This document shows positions 1-64,000 of a stretch of DNA of 64,000 nucleotides, in pieces. Origin of the DNA: Marinomonas sp. SBI8L (lineage in GTDB: Bacteria > Pseudomonadota > Gammaproteobacteria > Pseudomonadales > Marinomonadaceae); the NCBI RefSeq assembly GCF_001624705.1, contig NZ_JSEO01000007.1:1-64000 (forward strand). Reading direction: 5' to 3'. How positions within the stretch are numbered: position 1 is the first letter of the stretch; the number at the start of each line of letters is the position of its first letter. The translations under genes and the position numbers were made by a program. The notes under the pieces were generated by a model. The model was not told the origin of the DNA and did no database searches. It saw nothing but the letters and a program-made list of their open reading frames with translations.

Positions 1-46
1 AAACATTCTTTGCTAAATCAATGGCAATCGTATTAATCTTATTCAT
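1..46 (-). CDS. IS110-family transposase, 5' end only (runs off the window)
   Basis: Only the first 15 codons lie in the window, reading right to left from an ATG at 46. They translate as MNKINTIAIDLAKNVF-like sequence. This matches the start of the RuvC-like DEDD domain of IS110/IS1111 transposases, in which the Asp of the ID-LAKN motif is the first catalytic acidic residue. A good GGAG ribosome-binding site sits about 7 bases before the ATG. Such enzymes move circular intermediates and, in the IS110 group, are guided by a bridge RNA encoded in a non-coding end of the element. The family call rests on this short N-terminus; the rest of the element lies outside the window. Confidence 0.72.
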   Translation of the reverse strand, partial: MNKINTIAIDLAKNV

Positions 47-47
47 G

Positions 48-126
48 TGGACGCTCCTTAGTATTAACTGTTGTTAGCACATACAGTTTGGCGCATTATG
101 ACGCCGGTGCTACTTTGGAGCGTCCA
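48..126. repeat. 10-bp inverted repeat spanning the transposase leader
   Basis: The decamer TGGACGCTCC at 48-57 is repeated perfectly as GGAGCGTCCA at 117-126. The inner arm contains the transposase ribosome-binding site on the minus strand. It may be a subterminal repeat of the IS110/IS1111-type element. It may also be an RNA hairpin that hides the ribosome-binding site in transcripts entering from outside the element. The exact element boundary cannot be set here. Confidence 0.55.
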
Positions 127-206
127 TCCCATCACTCAACTTAATTTGACTGTTATTTAATCATGATCTAGTTTTATTGAATTCACTCAAGGATGAGGAA
201 TCTAAT

Positions 207-1184
207 ATGCCTAAACCACGTAAATCCCTAATAAGTTTGCAAGACACCACTTATTACCACTGCGTCTCCCGTTGCGTCCGACGTGCCTTTCTTTGTGGTC
301 AAGATGAGCGAACAGGTCAAAGTTATGAACACAGACGAGGCTGGATAGAAGATAAGATATTGTCTCTAGCTGCTGTCTTTGCGATAGATGTCTGTGCTTA
401 TGCCGTAATGAGCAATCACACACACCTCGTACTTCATGTGAATGAAGATGAGGCTCTAAATTGGGATGTGAAACAAGTACTTGAACGTTGGCATAGTCTG
501 CATAAAGGTACTCAGTTCACTGAAAAGTTTTTAGAAAACAAAGCAATGGCTGAATTTGAGCTTGCATCTGTGTATGAGAGTTGTGAGAAGTACCGTGAGC
601 GTCTTTGTGACATTAGTTGGTTTATGCGAGAGCTCAATGAGCCTATTGCAAGAATGGCAAACAACGAAGATAAATGCACCGGTAGATTCTGGGAAGGGCG
701 GTTCAAGTCCCAGGCTTTGCTAGACGAGGCTGCTTTAGTTTCATGCATGGCTTAAGTCGACTTAAACCCAGTGCGAGCAAAAATGGAAGCAACACCAGAA
801 ACCTCAAAGCATACGAGTATTAAAGCTCGTATTGAAGTGGCCAAAGCAAATCAAACTCAACCCAAGACCCTATTCCCCTTTATTGGTTATGAGCGGGAAA
901 ATCAACCAGAAGGGCTACCGTTCAAACTTATAGATTACCTTGAGTTAGTTGATCTCACAGGTAGGATAATGCGAGAGGATAAAAGGGGTAACATCGATGT
1001 TTCTCTAGCGCCTATTCTTCAACGAATTAATCTCACATCAGAACAATGGTTAGAAGTAACAACCGGCTTTGAGAAACACTTTAAAGTGGCAGTTGGCTCA
1101 GAAGCTTATTTAGCTGAGTTTTGTGAACATACGCAGTTGCAGCGGCGATCGGGATTAGCGGCTTGTAAACGGCTTCTTTCTTAA
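207..1184 (+). pseudogene. RAYT/REP-associated-type HUH transposase, interrupted by TAA at the catalytic Tyr codon
   Basis: The frame from ATG 207 (GAGG ribosome-binding site just upstream) has the features of Y1/RAYT single-strand transposases: an N-terminal TTYYHCVSRCVRR segment, the metal-binding HUH motif in SNHTHLVLH, and GRFWEGRFKSQ before the tyrosine region. Homologues then read A-Y-(V/I)-D-L-N-P-(V/I)-R-A. Here the frame is CMA-stop-VDLNPVRAKME, with TAA at 753-755, and it continues open in the same frame to 1184. In E. coli RAYT the nucleophile Tyr115 occupies this position, four residues before the Asn of NP. One base change (TAT or TAC to TAA) therefore removes the nucleophile and the C-terminal third of a protein of about 325 codons. 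It is probably inactive. Confidence 0.82.
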
Positions 1185-1413
1185 GATTTAGCCTATTCCC
1201 AGAAGTTCGAGTTTATAAAATTTATCATATCGTTATCGCGAGAACCTCTGTCGTTTCAAATTCGAATTTTCTTCAATAATCACCATAAAGTTGTTTATTG
1301 ATGCGGTGAAAGTCTGATTATCTTAATTATAAAGTATAAAAAATAGCGGAATTAATGCTAACCAGAAGATGCTGTATTTGATTTGTTTTAAAATGGCTGT
1401 CTCGATTAAAATG

Positions 1414-1659
1414 GAGAAAGTATGAATTTCATGAACACCTACATCATAGGTGAAACAGAAGTTAGAGGTTATAGCCCTGCTGAGTTGAGCAAATTTTTAA
1501 CGATTTTTTCAAATGGCGCTGGAGGTTATTTATGTGCAGATTTCTCCAAAGAGGAGGTTAGTTATTTATTTATTATGGTGGCATGATGATGAGCCAAACC
1601 TAAATGTTAAGCTGTGGCCGATAGTAGATTCATGGACATTTAAAGGCTTAGATTATTAA
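1414..1659 (+). pseudogene. Truncated, frameshifted copy of the SMI1/KNR4-like gene
   Basis: This stretch is almost identical to 2135-2376, the last third of the downstream intact gene, and lacks the rest of the coding region. A 4-base duplication (TTAT) around 1564-1575 breaks the reading frame relative to the intact copy. The same intergenic bases and ribosome-binding site follow it, as between the two intact copies. It is best read as the remnant of a further array member, left by deletion or unequal recombination. The stretch 1185-1413, between the RAYT gene and this fragment, is AT-rich and shows no feature I recognise. Confidence 0.85.
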
Positions 1660-1680
1660 GTTGATAGAAGGAAATTAAAA

Positions 1681-2376
1681 GTGGTTGATAATAGCGATGC
1701 GCTCACATATTTAAAAAGATTTCGCCCGTCTGCAAAAGTACTAGGGCTTTGTGATTTGAGTGATACAGAATTGAAGAGCTTACCAGATTCTTGGGTTGAT
1801 ATTCTTTCAAAAGATGGAGATAAACGCTTAGATCAAGCTTTAATCTATTGGAATAAATTTGAAAAAGAGTTCGCTCTCATGATTGAACTTTTAAAAGCCA
1901 ATTTAGTTAGTATTCATCTTATTAACACTAAAAATGGTTTTTGTTTAATGTATGGGGTTCTAACATTTGTTGAAAATAAAGTTGATTTTTATGAAACAAG
2001 AAACCCTAAGAGAAAGATAAATAATGACTCAATTGCTGCTGAGTGGTCTCGACTTCCATTAGCATTCAGACAGTTTTATGAGTTTCATGATGGCTGGTAC
2101 GATTTAGCATCAGGCTCAATGGGTCTATCTAATAGAGAAAGTATGAATTTCATGAACACCTACATCATAGGTGAAACAGAAGTTAGAGGTTATAGCCTTG
2201 CTGAGTTGAGCAAATTTTTAACGATTTTTTCAAATGGTGCTGGAGGTTATTTATGTGCAGATTTCTCCAAAGAGGAGGTTAGTTATTTATTATGGTGGCA
2301 TGATGATGAGCCAAACCTAAATGTTAAGCTGTGGCCGATAGTAGATTCATGGACATTTAAAGGCTTAGATTATTAA
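1681..2376 (+). CDS. SMI1/KNR4 (SUKH)-like protein, copy 1, probable immunity protein
   Basis: This 231-residue soluble protein has no signal peptide and starts at GTG 1681 behind GAAGGA. The second half has the look of the SMI1/KNR4 (SUKH) superfamily: LPLAFRQFYEFHDGW, a middle GAGGYLCADF strand and a C-terminal YLLWWHDDEP segment. SUKH proteins commonly act as immunity proteins against polymorphic or contact-dependent toxins. Assignment is by overall pattern, not a diagnostic residue. The gene is followed after 21 bases by a diverged paralogue of exactly the same length and preceded by a fragment of itself, as in orphan immunity arrays. The region looks more AT-rich than its neighbours, which suggests acquisition by transfer. 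No toxin gene is visible in the window. Confidence 0.6.
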   Translation: MVDNSDALTYLKRFRPSAKVLGLCDLSDTELKSLPDSWVDILSKDGDKRLDQALIYWNKFEKEFALMIELLKANLVSIHLINTKNGFCLMYGVLTFVENKVDFYETRNPKRKINNDSIAAEWSRLPLAFRQFYEFHDGWYDLASGSMGLSNRESMNFMNTYIIGETEVRGYSLAELSKFLTIFSNGAGGYLCADFSKEEVSYLLWWHDDEPNLNVKLWPIVDSWTFKGLDY

Positions 2377-2397
2377 GTTGATAGAAGGAAGTTAAAA

Positions 2398-3093
2398 GTG
2401 GTTGATAATATCGATGCGCTCACATATATAAAAAGGTTTCATTCATCTCCAAAAATATTAGAGCTTAGTGAACTTAGTAATATAGAAATGCAAAGTTTGC
2501 CTGATTCATGGATTGATATTCTTTCTAAGGGTGAAGATAAACGATTAGATCAAGCTTTAAAATATTGGGGGAAATTTGAATATGAGTTTCCTAAGCTTAT
2601 TGAACGTTTAAGCACGGGCTTATTGAGTGTTAACTTGATTCATCATATGCATGGCTTTTGCTTAATGTATGGTATTTTAGACAATAGTAGAGGGCGAGTT
2701 TTTTATTATGAAGCTAGAAACCCAAAAGAAAAAGAGATAAAGCGCTCTATTCATGCTGAATGGTCTCGGCTTCCAATAGTATTTAGAGAGTTTTATGAAT
2801 TTCATGATGGATGGTATTGCTTAGCATCAGATTCTATGGGGCCATCTCCATCAAAAAATATAGGTTACCTTACAGATGGTTTAATTAGTCCATCAGAAAT
2901 TAGACAATGTGATCTATTAGATGAAAGTAGGTGTTTGAAACTATTTTCAAATGGTGCTGGAGCTAATTTGTGTGCCGATTTTTCTAAAAAAGATATTAGC
3001 TACTTGTTATGGGCTCATGATGACGATCCAATGTTAAATGTCGATCTATGGTTAATAATGGATCAGTGGACGTTTAATGGTTTAGATTATTAG
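2398..3093 (+). CDS. SMI1/KNR4 (SUKH)-like protein, copy 2, probable immunity protein
   Basis: This is a 231-residue paralogue of the preceding gene, with the same GTG start context and near-identical first ten residues (MVDNIDALTY). It keeps the landmarks LPIVFREFYEFHDGW, GAGANLCADF and YLLWAHDDDP, but is clearly diverged in the middle, especially around residues 150-185. This pattern, conserved core with divergent surface segment, is what one expects of immunity proteins matched to different toxin variants; that is inference. A 13-bp-stem hairpin follows about 50 bases after the stop and probably ends the transcript of the array. Confidence 0.6.
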   Translation: MVDNIDALTYIKRFHSSPKILELSELSNIEMQSLPDSWIDILSKGEDKRLDQALKYWGKFEYEFPKLIERLSTGLLSVNLIHHMHGFCLMYGILDNSRGRVFYYEARNPKEKEIKRSIHAEWSRLPIVFREFYEFHDGWYCLASDSMGPSPSKNIGYLTDGLISPSEIRQCDLLDESRCLKLFSNGAGANLCADFSKKDISYLLWAHDDDPMLNVDLWLIMDQWTFNGLDY

Positions 3094-3142
3094 GATTAAC
3101 AATATTTTATCATGTCGCCTATCTATAACTTGATCAATTTCT

Positions 3143-3175
3143 AATAGTGATCTAGTTAAAATCTAGATCACTATT
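3143..3175 (+). terminator. Hairpin after the SUKH array
   Basis: A perfect 13-bp stem (AATAGTGATCTAG at 3143-3155 with CTAGATCACTATT at 3163-3175) encloses a 7-base loop. No long T run follows, so it may be an imperfect terminator or an RNA-stabilising hairpin. Confidence 0.5.
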
Positions 3176-3240
3176 TAGAGCTGCTTTGGTGACAAAATTG
3201 AAGTGAGCTATGAATATTTTCTTTTTATGTGATTACGTTT

Positions 3241-3921
3241 CTAACTCCCACAACCTATATCCATCTTATTCATATATTGTGCTAAAGCTTGATCATCTAA
3301 TTTCGGTGATTCTGAGAGCGCTTTGTAAACCCCTTCTTGGTCGGCTTTGGGTCGATGTTGTCCCAGTTTTAATTTACCTTCTAGTTTTGTTATTTCGATT
3401 TTAAAGCCGACAATGGCGCTAAGTAGTTTGTGTTTGAATTCGTCAGTGACGGGCTCTTTTATTCCTTCTTCATTTGTTTCGAGTAATGAAGGTTCGTAAG
3501 TTTTTAATGTGTCGTCGATAACGCTTAGAGTGTCATCATCATTTAATAAACTTACTTTGCCATAGGCATGGACAGCGGCGTAATTCCAAGTGGGAACAGC
3601 AGGGCTTTTAGCGTACCAGGTGGGTGAGATATAAGCATGAGGGCCTGAAAAAATAATCAGAACCTCTGTGCCTTCTAGGCTTTTCCAATGGGGGTTAGCT
3701 CTGGCCATATGGCTATATAAAACGCCTTCTTGCTCATTCAGTAGGAAGGGTAAGTGAGTGCCATTTAGGCTGTTTACTTCATGGTGTTGATGGCTTTTTA
3801 TTTCGTTTTTATCGTCTGTTGTGTTATTCGTGTTCGATACCAAAACAGCAAAGCTAAACGCTTTCATAAAAGCGTGGATCTGTGCTGTGTCTTCCATGGT
3901 GAGGTTTTTCGGGGTGTACAT
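3241..3921 (-). CDS. PaiB-type FMN-binding regulator-like protein
   Basis: This 226-residue cytoplasmic protein belongs to the PaiB family (putative FMN-binding domain, split-barrel flavin fold). Seen directly are the family landmarks MYTPKNLTMED at the N-terminus, HMARANPHWKSLEG, and the VPTWNYAAVHAYGKV strand. In Bacillus PaiB is linked to repression of sporulation and protease genes; in proteobacteria the role is mostly unknown. The length is slightly above the usual 200-210 residues. It is transcribed leftwards, downstream of the GNAT gene at 3987-4568. A short hairpin (CCTAGTT/AACTAGG near 3943-3959) lies between the two, so the genes may not share a transcript. Confidence 0.82.
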   Translation of the reverse strand: MYTPKNLTMEDTAQIHAFMKAFSFAVLVSNTNNTTDDKNEIKSHQHHEVNSLNGTHLPFLLNEQEGVLYSHMARANPHWKSLEGTEVLIIFSGPHAYISPTWYAKSPAVPTWNYAAVHAYGKVSLLNDDDTLSVIDDTLKTYEPSLLETNEEGIKEPVTDEFKHKLLSAIVGFKIEITKLEGKLKLGQHRPKADQEGVYKALSESPKLDDQALAQYMNKMDIGCGS

Positions 3922-3986
3922 AAAAGTCCTTTTCTTTATGTTCCTAGTTAAAAACTAGGTTTTTAGTTGAGGGTTTAGCTGAGGGT

Positions 3987-4568
3987 TTAGTTGTTTAATT
4001 TAAGCTGAAAAAAGAGGTTTTCAGGCACATCACTTTTACTTTGGTTAAAGCCTAATTTTTTGAGAAGGGCAATGGAGGCGAGATTGCTTTCATCAACACC
4101 TGCAATTAGTGTTTCTGCAAGGTTTCTTGTTTTAATATGTTCAATTAAATGGCTGACGAGTTCGCTTGCAAAGCCTTTTCCCCAAGACGCTTGCGCTAGT
4201 AGATAACCTAGGTGAGCATTCTTTTGCCCTTCATCTGTTTGCTCAAGGTAGATAAAACTAAAGCCGATAAGTTGCTGTAATTCAGTTTGATAAACTAAAA
4301 ATAACAGACTCTCATCTAGCATGCGCTCTAACCAAGCTTGGGCACTTTCTCGTGAGTTGATGTCTGAAAAATATGGCGGTAATTGAGACACAACCTCTGG
4401 GGTGAGGATCTTGATAATGCTTTGATAAAGTTCTTTTTTATCAATCTGCTTTTTATTTAATAGCACTTTATCAAACTGTTTTTGACTAAGGCTGGCTTTG
4501 TCTGGTGAACTTAATAGGTTATTGGCCTCTAAGACAGTGAGTCTTGATGAACTAAATGTATATGTCAT
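3987..4568 (-). CDS. GNAT-family N-acetyltransferase
   Basis: This 193-residue protein ends in a GNAT acetyltransferase fold. The acetyl-CoA-binding motif A is seen as HLGYLLAQASWGKGFASEL, followed by a RimJ/RimL-like C-terminus with SIALLKKLGF. The first 70 or so residues are charged and not conserved in an obvious way. The substrate cannot be read from the sequence; a small-molecule amine or a protein N-terminus is possible. It lies head to head with the TIGR03546 gene, 100 bases away, and its promoter must lie in that gap. Confidence 0.8.
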   Translation of the reverse strand: MTYTFSSSRLTVLEANNLLSSPDKASLSQKQFDKVLLNKKQIDKKELYQSIIKILTPEVVSQLPPYFSDINSRESAQAWLERMLDESLLFLVYQTELQQLIGFSFIYLEQTDEGQKNAHLGYLLAQASWGKGFASELVSHLIEHIKTRNLAETLIAGVDESNLASIALLKKLGFNQSKSDVPENLFFQLKLNN

Positions 4569-4671
4569 TGCAAAGCCTCAAGTTAAATTACGCTATTAAG
4601 TGGAGTATATATCTTTTGAAGACAATCCTCTTTATCATCTGTGCCGTTTAAAATTATCGGATATATTCTCC

Positions 4672-5187
4672 ATGCTGGAAATGCTCGCCAACTTTTTGAA
4701 GTTGCTAAACAGTGATGCTTCACCAAGTCAGATTTCGTTAGGGTTTGCCTTCTCTCTTTTCTTAGGTTTAACGCCTCTTATGAGTATTCATAATCTCATA
4801 CTAATTTTTATTGTATTAATGGTGAGAGTCAATTTAACGGCATTTTTTCTAGGCTTAGCGCTCTTTAGCTTAACGGCATTCGGGCTTAATTCTGTTTCGA
4901 TTAGTTTGGGGGAGGCGCTTTTAACATCGTCCGAACTAAACGCATTTTGGACAGGGCTTTATCAAAGTGATTTCTGGCGACTTATGCAATTTAACCAAAC
5001 CTTGGTGTTGGGTGGATTAAGTCTGTCTCTTGTTTTGTTTCTTCCTATTTTTATGGGCTCGCTGATTTTTATTAAGCTTTATCGTAAGCGTTTTATGGCT
5101 TGGATTAAGACGCTTAAAATTAGCCGTATGATAAAGGCAACTAAATTTTATCAAGTCTATGACAAGTTAGGAGGCCTAAATGACTAA
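4672..5187 (+). CDS. TIGR03546-family membrane protein (DUF2062-like)
   Basis: This predicted inner-membrane protein of 171 residues starts MLEMLANFLKLLNSDASPSQ, which is the conserved opening of TIGR03546 proteins. That supports ATG 4672 over a GTG start at 4600 that has no ribosome-binding site. Hydrophobic segments lie roughly at residues 24-40, 48-80 and 110-135, followed by a basic tail. The family is of unknown function and is regularly found just upstream of a TIGR03545 gene. Here the two overlap by 8 bases (the ATG of the next gene lies inside this one), so translation is probably coupled. Confidence 0.82.
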   Translation: MLEMLANFLKLLNSDASPSQISLGFAFSLFLGLTPLMSIHNLILIFIVLMVRVNLTAFFLGLALFSLTAFGLNSVSISLGEALLTSSELNAFWTGLYQSDFWRLMQFNQTLVLGGLSLSLVLFLPIFMGSLIFIKLYRKRFMAWIKTLKISRMIKATKFYQVYDKLGGLND

Positions 5188-7024
5188 GTGGATTCGTTGG
5201 TCTGGGCTGGCTGGCTTTAGTGCTATTTTACTTTTGATATTGGCGTTCTGGTATTTTGCAGCAGGCCCTTTAATTAAGCTCAGTATTGAAACATTCGGCT
5301 CGAAGGCCTTAGGCGCTAAATTGGATGTGGCTTCTGTTGATCTTGAGCTTAACCCTGTGAAGCTGGTGTTACACAAGGTTGAGGCAACAGATAAAAAGCA
5401 CCCTATGAAAAACCTTGTTAGCTTTGAAAGGGCAGAGGCTGACCTTTTGTTTTTACCTTTATTAATGGGGAAAACCATTATTGAGAATGTATCGGTAGAA
5501 GGTGTCGCATTTGATACGGATAGGCAGACTTCGGGGGCATTAAGCCACTCAAATCAAGTTGCTACCACAGAACCAAGCTCAAGTGATGGTTCTCAGGCAG
5601 CTTCGACACAAGATAAAGATACGTCAAACAAAGTAAATGACTTGTCTGAAAGAGCGGTAGAAGCATTGCCAACAGCCGATGAATTATTAGCCCGTGAGCC
5701 TTTGCTAACCGTGACTCGAGGTGAAGCAATGCAGGCTTCGATTGAAGCCCATAAGCTTAAAATTGATCAAGCGAATCAAGCCTTACCAAGTAAGGCTGAT
5801 CTTAAGAGTTATGAGGCTGAGATTAAGCAATTACTGTCTGGAAAGTTTAAATCGCTTGATGACTTTAAAGCACGTAAGAAGGCCTTTGATCAACTAAAGG
5901 CGAAATTTAAGGCTGATCAAGCGACAATAAAAGCCGCGAAACAAGCCTTGTCGGATGCGAATAAAGACATACGTCAGCAATGGCCTGAACTACAAAGTGC
6001 ACCTGGGCAAGACATTCGTAATATTCAACGTAAATATACCTTGGATGCAGTCGGTGCCCAGAACCTTTCTGCTTTAATTTTAGGCGATAAGATAAATGGC
6101 TATCTCCAGCAAGGTCTTGGTTATTATGATACCTTGTCACCACTTCTCGCTTCAGACAAAAAAGAAGCAGATAAAGTGGCTGAGAAAGAAGGGCGTTTTG
6201 TGCCATTTGCCACAGATAGACCTTTGCCTGATTTTTGGATCAAGTCGCTCTCTTTTAGTCTCAAACTTGCCGGTGGTGATGTTCGGGTGCTTGTTCAGGA
6301 TATTAGCCAGCAACCTGATGTAATTAATAAACCCATTAAGCTAAAAGCCAGTGGTAATGAGCTGACTCATATGGCGGCTTTTAATATAGATGGGGTGATG
6401 GATTATCGTCATCAAAAGGTGGATAACCAATTTGATTTAACGATTCATAAGTGGCAAATCCAGGATCTGGCATTAGGGTTAGAAGGTTTAGATCTAAAAG
6501 CGGCGAGTTTAGATATCACAGGTCAAGCTAAGCTTGATAAAACATCGATTTTAGCCGACGCTCAAGGGGACTTTAGCCAAGCCAGCTTTAGTTCAAGTGC
6601 GAGTAATGGTTTCGCCAAAGAGATGTCTTTAGCGCTTGCGACAATTGATACTTTTAATTTTAGTGGTGATGTTACAGGGAAACTTAAGTCACCCAGTATG
6701 GGTATTAAGAGTGACTTAGATAAGAAACTGAGCCGTGCTTTCAAGCAGAGGCTTAAGCAAAGACAAGCAAAAGTAGAGCAGGATCTTAAGCGTAAGTTGA
6801 ATGATAAATTAGCCCTGTATGCGGGTGATTATAAAGATGAAGTAAAGCAGCTTGATTTCATGGAAACGGATTTAGATTCCTTGTCTGATAAGGTATCTGA
6901 TTTAGCAAAACGCGAGCTCTCTAGCTATCAAGATCAGCTTAAGGATGAGGCGAAAACGAAAGCTAAAGCTGAACTTGATAAGCAAAAAGAAGATTTAAAG
7001 AAAAAGCTTAAAAGCTTATTTTAG
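5180..7024 (+). CDS. TIGR03545-family protein, membrane-anchored and coiled-coil rich
   Basis: This 614-residue protein has one N-terminal membrane anchor (about residues 10-30, AGFSAILLLILAFWYFAAG). An AsmA-like segment follows (GAKLDVASVDLELNPVKL at about 44-60, then ENVSVEGVAFDTD). A long Lys/Gln/Ala-rich helical region covers about 170-260 and a final coiled coil runs from about 520 to 614 (repeats such as RQAKVEQDLKRKLNDKL). The bulk is expected in the periplasm. The family is uncharacterised and pairs with TIGR03546, as here. A role in envelope maintenance is plausible from the AsmA-like start but is inference. Confidence 0.82.
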   Translation: MTKWIRWSGLAGFSAILLLILAFWYFAAGPLIKLSIETFGSKALGAKLDVASVDLELNPVKLVLHKVEATDKKHPMKNLVSFERAEADLLFLPLLMGKTIIENVSVEGVAFDTDRQTSGALSHSNQVATTEPSSSDGSQAASTQDKDTSNKVNDLSERAVEALPTADELLAREPLLTVTRGEAMQASIEAHKLKIDQANQALPSKADLKSYEAEIKQLLSGKFKSLDDFKARKKAFDQLKAKFKADQATIKAAKQALSDANKDIRQQWPELQSAPGQDIRNIQRKYTLDAVGAQNLSALILGDKINGYLQQGLGYYDTLSPLLASDKKEADKVAEKEGRFVPFATDRPLPDFWIKSLSFSLKLAGGDVRVLVQDISQQPDVINKPIKLKASGNELTHMAAFNIDGVMDYRHQKVDNQFDLTIHKWQIQDLALGLEGLDLKAASLDITGQAKLDKTSILADAQGDFSQASFSSSASNGFAKEMSLALATIDTFNFSGDVTGKLKSPSMGIKSDLDKKLSRAFKQRLKQRQAKVEQDLKRKLNDKLALYAGDYKDEVKQLDFMETDLDSLSDKVSDLAKRELSSYQDQLKDEAKTKAKAELDKQKEDLKKKLKSLF

Positions 7025-7104
7025 TCAGTCGGTAATTTTGATTGAAAGTTTCTTTTGATCAAGCGCTTTGCTTGGCTGAAAAAAGAAAAGAGAAAAGAGA
7101 AAAG

Positions 7105-7142
7105 AAAAAGGTGGTTCCTTTAATAAGAACCACCTTTTCTGT
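7105..7142 (+). terminator. Rho-independent terminator, probably bidirectional
   Basis: The stem AAAAAGGTGGTTC (7105-7117) pairs with GAACCACCTTTT (7127-7138). It has A runs on the left and T runs on the right. It sits between the ends of the TIGR03545 gene and the convergent dioxygenase gene and can serve both. Confidence 0.9.
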
Positions 7143-7152
7143 TTTTAGGCGT

Positions 7153-8334
7153 TTATGTCTTTCTTCGGTTTTTATGTGAATTTAAGCGAGCTAGGTAATC
7201 TATAAAGTCTAAATTATCATTCAGCGCTTGTTCGGTCAGTTGCGCCAAGGTCATAGGTGCCATGCCAGCAATAGGGGCATCTTTATCTAGATTCGTTGGG
7301 AAGGCGTAACCATCGCAAACGGCATTTAAAAGGGCTGTTTTTTCACTCTCGGTCAAGCTTGATTGCCAGTGTTCTTTGAGTGTGGGGTAGAGGGCTTGGC
7401 TAATGGCATATTGATCGACTGTTTCCATAGGCTTTGCAAAGCAAGAGGATATTTGCAGTAAGTTGGCGACTCTAGATTGGTTCTTTGTATGATTGCTACC
7501 AGCAGCATGAAAGAGCGCGGGGCTAAAGAAAATCCCGTCGCCTTTATCTAATGGAAGTTGTACGGCTTTTTGTTCAAAGAAATCTTTAAATGCTTCATCG
7601 CGCCAAGCAAGGTAGCCTAATGGGTAATGTTGCGAGTAGGGCAGAACAAGTGTTGGACCTGTCTCAATTGGCATATCTGTATGGGCAATAGCGCCTTGGA
7701 GGGTGAGAAAGCTTGAGCTTGTTTGTAGATGTAAAGGGAAGCGGCTTACTTCTGCTTCTGTCTGAAAACCTAGGTGATAATCCCTATGAGGAGACTGAGC
7801 GACTCCTCCTGGGTGGACTGTGTTTACTTGGCTAGTAATCTGATAATGAGGGCCCAGCCAGCTCTCACTAACAAGCTGTAGAATTGGGTTTTTATAATAA
7901 TGCATAAAGGTGTCGGCTTGTTTGAGTGCGCTTTTTTCAAAGGCATTCCAAATACGGCTATTGCTACCCGCTTTTGCAAAGTGATCTCCTCCTAGATTAC
8001 TTTCCCTTTCTTCTATAAGTAGCTGGTCAAATACTTGATTCATTGCATCGAGATAGGCTAGGTTTGAATAGGCTTCTTTAATGACAACTACCCCAGGTCC
8101 ATCTTTTAGTGCTTTCAAAAGTTCTGTTTTGCAGGCCAGTGATTGAGCATCATTCTCACAAAAAAGGCGAAGATGCTTTCCCTGATAAATAGGGATGTTC
8201 TTGACGACATCTGATGCTAATGGGTAGTGAGATGCCTGCGTTTGCTGTTCACAGGTCAGTTTAAAGTCATCAATGCTGATATCATTTTTGTTGTTAAAAG
8301 AGGTGTGTGTTTGGACTGACTTCATCTTGTGCAT
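7153..8334 (-). CDS. Phytanoyl-CoA dioxygenase (PhyH)-like Fe(II)/2-oxoglutarate oxygenase
   Basis: This 393-residue cytoplasmic protein carries the facial triad of Fe(II)/2-oxoglutarate oxygenases. His183 and Asp185 lie in SPHRDYH and the distal His is 276 in ALFHAAGSN. Arg288 (NQSRVANLLQ) is placed to bind 2-oxoglutarate. Overall layout fits the PhyH family, whose bacterial members hydroxylate varied small molecules; the substrate is not evident. ATG 8334 has GGAG eight bases upstream. The gene diverges from a LacI-type regulator across 96 bases that contain a 10-bp palindrome. Control of this gene by that regulator, in response to a sugar-like or related ligand, is the natural inference. 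Confidence 0.8.
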   Translation of the reverse strand: MHKMKSVQTHTSFNNKNDISIDDFKLTCEQQTQASHYPLASDVVKNIPIYQGKHLRLFCENDAQSLACKTELLKALKDGPGVVVIKEAYSNLAYLDAMNQVFDQLLIEERESNLGGDHFAKAGSNSRIWNAFEKSALKQADTFMHYYKNPILQLVSESWLGPHYQITSQVNTVHPGGVAQSPHRDYHLGFQTEAEVSRFPLHLQTSSSFLTLQGAIAHTDMPIETGPTLVLPYSQHYPLGYLAWRDEAFKDFFEQKAVQLPLDKGDGIFFSPALFHAAGSNHTKNQSRVANLLQISSCFAKPMETVDQYAISQALYPTLKEHWQSSLTESEKTALLNAVCDGYAFPTNLDKDAPIAGMAPMTLAQLTEQALNDNLDFIDYLARLNSHKNRRKT

Positions 8335-8372
8335 CTGGTTTGCTCCAGCATTTTTTTATTTTGATGAGAGAA

Positions 8373-8382
8373 ATGCTAGCAT
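8373..8382. promoter_or_regulatory. Perfect 10-bp palindrome, candidate LacI-family operator
   Basis: ATGCTAGCAT sits in the 96-base divergent region between the PhyH-like gene and the LacI-type regulator. LacI-family proteins bind short palindromes in such places. No second copy was seen nearby, so the call is tentative. Confidence 0.35.
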
Positions 8383-8430
8383 GACAAGAAATCATCTGTA
8401 CCTCTAAAAAACATCAAAAAGACATCAAAA

Positions 8431-9441
8431 ATGCATGATAAGTTTTCGATTAAACAAATTGCAGCCCAAGCAGGTTTAAGTACAGCCACAGTGGACAGGG
8501 TGCTTAACGGCCGAAAAGGAGTGCGTTTTCAAACGAGATCAAGAGTGAATAAAGCGCTTGAGGAGTTAGAAGAGCAAGAAGGTTTACAGAATACATTTGG
8601 GCGGACCTTGTATATTGATATTATTATGCAAGCACCTAGGCGTTTTTCTGATGCGGTAAAACAGGCTATCTTGGCTAATCTAGCAACGCTACCTGGCTGT
8701 CGTATTCATCCAAGGTTTCATCTGTTTGAGTCTATTTCTCTGTCTGAGTTGAATACATGCTTACTTGGGTGTAAGGCAAGTGGATCAAATGGTGTGCTTT
8801 TAAAAGCACCAAATGAAAGCCTTATCAAGCAAGGTGTTGATCACTTATTTGACATAAATATACCTGTGGTGACCTTGGTGACAGATCTGCCTTATAGCAA
8901 ACGACTTGCCTATATCGGGATAGATAATCGTGCTGCAGGTCGTACGGCAGCTTATATGCTGAGTAGGCTATTGAAGCAGCAACAAGCGAGCGTGGCTGTT
9001 GTATTGAGCCGTCAGGAATTTCGAGGAGAAGAAGAGCGAGAAATGGGTTTTCGAGGTTTGATTCGTGAGTCTTTTCCTTGGATTAAAATTGTTGAGATCC
9101 CGGGTGGGCAAGGTTTATATCAAGCAACCTATAACAAGCTGATATCCCAGCTCGAGCAAGATAGCGAGATGAATTGTGTTTACAGTGTCGGTGGTGGTAA
9201 CCAAGCGATTTTAGATGCCTTTAATGCCTTATCTCGCCCAATTGACGTTTTTATTGGCCATGACCTTGACCAAGAAAATAGGGCTCTGTTGATGTCTCAT
9301 CAATTGGATTTGATCATAGATCATGATTTAGAAGAGGATGTGAGTCGGGCTTTTAGTCACATACTCATGTTTCAAAAAGTAATCCCAAAAGTTAGCTTAC
9401 CAGAAAGTAAAATCAATATAGTGACACCTTATAACCTATAG
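8431..9441 (+). CDS. LacI-family transcriptional regulator
   Basis: This 336-residue regulator has an N-terminal LacI helix-turn-helix (FSIKQIAAQAGLSTATVDRV, about residues 5-24) with hinge helix, then a periplasmic-binding-protein-like ligand domain from about residue 60. The domain pattern includes VTDLPYSKRLAYIGIDNRAAG and YSVGGGNQAILDAF. The ligand domain resembles the RbsB-like type that senses sugars or polyols. The gene is expressed divergently from the PhyH-like oxygenase, its most likely target. Both starts lie within 96 bases, so one operator could control both genes and autoregulation is expected. Confidence 0.88.
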   Translation: MHDKFSIKQIAAQAGLSTATVDRVLNGRKGVRFQTRSRVNKALEELEEQEGLQNTFGRTLYIDIIMQAPRRFSDAVKQAILANLATLPGCRIHPRFHLFESISLSELNTCLLGCKASGSNGVLLKAPNESLIKQGVDHLFDINIPVVTLVTDLPYSKRLAYIGIDNRAAGRTAAYMLSRLLKQQQASVAVVLSRQEFRGEEEREMGFRGLIRESFPWIKIVEIPGGQGLYQATYNKLISQLEQDSEMNCVYSVGGGNQAILDAFNALSRPIDVFIGHDLDQENRALLMSHQLDLIIDHDLEEDVSRAFSHILMFQKVIPKVSLPESKINIVTPYNL

Positions 9442-9523
9442 CTTTTATAAAAATAGTTTTGTATTTAGTCATATTTCTAAATAGAGTATGAACCAGTTTA
9501 ATTGACTGGTTCATACTTGTTGT

Positions 9524-11080
9524 TTAGTTTTTCAGTGCCGCTTGAAAACTAATTGATTGAGTGCTGGTTAAGCCGTCGGAGCTAAAACTTTCTGGCACAA
9601 AGGTATAAATGTCACTGGTCGGGCGTATTTCCCCTTGCCAACCATTTGGCAAGTTAGTTCTAAATCGACCAGATCGAGTTGTGATAGGCCCATCTTCCCC
9701 TGATACTAAAAGATCGATGTTAACAGACCTTGGAATACCACTAATACCACCGATAATCATATGTTGTGGGATAACATCTAGTTGGATATCAGCAAGTGTT
9801 CTGTCTTCTAAAAGAGGAGACAGCTCGACAGTTTGGGATGCGGCTCCCGATGTGACTTCAAGGCTACCTTGCCAGCTGATGGCTTGTTGGGTTGTAAACG
9901 TCCCTGTTTCATCCGTTATTAGGTTATCAAGAAAACCAGAAATGCTTGCTCGATAAATAGGGAAGCCATTAGCGTCTAGGACTCTGCCTTCTACTGTTGC
10001 TTTGGGAACTTGTGGTCCAAATAAGGTTGGCGAAGAGCCGCCCGTTAATAAGTAATTATTGTTGATATCAATGAAGTAACCAAAGTTATCTGTTCTGTCT
10101 AATGCTGGTGTGATAACTCTTGTTGCTTGCCAGATATCACTTTCAGAAAGTTTGAATTGGAAAACCTGCTTCAAGCCATCATCACCAACGAGAAGGTTGG
10201 TATCGTTAAGTGCGAGATTGTGACCAAAATTATAGCCATTAATATTAACGGCTTCACCGCTTTGTTCATTGACTTCAAAAGCCGTGACGGCTTGTTTTAA
10301 AACCCAAGACGTTCCTTCTTTATTATAGAGGTGTACTTTACCTCCTCGTGCGCTTTGATCAGGGGTAGACCAGTCACGGTAGGCCGCGATGGCAAGTTGA
10401 TCTCCTTGGGCGTCTAATGACCATCCAAACTGCTTACCACCAAGAGCGGCCGCATCAAAATGATCGATTGTTTGTATAAGTTCAAATCCCTCAGTGCCTT
10501 GCTTATAAATAAAGACTTTATCAATGGTTTTGGCACCCACAAAAAGATAACCATTTTGGTAATCAATAGAGCCTCCAAAATAGGCATCGTCTGCTAGGTT
10601 AGGTGTTACTCTCTCATTTTCTTCCCAGTAGCCATTCATATTTTTGTAGCTAATGACTTGGTTACTGAATGGAACACCAACAAGAGCAATACGATTATCG
10701 ATATAAACAGACTCACCAAAGCCATATAGGTTAGGTTCATATAAATCAGAACCCAGTTCCCATTCTTGGGTATAGGTGTTTAAAGAAAAGATTTTTGCGC
10801 TTTGGTTGTGGGCATCAGCGATAATTGCATGGTTTTTATTGATACTGACTGTCTCACCACTCCAACCTGAGTTGTTTGCAGGAAGTTGCTGGGATTTAAC
10901 CCAGTGGTTTCCTTCTATTGTGATGATTTGGTTACCAACTAATCCGTGTTTTTTATCTAGACTGACCGAACTGAAAGTAACATCAGATTTGACCGCTTCG
11001 GCATTGGATAAGTCATTGAGGTTACAGCCAGTCAGCATACTTAAACAAATTAAGCTCGCTCCAATTATTGAATATTTCAC
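9524..11080 (-). CDS. FG-GAP/beta-propeller-like lipoprotein
   Basis: This 518-residue secreted protein begins with a lipoprotein signal peptide (MKYSIIGASLICLSMLTGC, lipobox LTGC, lipidated Cys at about 19). The body has repeated blocks of the type FGxxVxIxxxxALVG, seen for example as YGFGESVYIDNRIALVG, FGGSIDYQNGYLFVG, FGWSLDAQGDQLAIAA and FGHNLALNDTNLLVG. This is the signature of integrin-like FG-GAP beta-propeller repeats, about one per 50-60 residues up to about residue 340. A C-terminal beta-sandwich-like part contains AKATVEGRV-type sequence (carboxypeptidase-regulatory-like). The start is GTG 11080, six bases after GGAG; an overlapping ATG is out of frame. The role is unknown; a surface adhesin or cell-envelope protein is possible. 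Confidence 0.72.
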   Translation of the reverse strand: MKYSIIGASLICLSMLTGCNLNDLSNAEAVKSDVTFSSVSLDKKHGLVGNQIITIEGNHWVKSQQLPANNSGWSGETVSINKNHAIIADAHNQSAKIFSLNTYTQEWELGSDLYEPNLYGFGESVYIDNRIALVGVPFSNQVISYKNMNGYWEENERVTPNLADDAYFGGSIDYQNGYLFVGAKTIDKVFIYKQGTEGFELIQTIDHFDAAALGGKQFGWSLDAQGDQLAIAAYRDWSTPDQSARGGKVHLYNKEGTSWVLKQAVTAFEVNEQSGEAVNINGYNFGHNLALNDTNLLVGDDGLKQVFQFKLSESDIWQATRVITPALDRTDNFGYFIDINNNYLLTGGSSPTLFGPQVPKATVEGRVLDANGFPIYRASISGFLDNLITDETGTFTTQQAISWQGSLEVTSGAASQTVELSPLLEDRTLADIQLDVIPQHMIIGGISGIPRSVNIDLLVSGEDGPITTRSGRFRTNLPNGWQGEIRPTSDIYTFVPESFSSDGLTSTQSISFQAALKN

Positions 11081-11528
11081 ATCGAACTCCTTTCGAAAAA
11101 ATTACAATTAATTTACTGAGGAGCTCAATTTATAAAAGAAAATAGCCAAAAACTACTGAGCCTAGTTCATGTTTTATCAAGGAAGGTATTGTCGAGTATC
11201 AGAAATAAAAGTATGGATAGGAAGTGATAGTTTGCTTCTTTCATCTCATTAATCAATTGAAAGTAGGTGTGAGGCTTTATGTTTATTAGTCAAATGGGAA
11301 ATAAAGGTATTTATTTATTTCTGTGAATTTTTCGATTAACTCTAGTTTTATTATGTGATTTAGACTCATTCAATGACCTGATTTGAGTTACTGATTATTA
11401 CAAATAAATGAGAATCAATTTCATCATTTTAATCTATAAATATCATTCATATCAGTGATGATTTTGTAAACTTGATCTTAAGCTAAGTTATTGGCATGCT
11501 TGGTTTTTAACACTATATTGGATCGGTT
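11081..11528. other. AT-rich non-coding gap with a Fur-box-like sequence
   Basis: These 448 bases between the divergent lipoprotein and thioesterase genes are very AT-rich and hold no open frame I would support. At 11409-11423 the 15-mer TGAGAATCAATTTCA matches the Fur 7-1-7 consensus at 12 of 14 defined positions. It lies about 105 bases before the thioesterase start. Nothing else could be recognised. Confidence 0.35.
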
Positions 11529-11930
11529 ATGTTGGTAGAAAGGATAGTAACGCGCTTCTCAGATACAGATGGCTTAGGTCATATCAATAACACCATGTTG
11601 CCGGTTTGGTTTGAAGGGGCTAGAAACCCTATTTTTCAGATTTTTACACCAGATTTATCTTTAAAAAAGTGGCAATTAATTCTCGCTAAGTTCGATGTGG
11701 AGTTTCACGGGGAGCTTTTTTACGGTGAAGATATCGAGCTAAGAAGCGGTATTTCGCGTATTGGTTCAAGCTCTTTCGATGTGTATCAGGAAGCTTGGCA
11801 AGATGGGCGAAAGTGCGCATCAGGCACCGCTGTTCATGTTCATTTTGACCATGAAGAAAAAGCATCTAAGCCTTTGTCAGACGATTTGAAAGAAAAGCTG
11901 TTAAAACATCCTTTTAGTAAAGACGATTAA
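11529..11930 (+). CDS. Acyl-CoA thioesterase (4HBT hot-dog family, FadM/YbgC-like)
   Basis: This 133-residue protein has the 4-hydroxybenzoyl-CoA thioesterase hot-dog fold. RFSDTDGLGHINNTMLPVWF at about residues 9-28 holds the Asp and His-Asn of the active-site region, and a C-terminal strand reads ASGTAVHVHFD. It is expected to hydrolyse acyl-CoA thioesters in the cytoplasm; the chain length cannot be read from sequence. The length is normal for FadM/YbgC-type enzymes. The gene stands alone. Its TAA stop (11928-11930) is also the first bases of the terminal inverted repeat of the element that follows, so the element is fused to the end of this gene. Confidence 0.85.
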   Translation: MLVERIVTRFSDTDGLGHINNTMLPVWFEGARNPIFQIFTPDLSLKKWQLILAKFDVEFHGELFYGEDIELRSGISRIGSSSFDVYQEAWQDGRKCASGTAVHVHFDHEEKASKPLSDDLKEKLLKHPFSKDD

Positions 11931-12248
11931 GGAACCTGCGATCAAGTCACCTCTTCTCAGTCTGCTCTTCTAAGGTATATGGGAAAAAGTATCACACAAG
12001 GCGTTACTTTGCGTTTACTAATAGAAAGCCAGTGTAGGTACCTTTCGAGAAGTGACAACACAGGGTGTTACTTTTTCTGAAGTGTCGTTTAGGTATTCTT
12101 CAAAGACCCGAAGGGCGTGGTCTAAAAGCCCTATCTCTATGTTGAGGACCTTATCAATAGAATAACTATTAAGTTGCGCTCCTCGTCATAAATCTAGCGG
12201 CCTTTATCCACACGCTGAGGCGGGAGGACTTATTCGCAGGTTCCTTAA
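11928..12248. mobile_element. MITE-like inverted-repeat element, full-length copy (321 bp)
   Basis: The left end TTAAGGAACCTGCGA and the right end are inverted copies over 22 bases with two mismatches; ends lie at about 11928-11948 and 12227-12248. The element is flanked by TTAA on both sides. The interior has no open frame. It contains two related stretches (CAAGGCGTTACTTT near 11998 and CAGGGTGTTACTTT near 12061) and a hairpin (GACCCGAAGGGCGTGGTC near 12110-12122). A 63-bp deletion copy lies at 23781-23843 and a lone left end at 55131-55178. The ends, lack of coding and repeated occurrence fit a non-autonomous miniature transposable element. No matching transposase is in the window. Confidence 0.72.
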
Positions 12249-12314
12249 TTTAACAAGCACTGGTATTTTTACATCCAGTGCTTGTTTTTGGTGGCTTCTC
12301 ATCCATTTTTGTTG

Positions 12315-13160
12315 TTAAAAGCGGTTTGCTTGAAAGTCTGCAAACGCCTGCATGACCTCTGCTTTGGTGTTCATCACAAATGGACCACCTCGGGCAACAG
12401 GTTCACCAATAGGTTGACCTGATACCAAGAGGAAGCGGCTATCTACTTCTGTATTGATGATTACTTTTTCTCCTAGGCTTAAGATAGCGAGCTTGCCTGC
12501 CTCTATTCTTGTGGCATCTTTGCCTATCGTGATTTGCCCTTCGATTGAATATATAAAGGTGTTATCCGTTTTTGCGAGTGTTTGTTCAAACTCATCTCCC
12601 GCTTTTAAGGACACATCTAAATAGCTTGGTTTAACGGCTTCATTAACCACTGGGCCTAGAGTGCCTTGGTCTGTTTGCCCAGAAATGACTCGAATTTGGG
12701 TGCCTGTTGCTCGTTTTTCTAGGGCAATTTTATCGACGGGGAATTCCTGATAAGCCGGCTCAGAAAATTTGTCTTTGGCCGGAAGATTGACCCAAAGCTG
12801 AAAGCCCATTAACAAACCATCTATTTGTTCTGGCATCTCAGAGTGCACTATGCCTTTGCCTGCTGTCATCCACTGGACGCCACCTGGCTCAATAAGGCCC
12901 TCATTGCCTGCGCTATCTTTATGTCGCATCTGGCCTGCTAATAAGTAGGTAACGGTTTCAAAGCCTCTGTGTGGGTGACTAGGAAAACCGCCAATATAGT
13001 CTTGCGCTTGGTCAGATTCAAATGCATCTAGCAGTAGAAACGGGTCCAACATATTTAGTGTTTGTGTGCCTATGATGCGAGTGAGTTTAACGCCGTCACC
13101 ATCCATTGCTGCTTGTCCACTATGTATCTCTATTACTTCTTTGCTGTTTAAGCTTGTCAT
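12315..13160 (-). CDS. Pirin-family protein (bicupin), PirA/YhhW-like
   Basis: This 281-residue two-cupin protein of the pirin family has its metal site visible in the N-terminal cupin: HPHRGFETVTYLLAG (about 62-76) and IVHSEMP (about 104-110), giving the usual three His and one Glu. A second cupin covers about 150-250. Bacterial pirins can act as quercetin 2,3-dioxygenases or modulate enzymes such as pyruvate dehydrogenase; the substrate here is unknown. It is divergent from a LysR regulator across 159 bases, a common arrangement for pirin genes and the likely control route. A different pirin is encoded at 38752-39570. Confidence 0.9.
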   Translation of the reverse strand: MTSLNSKEVIEIHSGQAAMDGDGVKLTRIIGTQTLNMLDPFLLLDAFESDQAQDYIGGFPSHPHRGFETVTYLLAGQMRHKDSAGNEGLIEPGGVQWMTAGKGIVHSEMPEQIDGLLMGFQLWVNLPAKDKFSEPAYQEFPVDKIALEKRATGTQIRVISGQTDQGTLGPVVNEAVKPSYLDVSLKAGDEFEQTLAKTDNTFIYSIEGQITIGKDATRIEAGKLAILSLGEKVIINTEVDSRFLLVSGQPIGEPVARGGPFVMNTKAEVMQAFADFQANRF

Positions 13161-13220
13161 CTTGTCTCCTCGCCTCTAAATGTCTTGTGGAGGCCTAAGT
13201 TGAATGAATATGGAGTTAGC

Positions 13221-13245
13221 TTATTCCTACTTTAAATTTGAATAA
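13221..13245. promoter_or_regulatory. Inverted repeat, candidate LysR-type operator
   Basis: TTATTC (13221-13226) and GAATAA (13240-13245) form an interrupted palindrome with a 13-base spacer in the pirin/LysR divergent region. It lies about 75 bases before the regulator start and 60 before the pirin start. LysR regulators typically bind such dyads between divergent genes. Confidence 0.4.
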
Positions 13246-13319
13246 ACAAGCGTAAAATCAAATGATAGTTCTTTTGATGAGAACAATGTGAAACAAAAAT
13301 TGGGATTAGGGTAGAGTGC

Positions 13320-14231
13320 ATGGGCCAATTAGAAGATATGCAGCTTTTCATTCGAGTGGTTGATGCAGGAGGTATTGGGCGAGCCGCTGAGCAACTCGGG
13401 ATTGCAAAGTCTGCGGTAAGTCGACGTCTGAGTGAGTTAGAAGCTAGGCTAGGGTGTCGCTTGATTCAGCGTACGACACGCACATCCAGTTTGACTGATA
13501 TTGGCCAGCGTTACTATGCACAGGCGCAGAAGCTTATTGATCAGGTGGATGAAGTACACCTTGATATGGTGAATGAGTCGAAAGCTTTAAGTGGCAGCAT
13601 TCGCTTAGCGGTTCCTCTTTCTTTCGGCTTATTGCATTTAAGTTCGGCGATTGACTTATTTATTAAGCAGCATCCAGGCATATCAGTTCAGCTAGACTTT
13701 TCTGATCGGCAGGTGGATCTTGTTGAAGAAGGGTTCGATTTGGCGTTGCGTATTGCGGATTTACAAGACTCTAGCATCCAAGCTCGCAAAATTTGCTCTT
13801 CTCATCATGTGCTGGTGGCAAGTCCAGATTATTTAGCGCAAAAGGGCGAACCTAAAAAACCAACAGACTTGAATCATTTTGATTATCTTAAGTATGGCTC
13901 GGGGAACCAGAGTCACTTTTCTTTATTTGATCAAAAAGGGCTTGCTCACAAGGTCAATCTTAATGCCAAAATGACAGCCAATAATGGGGACTTTTTACTG
14001 CAAATGGTAAGGGCGGGTCATGGGGTTACTTTCTTACCGAGCTTTTTAGCCTGGCAAGCATTGGCGACAGGGGATCTTGTTCAGATTTTAAAACCTTATA
14101 CCTTACCTAGTTTAAATATCTATTTTGTTTATCCGCAGAATCGTTTTTTACCACAAAGGGTGCGGGCTTTGATGGACTTTGTCATTGCAAGGTTTGGTGA
14201 TAATCCATATTGGGATCAAGCTTTAAATTAG
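13320..14231 (+). CDS. LysR-family transcriptional regulator
   Basis: This 303-residue regulator has a winged helix-turn-helix at the N-terminus (GIGRAAEQLGIAKSAVSRRL, about residues 18-37, then LEARLGCRLIQRTTR). A LysR substrate-binding domain follows from about residue 90 (GSIRLAVPLSFG, DLALRIADLQDSS). It falls in the large LTTR subgroup that regulates neighbouring oxidoreductase or pirin genes. The ligand is unknown. The start has AGGG about 10 bases before the ATG. Divergence from the pirin gene suggests that gene as target. Confidence 0.9.
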   Translation: MGQLEDMQLFIRVVDAGGIGRAAEQLGIAKSAVSRRLSELEARLGCRLIQRTTRTSSLTDIGQRYYAQAQKLIDQVDEVHLDMVNESKALSGSIRLAVPLSFGLLHLSSAIDLFIKQHPGISVQLDFSDRQVDLVEEGFDLALRIADLQDSSIQARKICSSHHVLVASPDYLAQKGEPKKPTDLNHFDYLKYGSGNQSHFSLFDQKGLAHKVNLNAKMTANNGDFLLQMVRAGHGVTFLPSFLAWQALATGDLVQILKPYTLPSLNIYFVYPQNRFLPQRVRALMDFVIARFGDNPYWDQALN

Positions 14232-14291
14232 CGGGGCGAGTTTGGCTTGTTGGATTTGGTTATTTAACTGCTAGCGTTCAGTATTCTATAA

Positions 14292-14326
14292 GCAAAAAAA
14301 AGCCCCGCAATGAGCATTGCAGGGCT
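14292..14326 (-). terminator. Terminator of ppsA
   Basis: The stem AGCCC-GCAAT/ATTGC-GGGCT (14301-14326, one internal mismatch, loop GAGC) is followed on the minus strand by a run of eight T (A run 14294-14300 on the plus strand). This is a textbook intrinsic terminator for leftward transcription from ppsA; it may also stop the LysR gene. Confidence 0.88.
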
Positions 14327-14385
14327 AAAAACTAGAGAGTAACGCGATCTAAATAATGATTAGATCACTTTACTGGGGGCCGCGA

Positions 14386-16782
14386 TTAAACGGCTTTCTG
14401 ACTTAATGAAGCGCTTTCAATGACTTCATTAAGGTGCAGCCAAGTTTCGACAACGGTATCTGGGTTCAAGGACACACTTTCAATGCCTTGCGCCACTAAC
14501 CAGTCAGCGAAATCTGGGTGATCTGATGGTCCTTGACCACAGATACCCACGTATTTACCTTTCTCGCGACATGCTTTGATTGCCATTTTAAGCAGAATCT
14601 TCACGGCGTCGTTTCTTTCATCAAACTTATCAGCAATCAGGCCTGAGTCACGGTCAAGACCAAGTGTTAACTGAGTTAAGTCGTTAGAACCGATTGAGAA
14701 ACCGTCGAAGTATTCTAAGAACTGATCTGCTAATAGTGCGTTTGAAGGCAGTTCGCACATCATAATAAGCTTCAGACCATTCTCGCCACGTACTAGGCCT
14801 TGTTCAGCCAGTAGTTCGGTAACTAGGCGTGCTTCGTCTAAGTTACGTACAAATGGAATCATCAGTTGTACATTGGTGAAGCCCATTTCGTTGCGAACAC
14901 GTTTCATTGCTTCACACTCAAGTGCAAAACAGTCGCGGAAAGAGTCGTCTATGTAGCGTGCTGCGCCACGGAAACCTAGCATTGGGTTTTCTTCATCAGG
15001 TTCGAACAAAGGGCCACCCACAAGGTTGTGGTACTCATTCGATTTAAAGTCAGATAAACGAACAATGACTGGCTTGTCAGCGAAAGAACAAGCAAGAGTG
15101 GCAACACCTTCGACTAATTTGTCGATGTAGAAATCAACTGGTGATGCGTAGCCAGCAATGCGCTCTGAAATTTCTTCTTTCAAGCTAGCGTCTAGGCTAT
15201 CAAAGTTAAGAAGCGCTTTCGGGTGAATACCAATCATACGGTTGATGATGAATTCTAGACGGGCTAAGCCGATCCCTTCGTTTGGTAACATAGCAAAGTC
15301 GAATGCGCGGTTAGGGTTACCTACGTTCATCATGACTTTAACTGGAATTTCCGGCATTTCGCCAACTTCAGATGTGATTACATCAAAGTCGATGAGACCT
15401 TCGTAAACGACACCTAGGTCACCTTGTGCACAAGAAACAGTCACTTCTTGTCCATCTTTAAGTACGCTAGTCGCATCGTTACAACCAACTACGGCAGGAA
15501 TACCAAGCTCACGGGCTATGATTGCTGCGTGACAAGTACGACCACCACGGTTAGTGACAATCGCAGAAGCACGTTTCATGATAGGTTCCCAATCTGGGTC
15601 TGTGATGTCAGTAACGAGTACATCACCTTCTTCGATACGGTCCATTTCAGTGATAGATGAAAGCACTTTCACTGTACCTGAGCCTATCTTGTGGCCGATT
15701 GCGCGGCCATCAGTGATGATTTCACCTTCATGTTTAAGGCGGAATCTTTCCATGCTTTGTGTATTTTCTTGGCTACGTACTGTCTCAGGACGTGCTTGTA
15801 CTATGTAAAGTTTGCCATCGATACCGTCTTTAGCCCACTCAATGTCCATTGGACGTTGGTAATGCTTTTCGATGATGCAAGCTTGGCGAGCTAGGTCTTC
15901 AACTTCTTGATCGCTTAATGAGAATTCTCTTTGCTTATCAAGCGCAACAGGAACAATCTTAACGAATTCGTCATCGCTGTCGGCATCTGCGTATTCCATT
16001 TTTTGTGCTTTGCTACCTAATGCTTTACGTACAACACTTGGGCGGTTAGCAGCCAAGGTTTGCTTGTGTACGAAGAACTCATCTGGGTTAACGGTACCTT
16101 GTACAACCATTTCGCCTAGGCCGTAAGCTGAGGTGATGAAAACAACGTCATCAAAACCAGACTCAGTATCTAGTGTGAAAAGAACACCAGAAGCGCCTAT
16201 GTCACTGCGTACCATTTTTTGGATACCCGCAGAGATAGCCACACCTTTGTGTTCAAAGCCTTGGTGGACACGGTATGAGATAGCACGGTCATTGTATAAA
16301 GAGGCAAAAACACGCTTGATAGAAAGCTTGATGTCTTCAAGGCCAATAACGTTTAGGTAAGTTTCTTGTTGGCCTGCAAAAGACGCGTCAGGTAAATCTT
16401 CAGCCGTCGCTGATGAACGTACAGCGAAAGATGCTTCTGCATTGTTTTGAGCAAGTACGGCGTAAGCGTCTTCGATTTCTTTGTTGAATTCGTCAGAGAA
16501 ATCTTCTGTTTCTACCCACTCACGGATGACTTTACCTGCTTCTGCTAAGGCATGAACATCGTCAACGTCCAAAGTATCTAATAAATCATGGATACGTTTG
16601 TTAAGGCCACTTTGCTCTAAGAAAGTTTGATAAGCATAAGAAGTGGTTGCGAAGCCGTTTGGAACTTGAATGCCAAGTTCAGTTAGATTAGAAATCATTT
16701 CGCCTAGAGAGGCGTTTTTACCGCCCACAGTACCGACATCGTCAATACCTAAATCTTTAAACCACTTAATGAAATTGCTCAC
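14386..16782 (-). CDS. ppsA: Phosphoenolpyruvate synthase (pyruvate, water dikinase)
   Basis: This 798-residue enzyme makes phosphoenolpyruvate from pyruvate and ATP, the entry to gluconeogenesis from pyruvate-yielding substrates. Three domains are visible. An N-terminal ATP-grasp nucleotide-binding domain has VGGKNASLGEM and FAVRSSATAEDLPDASFAGQ. A swivelling phosphohistidine domain carries the catalytic His in GGRTCHAAIIARELGIPAV. A C-terminal TIM barrel has GSNDLTQLTLGLDRDSG and the active Cys in GICGQGPSDHPDF. GTG 16782 has GGAG eight bases upstream, a better start than the GTG at 16791. It is divergent from its kinase/phosphorylase regulator gene, an arrangement common in gammaproteobacteria. 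Confidence 0.97.
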   Translation of the reverse strand: MSNFIKWFKDLGIDDVGTVGGKNASLGEMISNLTELGIQVPNGFATTSYAYQTFLEQSGLNKRIHDLLDTLDVDDVHALAEAGKVIREWVETEDFSDEFNKEIEDAYAVLAQNNAEASFAVRSSATAEDLPDASFAGQQETYLNVIGLEDIKLSIKRVFASLYNDRAISYRVHQGFEHKGVAISAGIQKMVRSDIGASGVLFTLDTESGFDDVVFITSAYGLGEMVVQGTVNPDEFFVHKQTLAANRPSVVRKALGSKAQKMEYADADSDDEFVKIVPVALDKQREFSLSDQEVEDLARQACIIEKHYQRPMDIEWAKDGIDGKLYIVQARPETVRSQENTQSMERFRLKHEGEIITDGRAIGHKIGSGTVKVLSSITEMDRIEEGDVLVTDITDPDWEPIMKRASAIVTNRGGRTCHAAIIARELGIPAVVGCNDATSVLKDGQEVTVSCAQGDLGVVYEGLIDFDVITSEVGEMPEIPVKVMMNVGNPNRAFDFAMLPNEGIGLARLEFIINRMIGIHPKALLNFDSLDASLKEEISERIAGYASPVDFYIDKLVEGVATLACSFADKPVIVRLSDFKSNEYHNLVGGPLFEPDEENPMLGFRGAARYIDDSFRDCFALECEAMKRVRNEMGFTNVQLMIPFVRNLDEARLVTELLAEQGLVRGENGLKLIMMCELPSNALLADQFLEYFDGFSIGSNDLTQLTLGLDRDSGLIADKFDERNDAVKILLKMAIKACREKGKYVGICGQGPSDHPDFADWLVAQGIESVSLNPDTVVETWLHLNEVIESASLSQKAV

Positions 16783-17107
16783 CTGTATCACTCCTACGTG
16801 CGATTTTGTATTCGTTATTTTTTATGTGTTCTTACGAACGGTTTCTCTCGTGCTTGCGTCTTGAGCTTTGATTTTCAAAGTGTGATTACATGCTTATCTG
16901 TATTCTTGTGCGCCATTTGCTGATTTGCATTTGGGCTTGCCACCTTTACTCATTGAGCTCATTGTATGTAGCGAATGGGTAATCAACAAAATTGAATATT
17001 CGATGTGGTTTTATTTCAAACGGAAAAAGCTATGTCGTTACATAACAACATAATTGCCAGTTTGACCTATAAAAATGTGACAATTTAACAACGACTTGGA
17101 GATAAAT

Positions 17108-17911
17108 ATGAAGGTGTATTTTGTATCTGATGGGACAGCAATTACCGCAGAAGTGTTTGGTTCTGCCATGCTGTCTTTTTTTGATGTGAAAATAGATACC
17201 AAAAGTGTGCCATTTCTTACCACGGTAGATAAGGCAATGGGTTTTTGTCAGCAATTGGAAGAAGACGCTAAATCTGGTGACGTGCCTTTAGTGTTTTACA
17301 CCATCTCAGATCATATTATTCGAGACAAAATTCAGGCTTCTTGTGGTCATTGTTACAATCTATTTGGCGATCTACTTTCACCTATTGAAAAAGCGCTTGG
17401 TGTACCTGCTAGACCGACAGCTCAGAAAGCTCATGGTATTAAGGAAGGGGTCTACGATGGCCGTATAGATGCGATTAACTATGCTTTGGCTAATGATGAC
17501 GGCTGCTCTGTGAAGAACTTAGAAGAAGCGCATATTATCTTACTTGGGGTGTCTCGTTCGGGTAAAACACCAACCAGTTTATACCTAGCGATGCAGTACG
17601 GAATTAAAGCGGCTAACTATCCCTTGAATGAAGATGATTTTGAGTCCAATGGTTTGCCTAAGGTATTGAAACCTCATAAGAAGCGTCTTTATGGTTTAAC
17701 TATTGAAGCGAATCGACTGCATGAAATTAGAACTGGCCGTATGGCCCAGAGTAAATATGCATCGTTAAAACAATGTCGTTATGAGGTTGCTGAGGTTGAG
17801 GCAATTTACCGACAAGAACGTATTTTATACGTGGATTCAACGCATTTATCTGTGGAAGAAATTTCCACCAAAGTGATGCAAGATATGGAATTAGAGCGTC
17901 ATAGAGCCTAA
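17108..17911 (+). CDS. ppsR: PEP synthase regulatory protein (kinase/pyrophosphorylase, DUF299)
   Basis: This 267-residue bifunctional regulator uses ADP to phosphorylate a Thr of PEP synthase next to its catalytic His, and reverses the modification with phosphate. The family landmarks are VYFVSDGTAITAEVFGSAML at the N-terminus, the P-loop-like GVSRSGKTPTSLYLA at about residues 148-162, and NYPLNEDDF. ATG 17108 is preceded by GGAG at a proper distance; an in-frame TTG at 17096 is not needed. It lies head to head with ppsA and ends at a strong terminator, so it is probably monocistronic. Confidence 0.95.
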   Translation: MKVYFVSDGTAITAEVFGSAMLSFFDVKIDTKSVPFLTTVDKAMGFCQQLEEDAKSGDVPLVFYTISDHIIRDKIQASCGHCYNLFGDLLSPIEKALGVPARPTAQKAHGIKEGVYDGRIDAINYALANDDGCSVKNLEEAHIILLGVSRSGKTPTSLYLAMQYGIKAANYPLNEDDFESNGLPKVLKPHKKRLYGLTIEANRLHEIRTGRMAQSKYASLKQCRYEVAEVEAIYRQERILYVDSTHLSVEEISTKVMQDMELERHRA

Positions 17912-17915
17912 CAAA

Positions 17916-17970
17916 ACAAACACCAACCTATCTAATTTTTCGATATGTTGGTGTTTGTGACTGTTTTTTT
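17916..17970 (+). terminator. Rho-independent terminator of ppsR
   Basis: A perfect 12-bp stem (ACAAACACCAAC at 17916-17927 with GTTGGTGTTTGT at 17947-17958) is followed by GACTG and a run of seven T. Confidence 0.92.
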
Positions 17971-18372
17971 CTGAATTTAATTATAAATATTTACTTTTTT
18001 AGCTCTTTTTTGCATTTTTCTTTTCATATCTTGGTTAATTTCACCCTTTTAAATCATGTTTTGTTGTGGAATTACCAATCCAACGAATAAATCGATTTAT
18101 AAATACACTGCTTTTTTTAGATGAGACCCAAAAGTGTCATTAAGCATCTATAGAATATGAGGTTAGACCTTATAAAGAGATGGAATACGCTTCTATAAGG
18201 TAAAAAATTCTATCTGTGTTTGTCTCACTGCTCTATAATATGCGCGTTTACTATCGCTTAATCAGAAGCTAAAAGAATAGTAAATGCTGAACATCGGGTT
18301 GTTTGACAATGTGATGTGCAAGGCTCTTCTATCTAGATGCCATCAAATTGATCAAATCAAGGAATACCAACG
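17971..18372 (+). promoter_or_regulatory. Leader region of rnr with a possible sigma70 -10 box
   Basis: This 402-base gap is AT-rich and holds no supported gene. A perfect TATAAT at 18234-18239 may be a -10 element for rnr, although no convincing -35 sits at the right distance. An inverted repeat (ACCTTATA at 18167-18174 with TATAAGGT at 18194-18201) lies just upstream. The short open frame from 18284 overlaps the rnr start in another frame and resembles nothing. Confidence 0.35.
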
Positions 18373-21006
18373 TTGTCTAAAAAAACCAACAAAGAACAAA
18401 ATATTATCGATCCTTTTAAAGCGCGTGAAGCGTCCAAATATGAAAATCCTGTCCCCAGTCGTGAATACATACTCGAATTCTTAGCGTCAGAAAATAAAGC
18501 TTTTTCTCATCCTGCTTTATGTGAAGCCTTTAACTTGACAGGTGAAGACGAAATTGAAGCATTACGTCGACGTTTGATTGCGATGGCTCGTGATCATCAA
18601 GCAAGTTGTATCAATAATGAATACTCTCCTTTAGCTCAAGATGATTTTCACGAAGGTTATATTCAAGGTAATAAAGAAGGGCATGGCTTCTTATTACGTG
18701 AAGATGAAGACGATATCTTCATTTCTGCCCGCCAAATGCAATTGGTGATGGATGGCGATAAGGTGCGTGTACGCCCATCAGGTCGTACCGTACGTGGTCG
18801 TCTTGACGGTGTTATCGTTGAAGTATTAGAACATAAGCATGCTCGTTTAGTTGGCCGTTATTATAAAGAAAGCCAAGCTGAGTTTGTGACTCCAGAAAAC
18901 CCACGATTGTCACAAGACATCTTGTTAGCGAAAGATACGGGTTTGCATCCTGAACATGGCCAGTATGTGGTAATCGAAATTACTGAGTATGCGGATAAGC
19001 GTAATGCTGCTAAAGGTGTTATCACGCAAATACTGGGTGACTTTATGGCACCTGGTCTTGAAATAGATGTGGCATTACACAGATATGAAGTACCGCATGA
19101 ATGGCCAGATGCGGTTATCAAACAAGTTAAGAATATCGGCGCAGAAGTCGCAGAAGAAGATAAAGTTAACCGCGTTGATTTAAGAGAGCGAACTTTCGTC
19201 ACAATTGATGGTGAAGATGCACGTGACTTTGATGATGCGGTTATGTGTGAGAAAACACCGGGTGGATGGAAGCTCTATGTGGCCATTGCCGATGTGTCCC
19301 ACTATGTTAAAAAAGGCAGCGCATTAGATGCAGAAGCGATTGTTAGAGGTAACTCTGTTTACTTCCCAGGTCGTGTTATTCCTATGTTGCCAGAAGCGCT
19401 TTCAAACGGCCTTTGTTCTTTAAACCCTGATGTTGATCGTCTGGCAATGGTCGCGGAAATCTCTTTGACTTCTCGCGGTAAAATGCGCGGTTATAAATTC
19501 TATGAAGGTTTGATTCGTTCTCATGCCCGTTTAACCTATACCAAGGTTGCGCACATGATCGCTGAGCCTGTTGATGGCGAACGTGAACCTCAGGCCCAAG
19601 CATTAAGAGAAAGATATGCTGATATCGTTTCTCACATTGATGATCTGGCGGGACTTTATCAAGTACTGCGTCAAGCGCGTGATGAACGTGGTGCGCTTGA
19701 GTTTGATACCGTTGAAACTCGTATGGTATTCGATCAGTTTTCAAAAATTGATCAAATCGTGCCAGTAGAACGTAATGATGCCCATAAGTTAATTGAAGAA
19801 TGTATGTTGTGTGCGAACGTAGCGACAGCTGAGTTCTTATTAAAGTCTGGCCTACCTGCTTTGTTCCGTATTCACGAAGGGCCAAAAGAAGAAAAACTAA
19901 TTGCCTTACGTGATTATTTATCTGTTTTAGGTTTGTCTATTGGTGGTGGATTAAAACCAACACCAGATGATTACGCGGCTTTATCTGCGGATATACAAGG
20001 GCGCTCGGATGCCCGTAGTATTCAAACCATGATTCTACGCTCTATGAGCCAAGCCATTTACTCGCCAGATAATCTTGGCCATTTTGGTTTGAATTATGAA
20101 GCTTATACACACTTTACCTCGCCAATCCGTCGTTACCCTGATCTATTGGTACACAGAGCGATTCGCTATCTAATTCGTGGGGAAGGGCGTCCTAAGCTAC
20201 GCCAAGCTGTTCGTGTTGCAGGTAGTGAAGAGCTAAAAGCGAAAAAGATCTATGGCTATGATGATGCTGACATGGATGGCTTTGGTGATTCATGTTCTAT
20301 CACAGAACGTCGTGCTGATGAAGCAACCCGTGATGTTGAAGCTTGGCTAAAATGCCAATATGTAGAGCAACATTTAGGTGAAGAGTTTGATGGTGTGATC
20401 ACGGCTGTGACACCTTTTGGCATCTTTGTTGAATTACAAAACCTCTTTGTTGATGGCTTAGTACATATTTCTGCTTTAGGTAATGACTATTTCCACCATG
20501 ACCCTGAAATGCAGGTCATTGTTGGTGAGCGTACTGCTAAGGTTTTCCGCCTCGGCGATCGACTAAAAGTGACTGTGGCTCAGGTTAATCTTGAGCAGCG
20601 TAAAATTGACTTAGCGATAGTATCTGAGAAAAAGCCACCTCGCGCTGTAAAGCAAAAGCAATCTGATTTGTCAGAGCTTGAAATGCAGCTAGCTCAATTA
20701 CCGCCAATGGAATTAGGTGCACCGAGCCGTCCAGCTAAATCTTCTGAAAAGCCGACTGATAAAGAATCTAAGCAAGAAGGTGATTCAACAGAAGGTGGCG
20801 CAGATAAAGCCAATAAGAAAAAGCGACATAAGAAAAAAAGCGTATCAAAAGGTAAGCGTATCCGTCAGAAGAAAACCGATACAGCTAACAAAGGCACCAA
20901 GCCTGCGAAAAAGCCTAAAAGTACAGCGGCGAAAAAAATAAGCGCGATTAAGAAAGCAAAAAAGAAAGGTAAAAAGAGCAATGCTAAGGCACGCTCACAA
21001 GACTAA
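18373..21006 (+). CDS. rnr: Ribonuclease R
   Basis: This 877-residue processive 3'-5' exoribonuclease acts in decay of structured RNA and in rRNA and tmRNA quality control. In order there are an N-terminal winged-helix region, cold-shock domains (GYIQGNKEGHGFLLREDED), the RNB catalytic domain with the four-Asp motif in TIDGEDARDFDDAV at about 275-290, a later NLGHFGLNYEAYTHFTSPIRR core, an S1 domain from about 670, and a very basic Lys-rich tail of about 100 residues that helps bind RNA. The start is TTG 18373, behind AAGGA. It is followed closely by rlmB, the usual partner in gammaproteobacteria. Confidence 0.96.
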   Translation: MSKKTNKEQNIIDPFKAREASKYENPVPSREYILEFLASENKAFSHPALCEAFNLTGEDEIEALRRRLIAMARDHQASCINNEYSPLAQDDFHEGYIQGNKEGHGFLLREDEDDIFISARQMQLVMDGDKVRVRPSGRTVRGRLDGVIVEVLEHKHARLVGRYYKESQAEFVTPENPRLSQDILLAKDTGLHPEHGQYVVIEITEYADKRNAAKGVITQILGDFMAPGLEIDVALHRYEVPHEWPDAVIKQVKNIGAEVAEEDKVNRVDLRERTFVTIDGEDARDFDDAVMCEKTPGGWKLYVAIADVSHYVKKGSALDAEAIVRGNSVYFPGRVIPMLPEALSNGLCSLNPDVDRLAMVAEISLTSRGKMRGYKFYEGLIRSHARLTYTKVAHMIAEPVDGEREPQAQALRERYADIVSHIDDLAGLYQVLRQARDERGALEFDTVETRMVFDQFSKIDQIVPVERNDAHKLIEECMLCANVATAEFLLKSGLPALFRIHEGPKEEKLIALRDYLSVLGLSIGGGLKPTPDDYAALSADIQGRSDARSIQTMILRSMSQAIYSPDNLGHFGLNYEAYTHFTSPIRRYPDLLVHRAIRYLIRGEGRPKLRQAVRVAGSEELKAKKIYGYDDADMDGFGDSCSITERRADEATRDVEAWLKCQYVEQHLGEEFDGVITAVTPFGIFVELQNLFVDGLVHISALGNDYFHHDPEMQVIVGERTAKVFRLGDRLKVTVAQVNLEQRKIDLAIVSEKKPPRAVKQKQSDLSELEMQLAQLPPMELGAPSRPAKSSEKPTDKESKQEGDSTEGGADKANKKKRHKKKSVSKGKRIRQKKTDTANKGTKPAKKPKSTAAKKISAIKKAKKKGKKSNAKARSQD

Positions 21007-21031
21007 AGCAGAGCTGTTATTTCTGCTTGAT

Positions 21032-21059
21032 GCCTGCTGAAGCTTTTATTTCAGCAGGC
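21032..21059 (+). terminator. Hairpin between rnr and rlmB
   Basis: A perfect 10-bp stem (GCCTGCTGAA at 21032-21041 with TTCAGCAGGC at 21050-21059) encloses an 8-base loop. No T run follows, so it is more likely a processing or attenuation hairpin than a full terminator. Confidence 0.5.
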
Positions 21060-21095
21060 TTGATAACTAATAATGTTGAGTTGAAAAATATCACT

Positions 21096-21860
21096 ATGTC
21101 AGATTTAGAATGGGTTTATGGTATTCATGCCGTTGAAAATTTATTACTTCAGCAAGCTGAAAGAATAAAAGAGATACGTTTTCAAGAAGGCCGTGATGAT
21201 AAAAAGATTAAGCGTTTACAGGTCTTGTGTCGTGAAAAAGGCATTAAAGTAAATGTGGTAGCAAGACGCGAAATTGACCAGCTTTTCAAAAGCAATCAAG
21301 AACGTGTTGTTCATCAGGGAGTGGCTGCATTTGCGAAAATGACACGCTCTCAAGATGAAGCTGATCTGTATCAGCTAGTTGAGAATCTAGATGAGCCACC
21401 GCTAATCATTATTTTGGACGGCATTACAGACCCACATAATTTGGGCGCTTGTTTGCGAAGTGCCGATGCGGCCGGTGCTCATGCGCTTGTTATGCCAAAA
21501 GATAAGTCTGCACCTCTAAATGCGACGGTAAGCAAAGTGGCGTGCGGTGCTGCTGAAAGTATTCCTGTTTACGCTGTGACTAACCTTGCTCGTACTATGA
21601 AAAAGCTACAAGACAAGGGTGTTTGGATATTTGGTACAGCGGGTGAAGCGACACAAACAGTCTATGAGCAAGATCTGACGATTCCATCAGCGATTGTGAT
21701 GGGAGCAGAGGGAGACGGTATGCGTCGCCTTACTCGTGAGCAATGTGATTATCTTGTGAAATTGCCTATGGCTGGTGTGGTTTCAAGTTTAAATGTATCT
21801 GTTGCTACAGGTATTTGTTTATATGAGGCAGTACGTCAACGTGCTGTGAAAAAAGCCTAA
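21096..21860 (+). CDS. rlmB: 23S rRNA (guanosine-2251-2'-O)-methyltransferase
   Basis: This 254-residue SpoU/TrmH-class methyltransferase modifies G2251 in the P-loop of 23S rRNA. The N-terminal L30e-like substrate-binding domain begins WVYGIHAVENLL. The SPOUT knot motifs are ILDGITDPHNLGACLRSADA (motif 1), IVMGAEGDGMRRL (motif 2) and LPMAGVVSSLNVSVATGICL (motif 3). ATG 21096 matches the normal family start; the in-frame ATG at 21027 lies inside the intergenic hairpin region and is rejected. It lies 90 bases after rnr and 16 bases before cobT. Confidence 0.95.
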   Translation: MSDLEWVYGIHAVENLLLQQAERIKEIRFQEGRDDKKIKRLQVLCREKGIKVNVVARREIDQLFKSNQERVVHQGVAAFAKMTRSQDEADLYQLVENLDEPPLIIILDGITDPHNLGACLRSADAAGAHALVMPKDKSAPLNATVSKVACGAAESIPVYAVTNLARTMKKLQDKGVWIFGTAGEATQTVYEQDLTIPSAIVMGAEGDGMRRLTREQCDYLVKLPMAGVVSSLNVSVATGICLYEAVRQRAVKKA

Positions 21861-21876
21861 TTGTTAGGGAAATAAA

Positions 21877-22959
21877 ATGGCTAATGCTCGCTTTAATATT
21901 GCGCCTGTCAGTACAGAGATGGACGCAGCGCTAGAAGATAAGATTAATAACAAGACTAAGCCGTTAGGTGCGTTAGGACAGCTTGAGTCTTTAGCTAAGC
22001 AATTGGGCCAAATTCAACAAAGCCTTAAGCCTGAAATCAATAAACCTCATATGATAGTGTTTGCGGCTGACCATGGGGTTGTGGCGCAAAATGTTAGCCC
22101 TTTCCCGCAAGAAGTGACTTACCAAATGGTGCTTAACTTTTTGTCCGGCGGCGCTGCCGTTAATGTATTTTGTGCCCAACATAAAGTGCCTTTACGTATT
22201 GTTGATGTGGGCGTTAAATCTGTTTTTGATGATCATAACTTATTATCAAAACGTAAGGTTGCTAATGGCACTAAAGATTTTACTGAAAAATCAGCCATGA
22301 CAGAGTATGAATTTAAAGCCGCTCTTCAAGTTGGCTTTGACGAGGTAGACAGAGCAAAAACAGCAGGTTCTAACCTAGTTATGTTCGGTGAGATGGGGAT
22401 AGGGAATACCACAACGGCCTCTTGTTTGATGGCCTCTTTGACTGGGTTATCCGCAGAGAGTTGTGTTGGACCAGGAACGGGTGCAAGTGAAGAGGGTATT
22501 GCTCGTAAAGCAAAAGTGATAGAGCAAACACAGCAAAGAATTAAAGATGACTATCCAAGGGAATTGTATCGAAAGTCTATTTCAGAATTAGATGCACAGC
22601 TTATTGCTCAAGAATGTGGTGGCTTTGAAATCATTGCTATGACAGGCGCTATGATACGTGCTGCAGAGCGCAAAATCGCGTTTGTAGTTGATGGCTTTAT
22701 TTGCAGTGTGGCTTATTTACTGGCTTACAAGCTGGACGAAAATGTAAAAGGCTTTGCTATCTTTGCTCATGAATCTCAAGAAACAGCACATGCCGCTTTA
22801 TTACGCTATCTTGAAGTAACGCCTTTATTATCTATGTCATTAAGGTTAGGGGAAGGTTCGGGGGCAATTTTGGCCTTGCCACTGATTGAAAGTGCGACCT
22901 TATTTTTGAAAAACATGGCGAGCTTTGAAAGTGCTGAAGTGAGCCAAGAAAAAACTTAG
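21877..22959 (+). CDS. cobT: Nicotinate-nucleotide--dimethylbenzimidazole phosphoribosyltransferase
   Basis: This 360-residue enzyme joins nicotinate mononucleotide and 5,6-dimethylbenzimidazole to give alpha-ribazole phosphate, the lower-ligand nucleotide of cobalamin. Landmarks seen are NNKTKPLGALGQLESLA, VFAADHGVVAQNVSPFPQEV, GEMGIGNTTTASCLMA, GPGTGASEEGIARK and SLRLGEGSGAILALPL, which includes the catalytic Glu. The length is normal. It starts a same-strand run with cobS, cobC, a TRIC-family gene and cobO. Spacing to rlmB is only 16 bases, so it could be co-transcribed with it. No cobalamin riboswitch was seen upstream. Confidence 0.96.
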   Translation: MANARFNIAPVSTEMDAALEDKINNKTKPLGALGQLESLAKQLGQIQQSLKPEINKPHMIVFAADHGVVAQNVSPFPQEVTYQMVLNFLSGGAAVNVFCAQHKVPLRIVDVGVKSVFDDHNLLSKRKVANGTKDFTEKSAMTEYEFKAALQVGFDEVDRAKTAGSNLVMFGEMGIGNTTTASCLMASLTGLSAESCVGPGTGASEEGIARKAKVIEQTQQRIKDDYPRELYRKSISELDAQLIAQECGGFEIIAMTGAMIRAAERKIAFVVDGFICSVAYLLAYKLDENVKGFAIFAHESQETAHAALLRYLEVTPLLSMSLRLGEGSGAILALPLIESATLFLKNMASFESAEVSQEKT

Positions 22960-22980
22960 TACTGCTAGGGTGGTAACAAG

Positions 22981-23784
22981 ATGAAAGCATGGTTACTTAG
23001 TTTAATAGAGCAACCTTGGCCGACAAAAGCCATGTTAATTGAAGGCTTTAAACGTTCTGTTATCACCTATAGTCGCTTGCCACTTAAACATGAGTGGCAA
23101 GATGATACCCCTCATGTTCAAGCGGTTACCTTTTTACCGCTAGTCGGCGCCATTATTGCTTTAATCAGCACTTGGCCCCTGTTGTTTGATTTCTCTGACT
23201 CTCTTTCTGCTTTGTTAATCATCATCTCCAGTGTGGTTCTCACGGGGGCTTTTCATGAAGATGGAATGATGGATAGTCTTGATGGCTTGATTGGTGGTTG
23301 GACTCAAGAGCAAAGATTAGAAATTATGAAGGATTCAAGGCTTGGGAGTTACGCCGCCATTGGTATTTGGTGCGTGCTTAGTCTCAAGTGGTTGCTACTC
23401 ACTCAGATACTTGCCTTGACTCAAAGTGTTTTGATGGGCGTGCTCCTTTGGCTATTTATCCATGCTTTAGCGCGTGTTACGCCTATTCTTATCATGCATA
23501 AATTACCTTATGTTTCATTGGGAAAATCTAAAGCCGTTTCTATGATAGGTAAGCTTTCAGCTCATGAATGGGTTTATGTAGGTGCCCCCATCGCATTACT
23601 TTCAAGCTTTATGTTTGCTTGGCACATAGGTACCTTTTTATGTGTATTAGTGGGCATTATTGCTACTCTTTTTGGTCGTTATTTAAAGCATAAAATTTCT
23701 GGCTTTAATGGGGATACACTAGGGGCTTCAGAACAGATTTCTGAATTAGCCCTACTATTTTCGATTCTTATTTATTTTAGTTAA
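22981..23784 (+). CDS. cobS: Adenosylcobinamide-GDP ribazoletransferase (cobalamin synthase)
   Basis: This 267-residue polytopic membrane enzyme joins adenosylcobinamide-GDP to alpha-ribazole (phosphate), the last assembly step of cobalamin. Diagnostic is GAFHEDGMMDSLDGLIGGWT near residue 95, where the acidic residues bind metal, followed by KDSRLGSYAAIGIW and several hydrophobic helices. The C-terminus DTLGASEQISELA is also typical. It lies 21 bases after cobT. Its TAA stop coincides with the TTAA end of the 63-bp repeat that follows. Confidence 0.95.
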   Translation: MKAWLLSLIEQPWPTKAMLIEGFKRSVITYSRLPLKHEWQDDTPHVQAVTFLPLVGAIIALISTWPLLFDFSDSLSALLIIISSVVLTGAFHEDGMMDSLDGLIGGWTQEQRLEIMKDSRLGSYAAIGIWCVLSLKWLLLTQILALTQSVLMGVLLWLFIHALARVTPILIMHKLPYVSLGKSKAVSMIGKLSAHEWVYVGAPIALLSSFMFAWHIGTFLCVLVGIIATLFGRYLKHKISGFNGDTLGASEQISELALLFSILIYFS

Positions 23785-23843
23785 AGAGCCAGCGAATAAG
23801 TCCTCCTGATTGAGACGAGGTGACTTAATCGCAGGCTCCTTAA
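23781..23843. mobile_element. MITE-like element, 63-bp internally deleted copy, inverted orientation
   Basis: The ends match those of the 321-bp element at 11928-12248 over 22 bases with three mismatches between the two ends. Read in reverse complement, it is the left end with the conserved AAGTCACCTC followed directly by the GGAGGACTTATTCGC right end. The interior of about 258 bases is missing. It sits between cobS and cobC, flanked by TTAA, and its left border is the cobS stop codon. Confidence 0.75.
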
Positions 23844-23893
23844 TCGTGTTTACCGATCTTTTTATATTCCTGCTTGATTGATGTGAGGCCATT

Positions 23894-24493
23894 GTGAAAC
23901 TCTTTTTAATACGACACCCCCAACCTGATATTGAAAAAGGTCTGTGTTATGGGGCGATGGACCTTGACCTTGCGCCTGCATGGGAGGAAGACGCAGAGTT
24001 GCTTACAAGCTGGCTTTTTTCTCGAATAAAAGGGACAAGTGTGAGTTTTCATAGCCCATTGCAAAGGGCAGCCAAATTAGCTGACTTTTTGGACCCTGAA
24101 TCTGAAAGCGTGGATGCGTTGAAAGAACTTGATTTTGGTTTATGGGAAGGGCGCTTGTGGCATCAAATAGACAGGGAAGAGATAGATGCTTGGTCACAAG
24201 ACATTGTTCATAGCGCGCCTTATCAGGGAGAGTCGCTAGATCAGGTGAGACAAAGAGTGATGGGCTGGTGGCTGCAAAAATATCGAGCGCTTCAACATGC
24301 AGAAGAGACACCTGATAACGTGATATTAGTTGCGCACTCTGGCGTTATTAAAGTATTGGTAAGCCAACTATGTGGTTGGCCCTTGGCGCAAAGTCATCTT
24401 ATTAATCCCGGTATGATGAGTGTCACTGAGCTCTATCTTAGCGGTGACTTTGTCCAATTAAACCGTTTAGGTGCAGGGGATTGGCTTAATTAG
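23894..24493 (+). CDS. cobC: Histidine phosphatase, probable alpha-ribazole phosphatase
   Basis: This 199-residue enzyme is of the phosphoglycerate-mutase-like histidine phosphatase superfamily. The catalytic motif is LIRHPQPD, with His8 as phosphate acceptor and Pro in place of the common Gly of RHG. ELDFGLWEGRLW carries the acid, and VAHSGVIKVL the second His. Placement between cobS and cobO supports alpha-ribazole-5'-phosphate phosphatase activity. The start is GTG 23894. The 110 bases before it contain the 63-bp repeat, so it may be expressed separately from cobT-cobS. Confidence 0.82.
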   Translation: MKLFLIRHPQPDIEKGLCYGAMDLDLAPAWEEDAELLTSWLFSRIKGTSVSFHSPLQRAAKLADFLDPESESVDALKELDFGLWEGRLWHQIDREEIDAWSQDIVHSAPYQGESLDQVRQRVMGWWLQKYRALQHAEETPDNVILVAHSGVIKVLVSQLCGWPLAQSHLINPGMMSVTELYLSGDFVQLNRLGAGDWLN

Positions 24494-24527
24494 TCATTGT
24501 CTTGCTTTCGATTTTAGGAAGTAGTTT

Positions 24528-25145
24528 ATGTTGTATTATTTGGGCATGTTCGGCATTGCTGCCTTTGCCATTACTGGGGTTATTTCATCTGGTAAGCGGG
24601 ACATGGATCTCTTTAGTATTATTCTGTTAGGTATGGTCGCCTCGTTAGGTGGCGGTACGATTCGGGATGTCATTTTATCCATGGAAACGGTTTATTGGGT
24701 AAAAGATACTTCTTATCTTTGGGTAGCGGTAGGTTCATCCTGCTTTGCTTTTTTCAGTATTCGTTACATTGCTAACCGTGAAACCCTATTTAATTATGCG
24801 GATGCTTTTGGGTTAGCGCTTTTTACTGTGGTTGCGACTGAAAGAGTCTTGTTATATCAATTCCCGGATACGATAGCCATTGTCATGGGTGTCATTACTG
24901 GGGTAGCTGGGGGGATTATCCGCGATGTCATTTCTCATCGTCCTCCTTTGGTTTTAGGACGAGAATTTTATGCGACACCTGCATTTTTAGGGGCGGCAAT
25001 GGTGGTTGCACTGTCAAAAATTGCACCTGGACATGAATTTAATGCGATTTACAGCGCTGCCTTTATTTTTATACTTAGAATATTAGCGATACATAAGGGG
25101 CTTTATTACCCGAAATGGCTGCTGTATAAAAAAACAATCGACTAG
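24528..25145 (+). CDS. TRIC-family cation channel protein (UPF0126, YadS-like)
   Basis: This 205-residue inner-membrane protein has seven predicted hydrophobic helices and the internal repeat of prokaryotic TRIC channels. Each half has a conserved glycine-rich motif with RDV: GMVASLGGGTIRDVIL at about 35-50 and GVITGVAGGIIRDVISHRP at about 120-138. Bacterial homologues form trimeric K+/Na+-permeable channels. It lies inside the cobalamin run, 34 bases after cobC and 10 before cobO. Whether it has a part in cobalamin or cobalt handling is unknown. Confidence 0.88.
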   Translation: MLYYLGMFGIAAFAITGVISSGKRDMDLFSIILLGMVASLGGGTIRDVILSMETVYWVKDTSYLWVAVGSSCFAFFSIRYIANRETLFNYADAFGLALFTVVATERVLLYQFPDTIAIVMGVITGVAGGIIRDVISHRPPLVLGREFYATPAFLGAAMVVALSKIAPGHEFNAIYSAAFIFILRILAIHKGLYYPKWLLYKKTID

Positions 25146-25155
25146 GATAGATAAG

Positions 25156-25764
25156 ATGGCAATTCAGCAAGAAGATGCAGATAAAAGAGAAGCGCGTTTA
25201 TTAAAGAAAAAAGCAGTGGTGGATGGTCGTATTGCGGCTGCAACCGAAGAGCGTGGCGTAACAATTTTATTAACCGGCAATGGTAAAGGTAAAAGCTCTA
25301 GTGCATTCGGTACTATGGCAAGAGCGCTTGGCCATGGTCACAAAGCCGCCGTAATTCAGTTTATTAAAGGCCGTAAAGAAACAGGCGAACAGCTATTTTT
25401 CTCTGAACATCCACAAGTATCTTTTAGTGTGATGGGGCATGGCTTTACCTGGGAAACTCGTGATCCAGAATTAGAGCAAAAAGCGGCAGAGCAAGCTTGG
25501 CAGTTAGCTAGTGAAAAGCTATCAGACCCTGCTATTCATTTTGTACTATTAGATGAAATTACTTATATGTATAAATATGGCTATCTGAATGTCGATGATT
25601 TAGTTGAAGCTTTGGCTAATCGTCCCGCTCACCAGAATGTCATGATGACTGGGCGAACAGCGCCAAGAGCTTTGTTAGACAGTGTGGATACTCATAGCAA
25701 GATAGCGGATGAGAAACATGCTTTTAAAGCAGGTGTTAAAGCACAAGTGGGCATTGAGTGGTAG
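25156..25764 (+). CDS. cobO: Corrinoid adenosyltransferase (CobA/BtuR type)
   Basis: This 202-residue enzyme transfers the 5'-deoxyadenosyl group of ATP to cob(I)alamin or cob(I)inamide. The P-loop TGNGKGKSSSAFG lies at about residues 40-52. Further family landmarks are AAVIQFIKGRKETGEQLFF, GHGFTWETRDPE, FVLLDEITYMYKYGYL and NVMMTGRTAPRALLD. A charged N-terminal helix precedes the P-loop, as in Salmonella CobA. It lies 10 bases after the TRIC gene and its end overlaps the next gene by 7 bases. Confidence 0.95.
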   Translation: MAIQQEDADKREARLLKKKAVVDGRIAAATEERGVTILLTGNGKGKSSSAFGTMARALGHGHKAAVIQFIKGRKETGEQLFFSEHPQVSFSVMGHGFTWETRDPELEQKAAEQAWQLASEKLSDPAIHFVLLDEITYMYKYGYLNVDDLVEALANRPAHQNVMMTGRTAPRALLDSVDTHSKIADEKHAFKAGVKAQVGIEW

Positions 25765-26870
25765 TTCGAGTAGCGACCTATAATGCTGCTTTAAATCGCC
25801 CCTATGCTGGGGCGCTTAGGCAGGTATTAACCTGCTTTGATAAGCTTAATCCTCATACTTGGGATAAGCAGGCTATGGCGGTTGCATTAGTCATCCGTCA
25901 TGTGAGACCCGATATATTATTACTGAATGAATTTGATTATGATGAAAGTGGCGAATCTCTAGCGGCTTTCTGTGAACACTATTTAGAAAACCCAAATCTA
26001 CCTCAAGCTAAATTAGCACCGCCCATTTATTACCCCGAACGTTTTTCTGCTCCCGTAAACACTGGTCTGCCTTCAGGGCGTGACTTCGACAAAGACGGCG
26101 TTGCATCCGATAAAGGTGCTGATGCTTTAGGTTTTGGTGCCTTTCCTGGCCAGTACGGCATGTTGGTTTTATCTCAATACCCAGTTTTGAAGGCGTCTTT
26201 TAGAAGCTTTCAACACTTTTTATGGGCGCAGATGCCAAATGCAAAATTACCACAAAAGAGCGAGAAACAAGGTGGCGGTAGTTGGTTTGACCAAGAAGAT
26301 TTAGCTAAGTTGCCTTTGTCATCAAAGTCTCACTGGGATTTGCCCGTTCAACTTGACGAAGGGGTTTTACACCTACTTTGCTCTCATCCGACACCCCCGG
26401 TTTTTGATGGAGATGAAAAACGCAATGCTTGTAGAAATCATGATGAAATACGTTTCTGGCGAGATTATGTGCAAGGTGAGCACTATATGATAGATGACAA
26501 GGGCGTAATTGGAGGGCTTACACAAGGGGATGAGTTTTTGGTATTAGGTGATTTAAATGCCAGCTTGAAAGAAGGGGATGCCATGACCCAAAGTTTGCAG
26601 CAATTGTTAGACACTTTAGCTATTAAACAAACTCAGTTACCCATCAGTGAAGGGGCAGTAGAGCATTCACCTAATCTTCCTTGGGCTAAGTGGCATACGG
26701 CGAGTTGGAGATTGAATGCTGATTATGTACTTTACCCAAGAACACTAGATAGAAAATACTTTGTACAAAAACAAGGTGTTTTCTGGCCTGAAGCCAGTAG
26801 TCCTATGGCGAGAAGTGTCAAGCTAGCCTCTGATCATAGGCTTGTTTTTGTTGATCTTAAAAGCAAATAG
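25758..26870 (+). CDS. Endonuclease/exonuclease/phosphatase-superfamily protein
   Basis: This 370-residue protein has the metal-dependent DNase I-like fold. It opens with RVATYNAALNRPY; ILLLNEFDYDESG supplies the catalytic Glu, HLLCSHPTPPVFDGD the middle His, and LGDLNASLKEGD with a C-terminal SDHRLVFVDL complete the active site. No signal peptide is seen with this start. It starts at GTG 25758, overlapping cobO by 7 bases, so it is probably translationally coupled. The substrate (nucleic acid, phospholipid or phosphoester) is unknown; a link to cobalamin salvage is only a contextual guess. Confidence 0.85.
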   Translation: MVVRVATYNAALNRPYAGALRQVLTCFDKLNPHTWDKQAMAVALVIRHVRPDILLLNEFDYDESGESLAAFCEHYLENPNLPQAKLAPPIYYPERFSAPVNTGLPSGRDFDKDGVASDKGADALGFGAFPGQYGMLVLSQYPVLKASFRSFQHFLWAQMPNAKLPQKSEKQGGGSWFDQEDLAKLPLSSKSHWDLPVQLDEGVLHLLCSHPTPPVFDGDEKRNACRNHDEIRFWRDYVQGEHYMIDDKGVIGGLTQGDEFLVLGDLNASLKEGDAMTQSLQQLLDTLAIKQTQLPISEGAVEHSPNLPWAKWHTASWRLNADYVLYPRTLDRKYFVQKQGVFWPEASSPMARSVKLASDHRLVFVDLKSK

Positions 26871-27023
26871 ATTCTCTAGCTGAGTTCGAATAATTAACTC
26901 TAAAGCTAAGCCTTTAACTTCAATTGTCAATTTTCATTTTTCCCTAATGGTAAAATAAACTTTTTACTTTCCCTTGAGCTAATGGTAAAAAATGCCCTGT
27001 TAAGGTTTAGGGATAACCTCTTT

Positions 27024-28319
27024 ATGTCAGAAATTAATCCAGATAATCAGCTTATACAAGCCTTGTCTGCTTATGTGAATGAAGCCATATTAATCATAAA
27101 AGCAGAGGATGCTCAGTGCTTATATGCTTCACCTTTAGCGTGTAAATACCTTCAATCTTGTGCTGTCAGCCTACAAGAAAAAACTTTGTTTGAAATTGAT
27201 CAAGAGCTTAATGACTTTAATCAATGGCAGGCTTATGTGAGTCAGGTTCAAATTGATAACGCGCATGCCCATTACACCTGTTTGTCACGTCATGATAACT
27301 CTGAGCTCTCGGTCGAAATTAGAGCGAATTGGATTCGCTTTCAAGAGGTCGAATCTATTCTCATGACGGTACGAGATGTGTCCGCTCGTCATATCTACGA
27401 AAATAAAGTATTAGAAGATAAAGTGTTACGCACTTTTACGCTTCACGAAGCTCAAGATGGTTACTGGGATTGGGATCTGGTTGAAAACAGTCTTTATTTG
27501 AGCCCACATTGTTTTCATCTTATGCGTATTAACCAAGATGAAGTTAGTTGCTCTGTATTAGAGCAATGGTTAAGCGTGATTCATCCTCAGGACAAAAAAG
27601 CAGCCTTTCAAACAATTGATAATCATGTCAGAGGGAGAACAGAGCGCTTTAAACTCAAATATCGTTTAAGACAAAAGAGTGGCGAATACATCTGGGTTCA
27701 AGGGCGTGGGGCAACAGTTGAGCGTGATGAAGATGGTAACCCAACTCGAATTTTAGGTTCTGTTATCGATATTACGGAGTCCGAATCAACCGCTCAAAAC
27801 CTTTTGTGGCATTCTCAGCATGATGCTTTGACGAAAGTTTATAATCGTAAAAAGGGTTATGAATTTTTCCACGAATATTTAATGAAAGCCCAACAGTCCT
27901 TAAGAGATGGGCGACCTGCTTTATTCCAGATTGCTGTGTTAGATATTGATGATTTTAAGCGAGTGAATGATCAGTATGGTCATCTTGTTGGAGATGCTTT
28001 GCTCCAACATTTTACTGACTTTGTGCAAAACTATATTGAAGGTGAAATGATATTAGCTAGATGGGGTGGGGAAGAGTTCGTTTTGTTAAGTTATGGCAGA
28101 AATGATCTCGGCTTTATTAACCTTATTGATCATTTAGTAAAGCGCTACTCAAGTAGCACCTTTAAAGGGGATTTAGCCAAACCTATTCATACCTCTGTGA
28201 GTGTGGGGGTTGCTTGTTTTAAAAATGAGTCAGATTCAATAGCCTCTTTGTTTAAGGCTGCGGATCAAGCTATGTATCAAGCAAAAGCTGAGGGGAAAAA
28301 TACTTTCTGTCTAGCCTAG
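27024..28319 (+). CDS. Diguanylate cyclase with two PAS domains
   Basis: This protein has about 431 residues with no membrane segment. A degenerate PAS-like domain (about 10-125) is followed by a clear PAS/PAC pair (about 135-255, ending RILGSVIDITESES). A GGDEF domain follows from about 270, starting HDALTKVYNRKKGYEFF. The active-site loop is GGEEF (ARWGGEEFVLL), so it should make cyclic di-GMP. The RxxD inhibitory site five residues upstream is absent (EGEMILA), suggesting no product feedback. An in-frame ATG at 26982 would add 14 residues but has a poor ribosome-binding site. The gene is monocistronic. Confidence 0.88.
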   Translation: MSEINPDNQLIQALSAYVNEAILIIKAEDAQCLYASPLACKYLQSCAVSLQEKTLFEIDQELNDFNQWQAYVSQVQIDNAHAHYTCLSRHDNSELSVEIRANWIRFQEVESILMTVRDVSARHIYENKVLEDKVLRTFTLHEAQDGYWDWDLVENSLYLSPHCFHLMRINQDEVSCSVLEQWLSVIHPQDKKAAFQTIDNHVRGRTERFKLKYRLRQKSGEYIWVQGRGATVERDEDGNPTRILGSVIDITESESTAQNLLWHSQHDALTKVYNRKKGYEFFHEYLMKAQQSLRDGRPALFQIAVLDIDDFKRVNDQYGHLVGDALLQHFTDFVQNYIEGEMILARWGGEEFVLLSYGRNDLGFINLIDHLVKRYSSSTFKGDLAKPIHTSVSVGVACFKNESDSIASLFKAADQAMYQAKAEGKNTFCLA

Positions 28320-28511
28320 GGGCTTATTATCTTTGTATTTTTAAGTAGATAAAAGTGCCTTATATTAGTGCGAAAAAGTGTACAGATTTTTAGACACTTG
28401 TTTTGTTTTTACAAAAAAAGCCAATGTTTAAAAGATTGTGAAATTACATGAATTCACTAAAATTCGCTTGCCTGAGCAAAGTTCAGGTTTTCAGTGAGTA
28501 GGAGACATGAA

Positions 28512-29126
28512 ATGACCACAATGACAGCAACCCCTTTTAAACATACCAGACTAGAAGATGCCCAAGCCATCATCATAGGTACTATTCTCGCTGCTTTAGG
28601 CGTTAACCTTTATACCTCTGCAAGTTTATTGTCTGGTGGTACGGCTGGCTTGGCCTTTCTTGCTCAATATGCCTTCCCGTTTACTTTCGGTGAAGTATTT
28701 TTTGTTATCAATTTACCTTTTTATTACCTTGCTGTTACTCAGATTGGCTGGGAGTTCACCTTAAAAACATTTGCCAGTGTATTACTGGTTTCCTTCTTTG
28801 CTGATATCACTCCTATGTTTATCAGTTTTGATGGTCTGAACCCTATTTATGCGAGTCTTGTTGGTGGTTTCTTGATGGGAGCTGGTTTTCTTATGTTATT
28901 CCGCCACAATGCCAGCTTAGGTGGACTGAATATCCTAGCGCGTTACTTAGCACAGACCCGCGGTTACTCTATTGGTAAGTTCCAGATGATAGTGGACTGT
29001 ATTATTGTATTCATGGCTATTTTTGTTGTTGATCTAGATGCTATTTTATTATCCGTATTAGGTGCAATTGCACTGAATCTTATTTTGGCTGTGAATCACA
29101 AGCCTGGCCGTTACAGTGGCTTTTAA
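28512..29126 (+). CDS. YitT-family membrane protein
   Basis: This 204-residue integral membrane protein has five or six hydrophobic helices and the YitT/DUF161 layout. It opens with ALGVNLYTSASLLSGGTAGLAF, has FVINLPFYYLA, and a conserved GGFLMGAGFLMLFRHNASLGG segment near residue 120-140. YitT proteins are of unknown transport function. ATG 28512 has GGAG at 28501-28504; the out-of-frame ATG at 28507 stops at once. The gene stands alone. Confidence 0.88.
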   Translation: MTTMTATPFKHTRLEDAQAIIIGTILAALGVNLYTSASLLSGGTAGLAFLAQYAFPFTFGEVFFVINLPFYYLAVTQIGWEFTLKTFASVLLVSFFADITPMFISFDGLNPIYASLVGGFLMGAGFLMLFRHNASLGGLNILARYLAQTRGYSIGKFQMIVDCIIVFMAIFVVDLDAILLSVLGAIALNLILAVNHKPGRYSGF

Positions 29127-29463
29127 GGGCTGATTATCTAAGCATACGCTTTTCTAGTTAAGACAATTGAATTGCCTACCAAATACTATGGTGGGCATTT
29201 CTAAACAAATCATTCTTTCTATTTCTTTCTTCATCCTTTTGATAATGCCGAGTTAGCCTTTTCTTAGGTATTTATCATCTTGTCTCTTTGATAAAATAAC
29301 CTAATTACAAATCGAACTAATTACTAAAGCTGCTTTCTATCAGCGAAAAGTGAACAGACGTGCGGCAGCAAAGGGTGACTTTCTTGTTGTATACATAGGC
29401 TGTTCTTCATAAGGTTTGGTCTTAGGATCAAAGCATTAAACGATTCATTTAAGAGTAACTAAC
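29127..29463. other. Intergenic gap between the YitT gene and rsuA
   Basis: These 337 bases hold a weak hairpin (TGCCTACC at 29173-29180 with GGTGGGCA at 29190-29197, one G-T pair) that may end the YitT transcript. No open frame or promoter could be supported. Confidence 0.4.
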
Positions 29464-30156
29464 TTGCGTTTAGATTATTACCTAGCTCATGCGGCTAACT
29501 TATCAAGAAAAGAAGCCAAAATTGCCATTGCTAAAGGCCGTGTTCTTGTAAATGGTGAAAGCAAATTAAAAGCAAATACCAGCGTGACAGATAGTTGTGA
29601 TGTGATATTAGATAAGAAGTCATTATCTTTTCAGCAGAACCGATATTATATGATGCATAAACCAGAAGGTGTGGTGTGTGCGCTGCAAGATGATGAGCAC
29701 TCAGTGGTGCTAGATTTATTGCCAAACGAGATTAAGAAAGAGCTGAAAGTAGTTGGTCGCCTTGATAAAGACACAACCGGTTTATTGCTTTTGACAACAG
29801 ATGGCCAGTGGCTGCATAAAATCACTTCGCCTAAACACGATTGTCCAAAAACGTATTTGGTCGATTTGGCAGATAAGATAGAGCAAGATGCAGTGAATGC
29901 CTTAGAGCAAGGCGTGCTGTTAAATGGTGAAATAGATTTAACAAAACCTGCCAAAGTAGTGGTTCACTCTGATAAGCAAATTAGCCTGACAATTAGCGAA
30001 GGTAAATATCATCAAGTGAAGCGTATGCTAGCTGCAGTTGGTAATAAAGTAGAAGCACTGCATAGAAGCCAAATTGGAGCGCTTGTATTACCTGAAGCCT
30101 TGCCTTTGGGAGAGTTTCAAGAATTAAGCCAAGAGCAAGCCGCTCTATTAGCCTAA
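29464..30156 (+). CDS. rsuA: 16S rRNA pseudouridine-516 synthase
   Basis: This 230-residue enzyme isomerises U516 of 16S rRNA. The N-terminal S4 RNA-binding domain covers about 1-55 (MRLDYYLAHAANLSRKEAKI). The catalytic Asp is in VGRLDKDTTGLLLLTTDG at about 98-115, and LTISEGKYHQVKRMLAAVGNKV is the family C-terminal motif. It starts at TTG 29464 with only a weak ribosome-binding site (AAGAG), which may keep expression low. The gene is monocistronic. Confidence 0.94.
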   Translation: MRLDYYLAHAANLSRKEAKIAIAKGRVLVNGESKLKANTSVTDSCDVILDKKSLSFQQNRYYMMHKPEGVVCALQDDEHSVVLDLLPNEIKKELKVVGRLDKDTTGLLLLTTDGQWLHKITSPKHDCPKTYLVDLADKIEQDAVNALEQGVLLNGEIDLTKPAKVVVHSDKQISLTISEGKYHQVKRMLAAVGNKVEALHRSQIGALVLPEALPLGEFQELSQEQAALLA

Positions 30157-30217
30157 AAGTTGACTATGAATTTCCTGATCATAGGATGATCAAATTAACT
30201 TAAATTGAGAGTGAAGT

Positions 30218-30592
30218 ATGTCTGAAGAATTAAGTGTTGAGCAAAGAGTGCATTTGTTGGCTTCTGCTGATGATGAGCGTATGGCGTATTTTGTTAAGCA
30301 AGTTATAGCATCTGAACAGGTGTGGAGCTTGAGTAATGAAGAAGGGTTCGTCATGGTAGAAACAGATGAAGGCGATTGTGTCATGGTTTGGCCTGATGCT
30401 GATTTTGCCGCACAATGGGCTGTTGATGATTGGGACGATTGTGAACCTGTCTCTGTACCATTAGCGGAATTCAAGGCTAATTGGTTGCCGAGTTTAGAAG
30501 CCGATAAGATTGATATTGCCGTATTCCCAAATATTGAAGACGAAGGCAAACTTATTAAAGCGAATGAGCTTGCAGAAGCGCTTACAGCCTAA
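30218..30592 (+). CDS. DUF2750 protein
   Basis: This 124-residue acidic cytoplasmic protein matches the DUF2750 pattern: RMAYFVKQVIASEQVWSL, then a GFVMVETDEGDCVMVWPD strand pair and FAAQWAVDDWDDCEPVSVPL, ending with a helical LEADKIDIAVFPN. The function of the family is unknown. It has a good ribosome-binding site (GAGAG) and its own terminator at 30599-30626, so it is probably transcribed alone. Confidence 0.85.
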   Translation: MSEELSVEQRVHLLASADDERMAYFVKQVIASEQVWSLSNEEGFVMVETDEGDCVMVWPDADFAAQWAVDDWDDCEPVSVPLAEFKANWLPSLEADKIDIAVFPNIEDEGKLIKANELAEALTA

Positions 30593-30598
30593 AAAGTT

Positions 30599-30630
30599 AA
30601 CCTGCTAATTTTTTTTAGCAGGTTAATTTC
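30599..30630 (+). terminator. Terminator after the DUF2750 gene
   Basis: The stem AACCTGCTA (30599-30607) pairs with TAGCAGGTT (30616-30624) around a T-rich loop. The downstream T tract is short (AATTTC). Confidence 0.75.
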
Positions 30631-30708
30631 TAAACACCATTTCTATGACTATCATTATCCTTTATCAAATCAGTGAGTTAAAAAAATAAATTTTTTTTGC
30701 AACATGCT

Positions 30709-30736
30709 GGAACCAAGTCAGGATATCTCTGTCTAT
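30709..30736 (+). promoter_or_regulatory. ECF-sigma-type promoter of the bufferin operon
   Basis: GGAACC at 30709-30714 and GTCTAT at 30731-30736 are separated by exactly 16 bases. This fits the general ECF/sigma-E-group form (GGAAC, about 16 bases, GTC). It lies 56 bases before the bufA start. No ECF sigma or anti-sigma gene is in the window. Bufferin operons are known to be under ECF sigma control in Caulobacter, which supports the reading. Confidence 0.65.
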
Positions 30737-30791
30737 CTTTACTAGATACGTATCAATTACTGACAATAAACTGACAAAAGAGATAGCCATT

Positions 30792-31145
30792 ATGAAAAAT
30801 ACATTGAATAAAGCCCTTCTTGCTGGTGCTGCTTTAGCTGTTATGACAAGTGCTGTTGAAGCTAAGCCAAATGATCAACTTACAATTTCTGCTGAAGCAT
30901 CTTCAAGTGTGAAAGAGAAGTTTGATTCTTGGGTTGCAGGTGATCGTCTAAAAGGTCGTAAAGATCGTTGTTACGGTATTGCTCTTGCTGGTGAAAATGA
31001 TTGTAAAGCAGGTGCGGGAACAAGTTGTGCAGGTACTTCTACAACTGACTTCCAAGGTAATGCGTGGACTTATGCACCTAAAGGCAGCTGTGAATTTATT
31101 ATGACACCTAATGGCAATGCCTCTAAAAGTGAAATAAAAGCCTAG
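30792..31145 (+). CDS. bufA: Bufferin precursor (DUF2282), copper-binding RiPP peptide
   Basis: This 117-residue secreted protein has a signal peptide ([20 protein letters not shown], cleavage expected after AVEA at about 24). The mature part holds four Cys: C60 (DRCYGIA), C71 (ENDCKAG), C79 (GTSCAG) and C100 (KGSCEF). This is the spacing of DUF2282 bufferins. In characterised members the Cys residues are converted by the BufB/BufC enzyme pair into heterocycles that chelate copper, protecting cells in the periplasm. It is the first gene of bufA-bufB-bufC-doxX, with an ECF-type promoter 56 bases upstream. The metal bound by this particular protein is inferred from the family. Confidence 0.9.
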
Positions 31146-31164
31146 TTCGAGAAGCTAGACTTTT

Positions 31165-32085
31165 ATGCAAAACTCTCATCTTTTGGCTAAAAAAAAGATG
31201 GACTTCTCTGGTGCTGGGATCAATTTGAAACCCCAGCACTATGATGAGGCCATTGCCTTAGCTCTTCCTGATACAGCGGATAAATCGCTTTGGTTTGAAG
31301 TACATACTGAGAACTATTTTGTAGCGGGTGGGCCTAGGTTGGCATATCTGCAAAAAATCAGGGAATTATACCCACTTAGTTTACATGGGGTCGGTGCTTC
31401 CTTAGGTAATTCTTCCTTATTAACTGAACCTCATCTTAAGCAGGTTGCAGAACTCGTAGAAAGGTTTGATCCTTTTTTAGTGTCTGAACACGCAACTTGG
31501 TCTAGTAGCCAAAATGCCTACTTTGCAGATTTATTACCTCTACCTAGAACGCAAAGCGCCCTTACTAGCTTGTGCGATGGGATAGAAAAATATCAAACAG
31601 CGATAGGTCGACCTATTTTAATTGAAAACCCTACCAACTATTTAGACTTTGTTGCTGATATGGATGAAGCTGACTTTCTTATGGAAGCCGTTAAGCGAAC
31701 TGGGTCGGGTTTATTATTAGATGTGAATAACCTCTATCTAAGTAGTAAAAACACTGGTATGGATGTTAATGCATATCTCGATGGTTTAGAGGGTGACCTT
31801 ATTGGTGAAATACATATCGCAGGCTTTGCGATAGATGAAAACTTTCCAGAACGCTTGCTGATAGATAGCCATGGTGCGCCAGTTGCCGATGGTGTTTGGC
31901 AGTTATTAGAGCGAGTGCTTTCTCGTTTTGGACCTAAGCCTGTTTTGCTGGAACGAGACGATAATATTCCTACTTTTAATGAGCTGATGTTAGAAAGAAA
32001 TCAGGCTCAATCTTATCTTGATTCGATGACACCACTATCCAAATTGGCTGCTAATTCAGCGCCTAATGGGGTGCACCTTGAATGA
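31165..32085 (+). CDS. bufB: MNIO-family bufferin-modifying oxygenase (DUF692)
   Basis: This 306-residue multinuclear non-haem iron oxidative enzyme is expected to oxidise Cys residues of BufA. Metal-site landmarks lie along a TIM-barrel frame: GAGINLKPQHYDEA, FEVHTENYF, LHGVGASLGN, VSEHATWSSS, IENPTNYLDF, LLLDVNNLYLSS, GEIHIAGF and IDSHGAPV, together supplying the His, Asp and Glu ligands. It starts 19 bases after bufA. An in-frame ATG at 31198 is an alternative start, since upstream ribosome-binding sites are weak. It overlaps bufC by 20 bases. Confidence 0.92.
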   Translation: MQNSHLLAKKKMDFSGAGINLKPQHYDEAIALALPDTADKSLWFEVHTENYFVAGGPRLAYLQKIRELYPLSLHGVGASLGNSSLLTEPHLKQVAELVERFDPFLVSEHATWSSSQNAYFADLLPLPRTQSALTSLCDGIEKYQTAIGRPILIENPTNYLDFVADMDEADFLMEAVKRTGSGLLLDVNNLYLSSKNTGMDVNAYLDGLEGDLIGEIHIAGFAIDENFPERLLIDSHGAPVADGVWQLLERVLSRFGPKPVLLERDDNIPTFNELMLERNQAQSYLDSMTPLSKLAANSAPNGVHLE

Positions 32086-32893
32086 TCATGAGAATTATAT
32101 TCAAGCCTTCAGCCACTTTATGCGAAGTGGTGATGCTAGCCGTTTAAGTGAATTCTTAACGAATGGGCAAAGTGCTGAATTTCTTAGTATTTATCGAAAT
32201 GGTTTTTATAAAGCGTGTTTAAGCGCATTAAGCGCAAATTATACTTGCTTAACTTATGCTCTCGATGATGCTGATTTCAAGCAAATAGCGACAGCTTATA
32301 TTAATCTTTACCCACCAAGCCAAGCCACGTTAGTTGCTTATGGCATGGCGTCGAGCATGTCTAATACTAAAGAGAATAATATTCCTAGCTTTCCTGTGTT
32401 TTTACAGCAATTAGAAGGACAGGGACCAGAATTAGCGCTTCCTTGGCAGGTGTTATCTGATCTCGCTTTATTAGATCAGGCTTGGATTAGTACCTTAAAT
32501 AAGCAGAACACAGACCTTGTCAGCTTAGCGCAAGTACAGTCTATGCTAGAGCAAGGAGAGGATTTATCACTTATTCCTTTTCTTTTGATTGAATCCGTTT
32601 CTTTGGTGAATACTGAGTTTGCTATTTTTTCTCAATGGCAAGGGCTTAGATTCCAAGGTGAAGGAATAGATAGGTTACAGCAAGCAGGACAAAACATTCT
32701 TTTCTGGCAATATGAAGGAGAGGTTCAAGCAAAATTATTAACATCAGCTGAAGCGCATTTTTATCAAACGTTTTTAGTGACAGGCTCAATAGGTGATGCC
32801 TTAGAAAGTGCTGCTCAACAGGATGCTAGCTTAGATATCTCTGCTTTATTTGCGGACTTATTAAATGCATCTCTTTTAAAATTAGAGGTTTAA
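32066..32893 (+). CDS. bufC: Bufferin maturation partner protein (DUF2063)
   Basis: This 275-residue protein begins with the DUF2063 (HvfC/BufC N-terminal) domain. It reads NYIQAFSHFMRSGDASRLSE at about 8-27, then FLSIYRNGFYKACLSALSANY and DDADFKQIATAYINLYPPSQ. The C-terminal half is less conserved and probably binds the precursor or enzyme. Proteins of this kind deliver the precursor peptide to the MNIO enzyme. It overlaps bufB by 20 bases and lies 3 bases before the DoxX gene, so the three are clearly translated from one operon. Confidence 0.9.
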   Translation: MGCTLNDHENYIQAFSHFMRSGDASRLSEFLTNGQSAEFLSIYRNGFYKACLSALSANYTCLTYALDDADFKQIATAYINLYPPSQATLVAYGMASSMSNTKENNIPSFPVFLQQLEGQGPELALPWQVLSDLALLDQAWISTLNKQNTDLVSLAQVQSMLEQGEDLSLIPFLLIESVSLVNTEFAIFSQWQGLRFQGEGIDRLQQAGQNILFWQYEGEVQAKLLTSAEAHFYQTFLVTGSIGDALESAAQQDASLDISALFADLLNASLLKLEV

Positions 32894-32896
32894 ATA

Positions 32897-33424
32897 ATGA
32901 TTGGAAAAATCAAAGCATTGTACATTTCAGCAATCGGCTTTGTAGAAACTTGGTTAAAAGACATTGTTTTATTAGGCTTGAGATTTCAGTTAGCGAATGT
33001 GTTTTTCTCATCAGGCCTAGCTAAATGGAATGGTTTTTTGGTGCCAAACCCTGATAACTATGACCTGTTTTTGTATGAATTCTTCTGCCCAGAAGAAATT
33101 CGTCCTGGTGCATTACTATTATGTGACCCGCAAACATTGGAATATCAAGAAGGCTCTCTAACGGTTAGCCTAATTGAAAATGCCGCCTTAATGGCTGGCG
33201 TGATGGAAATCATACTGCCACTGTTATTGTTTGTTGGATTGTTCTCTCGTTTTTCTGCGTTAGCGTTAATTGGTATGACTGCCTTTATTCAGTTGGCCGT
33301 ATTCCCAGAATGGTCCCATTGGGTGAACCCTGCTTCTTGGTGGGTTGCTGTCGGCGCGGCTATTTTAATCAGTGGGCCAGGTAGATTCTCATTAGATAGG
33401 GTTTTAGGTCTAGATAAAAAGTAG
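32897..33424 (+). CDS. DoxX-family membrane protein of the bufferin operon
   Basis: This 175-residue integral membrane protein of the DoxX family has four predicted helices. RFQLANVFFSSGLAKW lies in the first; MEIILPLLLFVGLFSRFSALALIG and FIQLAVFPEWSHWVNPASWW follow. Two Cys (FFCPEE, LLCDPQ) lie in the loop after helix 1. DoxX proteins are frequent fourth members of bufferin operons and may supply electrons from the quinone pool; the exact role is not established. It is followed by a strong terminator. Confidence 0.88.
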   Translation: MIGKIKALYISAIGFVETWLKDIVLLGLRFQLANVFFSSGLAKWNGFLVPNPDNYDLFLYEFFCPEEIRPGALLLCDPQTLEYQEGSLTVSLIENAALMAGVMEIILPLLLFVGLFSRFSALALIGMTAFIQLAVFPEWSHWVNPASWWVAVGAAILISGPGRFSLDRVLGLDKK

Positions 33425-33452
33425 TATTGGAAAACGAATAAATTTATTTATT

Positions 33453-33483
33453 AAGCCTGATCGTAACTGATCGGGCTTTTTTG
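33453..33483 (+). terminator. Rho-independent terminator of the bufferin operon
   Basis: The stem AAGCCTGATC (33453-33462) pairs with GATCGGGCTT (33469-33478), with one G-T pair, and is followed by a T run. Confidence 0.9.
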
Positions 33484-33609
33484 TTTGAAAGCATGATAAT
33501 TTCTTATTAGAAACAAAAATTTAACGAAAAACTGTGTTAGCATCGAAAGATATAGGGCTAAACATGTCTTATCGGACAGCTTTTTATTTATAGGGAAACA
33601 GATAACTCA

Positions 33610-34107
33610 ATGAAAAATAAAAGATTGCAGAATCAGCTAATAGAAGAGATTGATGCATTTTTAACAACTCAAAAAAGTTTAATGTTATCGACCTCAAACG
33701 AAGCGGGGCTTCCTCATGCTTCTTATGCCCCCTTTGCTATCCATGAAAACGAATTACTTATTTTTATTAGCCAGCTTGCCGCTCATACCCAACATTTATT
33801 AATGACGCCAAAAGCAGGCGTATTGATGATTGAAGATGAAAGTTTAAGCCAAGATGTTTTCGCAAGAACTCGATTAAGTTACCAAGTTAAAGTCGAAGCA
33901 GTTGATCGAGATGATGCCTTCTGGCCACAAGGTATTGCCTTATTAAAGGATAAACTGGGCGATAGGATAGATTTATTGAGCCAGTTGGGGGACTTTGTTC
34001 TGTTCCGCTTATCACCAATCGAAGGACGTTTTGTAAAAGGCTTTGGGCGAGCCTATGAAATTAACCCAGGGTCACTTGTTGATGAACTCACTCATATCAC
34101 AAAATAA
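33610..34107 (+). CDS. HugZ/HutZ-like haem utilisation protein (PNPOx-like fold)
   Basis: This 165-residue cytoplasmic protein has the split-barrel fold of pyridoxamine-phosphate-oxidase-like proteins: LMLSTSNEAGLPHASYAPFA at about 24-43 and IFISQLAAHTQHLLMTPKAG. It ends with FVKGFGRAYEI, typical of HugZ/HutZ proteins that degrade or store haem. In Vibrio HutZ a C-terminal His binds haem; here His162 in the final LTHITK could do so, which is inference. No hut transport genes are adjacent and no convincing Fur box was seen directly upstream. Confidence 0.75.
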   Translation: MKNKRLQNQLIEEIDAFLTTQKSLMLSTSNEAGLPHASYAPFAIHENELLIFISQLAAHTQHLLMTPKAGVLMIEDESLSQDVFARTRLSYQVKVEAVDRDDAFWPQGIALLKDKLGDRIDLLSQLGDFVLFRLSPIEGRFVKGFGRAYEINPGSLVDELTHITK

Positions 34108-34186
34108 TAAGAGATAAAGCATATTAAACCTTTAGCCAAGCGTATTTGTTTCCGCTTGAGCATAAAGTGTAGGAGTATAAAATTTA

Positions 34187-34816
34187 ATGAGTAAGCGTAA
34201 AATTAATAGAGAAGAAGTTAGCTCGCGCATTTTACACGCTGCTGAGCATGAATTTGGCCTGTATGGATATAAGGGCGCTAGCCTACAAAATATTGCTAAA
34301 AGGGCTGGGCTGCCTAAAGCAAATATCGTTTATTATTTTGTTTCTAAAGAAAACCTTTATAAAGTGGTATTGAATCAAATCGCCAGTAGCTGGAATGATG
34401 TGTTTGATAAAGCCACGATTGATGATGATCCTGCTGTTGTTCTTGATAACTTTATTCGCACTAAGTTAGCCCAAAGTATTGCTAAACCTCGTAGTTCTCG
34501 TATTTTTGCGATGGAAGTGATTCAAGGGGCGGCGCATATTAGTGAATATCTAAGAGAAGAGTTACGACCTTGGCTGCAAGATAGGATCAATCTGATTGAA
34601 TCTTGGATAGCTAAAGGCAAGATGAAAGCGGTTGACCCTACCAGCCTTATTTTTATGATTTGGGCGACAACACAGCACTATGCTGACTTTGAATCTCAGA
34701 TACTTACCTTGCTAGATCAAGACGAATACGCAGAAAGCGATATGACTCGCATCGGTGATACCATTAGTAAAACTATTTTAGGGGGATGTGGCTTAAGCAT
34801 GCCGTCGGCTGCCTAA
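34187..34816 (+). CDS. TetR-family regulator, RutR-like
   Basis: This 209-residue regulator has a TetR helix-turn-helix at about residues 10-55 (SLQNIAKRAGLPKANIVYYF, then VSKENLY). The C-terminal domain resembles RutR/YcdC (SRIFAMEVIQGAAHISEYLR and IFMIWATTQHYADFE). RutR senses uracil in E. coli; whether this protein does so is unknown, as no pyrimidine catabolic gene is in the window. It has an AGGAG ribosome-binding site and its own terminator. Confidence 0.85.
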   Translation: MSKRKINREEVSSRILHAAEHEFGLYGYKGASLQNIAKRAGLPKANIVYYFVSKENLYKVVLNQIASSWNDVFDKATIDDDPAVVLDNFIRTKLAQSIAKPRSSRIFAMEVIQGAAHISEYLREELRPWLQDRINLIESWIAKGKMKAVDPTSLIFMIWATTQHYADFESQILTLLDQDEYAESDMTRIGDTISKTILGGCGLSMPSAA

Positions 34817-34838
34817 ACCGATATTTTTAGTGTTCCTT

Positions 34839-34871
34839 AAGGCCAATAAGCTCATTATTGGCCTTTTTTAT
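34839..34871 (+). terminator. Rho-independent terminator of the TetR gene
   Basis: The perfect stem AAGGCCAATA (34839-34848) with TATTGGCCTT (34856-34865) is followed by a T run. Confidence 0.92.
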
Positions 34872-34947
34872 TACCAAATTTTAATGTGTTTAATGCTGAG
34901 TTTATCGTTAAGCTAAAGCTAATTAATAATTTTAAATAGGTGAACAT

Positions 34948-35688
34948 GTGAGATTCTTTATTATTGTTTTGTTTGGCGCTTTCTCTTTTGCTGCACAGGC
35001 AAATTTAAATCTTAAATGGTTAGCACCAGAGCCTGAAAATCAAGCGATCAAGCAATTGCTTGAATCCTCAGAAGTGTTGCAAACCAGTATCGATCTGATT
35101 AATAACAATTGGCAATTAGAAGATGACATTTTACTGCGTATAGGCGGTGAGGAAGATCCTTATTATGACCCTGAAACCAGTACGATTTATTTCTCCTATT
35201 ATTTCGCCGATGAAATTGCGCAAAGATTTATTGCTGCTAACCCCAATGCCGATCTAGCTGCCCAGCAAAGTTTTGTTATCTCAGGCGTTGTGCATACCTT
35301 GTTCCACGAGTATGCCCATGTTTTGGTGGATTATTTAAATTTGCCTGTACTGGGTCGTGAGGAAGATGCAGCAGATTCTTTTGCATCTTATGTTTTGATT
35401 ACCATGATGAAAGATGGCCCTAGATTACTCAAAGATGGAGCAGATTTATTTTATCTTGAAAGTTTAGATCCAGAACCTTTTGCCTCTGTTATGTTATCTG
35501 ACTCCCATAGTTTGCCAATACAAAGATTTTATATGAGCCTTTGTCATTTATATGCCAGTGATGAGAAGGCTTACCAATATCTCATTACTGAACATGACTT
35601 TGATGAAGAGTGGGTAAATACCTGCTTCATGGATTACGGCATTATCATCTCTTCTTGGCAGGTGTTGTTAGCGCAAGAAGAGACATAA
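34948..35688 (+). CDS. DUF4344 metallopeptidase-like secreted protein
   Basis: This 246-residue protein has a Sec signal peptide (MRFFIIVLFGAFSFAAQA, cleavage after about 18). It carries an HExxH zinc site, HEYAH at residues 120-124, with a downstream acidic third-ligand candidate in GREEDAADSFASYVLI (about 135-150), the pattern of DUF4344 putative metallopeptidases. A C-terminal region contains two Cys (SLCHLYA, NTCFMD) that could form a disulfide in the periplasm. The start is GTG 34948, behind AGGTG. The substrate is unknown. Confidence 0.85.
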   Translation: MRFFIIVLFGAFSFAAQANLNLKWLAPEPENQAIKQLLESSEVLQTSIDLINNNWQLEDDILLRIGGEEDPYYDPETSTIYFSYYFADEIAQRFIAANPNADLAAQQSFVISGVVHTLFHEYAHVLVDYLNLPVLGREEDAADSFASYVLITMMKDGPRLLKDGADLFYLESLDPEPFASVMLSDSHSLPIQRFYMSLCHLYASDEKAYQYLITEHDFDEEWVNTCFMDYGIIISSWQVLLAQEET

Positions 35689-35707
35689 TGGCATAGACAA
35701 AGGTGGA

Positions 35708-36265
35708 TTAAATACTTTGGCCAAGCATGCGGCGTAAAGTACCATCTTTATCTATGATGTGATGTTTAAGCGCGCCAACAAGGTGTAAGCCAATCGCAAA
35801 AATCATCACATTAGCACCTATGCCATGGATACTTTCACCTACGGCTGCTAAAAATTCATTTTGAACTAGCATCCTGCGCGCATTCTCAGGGTCTGGGAAG
35901 CTTGCTACCAGCTCTAAACCAAAAACGTATAAACCTCTTCCTTCTGACAATGTCATTACCATGCCTGATATTGGCATCAGCAGCATGCCAATGATTAGCG
36001 TCCAATGCATCACTTTTGCCAGTAGGTGTTCAACTGAGGTGTATTTCCCCGCAGGCTTTGGCCAACCATTCATGTAGCGCCAGATTACACGAAGCAGTGC
36101 GATAAGCAGTAATATAAAACCAAAAGATTTATGAATAGGGAATAAGGCATAGTCCTTAAACTCTGTCATATATAGGCCTATTGCCATGAGTCCGATAAAG
36201 AGAATCGCAACCAACCAATGTAGGCTAACGGTGATCTTGCTGAACTTTGCTTGGGTATCTTTCAT
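35708..36265 (-). CDS. Cytochrome b561-family protein
   Basis: This 185-residue four-helix membrane dihaem cytochrome is of the CybB/YodB type. Haem-ligand His residues are visible in helix 1 (SLHWLVAI, His16), the loop-helix 2 start (PIHKSFGF), helix 3 (MHWTLIIG) and helix 4 (GLHLVGALKHHII). Such proteins move electrons between the quinone pool and superoxide or periplasmic partners. It is transcribed leftwards, just downstream (31 bases) of the histidine kinase gene, so it may belong to the same operon and be its target. Confidence 0.9.
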   Translation of the reverse strand: MKDTQAKFSKITVSLHWLVAILFIGLMAIGLYMTEFKDYALFPIHKSFGFILLLIALLRVIWRYMNGWPKPAGKYTSVEHLLAKVMHWTLIIGMLLMPISGMVMTLSEGRGLYVFGLELVASFPDPENARRMLVQNEFLAAVGESIHGIGANVMIFAIGLHLVGALKHHIIDKDGTLRRMLGQSI

Positions 36266-36296
36266 TGTATTACTTACCTATCGTGCTTGATGTGAA

Positions 36297-37733
36297 TTAT
36301 TGTGGATGCTCATGCCACTTAAGCGTGGCTGTGCAGCCTGTTTCTGAATTGTTCTCTACGGTGTTTTTTAAGGTGAAGTGCCAGCCCTTCTGTTGTGCTA
36401 TCTGAGTGACAATATCCAGCCCTAGTCCAAAGCTCTCTCGGTTAGATTTGCCTCTTTGCATTAGGTGCTCTGTATCCTTGATGCCACAGCCTGAATCCTG
36501 AATTGAAATAAACTTGCTCGAAACATTAATGATGATGCTGCCTTCAAAAGAGTGCTCGAAGGCGTTTCTGATTAGGTTAGAAATGACAATGAGCAGCAGG
36601 CTTTTCTCGATATAGATTGAGCCATCATCAATAATATTGAGTTGGATCTTGAGCTCACGACCTTCGATTAGATAGCTAAGTTGATGCTTCACTTCAGACA
36701 CAAGTGTTGCCAGTTCATGGGTGCTCAGTTTTTGCTTTTTAGGCTCACCTTGGTTGTTCTCTTCTTTGTCGGCTTGGGAGAGCCAAAGCAGTGATTCGGT
36801 CAAACCTTTCATGTTATTGCTGGATTGGCGTATATGTATGAGAGGGTCTTTAAAGTCATTCGACCCTGTTTCTTGGCGACGATCAATTAAGTCTAACGCG
36901 CTGCTAATGACAGCAATTGGTGTACGCAGCTCATGGCTAGCATTTTGTAGGAAGGTCTTTTCCCTTTCTTGGGTTTGCTTTATACGTTTAATACTTTGAT
37001 TTAACACTTTTGCGATGTGCCCAATTTCTGATTGGTTTTTCAGTAAAGGGTGATCATCGAGTGATTGATAGCAATCTAGGTCACTGGCGATTTGAGCGAG
37101 AGATTCCATCGGGGTGAGTACTTTTTGATGGAAGCGGTAGGCAATCCAAAGGACTAAAACTAATAGAAGAATAAGAACGGTTAAGGTCGCTAGCGTGACC
37201 GTTGCAAAAATATTGGGAGTAGGGACTTCTTTAATTTTAAATGCTCTACTAAATAAATAGGCAACAAAAATTTGTCTTTCGTTTTTCCCTGGTATAGCAG
37301 TGAGTAAGAGAAAATTAGGAGGTGTTGAGCTTTTCTCCATAGTTTGAGTTGTATCGGTTTCTGTCTTCTTTTTGCCTCTTTTAATAAAGACTTTGACTAG
37401 TTCATAATTCGCAACCTGTTTTGAACCAAGTGCTTTAGTTAACCAAGAAGGCAAGTTCTGCTCGCCAATATAAACGCTAAACTCACCCATGTCATAGTGT
37501 GTTTGAGTGAGTGTATCTGCCTTATCTAATTGAGCGTAGTGATAACCAATTTTGGTTAGGCTCATACGAGCTGAAATATCTAAACCTTGATTGTAGATAT
37601 AGTAAATTAAGCCAGAGGTACAAAGAATTACAGCAAACGTTAGAACGATAAGCTTTTCTTGTATGAAAAAACGTAAACCTTGTCGAGTATGGCTACTTTG
37701 AGCTTTATTTTTTGTCAGAGAATTAGACGTCAT
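36297..37733 (-). CDS. Sensor histidine kinase
   Basis: This 478-residue inner-membrane kinase has TM1 at about 27-47, a periplasmic sensor of about 125 residues and TM2 at about 176-198. A HAMP-like linker follows, then HisKA with the phospho-accepting His267 in NASHELRTPIAV and a HATPase domain (N box ISNLIRNAFEHS, G1 DSGCGI, G2 GLGLDIV). The sensor has a Lys-rich stretch (KRGKKKTETDTT). ATG 37733 with GAAGGAG upstream is the start, overlapping the response regulator gene by 11 bases; the upstream in-frame start at 37775 is rejected. The signal is unknown. Confidence 0.92.
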   Translation of the reverse strand: MTSNSLTKNKAQSSHTRQGLRFFIQEKLIVLTFAVILCTSGLIYYIYNQGLDISARMSLTKIGYHYAQLDKADTLTQTHYDMGEFSVYIGEQNLPSWLTKALGSKQVANYELVKVFIKRGKKKTETDTTQTMEKSSTPPNFLLLTAIPGKNERQIFVAYLFSRAFKIKEVPTPNIFATVTLATLTVLILLLVLVLWIAYRFHQKVLTPMESLAQIASDLDCYQSLDDHPLLKNQSEIGHIAKVLNQSIKRIKQTQEREKTFLQNASHELRTPIAVISSALDLIDRRQETGSNDFKDPLIHIRQSSNNMKGLTESLLWLSQADKEENNQGEPKKQKLSTHELATLVSEVKHQLSYLIEGRELKIQLNIIDDGSIYIEKSLLLIVISNLIRNAFEHSFEGSIIINVSSKFISIQDSGCGIKDTEHLMQRGKSNRESFGLGLDIVTQIAQQKGWHFTLKNTVENNSETGCTATLKWHEHPQ

Positions 37734-38409
37734 TGTCTTCTCCTTCTTGGCAGCGCAATACCACACCAACGCCACGTAGAGTGTGAAGAATAGGTTGATT
37801 GAAAGGTTTATTAATGGTTTTTCTTAGTTGGTATAAGTGAGATTTCAGCGCGTCAGAATTTGGTGATTTTCCTTGCCAGACCACCTCTTCCAATTTCTCT
37901 CTACTTAACGGTGCTGGGCTTGCTTTGGCTAACGCCACCAAGAGGTCCCAAGCAACAGGGTTTAAGGTAAGGCTTCTGTTTTGCCTTGTGGCTTCTCTGG
38001 TGTCTATGTTGAGAACGAGGTCATCAACCTTAAGTGTATTTTTCTGAGGCAGAGAGCGACTCACTAGGGCTTTTATTCTGGCAACTAATTCGGGTAAGGC
38101 AAAAGGTTTAACAAGGTAATCATCCGCGCCTTGTGCAAAGCCCTCAAGCTTATTATCTAAGCTATCTCTTGCGGTCAGCATCAAAATTGGCGTGTTATTT
38201 CCCTGATCTCTTAATGTTTTGGCTATGGTTAGCCCGTTTAATCTAGGTAGATTTAAGTCTAGTAAAATAATGTCGAAGGGCGTTTCTTGGGCAAGTGTCA
38301 AACCTTGATCGCCCCTTTCAGCATAGTCACACTCAATATTATCGAAGGCTAAATATTCGATAATATTACTGGCAAGTTGTCGGTTGTCTTCAATCAGGAG
38401 TGCAAGCAT
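37723..38409 (-). CDS. OmpR/PhoB-family response regulator
   Basis: This 228-residue regulator has a receiver domain (acidic pocket EDN at 7-9, phospho-acceptor Asp51 in ILLDLNLPRLNG, Thr in MLTARDS and Lys in YLVKPF). A winged-helix DNA-binding domain follows from about 125 (PVAWDLLVALAKASPAPLSR and DALKSHLYQLRKTINKP). It is the first gene of the two-component operon, overlapping the kinase gene by 11 bases. The cytochrome b561 gene follows. Direct repeats about 90 bases upstream may be its own binding site. Confidence 0.93.
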   Translation of the reverse strand: MLALLIEDNRQLASNIIEYLAFDNIECDYAERGDQGLTLAQETPFDIILLDLNLPRLNGLTIAKTLRDQGNNTPILMLTARDSLDNKLEGFAQGADDYLVKPFALPELVARIKALVSRSLPQKNTLKVDDLVLNIDTREATRQNRSLTLNPVAWDLLVALAKASPAPLSREKLEEVVWQGKSPNSDALKSHLYQLRKTINKPFNQPILHTLRGVGVVLRCQEGEDNDV

Positions 38410-38751
38410 CCTATTACCTTTTAGATCTTTTTTATTTAGATGTATCTGATTACTTATATGCTGTTAGGGCGGAGTATATCCTGTGAAAAATAAGCTTTTT
38501 CACCTTAACTTCACCTTTTACGAGTAATCAAAAGCTTGGTGGACGATTATGCCTAATATTAGTGCAAAGGCGGTAAGCCTTAGTCTAATACGAGATTAAA
38601 TACAGGTGATCCGTTGAGGTTCTAGGTTGATAAGGAGGCGTGAAAAAGCAGAGTAGTGCCTTTAATTATTGAAATAAGGCTAAGACGTTATTTGCTAGTT
38701 AGTATATTTCTTGTGATCTTAATTCTATTTTAGTTTTTAAACTCTGATAGA
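38410..38751. promoter_or_regulatory. Intergenic gap with 11-bp-spaced direct repeats upstream of the response regulator
   Basis: TTCACCTT occurs at 38499-38506 and again at 38510-38517, a period of 11 bases. This is the arrangement used by OmpR/PhoB-type dimers on one face of DNA. It lies about 90 bases before the response regulator start on the minus strand and could be an autoregulatory site. The rest of the 342-base gap holds no supported gene. Confidence 0.4.
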
Positions 38752-39570
38752 TTAGTTACTGATTAACTCCCCACTTTTTTGGAGCTGCTTTGCTTGATGG
38801 CGTATTTCATCACTCGCTATTTCTAAGGCAAGAAGGTTAGTGTGCATTTGTCCGTATTGATGCACTATTTTGTGAGGCCAAGGAGCGCTTGCTGCGAGTA
38901 CGAATTGGCTATCTGTGATCGCTGTCACTTTTAACTCTTGGGTATTTTCTTCTAATAATCCTAAATGTTCGGTGTTTAATTGAATTCCAGCTATGTTAAG
39001 CGAGCCTGTTCTAGGGTAGATAAAACCACGGCTTTGAGTTTTATGTTGAAAGTACCAAGATTCACCAGCCCTTAGGTTGATGTCTAAATAGCTGATGTCT
39101 TGGCTGATTTTATGGCAAGCTTGTTTGTCTTTATAAGCCCCTAACAGAATACGTGTATTGCCTACCTGAATAATGTCGCTATTTTTTAGATTGAAATAGC
39201 GACTGCAAGCGACTTCTTCATCAGGCGGTAAAAGCACCCAAAGCTGCATTATGCCTATATCATTTTTCTTTTGGCTCGCTTCATACCTTTCTTTGTGCCA
39301 AATGCCTTTACCGGACGCCATCCATTGTAAGCCTTGATCTTCGATTGTGCCTGTATGCCCCATTGAGTCTTGATGAATGAGCTTAGCATCATAAGGCATG
39401 GTGACAGTGGCAACACCTGAGTGGGGATGCCAATCTATCATTAAGCTATTTTTACCTTTTACTCTACCAGCATCAAAGAGCACAAAAGGCGCGAGTAGGT
39501 GTCTAATTCTGTGATTAATATAGGCTGGGTGATTCGTTTTAGGTTCAATGATTTGAGACAAGGCTCGCAT
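38752..39570 (-). CDS. Pirin-family protein (bicupin), second copy
   Basis: This 272-residue pirin-like protein has its N-terminal cupin metal site in WHPHSGVATVT (about 58-68) and GIWHKERYEA, giving the His cluster, and a second cupin from about 160. It is a distant relative of the pirin at 12315-13160 and closer to the shorter YhaK-like branch in its C-terminal half. ATG 39570 is placed by GGAGG six bases upstream; the upstream in-frame ATG lies inside the preceding gene. It begins one base after the stop of the Bcr/CflA transporter, so the two form an operon. Confidence 0.85.
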   Translation of the reverse strand: MRALSQIIEPKTNHPAYINHRIRHLLAPFVLFDAGRVKGKNSLMIDWHPHSGVATVTMPYDAKLIHQDSMGHTGTIEDQGLQWMASGKGIWHKERYEASQKKNDIGIMQLWVLLPPDEEVACSRYFNLKNSDIIQVGNTRILLGAYKDKQACHKISQDISYLDINLRAGESWYFQHKTQSRGFIYPRTGSLNIAGIQLNTEHLGLLEENTQELKVTAITDSQFVLAASAPWPHKIVHQYGQMHTNLLALEIASDEIRHQAKQLQKSGELISN

Positions 39571-39571
39571 A

Positions 39572-40837
39572 TCAAGCCTCCTTTTTAGTTTGTTTAATAA
39601 GAGCGAAAGCAAAAGCACAAGTTAATAAACCTGATACTGTCATAGAAAAAGCCATAGGCATGCTGTTTATACTCTCGCTTAAGCTAATAACAGCACTGGC
39701 CAAAGCGCCTAAACCAAATTGCATAACGCCATTAAGACCTGATGCTAAGCCTGCATATTGACCCGAGCTTGAAAGCACACCCGCAATAGCATTTGCTGAA
39801 GTAAAGCCCAGCATAGCCATATAGAGAACAACTCCTAGAACGATATAGGGCAAAGACAAAGCGAGACTTGCCACAAGAAATAAGTAGAGACCAATAACCC
39901 CTAAGCCTATCCCCGCCCAAATAAGTTTGATATTTGGATCTATATGACCAAGCCGTCTCGCATTGAGTAGATTTGTACTTATCATGGCAACGGCATTAAG
40001 CCCGATTAATAAGCTGTAATCTTGTGGACTGACCTGATGCAAGCTCATATAAACGAAAGGCGAACCTGATATGAAAGCAAACAAGCCTGCAAATGAGGCT
40101 GAGCCTGCAAACATATAGCTTAAGGTAAGTGGGTTAGTCAAAACGAACCTGTAACCTTTGAATATCTCAGATAGTTTTACTTTATTACGGGACTTGTTAT
40201 CTGACTTATTGGTAGATGGGATGTGTGTCTCTGCTTCTTTATTAGTGCTGGCTTGGCTATTGATAAAGAGTTGAGTAAAGAAGGTGATAAAAGCAAAAAA
40301 ACCTAAGCAGAAGAATATCCATTGCCAGCCAAGGTGAAGAAGTATTTGGCTTCCTAGCATAGGGGCTACCATAGGTGCGATAACGACGACCGCCATAATA
40401 TAAGAAATAATTTGGCTGCTTTTTTCTTTACCATAGCTTTGTTGAATGAGAGCGAATACCACCACAGAAGTGCCTCCTAAGAAGCCTTGCACACCACGTC
40501 CAATGAAAAGCCAGGTTAGGTTAGTACTAAATGCGACAATAAAACTTGCGATGGCAAAACCGATTAAACCCCAGCTTAGTAAGCTGGTTTTATTTAATTT
40601 GTCTGCCAAAGTACCAAAGACAAGTTGGCCTAAAGCAAAACTTAATAGGTAAATGGCAACACTTGCCTCCATAGCATCAATTCGAGTATCGAAAAAATGA
40701 GCCATTTGAGGTAATGCCGGTAGGTACATGTCTATCGCAAGAGGAGACAGTGAGAAGATCATCGCCATGAGGCAAACGAATCCCCAAAAGGGCATGCTTT
40801 GAGTATTGGTGTGAGTGTGAGAACTTGAGTAAGACAT
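39572..40837 (-). CDS. Bcr/CflA-family MFS drug-efflux transporter
   Basis: This 421-residue inner-membrane protein has twelve predicted helices. Family landmarks are SPLAIDMYLPALPQMAHFF in helix 1, LGQLVFGTLADKLNKTS (MFS motif A), FIGRGVQGFLGGTSVVVFAL and a Ser/Asn/Lys-rich central cytoplasmic loop near residue 205-220. Such proton antiporters expel bicyclomycin, sulfonamide or small peptides; the substrate is unknown. It is transcribed leftwards ahead of the pirin gene. Another member lies at 51673-52926. Confidence 0.9.
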   Translation of the reverse strand: MSYSSSHTHTNTQSMPFWGFVCLMAMIFSLSPLAIDMYLPALPQMAHFFDTRIDAMEASVAIYLLSFALGQLVFGTLADKLNKTSLLSWGLIGFAIASFIVAFSTNLTWLFIGRGVQGFLGGTSVVVFALIQQSYGKEKSSQIISYIMAVVVIAPMVAPMLGSQILLHLGWQWIFFCLGFFAFITFFTQLFINSQASTNKEAETHIPSTNKSDNKSRNKVKLSEIFKGYRFVLTNPLTLSYMFAGSASFAGLFAFISGSPFVYMSLHQVSPQDYSLLIGLNAVAMISTNLLNARRLGHIDPNIKLIWAGIGLGVIGLYLFLVASLALSLPYIVLGVVLYMAMLGFTSANAIAGVLSSSGQYAGLASGLNGVMQFGLGALASAVISLSESINSMPMAFSMTVSGLLTCAFAFALIKQTKKEA

Positions 40838-40968
40838 GCTGTATTCCTATTGGTTAGCTGTCTTAGTAGTTTAATTAAGCTTTATTTATGAATAAATTAG
40901 GCTGGTGGAAATGAATTGTTTCCATATGAGTCTTTATTTAATGAGAATTAGCTCAATATTAGAAACAT

Positions 40969-40993
40969 AAGGCCACCTTACTAAGGTGGCCTT
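40969..40993 (-). terminator. Terminator after the TRAP permease
   Basis: The inverted repeat AAGGCCACCTTA (40969-40980) and TAAGGTGGCCTT (40982-40993) lies just past the permease stop. On the minus strand only ATGTTTC follows, a weak T tract. Confidence 0.7.
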
Positions 40994-41002
40994 ATGTTTA
41001 AC

Positions 41003-43141
41003 TTAAGCTTGTTGGCTTGCTTGATTCGACATAAAACTACGCTTACCTAGAATAAAGATCACTAGGAAAACGATTAGGCCTGCAAATTGAATTCCTATGT
41101 GTAAGCTTGGCCATAACATAGCAATAGCAGCAAAAAGTAATAAGCCTCTGCTTGCTAGGTTCAACTTATCTTCTAAGTAACCTTCCATCACGGCAACAAA
41201 CGCATATAAACCGAAAATACCAAATATAGTCAGGCGAATAAGTGTTTCTGCATCACCACCGATTAATGGGGTATAAGCCATTAATAATGGAATAATATAA
41301 AGACCTTTAGCCAGTTTCCATGCGGTTACACCTGTGCGCATTGGCGGTGTTTTAGCAATAGCCGCTGCGGCAAATGCGGTTAAGCAGACAGGCGGTGTGA
41401 CATTACTGTCTTGTGATAACCAAAAGATAATCATGTGAGCAGTGACTAAGAACATAGCAATTGCTTCTGCACCCAGTGCTTGCTCATAAAGCATGCCTTT
41501 GAAATCACTTGGTACCTGGCTTAGCAGCTGAGTGGCTTGCTCGATTGGCATGCTTTGCCCTAATTGACTAATCACAGTTGGATCAACCAGCATAAAGATA
41601 GCATGTGCTGTTTCAGGTAACTGGCCTGATGCAAGCATGTCTAGCATTTGGCTTTCAGCAATTAGGTTGTAAAGCGCAGGGGCTGATAAGGTACCTAGAA
41701 CAATATAAGAGGCTGTTACAGGTAAACCCATACCTAAGATCAAAGAAGCCAGTGCGACTAAAATAATGGTAAAGAATAAGCTTCCACCAGCCCAGCTTGT
41801 GATCATCAAGGAGAATGTATTACCAACACCTGTGGTGCTGATGACATTGACCACCAGCCCGATGCCGACTAGAAGCACTGCAGTGGTCGACATATTTTTC
41901 GCGCCTTGCACCATGGCATCTAATATTTCGATCACACCCATACGATGAGTCTTAGATAACCAAGAGGATGCAATGACTATCAAGATGGCAAAACCTGCTG
42001 CATAGGTTGGCGTAAAACCTTGAATTAACATGGTTACTAGGCCGCCTAATGGTAGGATGTGGTGCCAGCCTTGTTTTAGGACAGACATGGCTGAGACGCC
42101 ATCATCCATGGTTTGTACTACATTGCTACGTTTTGCTTCTACACGAACAAAGAAGGCAACGGATAAAAAGTAAAGAAGGGCAGGAACTGCAGCCACACTG
42201 ATAATGGTGACATAAGAAACTTGCGTATAAGAAGCCATGATGAAAGCCCCTGCGCCCATTACGGGTGGCATTAACTGTCCACCAGTAGATGCTGCGGCTT
42301 CAATACCTGCGGCAAAGCGTGCTGGAAAGCCTGCTTTTTGCATTAAAGGTATTGTAATTACACCAGTAGACACTGTATTCGCGACTGATGAGCCAGATAC
42401 TGATCCCATTAAACCTGAACCTAGTACAGCCACAAAGCCTGGACCACCAACCATTTTGCTAGCTGCTGCTCGGGATAATTCAATGATGAAGTCGCCCGCG
42501 CCTGATTTAACAAGGAAAGCGCCAAACAAAATAAACATGAAGACAAAGCTCCATGAAATTCGAGAGATAGAGCCAAACATGCCGTCTGTACTAAAGAAGC
42601 TTCGGTATAACAAGGTCTCTAAGCTTAGCCCTGGGAAGGAGAAAGGCCCTGAAATTAGGCTTCCCCAGAGTACGACATAGGTGAGTGCAACAAAAATTAA
42701 AGCAGGGATAAACCAACCTGCGGTTCGACGAATGAGCTCTAGTGCTAAAAGAACTGCAACAGCTGATGCTATCCAATCGCCTGTGACAAAGGTAACGCCT
42801 CTATCATAGAGGGCATCTTCAAATAGCATTATGTAGATAGGTAAGCAGATAAGAGCCGCCACTAAAACCAGATCCACGCCTAAGGCAAGTTTTGATTTTG
42901 TTAACTTTGAGCTTGCTGGAGTAAGCAGGGTACACATGATGCCAAAACCAGCAAAATGGAATGCAGATACCCAGAGTTCAGGGAAGGTGCCTAAGGTATT
43001 AATGTAGATATGGGAGAAAGCCATAAGAATACCAATAAGGTAAATTGCCCTATTGATGCCAGTACCACTTCTGTGGGTACTTTCAAATTCTTTTAATTTA
43101 GCTTGGGTCTCTTCATCCATGTGGGGTTGGGTTGAGCTCAT
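41003..43141 (-). CDS. TRAP transporter permease, fused small and large subunits
   Basis: This 712-residue polytopic protein combines the 4-helix DctQ-like and 12-helix DctM-like parts of a TRAP transporter, the architecture of TIGR02123 fusion permeases that work with TAXI-type binding proteins. The first 170 residues hold the small-subunit region. The large domain carries GLMGSVSGSSVANTVSTG, GGQLMPPVMGAGAFIMAS, LILGMGLPVTASYIVLG and DSNVTPPVCLTAFAAAAIA. It imports a solute using a sodium or proton gradient; the substrate is unknown (TAXI systems often take up glutamate or dicarboxylates). The binding-protein gene lies upstream on the same strand, with a strong hairpin between. Confidence 0.94.
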   Translation of the reverse strand: MSSTQPHMDEETQAKLKEFESTHRSGTGINRAIYLIGILMAFSHIYINTLGTFPELWVSAFHFAGFGIMCTLLTPASSKLTKSKLALGVDLVLVAALICLPIYIMLFEDALYDRGVTFVTGDWIASAVAVLLALELIRRTAGWFIPALIFVALTYVVLWGSLISGPFSFPGLSLETLLYRSFFSTDGMFGSISRISWSFVFMFILFGAFLVKSGAGDFIIELSRAAASKMVGGPGFVAVLGSGLMGSVSGSSVANTVSTGVITIPLMQKAGFPARFAAGIEAAASTGGQLMPPVMGAGAFIMASYTQVSYVTIISVAAVPALLYFLSVAFFVRVEAKRSNVVQTMDDGVSAMSVLKQGWHHILPLGGLVTMLIQGFTPTYAAGFAILIVIASSWLSKTHRMGVIEILDAMVQGAKNMSTTAVLLVGIGLVVNVISTTGVGNTFSLMITSWAGGSLFFTIILVALASLILGMGLPVTASYIVLGTLSAPALYNLIAESQMLDMLASGQLPETAHAIFMLVDPTVISQLGQSMPIEQATQLLSQVPSDFKGMLYEQALGAEAIAMFLVTAHMIIFWLSQDSNVTPPVCLTAFAAAAIAKTPPMRTGVTAWKLAKGLYIIPLLMAYTPLIGGDAETLIRLTIFGIFGLYAFVAVMEGYLEDKLNLASRGLLLFAAIAMLWPSLHIGIQFAGLIVFLVIFILGKRSFMSNQASQQA

Positions 43142-43215
43142 AACAACTTACCTTATGGTGCGACTGTTTAATCAGATAAGGAACAGTGCTTAATACTTGT
43201 TTTAAAATAGAGAAT

Positions 43216-43254
43216 AGTCTCTCTAGGGGCTAGTTCTATCCCCCTAGAGAGACT
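43216..43254 (-). terminator. Strong intercistronic hairpin between the TAXI gene and the permease gene
   Basis: A perfect 14-bp stem (AGTCTCTCTAGGGG at 43216-43229 with CCCCTAGAGAGACT at 43241-43254) encloses an 11-base loop. No long T run follows on the minus strand (ATTCTCTATT). It may act as a leaky terminator or a 3'-end stabiliser that keeps the binding protein in excess over the permease. Confidence 0.75.
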
Positions 43255-43306
43255 GAGAAATCTATCAAGATTTCTCAGGTATTGCTGTACGTGTTTTCGC
43301 TTTTTA

Positions 43307-44338
43307 CTAGTTTGCCACTAGATGAGCTGGGATGCTGATACCTTGTTCGCGGTAGTAACGAGCAGCACCTGGGTGAAGTGGTACAGGTAGACCTGCAATT
43401 GCTTTTTCGATAGACATAACTGCTGTCGCTTTGTGGATAGCACTTAGGTAGGTTAGGTTGTCGTAAAGACTTTTAGTCAATAGGTACACATCTTCTTCAG
43501 GCAAATCAGCACGAGATGCTAGGAAGTTTGGTTGTGCAATTGTATTGATGGCTTTAGTTTGACCTGGATAAGTATTTGCAGGGATTACATAACGAGTCCA
43601 AAGAGTGTAGTCACCATTAGCTTCTTTCATTTGCTCATCGGTAAAGTCAAGCACTTGAACTTTATCACCCATAGCAGCATAAGCTCGTGTAATCGCGCTT
43701 ACTGGTACACCCGCTGGAATATTCATGCCATCGATTGTGCCGTTCTGTAGAGCGTCTGCACTACCGCCGTAACCCATATGAGCTAGGCTAAACTTATCGG
43801 CATCAATACCAAGGCCTGATAGCAATTGGCGACCAGAACCTTCTGTGCCTGAGTTCTTTTTACCGATTGAGAATTTGTTATTACCTTTTTCTAACTGGGT
43901 TAAATCGGCAACCGTTCCGCTTTTTACCAAATCAGATTTTAGGACAAAATGCTCAACATTCTGCCAAAGCATGGAGATAGAACGTAGGCCTTCTTGTTTG
44001 CCTGAATTTGCTACTCGACCTTCACCGTTCCATGCCCAAGCGCCATATAGACCTTGAAGGATGGCAAACTGAGCTTGGTTTTCACGTAATAACTTAACGT
44101 TCTCACCTGACCCTGCTGAACTAATAGCAGATAAAGATATGCCGTGTTTTGGCTCTAATTTGATTTTACTTAAAGTGGCAATAGCAACACCGACAGGGTA
44201 GTAAGTACCACCAGTGGATGCTGTTGCAAGAATATAGTCGCTATCAGCTGCCACTGTGTGGGTAGCAGATAGTGTGATGGCAGTTGCGCTTGCTAAACCT
44301 AGAAGGCTTTTGCTGATTTTTTTAAGGCCCAGTTTCAT
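43307..44338 (-). CDS. TAXI-family TRAP transporter solute-binding protein
   Basis: This 343-residue periplasmic protein has a Sec signal peptide (MKLGLKKISKSLLGLASATA, cleavage expected after THTVAA, about residue 31). The TAXI opening motif is IATASTGGTYYPVGVAIA-like (LATASTGGTYYPVG at about 36-49). Further landmarks are AGSGENVKLLRENQAQFAILQ and FSIGKKNSGTEGSGRQLLSG. It should bind a small acid and hand it to the fused permease at 41003-43141. It is first in its operon. Three 20-22 bp direct repeats lie 145-290 bases upstream of its start. Confidence 0.94.
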   Translation of the reverse strand: MKLGLKKISKSLLGLASATAITLSATHTVAADSDYILATASTGGTYYPVGVAIATLSKIKLEPKHGISLSAISSAGSGENVKLLRENQAQFAILQGLYGAWAWNGEGRVANSGKQEGLRSISMLWQNVEHFVLKSDLVKSGTVADLTQLEKGNNKFSIGKKNSGTEGSGRQLLSGLGIDADKFSLAHMGYGGSADALQNGTIDGMNIPAGVPVSAITRAYAAMGDKVQVLDFTDEQMKEANGDYTLWTRYVIPANTYPGQTKAINTIAQPNFLASRADLPEEDVYLLTKSLYDNLTYLSAIHKATAVMSIEKAIAGLPVPLHPGAARYYREQGISIPAHLVAN

Positions 44339-44481
44339 TTTATTTTTCTCCTAATTGGGGGAACACTGAGAGTAAACTCGATTTAACTTATATCAATATC
44401 CATGCCAAAATCATAACTGTTTGATTTGTAAAGAATAAATTATTTTTTTGTAATTAAGAAAGTGAATCCCCTCTCAATTGA

Positions 44482-44628
44482 GCAAAAAATAGCTGATAGC
44501 AATAATTATTCCTTAGGCAAAAAATTGCTTATGCCATGAATGCCATGTGTAACAAGGGCTAAAGGCAAATTTTAATGTTTTATGATAGTTGCACGATTAA
44601 GCGTAGGCAAAAAATGGCTTATAGCAAT
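44482..44628 (+). repeat. Three spaced direct repeats in the gap 44339-44817
   Basis: The sequence GCAAAAAATnGCTTATAGCA, with small variations, occurs at 44482-44503, 44517-44537 and 44607-44628. The starts are 35 and 90 bases apart. The repeats lie in the 479-base divergent gap between the TAXI gene (minus) and the HAD gene (plus), nearer the TAXI side. They look like binding sites of one regulator. No open frame was found in the gap; the remainder is AT-rich. Confidence 0.6.
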
Positions 44629-44817
44629 TGTCGACAAAAAGCTGCTTTTTCAAACAAATTTTAACCATATACAAACAAGGTTTTTATAATGTGGTGCCAA
44701 TTAATTTGTTAAAGTGAGTGAATGAAAACGAAAAAAGTATCAGTTTTATTAAGATGATTTACCATGTGTCAGCGTCTTTTACTGATTGAAATAACGCAAG
44801 TTTAGTGAGTAAATTTT

Positions 44818-45432
44818 ATGGTGAAGGTGGTTCTTTTTGATTTGGGGAATGTGCTCGTTAATTTGGGCGAAGCCACTAAATTAAATGCCATGTTAGCGAG
44901 TCATGATAATGAAAAGGAAGCTTGGTTAAAATGGTTAGCATCGCCTAGCGTAAAAGCTTTTGATACGGGCAAAATTACTTTAACGGACTTCGCAGTTAGT
45001 CTTATTAAAGAAGTATCAGGTGATAAAGCAGATTCTGTTCGTATTAAACACTTTTGTGATGAGTTTATCGCTTGGCCTAAAGGGTTATTTGATGGCGCTT
45101 TAGAGTTAGTCGACTCGGTAAAGCCTCATATACATAAAGGGGTTTTATCTAATACAAATGCGGCCCATTGGCCAAGGTTGATGCAAGAAATGACGCTGGC
45201 TGATAAATTTGATAGTTATTTTGCCTCTCATCATTTGGGTTTTACTAAGCCGGATATCGCTATATATCAGCGAGTATTAGATAGGTTAAATGTGAGACCA
45301 GAAGAGATACTTTTTATCGATGATAACCAAATAAATATTGATGCCGCCCATAGCCTAGGAATGCAGGCTCATAAAGTTAAGGGCGTGATAGAGGCTAAGG
45401 CAGTACTTAGTGACTATAATCTAATAAACTAA
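44818..45432 (+). CDS. HAD-family hydrolase, YihX-like phosphatase
   Basis: This 204-residue haloacid dehalogenase-type phosphatase has motif I FDLGNVLVNL (nucleophile Asp at residue 8), a helical cap at about 15-90, motif II GVLSNTN (Ser-Asn), the Lys of HLGFTKPDIAIYQ and motif IV LFIDDNQINIDAA. The opening DLGNV instead of DxDGT is typical of YihX (alpha-glucose-1-phosphatase) relatives. The actual substrate is unknown. The gene is monocistronic. Confidence 0.88.
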   Translation: MVKVVLFDLGNVLVNLGEATKLNAMLASHDNEKEAWLKWLASPSVKAFDTGKITLTDFAVSLIKEVSGDKADSVRIKHFCDEFIAWPKGLFDGALELVDSVKPHIHKGVLSNTNAAHWPRLMQEMTLADKFDSYFASHHLGFTKPDIAIYQRVLDRLNVRPEEILFIDDNQINIDAAHSLGMQAHKVKGVIEAKAVLSDYNLIN

Positions 45433-45533
45433 AATTGTACTTGTTGTCTTTTAAGAATGTTAGGAGCAAATTTCAGTAAGACGTTTTAAGCTAATTATCT
45501 GTAATCTAAAGAATTTATTAAGGGAATGAGTTG

Positions 45534-46274
45534 ATGCAATCTTATTTTGACTTTTCGTCAGATGTCTATTCAAAGGGGCGACCGACCTATCCGCCGGAGC
45601 TCTATCTATGGCTATCCAACCAAGTCAAAAATCAACAGTGTGTATGGGACTGTGCTTGTGGAACGGGCCAGGTATCCATCGATCTTGCGGCTTATTTTGA
45701 GCAAGTCGAAGCGACAGATATTAGTGAATCACAGATAGCTGAAGCTATCCCTCATCGAAAAGTGAATTATAAAGTTTCTCCTTCTGAAGTGTGCGAATAC
45801 CCAGATCAGCACTTTGATGCTATTTGTGTTGGCCAAGCATTACACTGGTTTGATTTAGAGAAATTTTGGCCTGAAGTAAAAAGAACCTTAAAGCCTGGTG
45901 GTATTTTTGCTTGTTGGGGCTATAGCTGGTTAAGTGTTTGCCCTGAAATAGACGATATTATTAACAGCAAAATCATGAGTAAGCTTAAGCCCCATTGGCC
46001 TGAGCAAAATAGAACCCTTTGGAACCAATATGATGATGTGACTTTTCCATTAGAAATGCTGGATGTACCTGAATTTGAATTATCCTTTAAGTGGAATGCT
46101 TACCGTCTTTTTGATTATATGCAAACTTGGTCTGCTATCAGGGCATTAGACCATGATGATGCAACACAGGTACTTGCTGATGCTTGGGATGCCATTATTA
46201 AAGTGTGGCAAGAGCCCTTGGAAAAACGTGAGGTAACTATCCCGTTTTTTGTAAAAGCGGGCCGGGTTTTGTAA
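45534..46274 (+). CDS. Class I SAM-dependent methyltransferase
   Basis: This 246-residue methyltransferase begins QSYFDFSSDVYSKGRPTYP, a form seen in the UbiE/TAM-like and trans-aconitate-type families. SAM-binding motif I is VWDCACGTGQVSIDLA, the acidic strand-2 end is VEATDISESQIAEA, and FDAICVGQALHWFDLEKFW includes a Trp/His segment typical of small-acid methyltransferases. The substrate is unknown. ATG 45534 is chosen over the TTG three bases upstream because AAGGGA is better spaced. A terminator follows 18 bases after the stop. Confidence 0.88.
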   Translation: MQSYFDFSSDVYSKGRPTYPPELYLWLSNQVKNQQCVWDCACGTGQVSIDLAAYFEQVEATDISESQIAEAIPHRKVNYKVSPSEVCEYPDQHFDAICVGQALHWFDLEKFWPEVKRTLKPGGIFACWGYSWLSVCPEIDDIINSKIMSKLKPHWPEQNRTLWNQYDDVTFPLEMLDVPEFELSFKWNAYRLFDYMQTWSAIRALDHDDATQVLADAWDAIIKVWQEPLEKREVTIPFFVKAGRVL

Positions 46275-46291
46275 GGAATTAATCTATGTTA

Positions 46292-46318
46292 AAAAAGAGG
46301 CTAAGGCCTCTTTTTTTG
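46292..46318 (+). terminator. Rho-independent terminator of the methyltransferase gene
   Basis: The stem AAAAAGAGGC (46292-46301) pairs with GCCTCTTTTT (46306-46315) around TAAG and runs into T residues to 46318. Confidence 0.93.
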
Positions 46319-46390
46319 TATGTGAGTGCCTGAAATATAAGAAATTAGATGGTTTTCTTTATTATTAGTGAAATTTATAGAGACAGCTCC

Positions 46391-47194
46391 CTTGATGTCG
46401 AATATGAGGAACAGGCAATATAGGTTAAAGCGTTATCCTAAGTGTCGGTTAACTATAAAAGTAATGATTAATCCTAAAGTGTAATGGCTCTTAGTCTTTA
46501 GAAAGAGATAGTGGTGTTTGCATCCTTGATGTCAAAAATGAGGAACAGGCAATATCAGTTAAAGCTTTACCCTAAGTATCGGTTAAATATAAAAATAATG
46601 ATTAAGACTAAAGTGTAATGACTCTTAGTCTTTAGAAAGAGATAGTGATGTTTGCATCCTTGATGTCAAAAATGAGGAACAGGCAATATCAGTTAAAGTT
46701 TTACCCTAAGTATCGGTTAAATATAAAAATAATGATTAAGACTAAAGTGTAATGACTCTTAGTCTTTAGAAAGAGATAGTGATGTTTGCATCCTTGATGT
46801 CAAAAATGAGGAACAGGCAATATCAGTTAAAGTTTTACCCTAAGTATCGGTTAAATATAAAAAAAATGAATAAGGCTAAAGTGTAATGGCTCTTAGTCTT
46901 TAGAAAGAGATAGTGGTGTTTGCATCCTTGATGTTAAAAATGAGGAACAGGCAATATCAGTTAAAGTTTTACCCTAAGTATCGGTTAAATATAAAAATAA
47001 TGATTAAGACTAAAGTGTAATGACTCTTAGTCTTTAGAAAGAGATAGTGATGTTTGCATCCTTGATGTCAAAAATGAGGAACAGGCAATATCAGTTAAAG
47101 TTTTACCCTAAGTATCGGTTAAATATAAAAATAATGATTAAGACTAAAGTGTAATGGCTCTTAGTCTTTAGAAAGATATAGTGATGACAGCATC
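46391..47194 (+). repeat. Tandem array: six copies of a 134-bp unit upstream of acs
   Basis: Units begin at CTTGATGTC 46391, 46525, 46659, 46793, 46927 and 47061, each exactly 134 bases with no indels. Unit 1 is the most diverged (about a dozen substitutions); units 2-6 differ at only a few positions. Each holds a 34-codon frame starting ATG/GTG-TTT-GCA-TCC (unit 1 lacks that start but keeps an inner ATG) and ending GTG-TAA, behind an AGAAAGAGATAGTG ribosome-binding context. Each also has a possible sigma70 promoter and a hairpin (AAGACTAA/TTAGTCTT). The sequence after the array, at the acs 5' end, is a degenerate seventh relative. It fills the 954-base gap before acs. Confidence 0.95.
47102..47129 (+). 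promoter_or_regulatory. acs: Possible sigma70 promoter in the last repeat unit, reading into acs
   Basis: TTTACC (47102-47107) and TATAAA (47124-47129) are 16 bases apart. The same pair recurs in the other array units, with TTATCC for the -35 in unit 1. This copy would start a leader of roughly 90 bases before acs. The boxes are only moderate matches to consensus. Confidence 0.4.
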
Positions 47195-47228
47195 CTTGAT
47201 AACAAATTTAAGAACTGGAGCAAAATCA

Positions 47229-49184
47229 ATGGAACCTTTGACAGTTGCCGTACCAAGTGCCAGCAAGAAAAACGTCGGCATAGATCAAGAAACATTTGAG
47301 CGTATGTACCAAGAGTCGATTACCAACCCTGATGGTTTTTGGGGAGAGCAAGGTAAGCGAATTGATTGGATTAAAGATTATACAAAAGTTAAAAATACCA
47401 GCTTCGAACGAGATAATGTGGATATCCGTTGGTACGAAGATGGTGTACTTAATGCAAGTTATAACTGTATTGATAGACACTTAGGCGATAAAGCAGACAA
47501 GGTCGCCTTTTTTTGGGAAGGTGATTCAGAAGGCTCTGCTGAACAAATTACCTACCAGCAATTACATGACGAAGTGGCCTTATTATCTAATGGCTTGAAA
47601 AAACTTGGTGTGACCAAGGGTGATCGTATTGCTATCTATATGCCTATGATTCCTCAAGCCGTTTATGCCATGTTGGCATGTGCTCGTATTGGCGCAATTC
47701 ATACGGTTATTTTTGGCGGTTTTTCTGCTCATGCTATTGCCGATCGTCTTAATGATTGCGATGTGAAGCTAGTGCTTACAGCTGATGAAGGCTTACGAGC
47801 GGGTAATAAGGTACCACTGAAACATAATGTTGACCTTGCTGTTGCAAATGATGCTTGCCCAAGTGTTGAACATGTTGTGGTTTTCCCTCATACCCAAAAA
47901 GAGGTGGAGTGGAACGATAAACTGGATGTGGATTGGAAAGATTTAATATCCTCATGTGAGCCAACTTGCCCAGTTGAGCCTATGCAAGCCGAAGATCCTC
48001 TCTTCATTCTTTATACATCTGGTTCAACCGGTAAGCCAAAAGGCGTAGTACATACGACAGGCGGCTATATGGTTTATGCTAGCTTATCTCACGAAGTTGT
48101 TTTTGATCTACAACCAGATGACGTTTATTGGTGTGCTGCCGATGTAGGTTGGATCACAGGACATAGCTATATTGTTTATGGGCCATTGGCGAATGGTACT
48201 AGTAGCGTTATGTTTGAAGGGGTTCCCACTTATCCTGATTGTGGTCGAGTAGGGCGTATCGTTGATAAGTATAATGTTAATATTTTATATACAGCACCAA
48301 CCGCCATCCGTGCCCTAATGTCTAAAGGTGATGAACCTATTCAAACCAGCCACAGAGATTCCTTAAGAGTGCTAGGTAGTGTTGGTGAGCCAATTAACCC
48401 TGAAGCTTGGTGGTGGTATTACACTAAAGTGGGTAAAGAAAATTGTGCTGTTGTTGATACTTGGTGGCAGACAGAAACAGGTGGCATCATGATGACTCCA
48501 AGAGTAGGCGGAAAAGACATGAAGCCAGGTTCTTGTGTTGGGCCTTTGTTTGGCGTGCAACCTGCTTTGGTAGACAGCGAAGGTAACTTTGTTGCTGCTG
48601 AGGGGGAAGATGTAGAAGGGGGCTTAGTCTTATTGGATTCTTGGCCTTCTCAAGCGCGTACCGTTTATGGGGATCATGAACGTTTCATGCAGACCTATTT
48701 TAGTACTTATGATGGCATGTATTTCACTGGCGATGGTGCACGACGTGATGCAGACGATTACTATTGGATCACAGGTCGTGTAGATGATGTTCTCAATGTT
48801 TCCGGCCACCGTCTTGGTACGGCTGAAATTGAGAGTGCTTTAGTCGCTCACCCTGCTGTAGCTGAGGCAGCCGTTGTTGGTTACCCTCATGATATTAAAG
48901 GACAAGGCTTATATGTTTATTTAAGTCAGGTTGATGGGGTTGAGATTACAGACGCTCTGACTAAAGAAATACGTCAATTTGTACGTGATGAAATTGGTCC
49001 AATCGCTACTCCTGATTTGATGCAGTGGGCAGGTCAAGGCCTACCAAAAACACGATCAGGAAAAATCATGCGACGAATTTTACGTAAGATAGCCGCTAAT
49101 GAGCATGACTCTCTTGGTGATACCAGTACGCTAGCTGACCCTAGTGTGGTTGATGATCTGATCAAAAATCGTTTAAATCAATAA
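47229..49184 (+). CDS. acs: Acetyl-CoA synthetase (AMP-forming)
   Basis: This 651-residue ligase activates acetate to acetyl-CoA through acetyl-AMP. The ANL-superfamily signature [15 protein letters not shown] lies near residue 265. [20 protein letters not shown], the [10 protein letters not shown] adenylate motif, [18 protein letters not shown] and the C-terminal [17 protein letters not shown] follow. The Lys of SGK is the catalytic residue inactivated by acetylation in studied enzymes. ATG 47229 has GGAG eight bases upstream and matches the usual length. An upstream in-frame start (GTG 47181/ATG 47184) would add a leader, [15 protein letters not shown], that is related to the mini-frames of the tandem array. 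A NarL-type response regulator follows. Confidence 0.97.
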
Positions 49185-49304
49185 TCCAACTTGATCTGAC
49201 CGCTCTATTCTTGTTCTCTTTAGTGTTACACTTTTGAGATAAGGGTAGCGCGGTTTTTTGCTCCCTATTATTTATAAAACAATAAAAAGAAGGTGAAGGG
49301 ACTT

Positions 49305-49955
49305 ATGTATTCACTGCTAATTGCTGATGACCATCCTTTGTTTCGTGGTGCCTTAAAAGGTGCGCTGTCGGAGCTATTTGAAAATATTGAGATCAATGAA
49401 ACCCAAGATCTTGATAGCACCCTTACTTTTTTAGCGACAAATCCTGATCTAGATCTTTTGCTGTTGGACCTTAATATGCCCGGCAGTGGTGACCTTTATG
49501 GCCTTATTCGTATTCGATCTGATTTTGTTGATTTACCTGTAGCGGTTATTTCTGGTGAAGAAGATACTAGTGTGATGGCAAAAGTATTAGAAGCAGGGGC
49601 TTTGGGCTTTATTCCTAAGACCAGTCAACCTGTTGATATAGCGAACGCCATTAACGCCATTCTAGAAGGTGAAATCTGGTTACCTGAACATCTTAAAGAA
49701 GCTGTTTTAAATCAGCCTAAGCCTGACTTGGATATGGTTAAGCGTGTGTCTGAACTAACGCCTTCTCAATATAGGGTTTTATGCTATTTGCATGAAGGTT
49801 TATTGAATAAGCAAATTGCTTATGAATTAAATATTTCAGAGGCAACGATTAAGGCGCATATTACCGCTATTTTCAAAAAATTGGGTATCAATAATCGCAC
49901 TCAAGCTGTGTTAATTGCCAGTGAGCTAAAGCTGCAAGTTACGCCTCAGGGCTAA
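49305..49955 (+). CDS. NarL/FixJ-family (LuxR-type) response regulator
   Basis: This 216-residue regulator has a receiver domain (acidic pair IADDHPLF, phospho-acceptor Asp in LLLLDLNMPG at about 53, PVAVISGEED, Lys in GFIPKTSQ). A LuxR helix-turn-helix at about 148-205 follows (ELTPSQYRVLCYLHEGLLNK and ISEATIKAHITAIFKKLGI). ATG 49305 is placed by GAAGGG. It lies directly after acs. This resembles the CrbR/ErdR/AgmR-type regulators that switch on acs with a CrbS-like kinase in Vibrio and Pseudomonas. The kinase is not in the window, so the acs link is inference from position and type. Confidence 0.88.
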   Translation: MYSLLIADDHPLFRGALKGALSELFENIEINETQDLDSTLTFLATNPDLDLLLLDLNMPGSGDLYGLIRIRSDFVDLPVAVISGEEDTSVMAKVLEAGALGFIPKTSQPVDIANAINAILEGEIWLPEHLKEAVLNQPKPDLDMVKRVSELTPSQYRVLCYLHEGLLNKQIAYELNISEATIKAHITAIFKKLGINNRTQAVLIASELKLQVTPQG

Positions 49956-49962
49956 CCTCTTA

Positions 49963-50205
49963 TTATTTACATTTGTGCTTGGAACATTTCTTTTCAGGCA
50001 CAGGATCCATTCCGCCCTCGTTTAATGGGTGACATTTACCTAAACGCCTGAGCCCTAAATATAGGCCTTTAAAAAAGCCAAAGCGCTCCATTGCTTCTAT
50101 CATGTAGGCTGAACAGCTAGGATAGAAACGGCAATTACTACCTATTAGGGGGCTAATCAGAATCTGATAGCCGCGGATTAGTTTAATCGCAACCCACTTA
50201 ATCAT
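49963..50205 (-). CDS. yidD: Membrane protein insertion efficiency factor
   Basis: This 80-residue protein of the YidD (UPF0161) family helps YidC-dependent membrane insertion. Diagnostic features are the amphipathic N-terminal helix, [39 protein letters not shown] and [17 protein letters not shown]. Usually yidD sits in the rpmH-rnpA-yidD-yidC cluster; here it stands alone, convergent with the response regulator gene 7 bases away. The tail is Lys- and Cys-containing (KKCSKHKCK). Confidence 0.95.
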
Positions 50206-50338
50206 GTTTGTTTTTCATACCTTTTAAGCTGAGTCAGAGATAGCTCTGGATGAGTCTCTTGCTTTAGTTTGATTGTTTGTTACTGTAGGGGATTATCCCA
50301 CATTTAGTTATAAATTTTCAGTAGAAGACGTTTAACCT

Positions 50339-51217
50339 ATGCCAGATTCTTTACTTGCCCTTGATGCTAGCCATATTGTTGCTTATCAAGGTGAGCCCGG
50401 TGCTTATTCTCACCTTGCTTGTAAGCATACTTTTCCAGATTCAAAAATGGTCAATTGCGCGACATTTGCACAGGCTATGCAAATGGTTGAACAGGGCGAA
50501 GCCTTGTATGCCATGATTCCAGTCGAAAACTCAACAGCAGGTCGAGTGGAAGAGATTTACCGTGAACTACGTAAAACCGAGCTTTATGTGGTGAAAGAAC
50601 ATTTCGAACCCGTTAACCATTGCTTGATGGCAAAAGCAGGTACCAAACTTGAAGATATCAAGCAAATCGGCAGCCACCCTCAAGCACTTGCACAGTGTGA
50701 TGAAGGTATTAAGGCTTTAGGTGCGACTAATCTTGCTATGTATGATACGGCAGGCGCGGCTAAGCATTTGGCTGAAACTGGTGAGGAGGGGCTAGGTGTT
50801 ATTTCGTCTGAGTTAGCTGCTGAGTTGTACGGACTGGAAATTTTAAAGTCACACTTTAATGATAGAGAAGGGAATACCACACGCTTCTTAGTATTTGCGA
50901 AGCAGCATAAATTACCTCCTTTAGATCCTGAGCAAGTGTATATCACCTCTTTTATGTTTCGTGTACGTAACATACCCGCTGCTTTATACAAGGCTATGGG
51001 TGGCTTTGCGACACATGGTATTAACATGCTGAAGCTTGAGAGTTATATGGTTAATGGTGCTTTTACGGCGACTCAGTTTTATGTGGATGTAGAGAGCCAT
51101 TTTCAAGCACCTGAAATGCAATCCGCATTGGAGGAGTTACGTTTCTTCTCTGAGGAAATTCGTATGCTTGGTACCTATCGTGCTGATGAATATCGTGTTG
51201 CGAAAAAGCCTGTTTAA
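50339..51217 (+). CDS. pheA: Prephenate dehydratase (monofunctional, with ACT domain)
   Basis: This 292-residue enzyme makes phenylpyruvate from prephenate in phenylalanine synthesis. The catalytic domain covers about 10-195 (AYQGEPGAYSHLA, IPVENSTAGRVEEIY, IGSHPQALAQC, and the TRF motif in NTTRFLVF). The C-terminal ACT domain spans about 205-285 (GGFATHGINMLKLESYM). There is no N-terminal chorismate mutase domain, unlike the usual enterobacterial PheA. The Phe-binding ESRP motif of the ACT domain is replaced by ESYM, so feedback control may be altered. The gene is monocistronic with its own terminator. Confidence 0.92.
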   Translation: MPDSLLALDASHIVAYQGEPGAYSHLACKHTFPDSKMVNCATFAQAMQMVEQGEALYAMIPVENSTAGRVEEIYRELRKTELYVVKEHFEPVNHCLMAKAGTKLEDIKQIGSHPQALAQCDEGIKALGATNLAMYDTAGAAKHLAETGEEGLGVISSELAAELYGLEILKSHFNDREGNTTRFLVFAKQHKLPPLDPEQVYITSFMFRVRNIPAALYKAMGGFATHGINMLKLESYMVNGAFTATQFYVDVESHFQAPEMQSALEELRFFSEEIRMLGTYRADEYRVAKKPV

Positions 51218-51250
51218 ATTTTTGTTTTCGATTTAGCTATTTTCACAAAA

Positions 51251-51276
51251 AAAGGGATGCGGATGCATCCCTTTTT
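51251..51276. terminator. Bidirectional terminator between pheA and the glyoxalase gene
   Basis: The perfect stem AAAGGGATGC (51251-51260) with GCATCCCTTT (51265-51274) encloses a 4-base loop. It has an A run on the left and a T run on the right, so it can serve both convergent genes. Confidence 0.92.
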
Positions 51277-51293
51277 GATTTCTAATTAGACAT

Positions 51294-51680
51294 TCATTTA
51301 GCTTGATAAAGCTCTAGGGGAAGGCCATCTGGATCTTGGAAAAAAGTAAAGGCTTTCCCTGTGTATTCATCGATACGTATATCTTCTACTTCAATACCTT
51401 GGCCAATTAAATAAGCCTTGTATTCAGCAACAGAGTCCACCACAAAGGCTAGATGTCTTAAGCCTTGAGCTTCTGGGCGGCTTGGCCTTCCTGGTGCTCC
51501 TTCAAACGAAAAAAGCTCTATTTGGCCGCCATCAGGTAAGGCTAAATCAAGTTTATAAGAACGACGCTCAACGCGATAGTTTTCCGCAATGATCTTAAGC
51601 CCTAATATCTGACTATAAAAGTGTTTTGATGTTTCATAGTCAGAGCAAATGATAGCGGCATGATGTATGGCTTTAAGCAT
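51294..51680 (-). CDS. Glyoxalase/VOC-superfamily protein, YaeR-like
   Basis: This 128-residue metal-binding VOC protein is clearly similar to E. coli YaeR: LKAIHHAAIICSDYETSKHF at the start, DLALPDGGQIELFSF, PSRPEAQGLRHLAFVVD and FTFFQDPDGLPLELYQ at the end. The metal ligands are expected from the first His, the IELF Glu, the RHLAF His and the final LELY Glu. The function is unknown. ATG 51680 matches YaeR homologues; an ATG at 51686 is possible. The start overlaps the end of the MFS gene upstream on the same strand, so the two form an operon. Confidence 0.88.
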   Translation of the reverse strand: MLKAIHHAAIICSDYETSKHFYSQILGLKIIAENYRVERRSYKLDLALPDGGQIELFSFEGAPGRPSRPEAQGLRHLAFVVDSVAEYKAYLIGQGIEVEDIRIDEYTGKAFTFFQDPDGLPLELYQAK

Positions 51681-52926
51681 GGTCATTGGCCAGTGTTTGC
51701 GCTTGTTTAGATTGATTCGTTTTCTTTTCAGCATAATACAAAAGCGCTAAGGCTAATGAGCACAAGAGAATGTAGGCAATTGTCATTGGTACTAAGGTGT
51801 TGTTATACATCTGGCCTATGCTGGTGCCGACAATGTTCGACATAATAGAAGAGATGGCACCTATTACAGCAGCAGCGATACCCGCAACATGGCCCATAGG
51901 TTCCATCGCCATAGCATTGATGTTGCCAAATAATAAACCGAAGCAGAAAAACAAAATTCCAGCAAAGATTAAGAACATCCAAAGCTGTACTTCAAATACA
52001 GATTGTACACCAAGGAAGATGAGTGAATTAAGAATGATGATGCCAAATGCACGCTTACTTATGAGGTGCATGCCTAGGCGTCCAACAATTTTAGAATTAA
52101 CCAGTGATGACACACCAACTAAGAGTGCTAGTCCGCCAAAATAGATACTAAACAGCTTTCCCGTTTCAAATTGAACTTGAAAGATCTGCTGTGCTGAACT
52201 GATATAGCCGATAAGGCAGCCAAACATAAGGCCTGCACAAAACGTTAGGCTGACGGTACTTTTATTCGATATTACTTCTTTAAAGCCTGCGATAAAGCCA
52301 GCTTTGGTAAAGGGGATACGCTGTTCTGGTTTAAGTGTTTCCTCTAAACGAAAGTTAATCCAAGTCAAAATAATAATGGCGTAAAGACCATACATGATGA
52401 AAATGCCGTGCCAATTAGTGAAGAGTAGGATTAATTCACCCAGACTAGGCGCTAAGGCGGGTACCAGAATAAAAATCATCATGACCAAGGACATCACTTT
52501 AGCCATTTCTCGGCCTTCATATTGGTCTCGTACTAAAGAAACCGCTGAAATATAAGGGCCTGCTGCACCTAGGCCTTGAATAATACGGCCAGCAAGTAAC
52601 ATCTCGAAGCTTTGAGCAAAAAAGCAAACCAAGGTGCCAATAAAGTAGATAAATAGACCAGTATAAAGGACAGGCTTACGACCTAGAGCGTCGGATAGTG
52701 GACCAGCGATAAGTTGGCCACTTGCCATACCTAAGAATAGGGCGCCAATGAGTAATTGTACTTTATTTGGGTTTTCCATCTGCAAGTCTTGAGTAATCAT
52801 ACCCAAGGCAGGGAGTAGGGCATCAATAGAAATAGCCACTATAGACATTAGCACTGCGGTTAATACGGTAAATTCTTTAGCCGACATTTTCTGTTTTTGC
52901 ATTGATTCTGCTGCAAGCTGACTCAT
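51673..52926 (-). CDS. Bcr/CflA-family MFS drug-efflux transporter, second copy
   Basis: This 417-residue inner-membrane protein has twelve helices and the Bcr/CflA hallmarks: SIDALLPALGMITQDLQ in helix 1, GQLIAGPLSDALGRKPVLY (MFS motif A), LAGRIIQGLGAAGPYISAVS and ALAPSLGELILLFTNWHGIF. A short basic/Gln tail ends in LANDHA. It is only distantly similar to the transporter at 39572-40837. It overlaps the YaeR-like glyoxalase gene, suggesting linked detoxification; that is inference. Confidence 0.88.
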   Translation of the reverse strand: MSQLAAESMQKQKMSAKEFTVLTAVLMSIVAISIDALLPALGMITQDLQMENPNKVQLLIGALFLGMASGQLIAGPLSDALGRKPVLYTGLFIYFIGTLVCFFAQSFEMLLAGRIIQGLGAAGPYISAVSLVRDQYEGREMAKVMSLVMMIFILVPALAPSLGELILLFTNWHGIFIMYGLYAIIILTWINFRLEETLKPEQRIPFTKAGFIAGFKEVISNKSTVSLTFCAGLMFGCLIGYISSAQQIFQVQFETGKLFSIYFGGLALLVGVSSLVNSKIVGRLGMHLISKRAFGIIILNSLIFLGVQSVFEVQLWMFLIFAGILFFCFGLLFGNINAMAMEPMGHVAGIAAAVIGAISSIMSNIVGTSIGQMYNNTLVPMTIAYILLCSLALALLYYAEKKTNQSKQAQTLANDHA

Positions 52927-53044
52927 GCCACTCTCCTTGTAAATAATTGAGGCAAGAGTATATAGAAATTCACTTTTTTAAGTGACTTCTTTTTTCGTTC
53001 AATTATGCAACTAGTAAGAAAGTTTAGGCATCAAAGGGAAATGA

Positions 53045-53068
53045 AAAAGGAGGTTCGAGCCTCCTTTT
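53045..53068 (-). terminator. Terminator of the esterase gene
   Basis: The stem AAAAGGAGG (53045-53053) pairs with CCTCCTTTT (53060-53068) around TTCGAG. On the minus strand it is followed by a T run. Confidence 0.88.
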
Positions 53069-53084
53069 AATCGGTCTATTTATT

Positions 53085-53849
53085 TTATGTTTTTTGACAG
53101 AAACGCTTAACAAGGCTTGTGAATGGCAAAGGTTTTTCGGCATGTAACCAATGGCCTGTTGCTGGGATCATTTTAACTTGAGCATTAGGGAACCAGTGTA
53201 AAATAGCATCCTTGTGCTGAGCCTGAATATAGTCTGAATTCTCACCTTTTATAAATAAGGTTTCACCTTGGTAGGCTTTTTCGAAAGGGGGAGTTGCACG
53301 GATTTGGGCATAATTGTTAAAGAGGTTGTCGATATTTACTTGCCAAGCAAAGCCTGTATCTGCCTTGATTAGGCTCTTTAATAAAAACTGCCTGACACTG
53401 AGGGTTTCAACGTACTCAGCCAAAATAGTATCGGCTTCTTTGCGGTTTTTGATCTGATTAAGATCAATCGCTTTAAGTCCATCAAAGATACTGTGATGAC
53501 TTGATTCATAATCAACGGGAGCAATATCAGCAACGATTAAACGCTTTACCTTGTCAGGGAATTGAGAAGCGAACTGCATTGCAACTTTTCCACCCATAGA
53601 GTGTCCTAGCAAGAAGCAGGTTTCAATTCCCTCTGTTTGCATCCAAGTGTTGATGTGATTTGCCATGATGTCGTAAGCGGCATTTTCTAAGGCATCTGAT
53701 TTGCCATGGTTGGGTAGGTCTAAGCAATAAACGGTGAAGTGCTCACTCAGGGATTGCGCAATTGAATGCCAATTATCACTGTTACCAAATAATCCGTGAA
53801 TCACAACTAGGGGGACTTTGTTCTGACCATACTTTTTAAAATGTATCAT
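53085..53849 (-). CDS. ybfF: Alpha/beta-hydrolase, YbfF-type esterase
   Basis: This 254-residue cytoplasmic esterase has the oxyanion region VIHGLFGNSDNWHSIAQSL, DLPNHGKSD, the nucleophile elbow GHSMGGKVAMQFA with Ser at about 88, an Asp candidate in DIAPVDYE and the catalytic His in ATGHWLHAEKP near the C-terminus. This matches E. coli YbfF, which hydrolyses short and malonyl- or palmitoyl-CoA esters in vitro. The gene is monocistronic, and diverges from the CDP-alcohol phosphatidyltransferase gene across 191 bases. Confidence 0.88.
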   Translation of the reverse strand: MIHFKKYGQNKVPLVVIHGLFGNSDNWHSIAQSLSEHFTVYCLDLPNHGKSDALENAAYDIMANHINTWMQTEGIETCFLLGHSMGGKVAMQFASQFPDKVKRLIVADIAPVDYESSHHSIFDGLKAIDLNQIKNRKEADTILAEYVETLSVRQFLLKSLIKADTGFAWQVNIDNLFNNYAQIRATPPFEKAYQGETLFIKGENSDYIQAQHKDAILHWFPNAQVKMIPATGHWLHAEKPLPFTSLVKRFCQKT

Positions 53850-54040
53850 GGGCTTGTTATGCTCGTTCTGGGCGCTTGAGAGTGGGTTTGTGTATTATGC
53901 TCAACCTGCAATGAGTAATGCATAAAATCATGTAATCATACCTTCAATTAAGCAAGATACAATCTGTGTCTGCTTGATGAAATAAATTGATGAGTATTTC
54001 TTAGATAGCTGTAATACTCGATCAAAATAAATGGGAAACT

Positions 54041-54667
54041 ATGTTAGATAGACATTTTATTAAACTGCTTAAATGGCCTCTTGATACTACGGCGGCTTAC
54101 TTAGTAAAACAGCAAGTTAGTGCCAACAAGGTCACAGTGTTTGGTTTTATTATTGGCATGATGGTGATTCCGAGCTTGGCTTTTCAGGCTTATAGTCTTG
54201 CGCTGCTCTTTATCATTATTAATCGCCTTTGCGATGGGTTGGATGGGGCGATTGCTCGTCAAACACAACCAACTGATCTAGGCGGTTATCTTGATATTAC
54301 GTTAGATTTTATCTTCTATTCAGGTGTGATTTTTGGTTTTGCTTTGGCAAATCCAGAGATGAATGCTTTACCTGCGGCCTTTTTAATTTTTAGTTTTATG
54401 GGAACCGGTAGCAGCTTCTTAGCGTTTGCCATCATGGCAGAAAAACGTCAAATTAAGCAGTTAGATTATGGTAAGAAGTCTTTGTTCTATTTAGGTGGAC
54501 TTACCGAAGGTGCTGAAACCATTAGCCTCTTTATTTTTATCTGTTTAATGCCTGCTTACTTTACGAGCGCTGCTTGGCTGTTTGCCTCTCTCTGCTGGCT
54601 CACCACAGGTACTCGAATTTATGCCTCTTACTTGGCGTTAAAAACAAATGCACAAGAGTCTAATTAA
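54041..54667 (+). CDS. CDP-alcohol phosphatidyltransferase-family protein
   Basis: This 208-residue membrane protein carries the CDP-OH-P active-site motif DG-x2-AR-x8-G-x3-D-x3-D as CDGLDGAIARQTQPTDLGGY followed by LDITLDF, at about residues 66-93. Six helices are predicted. Such enzymes swap CMP of a CDP-linked lipid or alcohol for another alcohol in phospholipid or related synthesis. The substrate is not PgsA- or PssA-type by obvious signature. It is followed after 32 bases by a small membrane protein gene, probably in the same transcript. Confidence 0.9.
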   Translation: MLDRHFIKLLKWPLDTTAAYLVKQQVSANKVTVFGFIIGMMVIPSLAFQAYSLALLFIIINRLCDGLDGAIARQTQPTDLGGYLDITLDFIFYSGVIFGFALANPEMNALPAAFLIFSFMGTGSSFLAFAIMAEKRQIKQLDYGKKSLFYLGGLTEGAETISLFIFICLMPAYFTSAAWLFASLCWLTTGTRIYASYLALKTNAQESN

Positions 54668-54699
54668 GACTTCATCTTTACGTAAACAATAGGAAAAAC

Positions 54700-55104
54700 A
54701 TGGGCATCTTAACTGACATTTGTATGATACTGGCTTTAATAGCAAGCTTTAAACAAGGTAACTATGCCAGCTATATACCGGGCTTTTTAAATAAATTTTT
54801 ACCCCAATGTTATCGCTTGATTGCCTTTGTGGCGCTTTGGAATGTGCTTTGGTTTGCTGCTCGTAATATTGATTACTTTTGGGGGCAAATGTCGCTTGTA
54901 TCAGGTATCAGTACCTTGCTGATTCTGATGCCTTTAATTGAGTTAGAGAAGTTTCCTCGTTTTTTACAAAACTCGGTTTTAACCCTGACTATTCAGCGTT
55001 TGGCAAGCCAAATGACAGGGTGGAATTATGTCATTGTGAGGATTTTTCTAGGGGCTTGTATACTGCAATACAGCACAACTTTAATTAAGCTGAATCTGGC
55101 CTAA
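54700..55104 (+). CDS. Small membrane protein of unknown family
   Basis: This 134-residue hydrophobic protein is one I do not recognise. Predicted membrane segments lie at about residues 4-17, 40-55 (RLIAFVALWNVLWFAA), 65-81 (VSGISTLLILMPLIEL) and 107-125 (YVIVRIFLGACILQYST). There is no signal peptide or known motif. It lies 32 bases after the CDP-alcohol phosphatidyltransferase gene with an AGGAAA ribosome-binding site, so the two are likely co-expressed and may work in the same lipid process. Confidence 0.7.
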   Translation: MGILTDICMILALIASFKQGNYASYIPGFLNKFLPQCYRLIAFVALWNVLWFAARNIDYFWGQMSLVSGISTLLILMPLIELEKFPRFLQNSVLTLTIQRLASQMTGWNYVIVRIFLGACILQYSTTLIKLNLA

Positions 55105-55130
55105 TGAGCTGATTCAACTTAATTAATGCT

Positions 55131-55178
55131 AGGGACGCTGTGATTAAGTCACCTCTTCTTTGTCTGTTCTTTTAAGTG
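55131..55178. repeat. Lone left end of the MITE-like element
   Basis: This stretch aligns with the first 48 bases of the 321-bp element (shared AAGTCACCTCTTCT and CTGTTCTTTTAAG-like parts). Its outermost bases are diverged and no right end is found before the next gene at 55200. It is best read as a decayed fragment. Confidence 0.6.
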
Positions 55179-55199
55179 TGTGGCGTATTTTTAGGCTCT

Positions 55200-55853
55200 C
55201 TAGCTAAGAGGGAGATGGCCTGTTTTCACTAGAATGATGGTCTTTTCCTCTACATAAGGGTTATGTTCACTCATATGAGGACTGCGTAACCAAGTGTGTT
55301 TTGGGTAAGTGCCATGCTCATCTCGAAACTCACCTTCAAGTACTAAAATCTCTTCACCGCCAAAATGTCTATGGGGCTGAAAACGTTCTCCAGCAGGCCA
55401 CTTAACTAGGGCCGTATGCTCGCCTCCAAATTCATGCAGGGGCATGACTTCTAACCCTCCAATACCTGCAAGCCATGTTTGTTCTTGAGTATTGATATTT
55501 ACCTTTACATTGTCACCTTGCTGAAATTGATTGAGTTTTACAAATAAGGTACAGCCGTTCTCACTATGAGGGGTATGTACAGAGTTAGCTGGGTGACGTA
55601 AATAAGATCCAGCAGGATAATCACCGTGTTCATCACTAAACACACCTTCTAAGACGAAGATCTCTTCCCCCTGAGGGTGAGGGTGTTGAGCAAAACTGGC
55701 TTGGGCCTGATATTTTACCAAGCTGGTGGTGTGGCCAGATTCTTTGGCTTCTCTTTCTAATGGTTTTCTATGTACCAAAGGGCTAGGGCTTGCTTGCCAA
55801 TCTTGCTTTTGGCTTTCAATGACAAGACGTTGCTGAAACTGCATATTAAGCAT
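55200..55853 (-). CDS. Double-cupin protein, ChrR-cupin-like
   Basis: This 217-residue protein has two tandem cupin domains of the anti-ECF-sigma ChrR type. HPHPQGEEIFVLEGVFSDEHG lies near 56-76 and RHFGGEEILVLEGEFRDEHG near 157-176, each followed by a PxxxxLRxPxxSxHxP strand (SYLRHPANSVHTPHSE; TWLRSPHMSEHNPY). The N-terminal zinc domain needed for sigma binding in real ChrR is absent, so an anti-sigma role is unlikely. It may be a metal-binding enzyme of unknown substrate. The gene is monocistronic. Confidence 0.85.
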   Translation of the reverse strand: MLNMQFQQRLVIESQKQDWQASPSPLVHRKPLEREAKESGHTTSLVKYQAQASFAQHPHPQGEEIFVLEGVFSDEHGDYPAGSYLRHPANSVHTPHSENGCTLFVKLNQFQQGDNVKVNINTQEQTWLAGIGGLEVMPLHEFGGEHTALVKWPAGERFQPHRHFGGEEILVLEGEFRDEHGTYPKHTWLRSPHMSEHNPYVEEKTIILVKTGHLPLS

Positions 55854-56028
55854 GGGATTTGTTCCTATGAATTTCTGATACTCTTATTGTATCGTTAAAT
55901 AACATAAGAAAAGCAGTAGGCACAAATAGGTTGCTTAGGTACTTTTTGGTCTAGTTTGCTGAAAAATAAGGGTTTATTTTTATTAGGTGAGAAATAGGTG
56001 ATACCTTTTAGTATCACCTAGATTGGTT

Positions 56029-56562
56029 TTAATTGGCTTTATATAGACCATAAACAGCATGATCTAAAATACGATCACCGACTTTTTCTGCATGGGTAAT
56101 AGTGCCTTCTAACGTCATATTTAGACGTTCACACACAGCGCGACTGGCAAGGTTATCTTTTGCTGCACTGATTTGTATTTTCTGTATATCAAGCTCTGTA
56201 AAAGCGTATTGAATCAGGTGCTGGCATGCTCGAGTGATAATCCCTTTACCTTGATAACCTGCACTTAACCAATAACCTATTTCGGCTTTTTTAAGTTTAT
56301 GATCAATGCTATTGAAACTGATGTTACCAACTAACTCTTCTTGATAAAAAATACCACAGGTTAGGCTCTTACCATCGGCATAGTCATGTAATGACTTTTG
56401 GGCGAATTCTTTAAAATCATCCGCAGATTGGCAAAAGACTGGCCAAGCAAGCCATTGTTTTAAATAGTCATAATTCGCTTTAACGAGTGTTGAATAAGCT
56501 TCTGAAAAGCTTGGATCAACTAGTCCTAGTTTAATATCTTGATCCACTTCCATGGCAAACAT
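56029..56562 (-). CDS. RimL-like GNAT N-acetyltransferase
   Basis: This 177-residue acetyltransferase of the RimJ/RimL group has EAYSTLVKANYDYLKQWLAW at the start, IGYWLSAGYQGKGIITRACQ as the acetyl-CoA-binding motif A, and QISAAKDNLASRAVCERLNM near the end. Substrates of such proteins range from ribosomal L7/L12 to small amines or antibiotics; none can be assigned here. ATG 56562 follows GGAG by 5 bases. The gene diverges from the SOS-controlled umuD. Confidence 0.88.
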   Translation of the reverse strand: MFAMEVDQDIKLGLVDPSFSEAYSTLVKANYDYLKQWLAWPVFCQSADDFKEFAQKSLHDYADGKSLTCGIFYQEELVGNISFNSIDHKLKKAEIGYWLSAGYQGKGIITRACQHLIQYAFTELDIQKIQISAAKDNLASRAVCERLNMTLEGTITHAEKVGDRILDHAVYGLYKAN

Positions 56563-56691
56563 AAGTACTCCTTTATATTGTTCTCGTATGTTTGGACTGC
56601 TTATTAGAGCATGTTTTTTGTGCAGCTGCGCTAGCGGGATTTTAAATTAGTCGGTAATTAGGGCTATTGCTCGAAAAAACTTTAAACTATA

Positions 56692-56707
56692 CTGTATGTA
56701 TATACAG
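56692..56707 (+). promoter_or_regulatory. LexA (SOS) box of umuDC
   Basis: CTGTATGTATATACAG matches the gammaproteobacterial LexA box (CTGT, eight AT-rich bases, ACAG) perfectly at both arms. It lies 17 bases before the umuD start and overlaps a possible -10 element (TATACT at 56688-56693). Confidence 0.93.
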
Positions 56708-56723
56708 TTTTTTTGGAGTTGAT

Positions 56724-57173
56724 ATGCGAGTTTCTTATTTAGGTACATCAGAATCCCGTGCTTTTATTGATGCGAATAGCATCCAAATCCCTCTTTATAT
56801 GGAATCTGTTTCAGCTGGATTTCCATCACCCGCGCAAGACTTTGTCGAGCGTAAACTAGATTTGAATGAACTTTGTATTAAACACCCACAATCCACCTTC
56901 TTTGTACGAGTGCAGGGAGACTCTATGTCTGAGGCAGGGATTTATAATCAAGATGTACTTGTGATAGATCGCTCCTTAACGGCTCGCCATGGGGATTTTG
57001 TTATAGCTTGTGTTCATGGGGAGATGACGGTGAAAGAGCTTGTGCTCAAGCCTAACGTGGCTTTAAGGCCAAAAAACAAAGCCTATTCTGCAATCGCTAT
57101 TACAGAAGAGTCTGAACTGGCCATCTTTGGTGTTGTGATTAGCGTTGTTCGTAATATTCAGAGGCAAGAATGA
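56724..57173 (+). CDS. umuD: DNA polymerase V protease-like subunit UmuD
   Basis: This 149-residue LexA-like autoprotease is the partner of UmuC. Self-cleavage should occur between Ala31 and Gly32 in SAGFPSPAQDF. Catalytic Ser67 lies in VQGDSMSEAGI and Lys104 in MTVKELVLKP. After RecA-stimulated cleavage UmuD' joins UmuC to form error-prone Pol V. GGAG lies five bases before ATG 56724; upstream in-frame starts overlap the LexA box and are rejected. The gene overlaps umuC by 4 bases (ATGA). Confidence 0.95.
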   Translation: MRVSYLGTSESRAFIDANSIQIPLYMESVSAGFPSPAQDFVERKLDLNELCIKHPQSTFFVRVQGDSMSEAGIYNQDVLVIDRSLTARHGDFVIACVHGEMTVKELVLKPNVALRPKNKAYSAIAITEESELAIFGVVISVVRNIQRQE

Positions 57174-58441
57174 GCAAGGTATTTGCTCTGGTAGATTGTA
57201 ATAACTTTTATGCCAGTTGTGAAAAACTGTTTCGACCCGATTTAAAGCATAAGCCCGTTGTCGTCTTGTCGAATAATGATGGTTGTGTTGTTGCACGCTC
57301 TCAAGAAGTTAAAGCTCTAGGAATCAAAATGGGTGGGCCTGTCTTTAAGTTGGCGGACGATATTAAACGTTATGATATTACCTGCTTTTCCTCTAATTAC
57401 GCCTTATATGCAGATATGTCGAATCGCGTGATGACCTTGCTAGAGGAAGCTGCGCCAGCCATTGAAATTTATTCTATTGATGAGGCTTTTTTAGATTTAT
57501 CAGGAATAGACGCTTGTACTGATTTACTCACCTTCTCCCAAAACTTGAAGCGCAAAGTAGATAAAAACACAGGTATTCCTGTATGTATTGGTATGGCGCC
57601 TTCTAAAACATTGGCTAAATTGGCCAATCATGCCGCTAAAAAGTATCGAGCGACAGGAGGTGTGGTGAACCTTATGTCTCCTGAGCGGCAAACACGTCTG
57701 TTAGCTTTAATTGATGTGGTCGAAGTTTGGGGAGTAGGTAGACGTTTATCTAAAAAGTTGTATCAATTAGGAATACATACCGCGTTAGATTTAGCTCAAG
57801 CGGATGTGAATATGATACGTGAGCAGTTTTCGGTTGTGCTTGAGCGGACAGTGCGAGAGTTGAATGGTGTTGCTTGTATTGACCTTGAGCAGGTGCCTCC
57901 TAGTAGGCAGCAAGTTATTTGTAGTCGCTCTTTTGCTTATCGCATTACGGAAAAAAGCCAAATGCGTGAAGCCCTTTGTAAATATGTGACCCGTGCAGCG
58001 GAAAGGTTAAGAGAACAAAAACGTACCGCTAAACTAGTCAGTGTGTTTATTCGAACCAGTGCTTATAGCCCAAATGAGGCGCAATATGCAAACTCTCTCG
58101 TGGCTGAACTTGCTTGCCCTAGTGATGACACCAGAGATCTTATTGCCATTGTAGAGACGAGTTTAGATAAGTTATGGAGAGAAGGCTTTTATTACGCCAA
58201 AGCGGGAGTCGTGTTACTAGATTTATATGATGCAGAGCAAGGACAGTGCGAGCTGTTTTCTTCTTCTCGACCACAGGAAAAATCCAAAGAACTTATGCAG
58301 GTATTGGATAAGATTAATCAAAAAGGCCTAGGGCATGTGTACTTTGCCGCACAGGGAACCGCCCCAGTTTGGCAGATGAAGCGAGAGTATTTATCGCCAG
58401 CCTATACGACTAACTGGCAGGATCTGCCCAAAGTACGTTAA
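57170..58441 (+). CDS. umuC: DNA polymerase V catalytic subunit UmuC
   Basis: This 423-residue Y-family translesion DNA polymerase has the palm motif FALVDCNNFYASCEKLFRPD at the start, VVVLSNNDGCVVARS, the catalytic pair in YSIDEAFLDLSG near residue 100, the helix-hairpin-helix region VWGVGRRLSKKLYQLGI near 186 and a little-finger domain from about 240. The C-terminal UmuC-specific domain (DUF4113-like) ends HVYFAAQGTAPVWQMKREYL, with full family length. It is translationally coupled to umuD under the LexA box. Confidence 0.96.
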   Translation: MSKVFALVDCNNFYASCEKLFRPDLKHKPVVVLSNNDGCVVARSQEVKALGIKMGGPVFKLADDIKRYDITCFSSNYALYADMSNRVMTLLEEAAPAIEIYSIDEAFLDLSGIDACTDLLTFSQNLKRKVDKNTGIPVCIGMAPSKTLAKLANHAAKKYRATGGVVNLMSPERQTRLLALIDVVEVWGVGRRLSKKLYQLGIHTALDLAQADVNMIREQFSVVLERTVRELNGVACIDLEQVPPSRQQVICSRSFAYRITEKSQMREALCKYVTRAAERLREQKRTAKLVSVFIRTSAYSPNEAQYANSLVAELACPSDDTRDLIAIVETSLDKLWREGFYYAKAGVVLLDLYDAEQGQCELFSSSRPQEKSKELMQVLDKINQKGLGHVYFAAQGTAPVWQMKREYLSPAYTTNWQDLPKVR

Positions 58442-58448
58442 TTGGATA

Positions 58449-59672
58449 TTAAACGTACTTTAAGGTGTCATTTGCCCATAGACTGGCTTCACCATAAGAG
58501 CGACTTAGCGCGATTCTTTCAGAAGAAGGTAGAACCGCAATATAGTTCCAATCTTGTTTCTCTAAGGCGCAGGCCTTACGTAAACGTGCACCAATGTCAC
58601 CACGATAATGCTTGATTGCTTCAAGCACTTCATCGTCTAAATTGATCTGTTCAAACACTATCTTTTTTTCAACCTGAAGTACTAGGTCAATGCCTGACAT
58701 GATACCCGCCATAAAATCCGTATCTGGACTCGGGGATTTTTCTTGAACTGCAAGCGCTTCGCAGCATTTGGCTCGTATAAGCAAAAACCGAAATATTTCG
58801 TTTGAGTGTTTTGAGTTGGCTGTAATCGTAATGAGCAGAGCCCACTTTTTAATTTGTTTTAAACCAAGAAAAACAACCGCTTCTTTGAGGTTAGTGACTT
58901 TGCGCTGTAGTCCACAGATAGGGCTATTTAGGATACGCAATAATTGGTAAGACAGCCTAGGATCTTTGCTTACCAACTTAGTCACTTTTTCGACAGTGAT
59001 GTTTTCATTGGATAGCTCACTTACTAATTCTAAAGCGTTACTCATGCTTGAGTTGATACGCCGACCTTTCACAATGGAGGGTTTTTGTAGGTAATAACCC
59101 TGAAAAAGATCAAAGCCTAATTCTTTGCACTCATCGTACATTTTTTGGTCTTCAACCTTTTCTGCCACTAGGATGAGTTTTTGATCTTTGAGTGCTTGAA
59201 TTTGCTTGTGATGTTTATAAGGATCTGTGTGTAAAACATCAATTTTGACCATTTGTATATAAGGGAAAAGGTCCGCGTAGCTTGGATCAAAATTATAATC
59301 ATCCAGTACAAATCGATAGCCTGCCTTATGCCACTTGGCAACGGACTCAACAAAGGCTGGTGTGATTTTTTGATCTTCAAGAATTTCTATATAGACTAAG
59401 GTTGGATCGATTGGAAAAAAGGCGTCGGACATTAATAAGTCACGGGTGATATTAACAAAGTAAGGTGTTCGCATTTGCGTTTCTAACTCGGTAATACCAA
59501 TACATAAATTCACTAGCACCTGACTTGTCGCATCCTCGCCATCGATGACATTCGCCATAGTTTCGTCATTATTACGAAATAATAATTCATAGCCAAACAA
59601 CTTACTTTTTTTGTCAAAAATGGGCTGCTGAGCCATCATCAAATCATTAAGTGTGCCAGGTAGTGAAGCCAT
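58449..59672 (-). CDS. EAL/HDOD-domain signalling protein
   Basis: This 407-residue cytoplasmic protein has an N-terminal EAL-like domain (about 10-200: MAQQPIFDKKSKLFGYELLF; FVLDDYNFDP; VKIDVLH) and a C-terminal HDOD domain (about 205-390: LVSKDPRLSYQLLRILNSP; EAVVFLGLKQIKKWALLI). The EAL motif reads ELL, and the second strand has ILED rather than the full set of metal ligands. It therefore probably does not hydrolyse cyclic di-GMP and acts as a protein scaffold, as in CdgJ-like proteins of Vibrio. ATG 59672 has AAGGA upstream; a further in-frame start at 59720 is unlikely. Confidence 0.88.
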   Translation of the reverse strand: MASLPGTLNDLMMAQQPIFDKKSKLFGYELLFRNNDETMANVIDGEDATSQVLVNLCIGITELETQMRTPYFVNITRDLLMSDAFFPIDPTLVYIEILEDQKITPAFVESVAKWHKAGYRFVLDDYNFDPSYADLFPYIQMVKIDVLHTDPYKHHKQIQALKDQKLILVAEKVEDQKMYDECKELGFDLFQGYYLQKPSIVKGRRINSSMSNALELVSELSNENITVEKVTKLVSKDPRLSYQLLRILNSPICGLQRKVTNLKEAVVFLGLKQIKKWALLITITANSKHSNEIFRFLLIRAKCCEALAVQEKSPSPDTDFMAGIMSGIDLVLQVEKKIVFEQINLDDEVLEAIKHYRGDIGARLRKACALEKQDWNYIAVLPSSERIALSRSYGEASLWANDTLKYV

Positions 59673-59873
59673 TCTATATCCTTTTGAAGGTGAACTTAGC
59701 AGGACCGAGCCTGCCAACATCTATGTCAGCAGATATTAACAGGGCTATTTCATAGATTACGAGCTGCATAATCAATAATAGTTGTAAAAGTTCGATCAGA
59801 GTAACTTAGATTAAGAAAATAGCAGAAATTTGAGTCGGATTGCTAAAAAAATAAAAGGGTGTGGAGTCAGATA

Positions 59874-60161
59874 TTAGTTGTTGCTAAAAAAAGCGATTTC
59901 GATATCACTTTTGACGATGGCACAGCAAGCGAGTAGATAGCCGCTTTGTACCCAAGCTAGAGGCTCTTCTAAATAGATTACATTGCCTCGTAGAAGCTTA
60001 AGGGAGCATGAGCTGCAGTAGCCTTCACGACACTGGTATTCAACGAGAATACCAGCGCGTTCAAGCTGAGCAAGTAGAGGCTCGTCTTCAGTAACAAGAA
60101 TTTCTTTCTTTCCCAAAAGTACCCTATGTAATAGGTCTTGGTTGTTAGAAATTGCTGTCAT
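59874..60161 (-). CDS. yfaE: Ribonucleotide-reductase maintenance [2Fe-2S] ferredoxin
   Basis: This 95-residue plant-type ferredoxin has the cluster ligands in YQCREGYCSSCSLKL (C-x4-C-x2-C) and the fourth Cys in LLACCAI. YfaE delivers electrons and iron to rebuild the diferric-tyrosyl radical of NrdB. It lies 17 bases downstream of nrdB on the same strand, the arrangement also seen in enterobacteria, and so is almost certainly co-transcribed. Confidence 0.94.
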   Translation of the reverse strand: MTAISNNQDLLHRVLLGKKEILVTEDEPLLAQLERAGILVEYQCREGYCSSCSLKLLRGNVIYLEEPLAWVQSGYLLACCAIVKSDIEIAFFSNN

Positions 60162-60178
60162 TAAAGCTGTCTTCCTTA

Positions 60179-61312
60179 TTAAAGGTCGAAATCATCAAAA
60201 TCAGATTCATCCAAATCGTTATCGATTTGGCCGACTAAGTAAGAGCTGATTTCTGCTTCTTGAGGTGCAACCTGTACATTGTCACTAACCAACCAAGCGT
60301 TAATCCAAGGGATAGGGTTATGCTTGGTTTCAAAGGTTGGTAATAAACCAATGGCTTGCATACGAATGTTAGTAATGTATTCAACATATTGGCCTAGAAT
60401 TTGTGCATTCAAACCAATCATAGAACCATCTTTGAAAAGGTAACTTGCCCATTCTTTTTCTTGCTCTGCTGCTTCAAAAAAGATTTGGTAGGCTTCGTCT
60501 TCACACTCTTTTGCAATTTCTTCCATTTCTGGATCATCTTTGCCTGATGCCATCAAATTGAGTATGTGTTGAGTCCCTGTTAAATGTAGGGCTTCATCAC
60601 GGGCAATCAATTTAATAATTTTTGCATTACCTTCCATTAAGGTACGTTCTGCAAAAGCAAAGCTACAAGCAAAACTCACGTAGAAGCGAATGGCTTCTAA
60701 TACATTGACTGACACCATGGTTAGATAAAGGGCTTTTTTAAGCGCTTTTAGGTTTACATCAACTTCGCCTTTGCCTGGAACATTATGAACGCCTGGGCCT
60801 AAGGTGTTGTATAAACCGACTAACAAGATGAGATCGTCATACCATTTTGAAACACTTTCAGCACGTTTTGTAATTTCGGCATTTTCAGTGATATCGTCGA
60901 AAACCAAACTCGGGTCATTAACAATGTTACGGATAATATGAGTGTAAGAGCGACTGTGAATAGTTTCACTAAAAGACCAAGTTTCAATCCAAGTTTCAAG
61001 TTCAGGAATAGAAACAATAGGTAAAAGGGCAACGTTAGGTGAGCGGCCTTGTACACTGTCTAGTAGTGTTTGGTATTTTAGGTTGCTCAAAAAGATGTGC
61101 TGCTCGTGTGCTTCAAGACGTTGGAAGTCTTTTCTATCTGAAGATAGATCAACCTCTTCAGGACGCCAAAAGAAAGATAATTGCTTTTCAATGAGCTTCT
61201 CAAAGATAGGGTGCTTTTGTTGGTCGTAACGTGCGACGTTAACATTCTCACCAAAGAACATAGGTTCTTTCATACTATCAAAGCGTTTGCGGTTGAAAGT
61301 AGAGTAGCTCAT
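60179..61312 (-). CDS. nrdB: Class Ia ribonucleotide reductase, beta subunit
   Basis: This 377-residue subunit holds the diiron site and tyrosyl radical. Metal-ligand and radical segments are [38 protein letters not shown] (radical Tyr in the second SYTH), [18 protein letters not shown] and [19 protein letters not shown]. The acidic C-terminus ends DDFDDFDL, the tail that docks on the alpha subunit. It lies 170 bases downstream of nrdA with a hairpin terminator between, and 17 bases upstream of yfaE. Confidence 0.97.
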
Positions 61313-61385
61313 TTAAATAAGGTGTCCTTTAATCGGTTTGCAGGTATGGCTGAGTAAACACAAGTTTAACATGTGTTAATTATCA

Positions 61386-61421
61386 CATAAAAACGCAGCA
61401 CAAGGTGTCTTTTGTGCTGCG
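61386..61421 (-). terminator. Terminator between nrdA and nrdB
   Basis: The perfect 10-bp stem CGCAGCACAA (61394-61403) with TTGTGCTGCG (61412-61421) is followed on the minus strand by five T. It would cut nrdA transcripts, so nrdB expression needs read-through or its own promoter. Confidence 0.85.
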
Positions 61422-61482
61422 AATTTAAACTATGATATGGCTAAATTTGACTCGGTGTCATGAGTATATAGGCCTTGGAAGC

Positions 61483-63750
61483 CTATATTTTACAAGCACC
61501 ACCAGCGCAATCATCTTCTAAGTCATCTTGCTGATCGTCTGCACCATCACGGGTGTTATGGTAATAAAGGGTCTTAATACCCAGTTTATAAGCAGTTAGA
61601 AGATCTTTAAGAAGTAGCTTCATAGGCACTTTTGAAGACTCGAACTTAGCTGGGTCATAGTTTGTATTAGCCGAAATTGCTTGGTCAACAAACTTTTGCA
61701 TGATACCAACAAGCTGCAAGTAACCATCATTAGATGGGATAGACCATAATAGCTCATACTCATCTTTAAGGCGTTCAAATTCTGGTACTACCTGCTTTAG
61801 GATACCGTCTTTACTGGCTTTAACAGAAACGAAACCACGTGGTGGCTCAATACCGTTTGTTGCATTATGGATCTGAGACGAGGTTTCAGATGGCATAAGT
61901 GCTGTCAGTGTTGAGTTACGTAGACCGTGTTCAACGATGTCTTTACGCAAAGTTTCCCAGTCATAATACAGTTCTGGTGAGCAAACTTTATCGATTTCTT
62001 TCTTATAGCTATCGATTGGCAAAATGCCTTTAGAGTATGTGGTCTCATGGAAAGCTTCACATGCACCACGTTCTTTAGACAAGTTGTTAGACGCTTTAAG
62101 TAAGTTGTACTGAATCGCTTCAAATGTTTTGTGAGTTAGCTCATTCGCACTGCCATCAGAATAACGTACGCCATTCTTAGCAAGGTAGTAAGCATAGTTG
62201 ATAACACCAACACCCAATGTTCTACGTAAGTCTGTTGCTCTTTGCGCCGCAGGAACTGGGTAGTTCTGATAATCTAACAAGGAGTCTAGTGCACGTACGA
62301 TTAAGTCAGATAACTCTTCTAGTTCATCTAAGCTTTCAAGAGACCCTAGGTTAAACGCAGATAGAGTACAAAGTGCGATCTCACCATTTTCGTCATAGAT
62401 ATGCTCTAAAGGCTTAGTCGGTAAAGCAATCTCAAGGCATAGATTACTCTGTTTCACTGGTGCTACAGCAGGATCGAAAGGACTGTGAGTATTACAGTGG
62501 TCGACGTTTTGTAGGTAAATACGGCCAGTACTTGCACGCTCAGATGCAAATAAGGTGAATAGCTCTGAGGCTTTTATTGTTTGCTTACGAATGCTGTCGT
62601 CAGCTTCGTATTGAACGTATAAGCGCTCAAACTCTTCTTGGTTTGCGAAGAAAGCATCGTAAAGGCCTGGTACATCTGATGGGCTAAACAATGTAATGTT
62701 GCCACCAGAAATAAGGCGTTGGTACATAAGACGGTTGAACTGAACGCCATAATCAAGGTGACGAACACGGTTTTCTTCAACACCACGGTTGTTCTTCAAT
62801 ACTAATAGGCTTTCAACTTCAAGGTGCCAAATAGGATAGAAAACGGTTGCTGCACCACCGCGCACACCACCTTGAGAACAGCTCTTAACCGCTGTTTGGA
62901 AGTGTTTGTAGAAAGGAATACAACCTGTGTGGAAAGCTTCACCACCACGAATTGCACTTCCTAGCGCACGAATTGCACCAGCATTCACGCCAATACCAGC
63001 ACGCTGACTGACATATTTAACAATGGCGCTAGAAGTTGCATTGATAGAATCTAGAGAGTCACCACATTCAATTAGGACACATGAGCTGAATTGACGGGTT
63101 GGTGTACGAATGCCAGCCATAATAGGCGTTGGTAGTGAAATCTTGAAATTAGATACGGCATCGTAAAAACGACGAATATAATCAAGACGAACACTCGTGT
63201 CGTAGTTTGCAAATAAGCAAGCTGCAACTAACAAGTAGATGAACTGAGGGCTTTCGTAAATATCACCTGTGACACGGTTTTGAACCAGATACTTACCTTC
63301 AAGTTGTTTCACTGCTGCGTAAGAGAAGTTCATATCACGGCTGTGATCTAGGAAGCTATTTAGCTGGTCGAACTCTTCTGCTGTATAAGCCGTTAGAATA
63401 TCAGCATCATACCGCTTTTGTTCTACTAGGTTTTGTACGTGGGCAAGTAAATGTGGCGGTTCAAATTCGCCAAATGCTTTCTTACGTAAGTGGAAGATAG
63501 CAAGGCGTGCTGCCATGTACTGATAATCAGGCGTATCTTCAGAAATCAGATCCGCAGCAGACTTTATTAGTGTTTCATGAATGTCTGTGGTTTTGATTCC
63601 TTCGAAGAATTGAATCTGTGCTTTTAGTTCAACTTGAGAAACAGAAACATTGTCTAAGCCTTCTGCAGCCCATGTTACAACCTTGTGTATTTTTTCTAGA
63701 TTAATCGACTCTGTTTCGCCGTTACGCTTAGTGACTGTCAGTGTGGTCAT
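61483..63750 (-). CDS. nrdA: Class Ia ribonucleotide reductase, alpha subunit
   Basis: This 755-residue subunit reduces ribonucleoside diphosphates to deoxy forms. The ATP-cone lies at the N-terminus (VTKRNGETESINLEKIHKVV). Active-site segments are FSSCVLIECGDSLDSI (first redox Cys), NLCLEIALPTKPLEHIYDEN (radical Cys and Asn/Glu), LMPSETSSQIHNATNGIEPP, and the C-terminal CAGGACKI redox pair. Two starts are possible; ATG 63750 has AGG at a better distance than ATG 63756. Two NrdR boxes lie just upstream, so control by the dATP-sensing repressor NrdR is expected. Confidence 0.97.
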   Translation of the reverse strand: MTTLTVTKRNGETESINLEKIHKVVTWAAEGLDNVSVSQVELKAQIQFFEGIKTTDIHETLIKSAADLISEDTPDYQYMAARLAIFHLRKKAFGEFEPPHLLAHVQNLVEQKRYDADILTAYTAEEFDQLNSFLDHSRDMNFSYAAVKQLEGKYLVQNRVTGDIYESPQFIYLLVAACLFANYDTSVRLDYIRRFYDAVSNFKISLPTPIMAGIRTPTRQFSSCVLIECGDSLDSINATSSAIVKYVSQRAGIGVNAGAIRALGSAIRGGEAFHTGCIPFYKHFQTAVKSCSQGGVRGGAATVFYPIWHLEVESLLVLKNNRGVEENRVRHLDYGVQFNRLMYQRLISGGNITLFSPSDVPGLYDAFFANQEEFERLYVQYEADDSIRKQTIKASELFTLFASERASTGRIYLQNVDHCNTHSPFDPAVAPVKQSNLCLEIALPTKPLEHIYDENGEIALCTLSAFNLGSLESLDELEELSDLIVRALDSLLDYQNYPVPAAQRATDLRRTLGVGVINYAYYLAKNGVRYSDGSANELTHKTFEAIQYNLLKASNNLSKERGACEAFHETTYSKGILPIDSYKKEIDKVCSPELYYDWETLRKDIVEHGLRNSTLTALMPSETSSQIHNATNGIEPPRGFVSVKASKDGILKQVVPEFERLKDEYELLWSIPSNDGYLQLVGIMQKFVDQAISANTNYDPAKFESSKVPMKLLLKDLLTAYKLGIKTLYYHNTRDGADDQQDDLEDDCAGGACKI

Positions 63751-63785
63751 GCCCATGCCTAAGATAAATGCTGATTTGATTTAAA

Positions 63786-63833
63786 ATACTGTATCTAGTG
63801 TCTTAATCCAATATGAAGCACTAGATATAGTAA
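63786..63833. promoter_or_regulatory. Two NrdR boxes upstream of nrdA
   Basis: ATACTGTATCTAGTGT (63786-63801) and GCACTAGATATAGTAA (63818-63833) both resemble the NrdR consensus ACACTATATATAGTGT. Their starts are 32 bases apart, about three helical turns, as is usual for paired NrdR sites. Confidence 0.85.
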
Positions 63834-63893
63834 TTAATTTGATTTGTTGATGCAGACGATAGTGTGCATTGAGGTGAAAATCAAGCCTTGAAA

Positions 63894-63913
63894 AAGACCT
63901 GAATTTAGGTCTT
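63894..63913 (-). terminator. Terminator of a leftward gene outside the window
   Basis: The stem AAGACCT (63894-63900) pairs with AGGTCTT (63907-63913). On the minus strand a T run follows, so it probably ends a gene lying beyond position 64000. The last bases, 63914-64000, are AT-rich with no recognised feature. Confidence 0.6.
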
Positions 63914-64000
63914 GCTTAACTAATAAGTGGTTACTTACTTGAGCCGCCTTAAGTCTTCGTTAACTGCTTATTGCAACTCTTTTAAATTAAATTTTTAATT

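Follow-up and report, generated by a model that had tools for sequence, protein, structure and literature searches.

The acetate--CoA ligase gene acs of Marinomonas sp. SBI8L is preceded by a tandem repeat array that lies downstream of a methyltransferase-type gene and runs into the acs leader. The locus was analyzed within a 64,000-nucleotide stretch of this genome, referred to below as the window. Its main features are as follows:

46290..46319, + strand: terminator-like GC stem followed by a T run, 3' of the upstream methyltransferase gene and 5' of the array, identified by eye
46390..47200, + strand: 134-bp x 6.1 tandem array, read here as an amplified acs promoter/leader cassette (Tandem Repeats Finder; homologous array in Marinomonas sp. 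MED121)
47183..47228, + strand: 5' leader of acs, with a GGAG ribosome-binding site and a predicted transcription start near 47189-47191 (based on the likeness of relatives, ACTU geometry and the P. fluorescens leader length)
47229..49184, + strand: acs, acetate--CoA ligase, probable true start ATG 47229 (NCBIfam TIGR02188, 954 bits)
49305..49955, + strand: CrbR/ErdR-like LuxR-type response regulator (best NCBIfam model NF041830 ErdR; Pfam Response_reg and GerE)

The six indel-free 134-bp copies of the original prediction are real: Tandem Repeats Finder returned six back-to-back units between 46390 and 47200 with 0% indels (period 134, 6.1 copies, 95% matches), the last of them reaching into the acs leader. 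A whole-genome search placed the array sequence at a single position in the 5.19-Mb genome. Any two of units 2 to 6 differ by 1-8 of 134 positions; for unit 1 (46391-46524) compared with the other units, the figure is 13-17 of 134. Unit 1 is thus strongly diverged and has a degenerate box, and it looks as though homogenization no longer reached it. A terminator scan of 46200-47300, which also missed the GC stem before the array, returned no terminator-like site between the units.

In each unit, a box resembling the ACTU motif is followed, after exactly 21 nt, by a -10-like hexamer (6/6 units). According to the available sections of PMC5715377, ACTU is the acetate-response motif of CrbR/ErdR. 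It is an imperfect inverted repeat on which the induction of acs by CrbR depends in P. fluorescens; there the motif is located at -52 to -36, and transcription starts 34 bp before the ORF. The same study found an acs fusion to be activated in an E. coli laboratory strain as well. Likeness of the boxes to the ACTU list in Table 4 of the same partly available source was judged by eye. The elements of the units, including a conserved AT-rich element before the box, are:

46469..46485, + strand: ACTU-type box 1, degenerate, two mismatches (matrix score 16.6)
46603..46619, + strand: ACTU-type box 2 (29.6)
46737..46753, + strand: ACTU-type box 3 (29.6)
46871..46887, + strand: ACTU-type box 4, one mismatch (23.1)
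47005..47021, + strand: ACTU-type box 5 (29.6)
47139..47155, + strand: ACTU-type box 6, gene-proximal, part of the predicted firing promoter (29.6)
46507..46512, + strand: GATAGT, internal -10-like hexamer, 21 nt after box 1
46641..46646, + strand: GATAGT, internal -10-like hexamer, 21 nt after box 2
46775..46780, + strand: GATAGT, internal -10-like hexamer, 21 nt after box 3
46909..46914, + strand: GATAGT, internal -10-like hexamer, 21 nt after box 4
47043..47048, + strand: GATAGT, internal -10-like hexamer, 21 nt after box 5
47177..47182, + strand: TATAGT, predicted acs -10, 21 nt after box 6; hexamer and spacing as in 41 of 44 box-bearing relatives and in the last unit of MED121
47107..47139, + strand: 33-bp AT-rich conserved element before box 6, sharing one base with the 17-base box; 32/33 columns identical to MED121
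46437, 46571, 46705, 46839 and 46973 (starts), + strand: the other copies of the 33-bp element, one per unit

The scores come from a weight matrix built on the boxes of 44 other relatives, excluding this genome and MED121, and the array sites rank 1 to 6 in the 64-kb window on both strands. A looser ACTU pattern gave 17 matches in the whole genome, 6 within the array and 11 outside; since the reversed control gave 13, isolated matches to this pattern mean little. Five ACTU-like sites outside the array (L098, L100, L103, L105, L107) showed no plain link to acetate in the ORF listing, which was used here without family searches.

The -35/-10 boxes that had been proposed for each unit were not confirmed. 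In a sigma-70 consensus scan of 46200-47300, one match was returned, located on the - strand, whereas shuffled sequences averaged 4.3. The + strand of this interval had no -35/-10 pair that passed the scan, as would be the case for an activator-dependent promoter. The promoter-like pair backed by comparison is instead the putative combination of ACTU-type box and hexamer 21 nt downstream. Between the two lies the sequence TTAGTCTTTAG (46486-46506 and equivalent positions), which is identical in all 13 aligned units of the two arrays. TTAGTCTTTAG is an inverted partial copy of the box and may represent a further half-site.

Comparison with other Marinomonas genomes

We compared the DNA upstream of acs in 46 Marinomonas relatives, i.e., 49 genomes without our own, MED121 (G036) and G027, the last of which was left out as its acs match covers residues 290-665 only. 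One box close to T[A/T]AGACTAAAGTGKAAT precedes acs in 44/46 relatives, and in 41 of these 44 TATAGT is found exactly 21 nt past the box. A short leader and a GGAG 5' of the acs start codon are visible in the relatives' sequences that were inspected. The exceptions are G043 and G042, which have no box upstream of acs, G046 with GATAGT at 22 nt, and G009 and G020 with TATTCT, the box of G009 lying much further upstream. Box, 21-nt spacing, hexamer and leader of the array units match this single-copy promoter. This comparison supports well the reading that the repeated unit is the acs promoter plus 5' leader, in line with the original prediction, which had correctly related the unit to the acs 5' region and had proposed a multiplied acs promoter/leader.

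The upstream stretches of the 46 relatives contained no such array and only four short repeats according to Tandem Repeats Finder. A genus-wide scan located tandem boxes in 2/49 genomes, our own and that of MED121, the latter being the only one among the 48 other genomes of the genus to carry the array. The tandem arrangement seems to be a rarity, because a strict tandem-ACTU scan of 390 genomes of the order returned our genome alone, with a pattern that would miss alternating boxes of the MED121 type and a draw of genomes that did not include MED121.

The MED121 array has a period of 135 and 7.3 copies with seven boxes and eight -10-like hexamers; again each box lies exactly 21 nt before a hexamer (7/7). 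A similar GC stem is present upstream of it. Box counts are therefore 6 in our genome and 7 in MED121, with one genome per species compared. Relative to the ACTU-type box, three MED121 boxes show one mismatch each. Both arrays have TATAGT as the hexamer closest to the gene and GATAGT at all internal positions.

This distribution of hexamers bears on the possibility that the units are additive promoters, all firing in acetate and yielding transcripts 134 nt apart, so that unit number would set acs dosage additively, as one version of the original prediction would have it. Every unit has kept the box, the spacing and a near -10 sequence, and the terminator scan found nothing between units that would stop such transcripts, although it missed the stem before the array as well. 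However, the internal units of both species carry GATAGT whereas TATAGT is present in 41/44 box-bearing relatives and in both terminal units. A change in the first base of the -10 hexamer is expected to weaken a promoter strongly. We thus consider additive firing unlikely. The simplest reading is that start function would have been largely lost from the internal copies before the species diverged, with the regulator-binding part kept. Alternatively, gene conversion may have failed to extend into the last unit, so that its TATAGT would be an edge effect.

Between our strain and MED121, acs shares 94% of its residues, yet only 133/294 four-fold degenerate sites match, and the intergenic DNA between upstream stem and array could not be aligned by eye. 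The unit consensus sequences agree in 116-118 of 135 columns (two ties account for the range), which differs from the acs four-fold sites with a binomial P of about 1e-22 or less when columns are treated as independent. Using block limits chosen after inspection of the alignment, identity was 16/16 for the box, 32/33 for the 33-bp element, 18-19/21 for the stretch from box to hexamer, 20/22 for the leader copy, 20-21/24 for the stretch from hexamer to TTGAT and, as the lowest value in the unit, 10/19 for the stretch from leader copy to element. The AT-rich 33-bp element (e.g., 46437-46469), CCTAAGTATCGGTTAAATATAAAAATAATGATT, is almost unchanged between these two distant species. Its 24-base core, allowing up to 3 mismatches, occurs 6 times in our genome, 7 times in MED121 and 0 times in the other 47 genomes of the genus.

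The six units of our array group in a single clade (support 0.966), within which unit 1 has a long branch, and unit pairs between species differ at 16-35 of 135 columns. A single clade is expected if recombination within the species homogenizes the units. The earlier suggestion of recent or ongoing recombination thus fits insofar as it refers to homogenization within each species, whereas the array itself is old. The same clade structure and between-species differences, as a mark of homogenization, together with the differing copy number, would also be seen after passive amplification, where a chance duplication of the acs promoter grew, was homogenized by unequal crossing-over and has no effect beyond that of the last unit. 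Neutral units, however, should diverge like the four-fold sites (45% identity) or like the unalignable intergenic DNA upstream. What is seen is that the box, the 33-bp element and the leader copy have hardly changed, in contrast to one diverged stretch inside the unit, and that both species kept 6-7 boxes. Passive amplification therefore appears improbable to us. We also considered whether the conservation could be explained by the array having been transferred recently from one species to the other, which is unlikely given that similarity within the unit is uneven and the flanking genes have diverged. The first windows of acs and of the upstream gene are more alike than the remainder of these genes, and some exchange between the two species may have occurred.

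Coding and RNA readings of the unit

For the acs start, the relatives are again informative. An in-frame stop codon is located directly before the matching acs ATG in G023 and G043, and two codons before it in G003. Because of the stop codons right before the ATG in G023 and G043, the 15-residue in-frame stretch preceding acs in our strain is probably untranslated leader. From the predicted transcription start, we infer a leader of about 40 nt.

The original prediction further included a 34-codon frame in every unit, which applies to five units, two of them with GTG starts; unit 1 instead lies in a 38-codon frame that begins at GTG 46368 and has an inner ATG. These frames could be read as tandem small peptides or as a series of 34-codon leader peptides, and a frame open in five units, with a related one in unit 1, speaks for this. 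So does the finding that, when the bases of one unit are shuffled, only 3.5% of the sequences have 34 stop-free codons counted from a fixed point. As such a frame is found somewhere in 17% of shuffled tandem units, the open frame amounts to modest evidence. The equivalent frame in MED121 has 14 codons and a different tail in 7/7 internal units, and the stretch following the frame is the least conserved of the unit, which argues against a tandem small-peptide family. In addition, the start codon adjoins the hexamer and is thus located at or before the predicted transcript start of its own unit, and the two mini-frames scanned had no Pfam match. A control device is likelier than a family of tiny proteins because an array of this kind also occurs, with another number of copies, in a distant sister species. 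We regard the 34-codon peptide reading as scarcely credible; a peptide of 14 codons may still exist.

The units might also be part of long leader transcripts, acting as structured RNA or as sponges for small RNAs. The small hairpin noted earlier in each unit exists as a 37-nt element in which the box pairs with its inverted partial copy; as RNA it is borderline (z -1.88, with 10/200 shuffles equally good). Two whole units folded no better than shuffles (z 0.72 and 0.21). An Rfam scan of 45800-49400 gave three weak matches, all below the gathering score and none of them meaningful; only one touches the array, at its first bases on the - strand. An array of RNA elements is therefore very unlikely.

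Regulator and kinase candidates

The regulator next to acs scored 206.9 bits against NF041830 ErdR, which is under the curated cut-off of 390. A regulator gene adjoins acs in 28/30 acs loci tested, G043 and G042 being the exceptions. Across the relatives, an acs-adjacent regulator was found in 44/44 with a box and in 0/2 without, adjacency having been taken from coordinates for 18 of the 44. The G042 genome is 77% complete, and its acs flank is present on the contig. With neither an ACTU-type box nor a neighboring regulator, the acs loci of G043 (L018) and G042 (L041) perhaps represent a natural loss of control.

A paralogue of the regulator is encoded at C30:277901-278509 (48% identity, ErdR score 205.1). 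As the paralogue scores alike and the acs neighbor lies below the ErdR cut-off, the acs neighbor is a putative binder of the boxes. The assignment of a kinase is complicated by a second kinase-regulator pair: at C30:274338-278509 (L118, L126), another hybrid kinase and the ErdR-like regulator adjoin each other, possibly as a paralogous two-component pair. In G044, a hybrid kinase gene is found beside acs and the regulator, and its best match in our genome is C1:206990-210421 (66% identity). This C1 kinase contains PAS, HisKA, HATPase and receiver domains and had no Pfam symporter match. The C30 kinase (C30:274338-277871) shows 34% identity to the G044 acs-adjacent kinase and a weak Pfam symporter match (25.5 bits, cut-off 22.8). 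Neither kinase was named CrbS or MxtR among the NCBIfam matches listed. Due to its lower identity to the G044 kinase (34% versus 66%) and its position next to the paralogous regulator, we rank the C30 kinase behind the C1 kinase as putative CrbS, an uncertain order in that C30 alone has the symporter match.

The C1 kinase gene lies downstream of a symporter gene, which was considered as actP and dropped because NCBIfam places it in the VC_2705 family of sodium/solute symporters. An ACTU-type box with two mismatches (L119:1598, C1) precedes a small gene upstream of this symporter. The box has no TATAGT-like hexamer, the sequence at 22 nt being CATCAT. In the same scan, boxes of about equal quality were returned at other loci.

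Discussion

An array with this anatomy is present and conserved in two distant species, and its unit resembles the single-copy acs promoter of the genus. Judged from sequence comparison, we consider it fairly probable that it is an amplified array of CrbR sites feeding one firing promoter, either as an antenna or as a sponge. Phosphorylated CrbR would bind the boxes of most units, with most acs transcription beginning at the unit nearest the gene, which alone has TATAGT. Units with an internal GATAGT would retain the regulator and fire weakly, and we propose that, as a consequence, no polymerase traffic would pass over the real promoter. As an antenna, the array would raise local CrbR occupancy; as a sponge, it would raise the threshold and sharpen the response to acetate. 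Unit number would change via recombination. The fuller proposal is more tentative, namely that a whole response-regulator promoter was multiplied and its start crippled in all but the last copy, that the array serves as antenna or sponge with the 33-bp element maybe bound by a second protein, and that unit number sets threshold and steepness of the acetate switch.

The presence of the array in two species offers a natural experiment on extra activator sites, which could raise occupancy, titrate the regulator or add transcription starts. It also suggests how a tandem promoter duplication can be kept and refined over long divergence.

The closest known system is the acs promoter activated by CrbR (ErdR) via ACTU in Pseudomonas and other Gammaproteobacteria, which, going by the available part of PMC5715377, is alike in gene, box type, position and short leader. 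Here, too, a regulator gene of like kind is located beside acs. In contrast to the one box per promoter described in those sections of PMC5715377, our locus has six boxes in 134-bp units with altered internal hexamers, and the 33-bp element was found only in the two arrays. Tandem-repeat promoters such as that of hmwA in Haemophilus influenzae are comparable insofar as repeat number upstream of a gene can, according to the accessible part of that literature, alter expression. Promoter repeats of the hmwA type consist of very short units that mutate by slippage, whereas each unit here comprises 134 bp with an activator site, a promoter remnant and a leader. In multi-operator and decoy-site arrays, a single regulator has many sites adjoining the gene it controls, and many predicted regulator sites lie beside the target gene here as well. 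A literature search for multi-operator or decoy arrays combined with bacterial promoters found no paper, and the titles and abstract beginnings searched, with subscription journals mostly outside coverage, contained no tandem ACTU or tandem acs promoter array. The arrangement described so far is a single activator box before acs, from which a conserved array of six to seven boxes with the usual -10 hexamer only next to the gene is a departure.
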